Below are positions 1-12,643 of a stretch of 12,643 nucleotides of DNA, one piece after another. Origin of the DNA: Chitinophagaceae bacterium (GTDB taxonomy: Bacteria; Bacteroidota; Bacteroidia; Chitinophagales; Chitinophagaceae); assembly GCA_025455245.1 (NCBI GenBank), contig JALOMX010000089.1, forward strand, positions 1 through 12,643, in the 5' to 3' direction. The notes beneath the pieces are model-generated. The model did not search any database. It was not told the origin of the DNA and was given only the letters and a program-made list of their open reading frames with translations. Within the stretch, counting starts at the first letter, position 1; each line of letters opens with the position of its first letter. The position numbers were made by a program, and so were the translations under genes.

Positions 1-947
1 CGGTATTCAGCCTGAATTTCACCCATATGCCGGTCTTTAAACCGGCCATTAAAATAGCCCCGCATGATCATTGGACTTCCTAGACGGCCCATTTCCCTGA
101 AGGGAATTTCAGGACCGATACTAAAGTTGAAAACTGTTTGAAAGGCAAACAAATGCCCCGGCTTTTTTCCTAACGGAACAAATTTTCGGACATCGGCAAG
201 TATGCGTTGAAAACCAAATTCGCTCCCCAGCGCTTCTGAGAAAAAGGTGGTTTGAAGTTCGGCGTAAAGGCCTTTAAAGGGTGCATAGGGGTTATCGCGG
301 CTATCGTATAAAATGGCCGGTCCAAGGCCTATCAGGCGGTTGTCTCCCGTGCCGGGTACACTGTCAAGGTTTACTTCTTCCTTTACATTAAACCAATCCA
401 CATTGGTGTACCAATCACTTTGCCAGAGCGCTCCAACATAAAGGTATTTTGAGACCCGGTTTAAGGCACGTAATTGTACACGTGTCCGGTTAAATAAGTA
501 TTCGCTCAGATTGCTTTCAGGTGTTTCATTTCCTATTCCCCAAAACCGGTCATAATAATTAATAAATCCAACCTGACCTTTCAGAAACCATTTGTTTTCG
601 GGCGTAAATACCTGCCATTGCAGATCGCTTTGAAATTGCCTGAGCTGACTGTAGGTGAATGAACCATAAATATATGAAGGCCTTGTTACAGCAGCTATGG
701 CACTATCTCTTGGTTTGAAGTAGTAGTCGAAACCTATTCCGCCAAGCCATCCTGTTTCAGGTTGACGGGTCAGGATAGGAAAGGGGATTAGCATGCGGTC
801 GGCTTGAGTAATGCGGTTGTATTGGCGAACAATTGCCGGAATCAGCCCTCTTTTTACACTACTATCAGCGGGGATGTCCTCCTTCATATCTTGTGAAAAA
901 GACCCTGTAGAATATAAAAAAGGGATTATCCAATAAAAAAAACGCAT
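1..947 (-). CDS. Omp85/BamA-like outer-membrane beta-barrel protein, 3' end off the window
   Basis: This is an open frame of 315 codons that runs off the left edge. The ATG at 947 is followed by an apparent signal peptide (residues 1-19: aromatic and hydrophobic, ending SFSQ). About 40 residues later the sequence becomes alternating and aromatic-rich, as in beta strands. Two segments are typical of the Omp85 (surface antigen D15) barrel. GPAILYDSRDNPYAPFKG at residues 209-226 resembles the family's 'D-R-D-N-P ... G' strand/turn. MIMRGYFNGRFKD around 294-305 contains the RGY of the conserved loop-6 (V)RGF/Y motif. No room exists for POTRA repeats, so this would be a barrel-only homologue, a type common in Bacteroidota and usually annotated 'BamA/TamA family outer membrane protein'. 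A role in membrane assembly or export is inferred from the family only. It is transcribed away from the 1038 gene, with which it shares a 90-bp promoter region. Confidence 0.75.
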   Translation of the reverse strand, partial: MRFFYWIIPFLYSTGSFSQDMKEDIPADSSVKRGLIPAIVRQYNRITQADRMLIPFPILTRQPETGWLGGIGFDYYFKPRDSAIAAVTRPSYIYGSFTYSQLRQFQSDLQWQVFTPENKWFLKGQVGFINYYDRFWGIGNETPESNLSEYLFNRTRVQLRALNRVSKYLYVGALWQSDWYTNVDWFNVKEEVNLDSVPGTGDNRLIGLGPAILYDSRDNPYAPFKGLYAELQTTFFSEALGSEFGFQRILADVRKFVPLGKKPGHLFAFQTVFNFSIGPEIPFREMGRLGSPMIMRGYFNGRFKDRHMGEIQAEY

Positions 948-951
948 CCTA

Positions 952-983
952 CAAAAGTGCAGGGTGTTTGCGAATTGCAGAAA
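952..983 (-). promoter_or_regulatory. Candidate promoter of the Omp85-like gene
   Basis: Read on the minus strand, CACTTTTG (959 to 952) matches the Bacteroidota -7 consensus TAnnTTTG except at the first base. TTTC (983 to 980), 20 bp upstream, resembles the -33 TTTG. The box ends only 4 bp before the ATG, so a transcript from here would have almost no 5' leader. Assigned by consensus matching alone. Confidence 0.3.
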
Positions 984-998
984 TATGGTTTATTTTTA
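967..998 (+). promoter_or_regulatory. Candidate promoter of the 1038 gene
   Basis: TTTG at 967-970 and TATTTTTA at 991-998 (7 of 8 to TAnnTTTG) are 20 bp apart, the usual Bacteroidota -33/-7 spacing. This predicts a leader of roughly 30 nt before the ATG at 1038. It overlaps the divergent candidate promoter on the other strand, so the two genes may compete for polymerase. Confidence 0.35.
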
Positions 999-1037
999 TG
1001 CCATAATTGCTCCATAACCACTTAAATATCCTGATCT

Positions 1038-1994
1038 ATGAACACACCTGACCCACAGGAGGAAAAGCAGTTGCCGGATGATCCGGCCCTTGAACGTGAT
1101 ATGCTTGAGCTTAAACTGAAAGCCGAATTTGGCATGTTGGAGCATATGCACTCCCCAGAAATGCCACCTGAACTAGCCCGCCTGTTTTTACAGCAGGTTT
1201 ATGATTTTGAAAAAAACTTCGCAAAGGCAGGTGGTGCCAAATCATTCAGGGAAACTCTTAACCTGCCTCAGTTTGAACCCTGGCCAAATACCGGGCTTGA
1301 TTGGAATACCGGTGAAGAATGGGTACGGCGATTGCTACAAGTTTATGAAGAAAAAAACATAGTAGTCATTTTTGAAAATGAGTATTCCCCTCAGGTTAAG
1401 TATGCATTTCTCGCCCATCATTTGCCTTTACAGACCAATTATTTCGGGAAACAACCCCAATTTCATACGACATTGGTTTATGAAGAATATTTTCCAAATC
1501 ATGGCGCTGAAATAGAGCGAAAAGCCATTTCCTTTTTAAATCATTTCTTCAACCGAAAGGCAGAGGGATTTCAGCAAGTCATATGGCGTGATCAGGTTGC
1601 TCCCGGGGTAGGTTTGTATGATGGGCAGCACTTAATAGATTATCTCAATGAATGGTTTTCTACACTTAGCGGGTTTGAAAAGCATGATTACCGTATTCTG
1701 CAGGTGAGCTATGAGATTACTCATTCAGATGATATAAATGAAATGAATGATAAGCATCCGGAGAATGATGATTTCCCCGGCGAACCTGAAAGGGGTATGG
1801 GTTTTGTAGAGGGTATTGTTGCTTATATTGCCGGTTCATTGGTACAGGCCGAGCCTTTAAAAAAGATGGGGCCTTTTAAATTATATTTTGAATGGCGGCA
1901 AGGCGATTGGGCAATCATTTATCCTTCCTTCCCGGGTTTGCCCACACCCCCGCCAAACTCCTTAGAAGATAATAGGGCAGAAAATGCCCATTAG
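1038..1994 (+). CDS. Uncharacterised acidic cytosolic protein, 318 aa
   Basis: I do not recognise this protein. It has no signal peptide and no membrane segment, and is acidic overall. The first 45 residues are charged and probably helical (repeated E/L/K). A globular part follows, with W-rich stretches (PWPNTGLDWNTGEEW near 82-96) and a long alpha/beta-looking middle. Residues about 230-250 are very acidic and probably a flexible linker (SDDINEMNDKHPENDD). A conserved-looking C-terminal segment (FKLYFEWRQGDWAIIYPSF) is followed by a proline-rich tail. The reading frame is intact, the codon pattern resembles that of its neighbours, and a consensus-like promoter precedes it, so it is very likely a real gene. 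It stands alone: its left neighbour is divergent, its right neighbour is convergent, and a terminator follows within 30 bp. Context therefore gives no hint of its role. Confidence 0.8.
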   Translation: MNTPDPQEEKQLPDDPALERDMLELKLKAEFGMLEHMHSPEMPPELARLFLQQVYDFEKNFAKAGGAKSFRETLNLPQFEPWPNTGLDWNTGEEWVRRLLQVYEEKNIVVIFENEYSPQVKYAFLAHHLPLQTNYFGKQPQFHTTLVYEEYFPNHGAEIERKAISFLNHFFNRKAEGFQQVIWRDQVAPGVGLYDGQHLIDYLNEWFSTLSGFEKHDYRILQVSYEITHSDDINEMNDKHPENDDFPGEPERGMGFVEGIVAYIAGSLVQAEPLKKMGPFKLYFEWRQGDWAIIYPSFPGLPTPPPNSLEDNRAENAH

Positions 1995-2018
1995 AAAAAA
2001 TGGTTTTTTTAAAACCAA

Positions 2019-2060
2019 AAACCGGAAGAAGGCTATTTTACGTTTCTTCCGGTTTATTTT
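2019..2060. terminator. Bidirectional hairpin terminator between convergent genes
   Basis: A perfect 12-bp inverted repeat (AAACCGGAAGAA at 2019-2030, TTCTTCCGGTTT at 2044-2055) has a 13-nt loop. Beyond the right arm is ATTTTATT; before the left arm is an A-rich stretch that serves as a U-run on the other strand. A smaller hairpin (TGGTTTT / AAAACCA, 2001-2017) sits just before it. The position, between the stop at 1994 and the minus-strand stop at 2093, fits termination of both genes. Confidence 0.8.
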
Positions 2061-2092
2061 ATTCAATACTGAGTATTATAATTCAACGGACA

Positions 2093-3709
2093 TCAGAAAT
2101 GCCACCTTACAAAGGCTTCCATGGCGGCATATTGGGTTAATCCCAGTTTGGCGTAAAGGTTTGCGGTGTTGGCATTACGCTCTTCAGCCCTTTGCCAGAA
2201 TTCCCTGCTGTCGCTCCCCTGAAACGGAACCATATCTTTTTGGGATTGGTGGATAAAAATGCCGTATCGTTTCTTCATTACCTGATCCGGGCTCATAGGC
2301 ACTGCCATTTCTATTTCAGAAATATCCCACTCCTGCCATGCTCCTTTGTACAGCCATACCCAACAGTCGTTTATCCATTCATCCCCTTGATCTTTAATTC
2401 TTTTCAAACTTTCAAAAACAATGTCAAGACATACCTTGTGGGTCCCGTGGGGATCGGCAAGATCTCCTGCACAAAAAACCTGGTGTGGTTTGATTTTTCG
2501 GAGGAGTTCCATAGTCAGAACTACATCTTCTTCGCCCATAGGATTTTTCTGAACAGTTCCCGTTTCATAAAACGGAAGGTTCTGAAAATGCCATTGGCCT
2601 TCATTCAGCCCTACATACCTGCAGGTAGCGGCTGCTTCGCATCGCCTGATGAGGCCTTTTATTGCCCGGATTTCCGGGGTGTCTACCTGGCTTGGTTTTT
2701 TGTTTTCGAGATATTGTCTTGCCTCATTTAATATGGCTGAAGATTTTTCGGTATCCACATTAAACATACCATTAAAACCAACGGCAAAGTCTAAGAACCT
2801 CGTTACAAACTCATCGGTAACGGCAATGTTTCCACTGGTTTGGTAAGCTACATGTACCTCGTGACCATGATCGTGAAGGCGCATAAAAGTACCACCCATG
2901 CTTATGATGTCGTCATCGGGATGGGGTGAAAAGATCAGGCTGCGCTTAGGTTGTATGTGGCTGCGTTCCGGATGATTGGGGATATCCGCGCCCGGTTTTC
3001 CCCCCGGCCAGCCGGTTATCGTATCGCGCATCATATAAAAAACCTGAAGGTTTATTTCATAGGCATCACCCTTTTCAACCATTAAATCACCCAGGCCATT
3101 TTCGTTATAGTCATAATTGGTTAGACTCAGAATGGGTTTGCCCACTTTGAGGGAAAGATTGATGACTGCCCGGCGAATCATTTTGGGAGTCCACTCAATT
3201 TCACCGGTAAGCCATGGAGATTTTATGCGGGTAAGGTCGCTTGCAGCCTGTTCGTCTATCACAAAAAGACAGTCGTTGTGCTGTTGCAAAAGGCTTGCAG
3301 GTACCTGTTCAGTTACATCTCCCTCAACTGATCGTGCAATAATGGGTGCTTTAAAACCCCAGGCCATCAGGATAATCCTTTTTGCCTTCATGATTGTGGA
3401 GATGCCCGCTGTAATGGCAAGTCTTGGAACCCTGCTGATGTTCTGAAAATCTTTGGCATTGGCAATTCTTGTACTGTTGTCCAAAGTCACCAGCCGGGTC
3501 TTGCTCATAATGCTGCTGCCCGGTTCGTTAAATCCGATATGGCCGTTATTACCGATTCCCAAAATCTGAAGGTCAATACCGCCTTCTGCTTCAATGGCAG
3601 CTTCATAAGCAAGACAATGCTTTTTTATTTCATCCTGTTTCCAGCCACCATCCGGGATGTGGATATTTTCAGGGAGAATATCTACATGGTCAAACAGGTA
3701 ACGGTGCAT
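2093..3709 (-). CDS. nagB: C-terminal NagB plus PIG-L/LmbE domain fragment
   Basis: This frame gives 538 residues from an internal ATG at 3709; the native frame extends further upstream to the duplication. Residues about 1-165 are the remaining NagB domain, with [14 protein letters not shown] at 51-64 (His57 and Glu62 match the catalytic His143/Glu148 of E. coli). The residue equivalent to Asp141 is Asn, as I recall for many NagB enzymes of other phyla. A linker follows. The PIG-L/LmbE domain starts near 255: FSPHPDDD (260-267) and DPHGTH (419-424) are the two zinc-ligand motifs of that family, so this half looks intact. If translated from an internal start, the product could keep deacetylase-type activity without deaminase activity. 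No start signal is evident there, so this is speculative. Confidence 0.7.
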
Positions 3710-3999
3710 AAAGCTCCAGTAGCTTTGAATGGCATCGTGGCATCGCGTTCCAATGGATAATACTCATCAAGGTTAAAGGTGACCACATTTTTAAAACTCA
3801 GGCCTTCTTCTTTATGAAGCCTTACAAGCTCTTTGTACATGGAAATGGGAGAGGATCCGGTTGCCAGTCCGAGTACGCATTTTTTCCCTTCCATTTGTCG
3901 GGCCCTGATGATTTTGGCAACTTCATTGGCCACAAAGGCAGAACCTTCATTTGAGGTTTTAAAAATTTCTACCGGGATTTTTTCGTAAGAATTCACCAT
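3682..3999 (-). CDS. nagB: N-terminal NagB fragment (upstream part of the frameshifted gene)
   Basis: This frame encodes 105 residues from the ATG at 3999. Residues 1-87 are genuine NagB: the LGLATGSSP phosphate-binding loop (about 43-51) and FNLDEYYPL (75-83), whose Asp78 corresponds to the proton-relay Asp72 of the E. coli enzyme. The last 18 residues ([18 protein letters not shown]) come from the wrong frame after the 8-bp duplication and have no NagB character. Alone the fragment lacks the GHIGFNEPG catalytic loop and should be inactive. Confidence 0.7.
3730..3745. repeat. Exact 8-bp tandem duplication inside nagB
   Basis: TGGCATCG occurs twice back to back (3730-3737, 3738-3745). On the coding strand this is CGATGCCA twice. 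The net change of +8 shifts the frame by two. Deleting either copy restores the conserved NagB reading frame exactly, so the extra copy is the derived state. Confidence 0.95.
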
Positions 4000-4051
4000 T
4001 TTTTGAATCGTTTTTTAGAAAACCCAAACAAGGGGTTGCTTAATCCGGTTG

Positions 4052-4059
4052 TAAAAGTA
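4052..4059 (-). promoter_or_regulatory. Possible nagB -7 box
   Basis: TACTTTTA on the minus strand matches TAnnTTTG at 7 of 8 positions and would give a leader of about 45 nt before the ATG at 3999. No clear -33 TTTG lies 19-20 bp upstream. That space is instead occupied by the TTTGCGGT direct repeat, which could suggest activator dependence. Confidence 0.3.
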
Positions 4060-4065
4060 GCCTTA

Positions 4066-4083
4066 TTTGCGGTATTTTGCGGT
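4066..4083. repeat. Direct repeat TTTGCGGT, 10-bp period, upstream of nagB
   Basis: Two identical 8-bp words start exactly 10 bp apart (4066 and 4076), one helical turn, so a dimeric regulator could contact both from the same face. They lie immediately upstream of the possible nagB -7 box. Short AT-flanked repeats arise by chance, so an operator role is only a suggestion. Confidence 0.3.
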
Positions 4084-4313
4084 TTTTTTAAAAGAATTTA
4101 TTGCAAAAAAAAGCAGACCTTGGAAATACCAATCCTTGGTTTTCTTTTTCGTCCTTCAATCCAACCGCCTCATCCGATATTTTGGGTTTTATGTATGGGA
4201 TAAAAAAATCAGGCATTTGGATTCTAAACCGGTTTCTGATTAATTTATGAACCCGGGAAACCCGGTGTTGAAATTTTGCGAAATCATTTCATTCCCCGCT
4301 TATACAGAATACT

Positions 4314-4321
4314 TACTTTTG
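4314..4321 (+). promoter_or_regulatory. carA -7 promoter box
   Basis: TACTTTTG is a perfect match to the Bacteroidota -7 element TAnnTTTG and ends 27 bp before the ATG at 4349. No good TTTG is seen at the -33 position (ATTC at 4291-4294 is the nearest at 19 bp). The box lies downstream of the in-frame ATG at 4247, which argues that the longer reading frame is not the real start. Confidence 0.5.
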
Positions 4322-4348
4322 CGCGGCAAAAAATTTTTCCCAAGTACA

Positions 4349-5443
4349 ATGACGCATTCTTCCCAACCGGCCATCCTCGCTTTAGAAGATGGAAACTATT
4401 TTCATGGCTATGCCTTTGGCGCTATAGGTACCACTTCCGGCGAAATTTGTTTCAATACCGGCATGACCGGTTACCAGGAAGTCTTTACGGATCCCAGTTA
4501 TTTCGGTCAGGTACTTATCATGAACAATGTACACATCGGTAACTACGGCATCAAGGAAACGGATGTAGAATCCTCCTCGGTTAAAATTCGAGGATTGATA
4601 GCCCGTAACCTTGAGGAAAAATTCAGCCGGTTTCAGGCCAATGCTACCTTGCAGGATTACCTCATTCAAAATCAAATTGTAGCCATTGAGGGAATTGATA
4701 CAAGGGCATTGGTGGCTCATATCCGTAAGCAGGGTGCAATGAACTGTATCATCAGCAGTGATGGTAAAACCATTGAACAATTGAGGGAAGAACTTTCCAA
4801 GATCCCTTCAATGGCAGGCCTTGAACTTGCATCACATGTTAGTACAACAGCGCCGTACTATAAAGGGAATCCTGCACACGGAAAGCGCGTTGCAGTGCTT
4901 GATTTTGGAATCAAACAAAACATTTTACAGAATATGATCGACCGGGGTGTGTATGCAAAAGTTTTTCCGGCCCATACACCTGTACGCGACCTGCTCGATT
5001 TTGAACCTGATGGTTTTTTCATAAGCAATGGCCCGGGCGACCCGGCAGCTATGCCTTATGCAGTTGAAACCATACAGGAACTGACAAAATACAATAAACC
5101 GATTTTTGGTATTTGTCTTGGACATCAGCTATTGGCGCTTGCCCATGGAATTCCCACTTTTAAAATGCACCATGGCCACCGCGGGCTCAACCATCCGGTG
5201 AAAAATATTATTACCGGCCGCAGTGAGATTACTACCCAAAACCACGGTTTTGGTGTTGATCCGGAAGCAGTTGAAAAGGCATCGCATATCGAAATCACCC
5301 ATCTTAACCTGAACGATGATTCTATTGAGGGCATCCGAATTAAGGACAAGCCATTTTTTTCAGTGCAATATCACCCGGAGGCCACACCGGGGCCTCATGA
5401 CAGCCGGTACCTCTTCGATCAGTTCGTGGAGATGATGAATTAA
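4349..5443 (+). CDS. carA: Carbamoyl-phosphate synthase small (glutaminase) subunit
   Basis: CarA hydrolyses glutamine and passes the ammonia to CarB, which makes carbamoyl phosphate for pyrimidine and arginine synthesis in the cytoplasm. The protein is 364 aa, normal for CarA. The N-terminal small-chain domain covers about 7-135, with GYAFGAIGTTSGEICFNTGMTGYQEVFTDPSY at 20-51 as its hallmark. The class-I glutamine amidotransferase domain covers about 180-362. Its nucleophile is Cys256 in FGICLGHQ, the catalytic pair is His342/Glu344 in QYHPEA, and the conserved SNGPGDP loop is at 226-232. An in-frame ATG at 4247 would add 34 residues without CarA homology and would lie upstream of the promoter box, so I chose 4349. 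No carB follows; it must be elsewhere. The gene appears monocistronic, with its own terminator. Confidence 0.96.
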   Translation: MTHSSQPAILALEDGNYFHGYAFGAIGTTSGEICFNTGMTGYQEVFTDPSYFGQVLIMNNVHIGNYGIKETDVESSSVKIRGLIARNLEEKFSRFQANATLQDYLIQNQIVAIEGIDTRALVAHIRKQGAMNCIISSDGKTIEQLREELSKIPSMAGLELASHVSTTAPYYKGNPAHGKRVAVLDFGIKQNILQNMIDRGVYAKVFPAHTPVRDLLDFEPDGFFISNGPGDPAAMPYAVETIQELTKYNKPIFGICLGHQLLALAHGIPTFKMHHGHRGLNHPVKNIITGRSEITTQNHGFGVDPEAVEKASHIEITHLNLNDDSIEGIRIKDKPFFSVQYHPEATPGPHDSRYLFDQFVEMMN

Positions 5444-5464
5444 GATCCGTAACAATTATTAAAT

Positions 5465-5498
5465 AATGCCTTGCAAAATTTTTATTGCAGGGCATTTT
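5465..5498. terminator. carA terminator
   Basis: AATGCCTTGCAA (5465-5476) pairs with TTGCAGGGCATT (5485-5496) in a 12-bp stem with one G-U pair and an 8-nt loop. Only a short T run (TTTT, 5495-5498) follows. It begins 22 bp after the carA stop. Confidence 0.7.
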
Positions 5499-5828
5499 CA
5501 CTTTTGCCAGATCATGTAATGCTGCTTTTCAGTGATTAAATGAAAAGATGAAGGCTGTTTGATTTTTAGGTTTATTTTTTTGGGTTGTTTGTATTTCGTC
5601 TCATTCAACCCTTGTTCTTTTTTAATCAGGACATGAAAAAAATAACATTCTAAAAAATAATCATCAACATGAATCCACGCAATCGTTACCGGAATCACAA
5701 TTCCTTCAAAAAACTTTTCAGGTTGACCTTGGTCATGTTTTACGGGCGGCATCTTTCATTATTTTGGGGCCTGAAAAAAACTGATGATCTTCAGGCACAG
5801 TCAGATGAAACAAACCTTGCTTTCTTTT

Positions 5829-5859
5829 TTTGGCAGCAAGCTTAATCAGCAGATTTTCG
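5829..5859 (+). promoter_or_regulatory. Weak candidate promoter for ackA-pta
   Basis: TTTG at 5829-5832 is followed after 19 bp by GATTTTCG (5852-5859), 6 of 8 to TAnnTTTG, which ends 15 bp before the ackA ATG. Spacing and position fit but the -7 match is poor. Confidence 0.25.
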
Positions 5860-5874
5860 GTCAAAATTCTTTTC

Positions 5875-7068
5875 ATGGATACACAAACGATTCTCGTATT
5901 AAACACCGGTTCCTCCTCATTGAAATTTTCACTGATTACCACCGACGATCAGAAAGTGGTTTTTTCAGGATTGGCAGATAAGCTCGGTTTGCCGGATGCT
6001 ACCATTACCTTCAGGCACAACGGAAAAAAAAATGAAACGCCACTGTCACCGGGTAACCACAAACAGGCGGTTTCAGAAATCTTCAGCTACATACATGCAC
6101 AAGGGCTTACCGGAAGCATTGCAGGTGTAGGTCATCGTGTGGTACATGGCGGCGAGCAGTTTAAAACATCTACGGTTATTGATAAAGCAGTATTGGCTGC
6201 CATTGAAGCTTGTGTGCCCTTTGCACCGCTGCATAATCCTGCCAACCTCGTAGGTATCCGCGGTGCTATGGAAGTGGCCCCGCATTTACCGCAAGTAGCC
6301 GTATTTGACACTGCTTTTCATCAAACCATTCCCGAACATGCTTATCTGTATGCGGTGCCTATGCAATGGTATCGTCAATACGGTGTCCGTAGGTATGGCT
6401 TTCATGGTACAAGTCATCAGTATGTTGTTCAAAGGGCTGCCAATGAACTTGGCATTCCTCTGAATGATTCTGCCTTTATCAGTGCACACCTTGGCAACGG
6501 AGCAAGTGCCACTGCCGTTCTTAATGGAAAGAGTGTTGATACTACCATGGGTTTTACTCCACTCGAAGGTTTGGTAATGGGAACAAGGAGCGGAGATATT
6601 GATCCCGGACTTCCCCCATATATTGCACAATCGCTTGGAATTACTCCCGATGAAGTGGTGAACCTGCTGAATAAAAAAAGCGGTTTGCTTGGATTGAGCG
6701 AACTTAGCAATGATATGCGCGAACTTACGGAAGCCGCTGCAAAAGGACATAAAGGCGCCTCCGTTGCCATCGAAGTTTTTGTGTTCCGGTTGGCCAAGGC
6801 TATTGGAGCGCTTGCTGTATCACTTCCACGTATTGACGCACTGATATTTACCGGAGGTATTGGTGAGAATTCTGTACTTGTTCGGGAGAAAGTATTAAAG
6901 CGGCTAAAGGTATTTGGTTTTATTGCCGATGCCGGCGCCAATGCAAAGGCCGTTGGTGGAACCGGAGGAGTAATTACCATTTTGGATAGCCCGGTGGCCA
7001 TGGTAGTGAATACCAATGAAGAGGCGATGATTGTAAAACAAACCATTGAGGTACTTAAAAATAAATAA
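5875..7068 (+). CDS. ackA: Acetate kinase
   Basis: AckA interconverts acetyl phosphate + ADP and acetate + ATP in the cytoplasm. The protein is 397 aa, the usual length. Family signatures are all present: LVLNTGSSSLKF (8-18, with the Asn10 phosphate-site residue), GVGHRVVHGGE (84-94, Arg88), PLHNPAN (118-124, His120), VFDTAFH (143-149, Asp145, the putative catalytic acid), RRYGFHGTSH (172-181, His177), MGTRSGDIDPG (235-245, Arg238), TGGIGENS (326-333) and NTNEEAMI (379-386). All residues known to be important in the Methanosarcina enzyme have counterparts. An in-frame TTG at 5830 would add 15 residues without homology; the ATG at 5875 starts directly before the conserved first strand. The next gene, pta, begins 2 bp after the stop, so the two are almost certainly co-transcribed as the classic acetate overflow pathway. 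Confidence 0.97.
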   Translation: MDTQTILVLNTGSSSLKFSLITTDDQKVVFSGLADKLGLPDATITFRHNGKKNETPLSPGNHKQAVSEIFSYIHAQGLTGSIAGVGHRVVHGGEQFKTSTVIDKAVLAAIEACVPFAPLHNPANLVGIRGAMEVAPHLPQVAVFDTAFHQTIPEHAYLYAVPMQWYRQYGVRRYGFHGTSHQYVVQRAANELGIPLNDSAFISAHLGNGASATAVLNGKSVDTTMGFTPLEGLVMGTRSGDIDPGLPPYIAQSLGITPDEVVNLLNKKSGLLGLSELSNDMRELTEAAAKGHKGASVAIEVFVFRLAKAIGALAVSLPRIDALIFTGGIGENSVLVREKVLKRLKVFGFIADAGANAKAVGGTGGVITILDSPVAMVVNTNEEAMIVKQTIEVLKNK

Positions 7069-7070
7069 AG

Positions 7071-9164
7071 ATGAGAACATATTATTTGGCTCCGGTAGGC
7101 AACAATGCAGCGCTTACCTCTATATCGCTCGGTACCGTGAGGACGCTCGAGCGTTTGGGTATCCGTGCAGCTTTTATAAAGCCTGTTGCCGATAATTACC
7201 CTGGAGAGGAAGGCGAGCGTTCGGTAGGATTTGCACAGGCTCTTTTCAATATTAAAGTGCCCAAACCCATTTCTATTGACAGGGTTGAGTTCCTGATGAG
7301 TCATGGGCTGAAAGATCAGTTAATGGAGGAGATGGTAGCGATGAAGGGGCAGGGCGAAAGTGATGTAGACCTGCTTGTGGTGGAAGGCCTTGCGCACGAT
7401 CCGCATAAGCCATTGCTTGCATCCCTTAATGGAGATATTGCCCGTAACCTGCAATCGGATGTGATCTTAGTGGTAAACGCCGAGGATACCGATGCGGTAA
7501 ACATTGCTGAACAGATTGAAATAACGGTAGAACAATTTGGCGGCAGCGACAGGGTTTCTTTAGTGGGTTATGTGCTTACCCGGGTACCATCAAAAACCGA
7601 TGTACAGCAGCTTCACCGGCTGATTGCTCAAAACAGTAAGGTGGTTAATGAGGGCAGGTTGCCTTTGATTGGTGCAACCCCTTACGAACCCTCACACACG
7701 GCCCCAAGAATGCTGGATGTGGCGAATCACCTGAATGCAAAGATCCTTTTTCATGGAAACATTGAAACTGCAAGGGTGCGCGACATAATGGTGGCTACCC
7801 GCAGTATTGAATATGTGGTGGAAAGGCTCCGTCCCGGCGCACTTGTAATAACAGCAGGCGACCGCGATGATGTGCTTATTGCCACAAGTATGGCTGTAAT
7901 GCGGGGAACGCCGATTGCCGGATTACTGCTGACAAGCGGTTTTGAACCGAAGCATGTCATTAAAAAATTGTGCGCTCCGGCATTGATGCAAAAAATTCCA
8001 GTACTCCTCACTGAAGGTACCACGTATGAAACGGTAAATGCCCTTGGAAGGATGGACAACCATATTCCCGGTGATGATATTGAGCGTGCTACTTTGCTTG
8101 TAGATTTTGTGGCAGATCACCTGAATGGCGAGATACTTAAGGCAAAGGTTGACCTGCAAACAGAGTCGAGAATGCCTCCTGCTGCATTCAGGTATCAACT
8201 GATGCAGGCTGCCCGTAAAGCCAACAAAAGAATTGTTTTGCCGGAAGGTGATGAACCCCGTACCGTAAAGGCAGCAGTTATCTGCCACCAAAAAGGAATT
8301 GCGCGCTGCGTGCTGCTGGGCGACCGGAACTCCATTGAAGAAGTAGCTGAAGCGCAGGGTGTTGAATTACCTGCCGATCTTGAAATACTCAACCCCGATG
8401 AAATCAGGCATCGCTATGTAATGCCTTTGGCAGAATTGCGTAAAAGCAAGGGGATGACCCCTCCACAGGCTGAACAGCATCTTGAGGATAATGTTGTCAT
8501 GGGCACTATGATGATTGTTATGAATGAAGTGGATGGCCTTGTGAGCGGTGCCGTACATACAACTGCCAATACCATTCGTCCTGCTTTGCAGCTTATCAAA
8601 ACGGCACCCGGAGCCTCTATTGTTTCTTCAGTGTTCTTTATGCTGATGCCCGATCAGGTGTACGTTTACGGCGATTGTGCGGTTAATCCGGATCCAACGG
8701 CACAAGAACTTGCCGATATTGCTATACAAAGTGCTGATTCGGCAAAGGCATTCGGAATTTCACCGCGCGTAGCCATGATCAGCTATAGTACCGGTAGTTC
8801 GGGCGCAGGGGCCGATGTGGAAAAAGTGGCCGAAGCTACCCGTCTTGCCAAAGGAAAGCGCCCTGACCTGCTTATTGACGGTCCGCTTCAATATGATGCA
8901 GCTTCCGTTGAAAGTGTAGGCAGGCAGAAATCGCCCGGCAGCCCCGTTGCAGGCCGTGCCAACGTGTTTGTTTTCCCCGACCTGAATACAGGCAACACAA
9001 CCTATAAGGCCGTACAACGCAGTGCCAATGTGGTAAGTGTAGGTCCCATGCTGCAGGGATTGCGCCGCCCGGTGAACGATCTCAGCCGTGGTGCTTTGGT
9101 TGACGATATTGTATATACCATTGCCCTTACAGCCATACAGGCTACTCAACAAATAGAAGGGTAA
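7071..9164 (+). CDS. pta: Phosphate acetyltransferase, long (three-domain) form
   Basis: Pta converts acetyl-CoA + phosphate to acetyl phosphate + CoA, feeding AckA. The protein is 697 aa, close to the 714-aa E. coli enzyme and about twice the minimal enzyme of many Gram-positives and Methanosarcina. Residues about 1-220 form the P-loop-like N-terminal domain (YYLAPVGNNAALTSISLG at the start), and about 225-335 the DRTGG-type domain. These N-terminal parts are allosteric in E. coli. Residues about 373-690 are the catalytic PTA/PTB domain, with RIVLPEGDEPR (387-397), GDCAVNPDPT (534-543), SYSTGSSGAGADVEKV (571-586), LIDGPLQYDAA (601-611) and GPMLQGLRRPVNDLSRG (658-674). Ser672, Arg673 and Asp679 align by spacing with active-site Ser309/Arg310/Asp316 of the Methanosarcina enzyme. 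It is the second gene of the ackA-pta unit and is followed by a strong terminator. Confidence 0.97.
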   Translation: MRTYYLAPVGNNAALTSISLGTVRTLERLGIRAAFIKPVADNYPGEEGERSVGFAQALFNIKVPKPISIDRVEFLMSHGLKDQLMEEMVAMKGQGESDVDLLVVEGLAHDPHKPLLASLNGDIARNLQSDVILVVNAEDTDAVNIAEQIEITVEQFGGSDRVSLVGYVLTRVPSKTDVQQLHRLIAQNSKVVNEGRLPLIGATPYEPSHTAPRMLDVANHLNAKILFHGNIETARVRDIMVATRSIEYVVERLRPGALVITAGDRDDVLIATSMAVMRGTPIAGLLLTSGFEPKHVIKKLCAPALMQKIPVLLTEGTTYETVNALGRMDNHIPGDDIERATLLVDFVADHLNGEILKAKVDLQTESRMPPAAFRYQLMQAARKANKRIVLPEGDEPRTVKAAVICHQKGIARCVLLGDRNSIEEVAEAQGVELPADLEILNPDEIRHRYVMPLAELRKSKGMTPPQAEQHLEDNVVMGTMMIVMNEVDGLVSGAVHTTANTIRPALQLIKTAPGASIVSSVFFMLMPDQVYVYGDCAVNPDPTAQELADIAIQSADSAKAFGISPRVAMISYSTGSSGAGADVEKVAEATRLAKGKRPDLLIDGPLQYDAASVESVGRQKSPGSPVAGRANVFVFPDLNTGNTTYKAVQRSANVVSVGPMLQGLRRPVNDLSRGALVDDIVYTIALTAIQATQQIEG

Positions 9165-9199
9165 TCCATCGGCTGTTCCGTTACAGGATACTTAAAGGA

Positions 9200-9228
9200 G
9201 GGAGCATTTTTGTGATGCTCCCTTTTTT
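9200..9228 (+). terminator. Intrinsic terminator of ackA-pta
   Basis: GGGAGCAT (9200-9207) and ATGCTCCC (9215-9222) form a perfect 8-bp stem with a 7-nt loop, directly followed by six T. It begins 36 bp after the pta stop. Confidence 0.9.
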
Positions 9229-9334
9229 AATCTTTTGTCTCAATTCTTAACCACGAAAACCACTTCCGGAAATGGGTTATTTTCATAGTATTTATTAGTT
9301 AATATAATCCTTTTCAAACCGAAAAATGCCCTGT

Positions 9335-9363
9335 TTTGAGTACCTTTATAGTGATTATTTTTA
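9335..9363 (+). promoter_or_regulatory. Weak candidate promoter for the secreted repeat protein
   Basis: TTTG (9335-9338) and TATTTTTA (9356-9363, 7 of 8 to TAnnTTTG) are 17 bp apart, slightly short of the usual 19-20. This implies a leader of about 45 nt. TACCTTTA at 9341-9348 is an alternative -7 box without a -33 partner. Confidence 0.25.
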
Positions 9364-9414
9364 ATAGTTAACAGGGTGATCTCTGCTTAACACTTTATTT
9401 TTAAACCTAATGTT

Positions 9415-11328
9415 ATGAAAAAGGTTTTCATATTTTTTCTCATGACATTTTCCTGTATTTTTCTACCTGCACAAACCTGGACCGGCAATACGAACAGAGA
9501 CTGGAATACGGCAGCAAACTGGAGTCCTGCCGGTATTCCGGGTGCATCATCGAATGTATATATCCCTGGCTCGGTTGCAAGCGGAAACTGGCCGAAATTT
9601 TCAGGTAATGTCATTATAAATAGTATTGATATGCAGGCAGGCAGTCAATTGGATGTAAATGGATTTACACTGACCATCAATGGCAATACTACCTTTATTA
9701 AATTTACAGGCAGTACCCTCAATAACAGTAGCGGTTCAACGGATATTGAAGTTAATTTGAATACCGGGACCGGAGGTTTTTTTACCTTTTTCAGCAGTAA
9801 CAACGTAAATGATAATATTGTAATAAACCTTACAGGTTCCAATCAGTTTGTGGAAGGATACGATGGTACTCCAAACCAATATTTTGGTAATGTAAACTTT
9901 AATATTCATGATCAGCTTCCTGCTTTGATTTCATATCTCGTTCCTTCCATGTACCATGGTAATCTGAGCATATTCCGGACAGTTGCCGGTGGAACAAGTT
10001 TGTTTAATGCAGGTGCATCCATTCTGGGTAATTTTTCCTATACCAACCTTAAGGGTACAGGAACGGGCATTGGAAATCCCGGTGTCAAAACAAATATAGA
10101 TGGTATGATTTCTTTACATGTGTATTACCCGACACCCGGTGGTTTGGAAATGTACCAGGTTCATAATAAAACAGGGGGAGGTTCGGTATCAGTTGAAAAT
10201 TCTCTTGGGTTTGTTTTGAAGAATGACACTTTGGTGGTGGATTCCTTAGTGGTTAAAGGCTATAGAACCGGTCAATACGGTGACCTGTTTAAGAATAAAA
10301 TTACCGGTAACGTCAATATTGAGACTGCTGCAGATTATGGCGGCGGATTTATAACCCGCATCCAGAATAATGTTATCATTGGAAAAACCGTTTTTTCAAA
10401 CAATGGGAGTAATCCTCTTATTGAAGCGGATGCAGTTGGAACCGGAAATTCTTATACAGGAGATGTTACTTTTAATGCCTCAGCCGGACCCATTTACATA
10501 GCTTATAATGCTCCCATTCAATGCTCCAACAACCTGTTAATAAACCGAACCGCTCCTGGACATACGCAAGCCTTTACAAGTGGTGGAACCATAGGGGGGG
10601 ATTTTAGCTATACCAACCAATCGGCTGGGGCTTCACTTTTTGGCAATGGAGCCACTCCAACCAATATTGCAGGTAAAATTAATATAGAAACAGAAGAGAC
10701 CGCTCCCGGCATTTTTCAAATGGTCAGGATCAATAATCAAAAACCGGGTGGCAGTATCATTGTATTGCATCCTGAAGGATTTTATTTAACGAATAATAAC
10801 CTTTTTGTAAATCAATTTACCATTACAGGGTACAAAGGGCCAAATAATAATTATTTTAACGAAAACCTTGTTACCGGAAATGTGACCATTTCGGATGATC
10901 CGGCTTACACCGGCGGCTTTTATACCTATGTTAGAAGTAATTCTATTAAAGGAAACACCGTTTTTTCTAATCTGGGCACTAATGCGTTTCTTGAAGCTGA
11001 TTTGTCAGGAAGTGGCAACCAGTATAACGGAAATGTTACTTTCACTGCCTCTGCCGGTTCAATGTACATTGCTTATGCTGCTGCCCTGCATTGTAGTGGG
11101 AATGTAGTCATTACAAGTACTTCTCCGGGACAAATCCAGGCTTTTGCAAGTGGAGGTTTTATTGGTGGAAACCTTACCTATACGGACAGTATGGGTTTAT
11201 TTTATGGAAATTCTCAGGAGGCGGGCCTGATGGGTATCCGTATACGCGTAGGATGGGATTATTTTGCCTTTTTTCTGACAGTTTTTCTTTTCAGACAATA
11301 TGGTAGGGTGGTGGGTAAAATTGTATGA
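9415..11328 (+). CDS. Secreted repeat protein, probably C-terminally truncated
   Basis: The protein is 637 aa. Residues 1-20 are a clear signal peptide (MKKVFIFFLMTFSCIFLPAQ). The mature start TWTGNTNRDWNTAANWSPAGIP is a motif I associate with very large surface or secreted proteins of Bacteroidota. Three copies of a repeat of about 190 residues follow, starting near residues 108, 298 and 488. Each opens with a G-N-V-type strand and contains GGF, TVFSN-G, IEAD, NVTFxASAG and YIAY blocks. It is rich in N, G, T, S and aromatics with few charges, as in beta-helix or beta-sandwich adhesins. Copy 3 stops near residue 600 (LFYGNS). The last 37 residues have a hydrophobic stretch (WDYFAFFLTVFLF) and a basic end, unlike the repeats. 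No type IX secretion C-terminal domain is present. I infer a truncated adhesin or exopolymer-like protein, exported by Sec; its function is unknown. Confidence 0.75.
   Translation: MKKVFIFFLMTFSCIFLPAQTWTGNTNRDWNTAANWSPAGIPGASSNVYIPGSVASGNWPKFSGNVIINSIDMQAGSQLDVNGFTLTINGNTTFIKFTGSTLNNSSGSTDIEVNLNTGTGGFFTFFSSNNVNDNIVINLTGSNQFVEGYDGTPNQYFGNVNFNIHDQLPALISYLVPSMYHGNLSIFRTVAGGTSLFNAGASILGNFSYTNLKGTGTGIGNPGVKTNIDGMISLHVYYPTPGGLEMYQVHNKTGGGSVSVENSLGFVLKNDTLVVDSLVVKGYRTGQYGDLFKNKITGNVNIETAADYGGGFITRIQNNVIIGKTVFSNNGSNPLIEADAVGTGNSYTGDVTFNASAGPIYIAYNAPIQCSNNLLINRTAPGHTQAFTSGGTIGGDFSYTNQSAGASLFGNGATPTNIAGKINIETEETAPGIFQMVRINNQKPGGSIIVLHPEGFYLTNNNLFVNQFTITGYKGPNNNYFNENLVTGNVTISDDPAYTGGFYTYVRSNSIKGNTVFSNLGTNAFLEADLSGSGNQYNGNVTFTASAGSMYIAYAAALHCSGNVVITSTSPGQIQAFASGGFIGGNLTYTDSMGLFYGNSQEAGLMGIRIRVGWDYFAFFLTVFLFRQYGRVVGKIV
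9736..11214 (+). repeat. Three diverged repeats of about 190 codons in the secreted protein
   Basis: Copies begin near 9736, 10306 and 10876, a 570-bp period. Copies 2 and 3 are the closest (for example TVFSNNGSNPLIEADAVGTG against TVFSNLGTNAFLEADLSGSG); copy 1 is more distant. They have diverged at the DNA level, so recent exact duplication or simple assembly collapse is not evident. Copy 3 covers only about the first 110 residues of the period. Confidence 0.75.
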
Positions 11329-11357
11329 ACTAACAGTTTTATAAGGTAAGGAGTATT

Positions 11358-11365
11358 TACTTTTG
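11358..11365 (+). promoter_or_regulatory. dnaX -7 promoter box
   Basis: TACTTTTG is a perfect TAnnTTTG and is identical to the carA box. It ends 7 bp before the dnaX ATG at 11373, so transcription would begin at or within a few bases of the start codon. The -33 region is poor (TTTT at 11337-11340). Confidence 0.5.
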
Positions 11366-11372
11366 ACCTCCC

Positions 11373-12643
11373 ATGGAAAAATTTATTGTATCGGCCCTCA
11401 AGGAAAAATTTATTGTATCGGCCCTCAAGTACCGGCCACAGAATTTCAGTACGGTTATCGGGCAAAAACATATTACCACTACTTTAAAAAACGCCATTGC
11501 CAATAATACCCTTGCGCATGCATTTCTGTTTTGCGGACCAAGAGGGGTGGGAAAAACAACCTGTGCGCGCATTCTTGCCAAGACCATCAACTGCGAAAAC
11601 CTGCAACCCGATGGCGAGGCCTGTAATAAGTGCCGTAGTTGCGAATCGTTCAATAAAAGTTCTTCGCTCAATATTCATGAACTCGATGCAGCGAGCAACA
11701 ACAGTGTTGATGATATTCGCGATCTTGTAACGCAGATTCGCTTTGCACCACAGGAGGGAAAATACAAGATATACATCATCGATGAGGTGCACATGCTTAG
11801 TCAGGCTGCATTTAATGCATTTTTAAAAACCCTTGAAGAGCCGCCTCCCTACGCCAAGTTTATATTAGCAACCACCGAAAAACACAAGATCCTTCCAACG
11901 ATCCTCAGTCGTTGCCAGATTTTTGATTTCAAACGGATTACCAATGCCGATACGGTTGAACACCTTCTTGAAATTGTAGAGAAAGAAAATATTCAGGCAG
12001 AAAAAAGTGCCCTGCAGCTTATTGCTCAGAAAAGTGAGGGCTGTATGCGAGATGCGCTAAGCCTGCTGGATAAGATTGTAAGTTTTACGGGCGCTCAGGT
12101 TAATTATACCAATACCATTGAGCATCTCAACCTGCTTGATGAAGATCAGTATTTTAAACTGCTCGATTCTTTAATCAGGCAAGACATTGCCGCTGCCTTG
12201 CTGCTCTACGATACCATTCATGCACGCGGTTTCGAAGGTGATACCGTACTGAACGGTTTTGCATCAATGCTGCGCAATCTTTTGATTTGCAAGGATGGCC
12301 GGGCAGCTCAATTGCTTGATGTGCTCGAAGGAATGCAAACACGGTATGCAGATGCGGCAGCGCGCATCTCACTCAGCTATCTTGTTTCGGCATTACAGGT
12401 TATTTCGGATGCAGAAATGACCCTTAAAAGTGCCCGTAATAAACGTTTGCATGTAGAATTGGCGCTGATAAAACTTTGTTACCTGCAACAGGTAATTGAT
12501 CTTGCTGTGAGTTCAGAAGGGAAGGTTTTGAAAAAAAAACGGATTGAATCACCCGTTGCTGTTAAAGAAAGGCCACTGAGTCCCATATTGCTCAAAACGA
12601 CCCCTGCTGCCGGTAATGAGGCAAAGCTTACCATTTCTTCGCC
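11373..12643 (+). CDS. dnaX: DNA polymerase III subunit gamma/tau, 3' end off the window
   Basis: DnaX is the ATPase core of the clamp loader that places the beta clamp on primed DNA; the long tau form also tethers the polymerase. The frame is open for 423 codons to the window edge. Seen in order: Walker A GPRGVGKT (55-62); the four zinc-site cysteines 74, 84, 87 and 90; the conserved ELDAASNNSVDDIRDL (103-118); Walker B IIDEVHML (135-142); the SRC motif (179-181) with its arginine finger; and sensor 2 GCMRDALSLLD (223-233). The helical domain III runs to about 380. The N-terminus is odd: EKFIVSALK occurs twice (2-10, 11-19) before YRPQ, where family members have one copy. Three lysines (387-389) encoded by A9 lie at the start of the variable region, a likely frameshift site. 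The tau-specific C-terminus is not in view. Confidence 0.97.
   Translation, partial: MEKFIVSALKEKFIVSALKYRPQNFSTVIGQKHITTTLKNAIANNTLAHAFLFCGPRGVGKTTCARILAKTINCENLQPDGEACNKCRSCESFNKSSSLNIHELDAASNNSVDDIRDLVTQIRFAPQEGKYKIYIIDEVHMLSQAAFNAFLKTLEEPPPYAKFILATTEKHKILPTILSRCQIFDFKRITNADTVEHLLEIVEKENIQAEKSALQLIAQKSEGCMRDALSLLDKIVSFTGAQVNYTNTIEHLNLLDEDQYFKLLDSLIRQDIAAALLLYDTIHARGFEGDTVLNGFASMLRNLLICKDGRAAQLLDVLEGMQTRYADAAARISLSYLVSALQVISDAEMTLKSARNKRLHVELALIKLCYLQQVIDLAVSSEGKVLKKKRIESPVAVKERPLSPILLKTTPAAGNEAKLTISS
11376..11429 (+). repeat. Exact 27-bp in-frame tandem duplication at the dnaX N-terminus
   Basis: Copies at 11376-11402 and 11403-11429 are identical, each encoding EKFIVSALK. Because 27 is a multiple of three the frame is kept and nine residues are added. 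The family consensus as I know it (M-E-x-F-x-V-S-A-x-K-Y-R-P) has the unit once. Confidence 0.95.
12531..12547 (+). promoter_or_regulatory. Candidate programmed slippage site (tau/gamma switch) in dnaX
   Basis: Nine consecutive A (12531-12539) are read in frame as Lys-Lys-Lys. A -1 ribosomal slip, or one extra A in the transcript, gives Lys-Lys-Lys-Thr-Asp and then TGA at 12545-12547, ending the protein just after domain III, as E. coli gamma does. A purine-rich AGAAGGGAAGG lies 5 nt upstream (12515-12525), reminiscent of the stimulatory Shine-Dalgarno-like element in E. coli dnaX. I see no convincing downstream stem-loop. Confidence 0.5.

Follow-up and report, generated by a model that had tools for sequence, protein, structure and literature searches.

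The NagB/PIG-L gene and its frame break

The window analysed here, a stretch of 12,643 nucleotides, is contig C54 of G000, a Phnomibacter-like draft genome (Chitinophagaceae) of 417 contigs and 2.6 Mb that is 78% complete and 2% contaminated. Its minus strand carries a gene of the family NF002557, a glucosamine-6-phosphate deaminase-like protein with a PIG-L domain (PRK02122), which is divided between two frames as assembled. The N-terminal piece, of 105 aa (3682..3999, minus strand), was recognised as an open reading frame with a profile match, and its homology to relatives stops at about residue 87. The C-terminal piece, of 538 aa (2093..3709, minus strand), starts at an internal ATG at 3709 and comprises the remaining NagB domain and the PIG-L domain. 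Used as separate queries in the profile search, the two pieces matched positions 25-109 and 116-651 of the 653 positions of NF002557 with their order kept; the N-terminal piece scored 120 bits, which alone falls under the 384-bit cut-off, and the C-terminal piece 856 bits, which exceeds it. The locus therefore resembles the family in that both pieces match in the right order, but differs from it in occupying two frames where relatives have one.

It was observed that these frames meet within an exact tandem duplication of TGGCATCG (3730..3745, assigned to neither strand), which TRF reported with a period of 8, 2.0 copies and 100% matches. On the minus strand, frame 1 reads MVNSYEK and later TMPFKAT before reaching a stop, frame 2 is open through to the gene end, and the junction falls inside the repeat. 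Both the exact 8-bp duplication and its coincidence with the frame change between two NagB pieces had been described in an earlier note on this DNA, and both were confirmed. The same note held that removal of one copy restores a 632-residue product, and this length does fit when calculated from the pieces, which were searched separately: M95 of homologue P0002 is the counterpart of residue 1 in the 538-aa piece, 94 and 538 add up to 632, and the homologues are 632 aa long.

The open reading frame from the ATG at 3709 overlaps the end of the N-terminal one by 28 bases, and inspection of this overlap by eye recognised no classical slippery heptamer of the kind associated with programmed frameshifting. 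Scans of 3600-4300 returned two promoter-like sites, where 1.7 would be expected by chance, and found no terminator. Upstream of the gene, an imperfect 10-bp tandem (TTTGCGGTAT, 2.3 copies) is found at 4066-4088.

A bare 8-bp repeat is not rare. In the first G000 sample (229,763 bases, some of them masked), dinucleotide shuffles predicted 6.7 exact tandems with a unit of at least 8 and 17 were seen; the shuffle expectation corresponds to about 0.4 per window, and such tandems exceeded the shuffle level in all four sampled genomes. A chance repeat was nevertheless rejected as the full account, since this one sits at the frame change and is missing from the 94 sites located in relatives.

The same site in relatives and the state of the gene

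The comparison with close relatives, which had been proposed as a check, covered 95 related loci, 80 of them from a genome-contig search (the best 80 of 566 confirmed) and 15 from relatives. The break site was found in 94, the exception (L218) not being caught by the site pattern. None of these 94 located sites had the 8-bp tandem; a single locus (L184) presented a shorter chance tandem there. In 92 of the 94 a single open frame ran for 600 aa or more, and the two short frames, of 228 aa (L005) and 336 aa (L007), probably result from contig ends. The 94 loci are not all independent, given that the site sequence is identical in L003/L177, L006/L180, L008/L178 and L009/L179, which are probably the same genomes represented in two collections.

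In the protein search, in which 8000 candidates were scored and 120 listed, the window's own piece was the sole member of its cluster and the nearest matches besides it were 91% identical, so that the 120 matches listed include none from another assembly of this species. Two homologues of 538 aa (P0093 and P0106) have as their first residue the internal Met with which the C-terminal piece of the window also starts; their contigs measure 1751 and 2137 bases, and they may simply be cut off by contig ends.

To assess conservation, 173 distinct full-length homologues were aligned, and 329 columns proved to be at least 95% conserved. The pieces of the window span 325 of these columns and depart from none of them, the median homologue departing at 2 and 19 of the 173 at zero. 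Identity to the nearest homologue was 87% for the N-terminal piece and 91% for the C-terminal piece. The gene is accordingly not decaying and, since neither piece shows decay, the lesion, if real, would be very recent.

A search for PF01182 over 13 genomes found matches in eight, with two each in G007 and G008. In G000 the single match was the broken gene itself, and no second PF01182 gene was detected in the assembled part of this 78%-complete genome. The earlier note had held that a second intact nagB together with further decay would speak against a switch; what was found is one match and no decay. A second contig with the NagB/PIG-L region was not found in G000, and a search of the plasmid collection gave no near match.

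Tandem duplications across the draft

Tandem duplications were surveyed in G000 and in three genomes of the same genus, namely G003 (another draft), G005 (a fragmented draft) and G008 (one contig of 4,372,196 bases). Readable sampled bases amounted to 313,556 in G000, 212,616 in G003, 307,582 in G005 and 392,500 in G008; sampled stretches consisting wholly of N numbered 17 of 61 in G000 and 5 of 40 in G003, which had one further run of 11 Ns, and 7,500 bases were masked in G008. No internal run of Ns was found in the readable stretches of G000.

Perfect duplications with a unit of at least 19 bp numbered six in G000, three in G003 and none in G005 or G008. This excess, when placement is modelled by length alone, has a p of about 0.0009 for G000 against G005 and G008, and of 0.0005 with G003 included; the 19-bp threshold was chosen after the first sample, and the second sample added two cases in G000 (L135 and L136) and none in G003. 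Shorter perfect tandems followed another pattern, with 4, 6, 8 and 3 for units of 10-18 bp and 11, 17, 21 and 28 for units of 8-9 bp (G000, G003, G005 and G008, respectively). The 8-9 bp tandems of G000 are thus at background level, and its excess is confined to long units. Among two-copy tandems with a period of at least 15, perfect and imperfect cases stood at 7:8 in G000, 5:10 in G003, 1:7 in G005 and 0:5 in G008. Extra matching bases at the joints ranged from 0 to 3 in G000, so that microhomology is not the driver there, and were 0, 1 and 5 in G003.

The six long duplications of G000, which come in addition to the 8-bp case, have units of 20-49 bp. One of them lies in the window itself, where TRF reported a perfect, in-frame 27-bp duplication at the start of dnaX (11375..11429, plus strand). 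Among the 118 dnaX proteins in which the motif was located, out of 120 listed, only the copy of the window has this duplication, and the corresponding site in the relative G008 is single-copy. The neighbouring stretch 9415-11328 encodes a 637-aa protein of repeated segments without a Pfam or NCBIfam match, whose last stretch is unlike these segments; the protein may be cut short immediately ahead of dnaX.

The remaining five are located elsewhere in the draft. A 25-bp duplication (L025:2692-2741) causes a frameshift in a conserved ABC-transporter gene; its pieces match positions 1-95 and 99-136 of the 137 of ABC_tran, and G006 and G008 have the gene in a single frame. A 20-bp duplication (L061:2911-2951) splits a DUF805 gene, likewise conserved, into pieces matching 2-31 and 38-111 of 111, and no DNA match across it was obtained in the six relatives searched. 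Another, of 49 bp (L135:4070-4168), lies at the extreme end of a 2Fe-2S subunit gene. The last two are a 25-bp duplication that precedes an alpha-L-fucosidase gene, where relatives match downstream only (L136:301-353), and a 22-bp duplication close to the end of an open frame that has no Pfam match, where the main match of relatives starts past the duplication (L052:7609-7652). Reading frame is ignored throughout: units of 8, 20 and 25 split genes, the 49-bp unit falls at a gene end and the 27-bp unit is in frame.

A control considered duplications that might split genes, taking units from 6 to 120 bp whose length is not a multiple of three, under a limit on frame overlap, and returned four candidates in G000, one in G003, seven in G005 and two in G008. 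Three of the four in G000 (nagB, ABC_tran and DUF805) are splits within one family each; the fourth, L136, lies before the alpha-L-fucosidase gene and was not counted as a split. The G003 candidate falls between two different whole genes. In G005, neither piece has a Pfam match at L106 and L112, where an opposite-strand Pfam-matched gene lies beside the repeat; at L119, L120 and L121 an open frame of 253-470 aa runs across the repeat; and L116 accounts for two of the seven, at one place. The two G008 candidates also share one place (L063), where one was found on recheck to be crossed by a 367-aa open frame and the other, 15 bases off, lies inside the same frame by its coordinates. Outside this control, because its frame overlap is above the filter limit, is a 41-bp duplication of G003 (L099:3476-3557) that splits an FGE-sulfatase-like gene, with matches to 31-98 and 90-133 of 255.

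Origin of the duplication

On balance, it is somewhat more probable than not that the organism lacks the second copy of TGGCATCG, which would be an error introduced locally when the draft was assembled. The earlier note had listed an assembly error as one option, and this now ranks as the likeliest reading. The same few bases would have been written twice at the join of two sequence pieces, and these double-written bases would throw a NagB/PIG-L gene that is intact in all other respects out of frame. An overlap written twice at a join is the best account because the duplications are undiverged, frame-blind, of varied length and spread over unrelated genes of one draft. We infer a common technical origin for them, to which the 8-bp case would belong together with those of 20-49 bp. 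The recurrence of comparable frame-blind lesions within G000, the enrichment of perfect over imperfect two-copy tandems and the lack of decay in the broken gene all favour an assembly error.

The main result against an assembly error is that the excess concerns long units only, the 8-bp class being at background, so that the 8-bp case may have nothing to do with the long duplications. Furthermore, G005 is fragmented yet shows no excess, which indicates that a fragmented assembly is not sufficient as a cause. An excerpt of Chen et al. 2020 (PMC7111523) describes local errors of metagenome assembly, among them flanks that overlap and are retained twice around inserted Ns, and the present case is similar in that duplication of a short stretch at a join makes a gene seem broken. 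However, the duplicated-overlap type in that excerpt has Ns between the copies, whereas no internal N run was found in the readable stretches of G000, so that the error in this draft need not be of that type. In a further excerpt, Cooley and Wright 2024 (PMC11017572) state that many putative pseudogenes stem from assembly.

A real and very recent null mutation is a possible but less probable explanation. An 8-bp tandem duplication arising, for example, by replication slippage would have become fixed or frequent in the strain. The lesion itself was confirmed by TRF and by the frames, 8-9 bp tandems are at background in G000 and require no special process, no other PF01182 gene occurs in the assembled part, and the two pieces are alike in their identity to relatives (87% and 91%). 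However, with no departure at conserved columns the event must be very recent, and other frame-blind perfect duplications exist in the same draft. The earlier description of the lesion as recent would accordingly stand if it is real, given the absence of decay in either piece. A real lesion would mean the very recent loss of a conserved amino-sugar gene. Residues 1-87, which include the NLDEYYPL segment, would be severed from the remaining NagB domain, and the deaminase activity should for this reason be lost; translation starting at the internal ATG (3709) may nevertheless yield the PIG-L domain, the deacetylase half.

A reading that overlaps with such a null mutation is that real, frame-blind tandem duplications of 8-49 bp with almost no joint homology are currently arising in a burst in this Phnomibacter-like lineage, as a mutational signature by which conserved single-copy genes, nagB among them, are broken more quickly than selection has so far purged the lesions. 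This scenario is improbable.

Even less probable is the reversible on/off switch of amino-sugar use that the earlier note had proposed to operate at low frequency, with one 8-bp copy gained and lost by strand slippage. Loss of one tandem copy is mechanically possible, and an excerpt of PMC4022640 cites Waite et al. for phase variation by tandem duplication in capsule genes of pneumococci, where, as here, a duplication within an open reading frame inactivates a gene. As far as that excerpt goes, the two differ, since those are surface genes and this is a metabolic one with a duplication of 8 bp only and no evidence of reversion or mixed alleles. The proposal was not borne out, as there are two copies (2.0) instead of a tract of several units, the repeat is neither conserved nor variable among relatives (no 8-bp tandem at the 94 located sites), no polymorphism or second contig of the region was seen in G000, and other duplications of this draft strike unrelated genes, so that nagB is not singled out. 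In the open-licence library searched, no report was found of short tandem duplications with reversion in bacteria or of 8-bp duplication switches, nor any paper on the NagB/PIG-L fusion in Bacteroidetes; excerpts on a homopolymer (PMC13410964) and on repeats in Borg elements (PMC9879509) are not closely relevant.

Finally, a target duplication left behind by an excised insertion element is scarcely credible: eight bases is a common length for such duplications, but the others of the draft measure 20-49 bp with no fixed size, and nothing lies between the two copies.

If the duplication is indeed an assembly error, it would be wrong to interpret broken genes in G000 as pseudogenes or switches, and a count of long perfect tandem duplications, set beside the counts for close relatives, would offer a quick quality check. 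In G003, two perfect duplications have a unit of exactly 41 bp (L089:448-534 and L099:3476-3557), a shared length that could point to a k-mer size.
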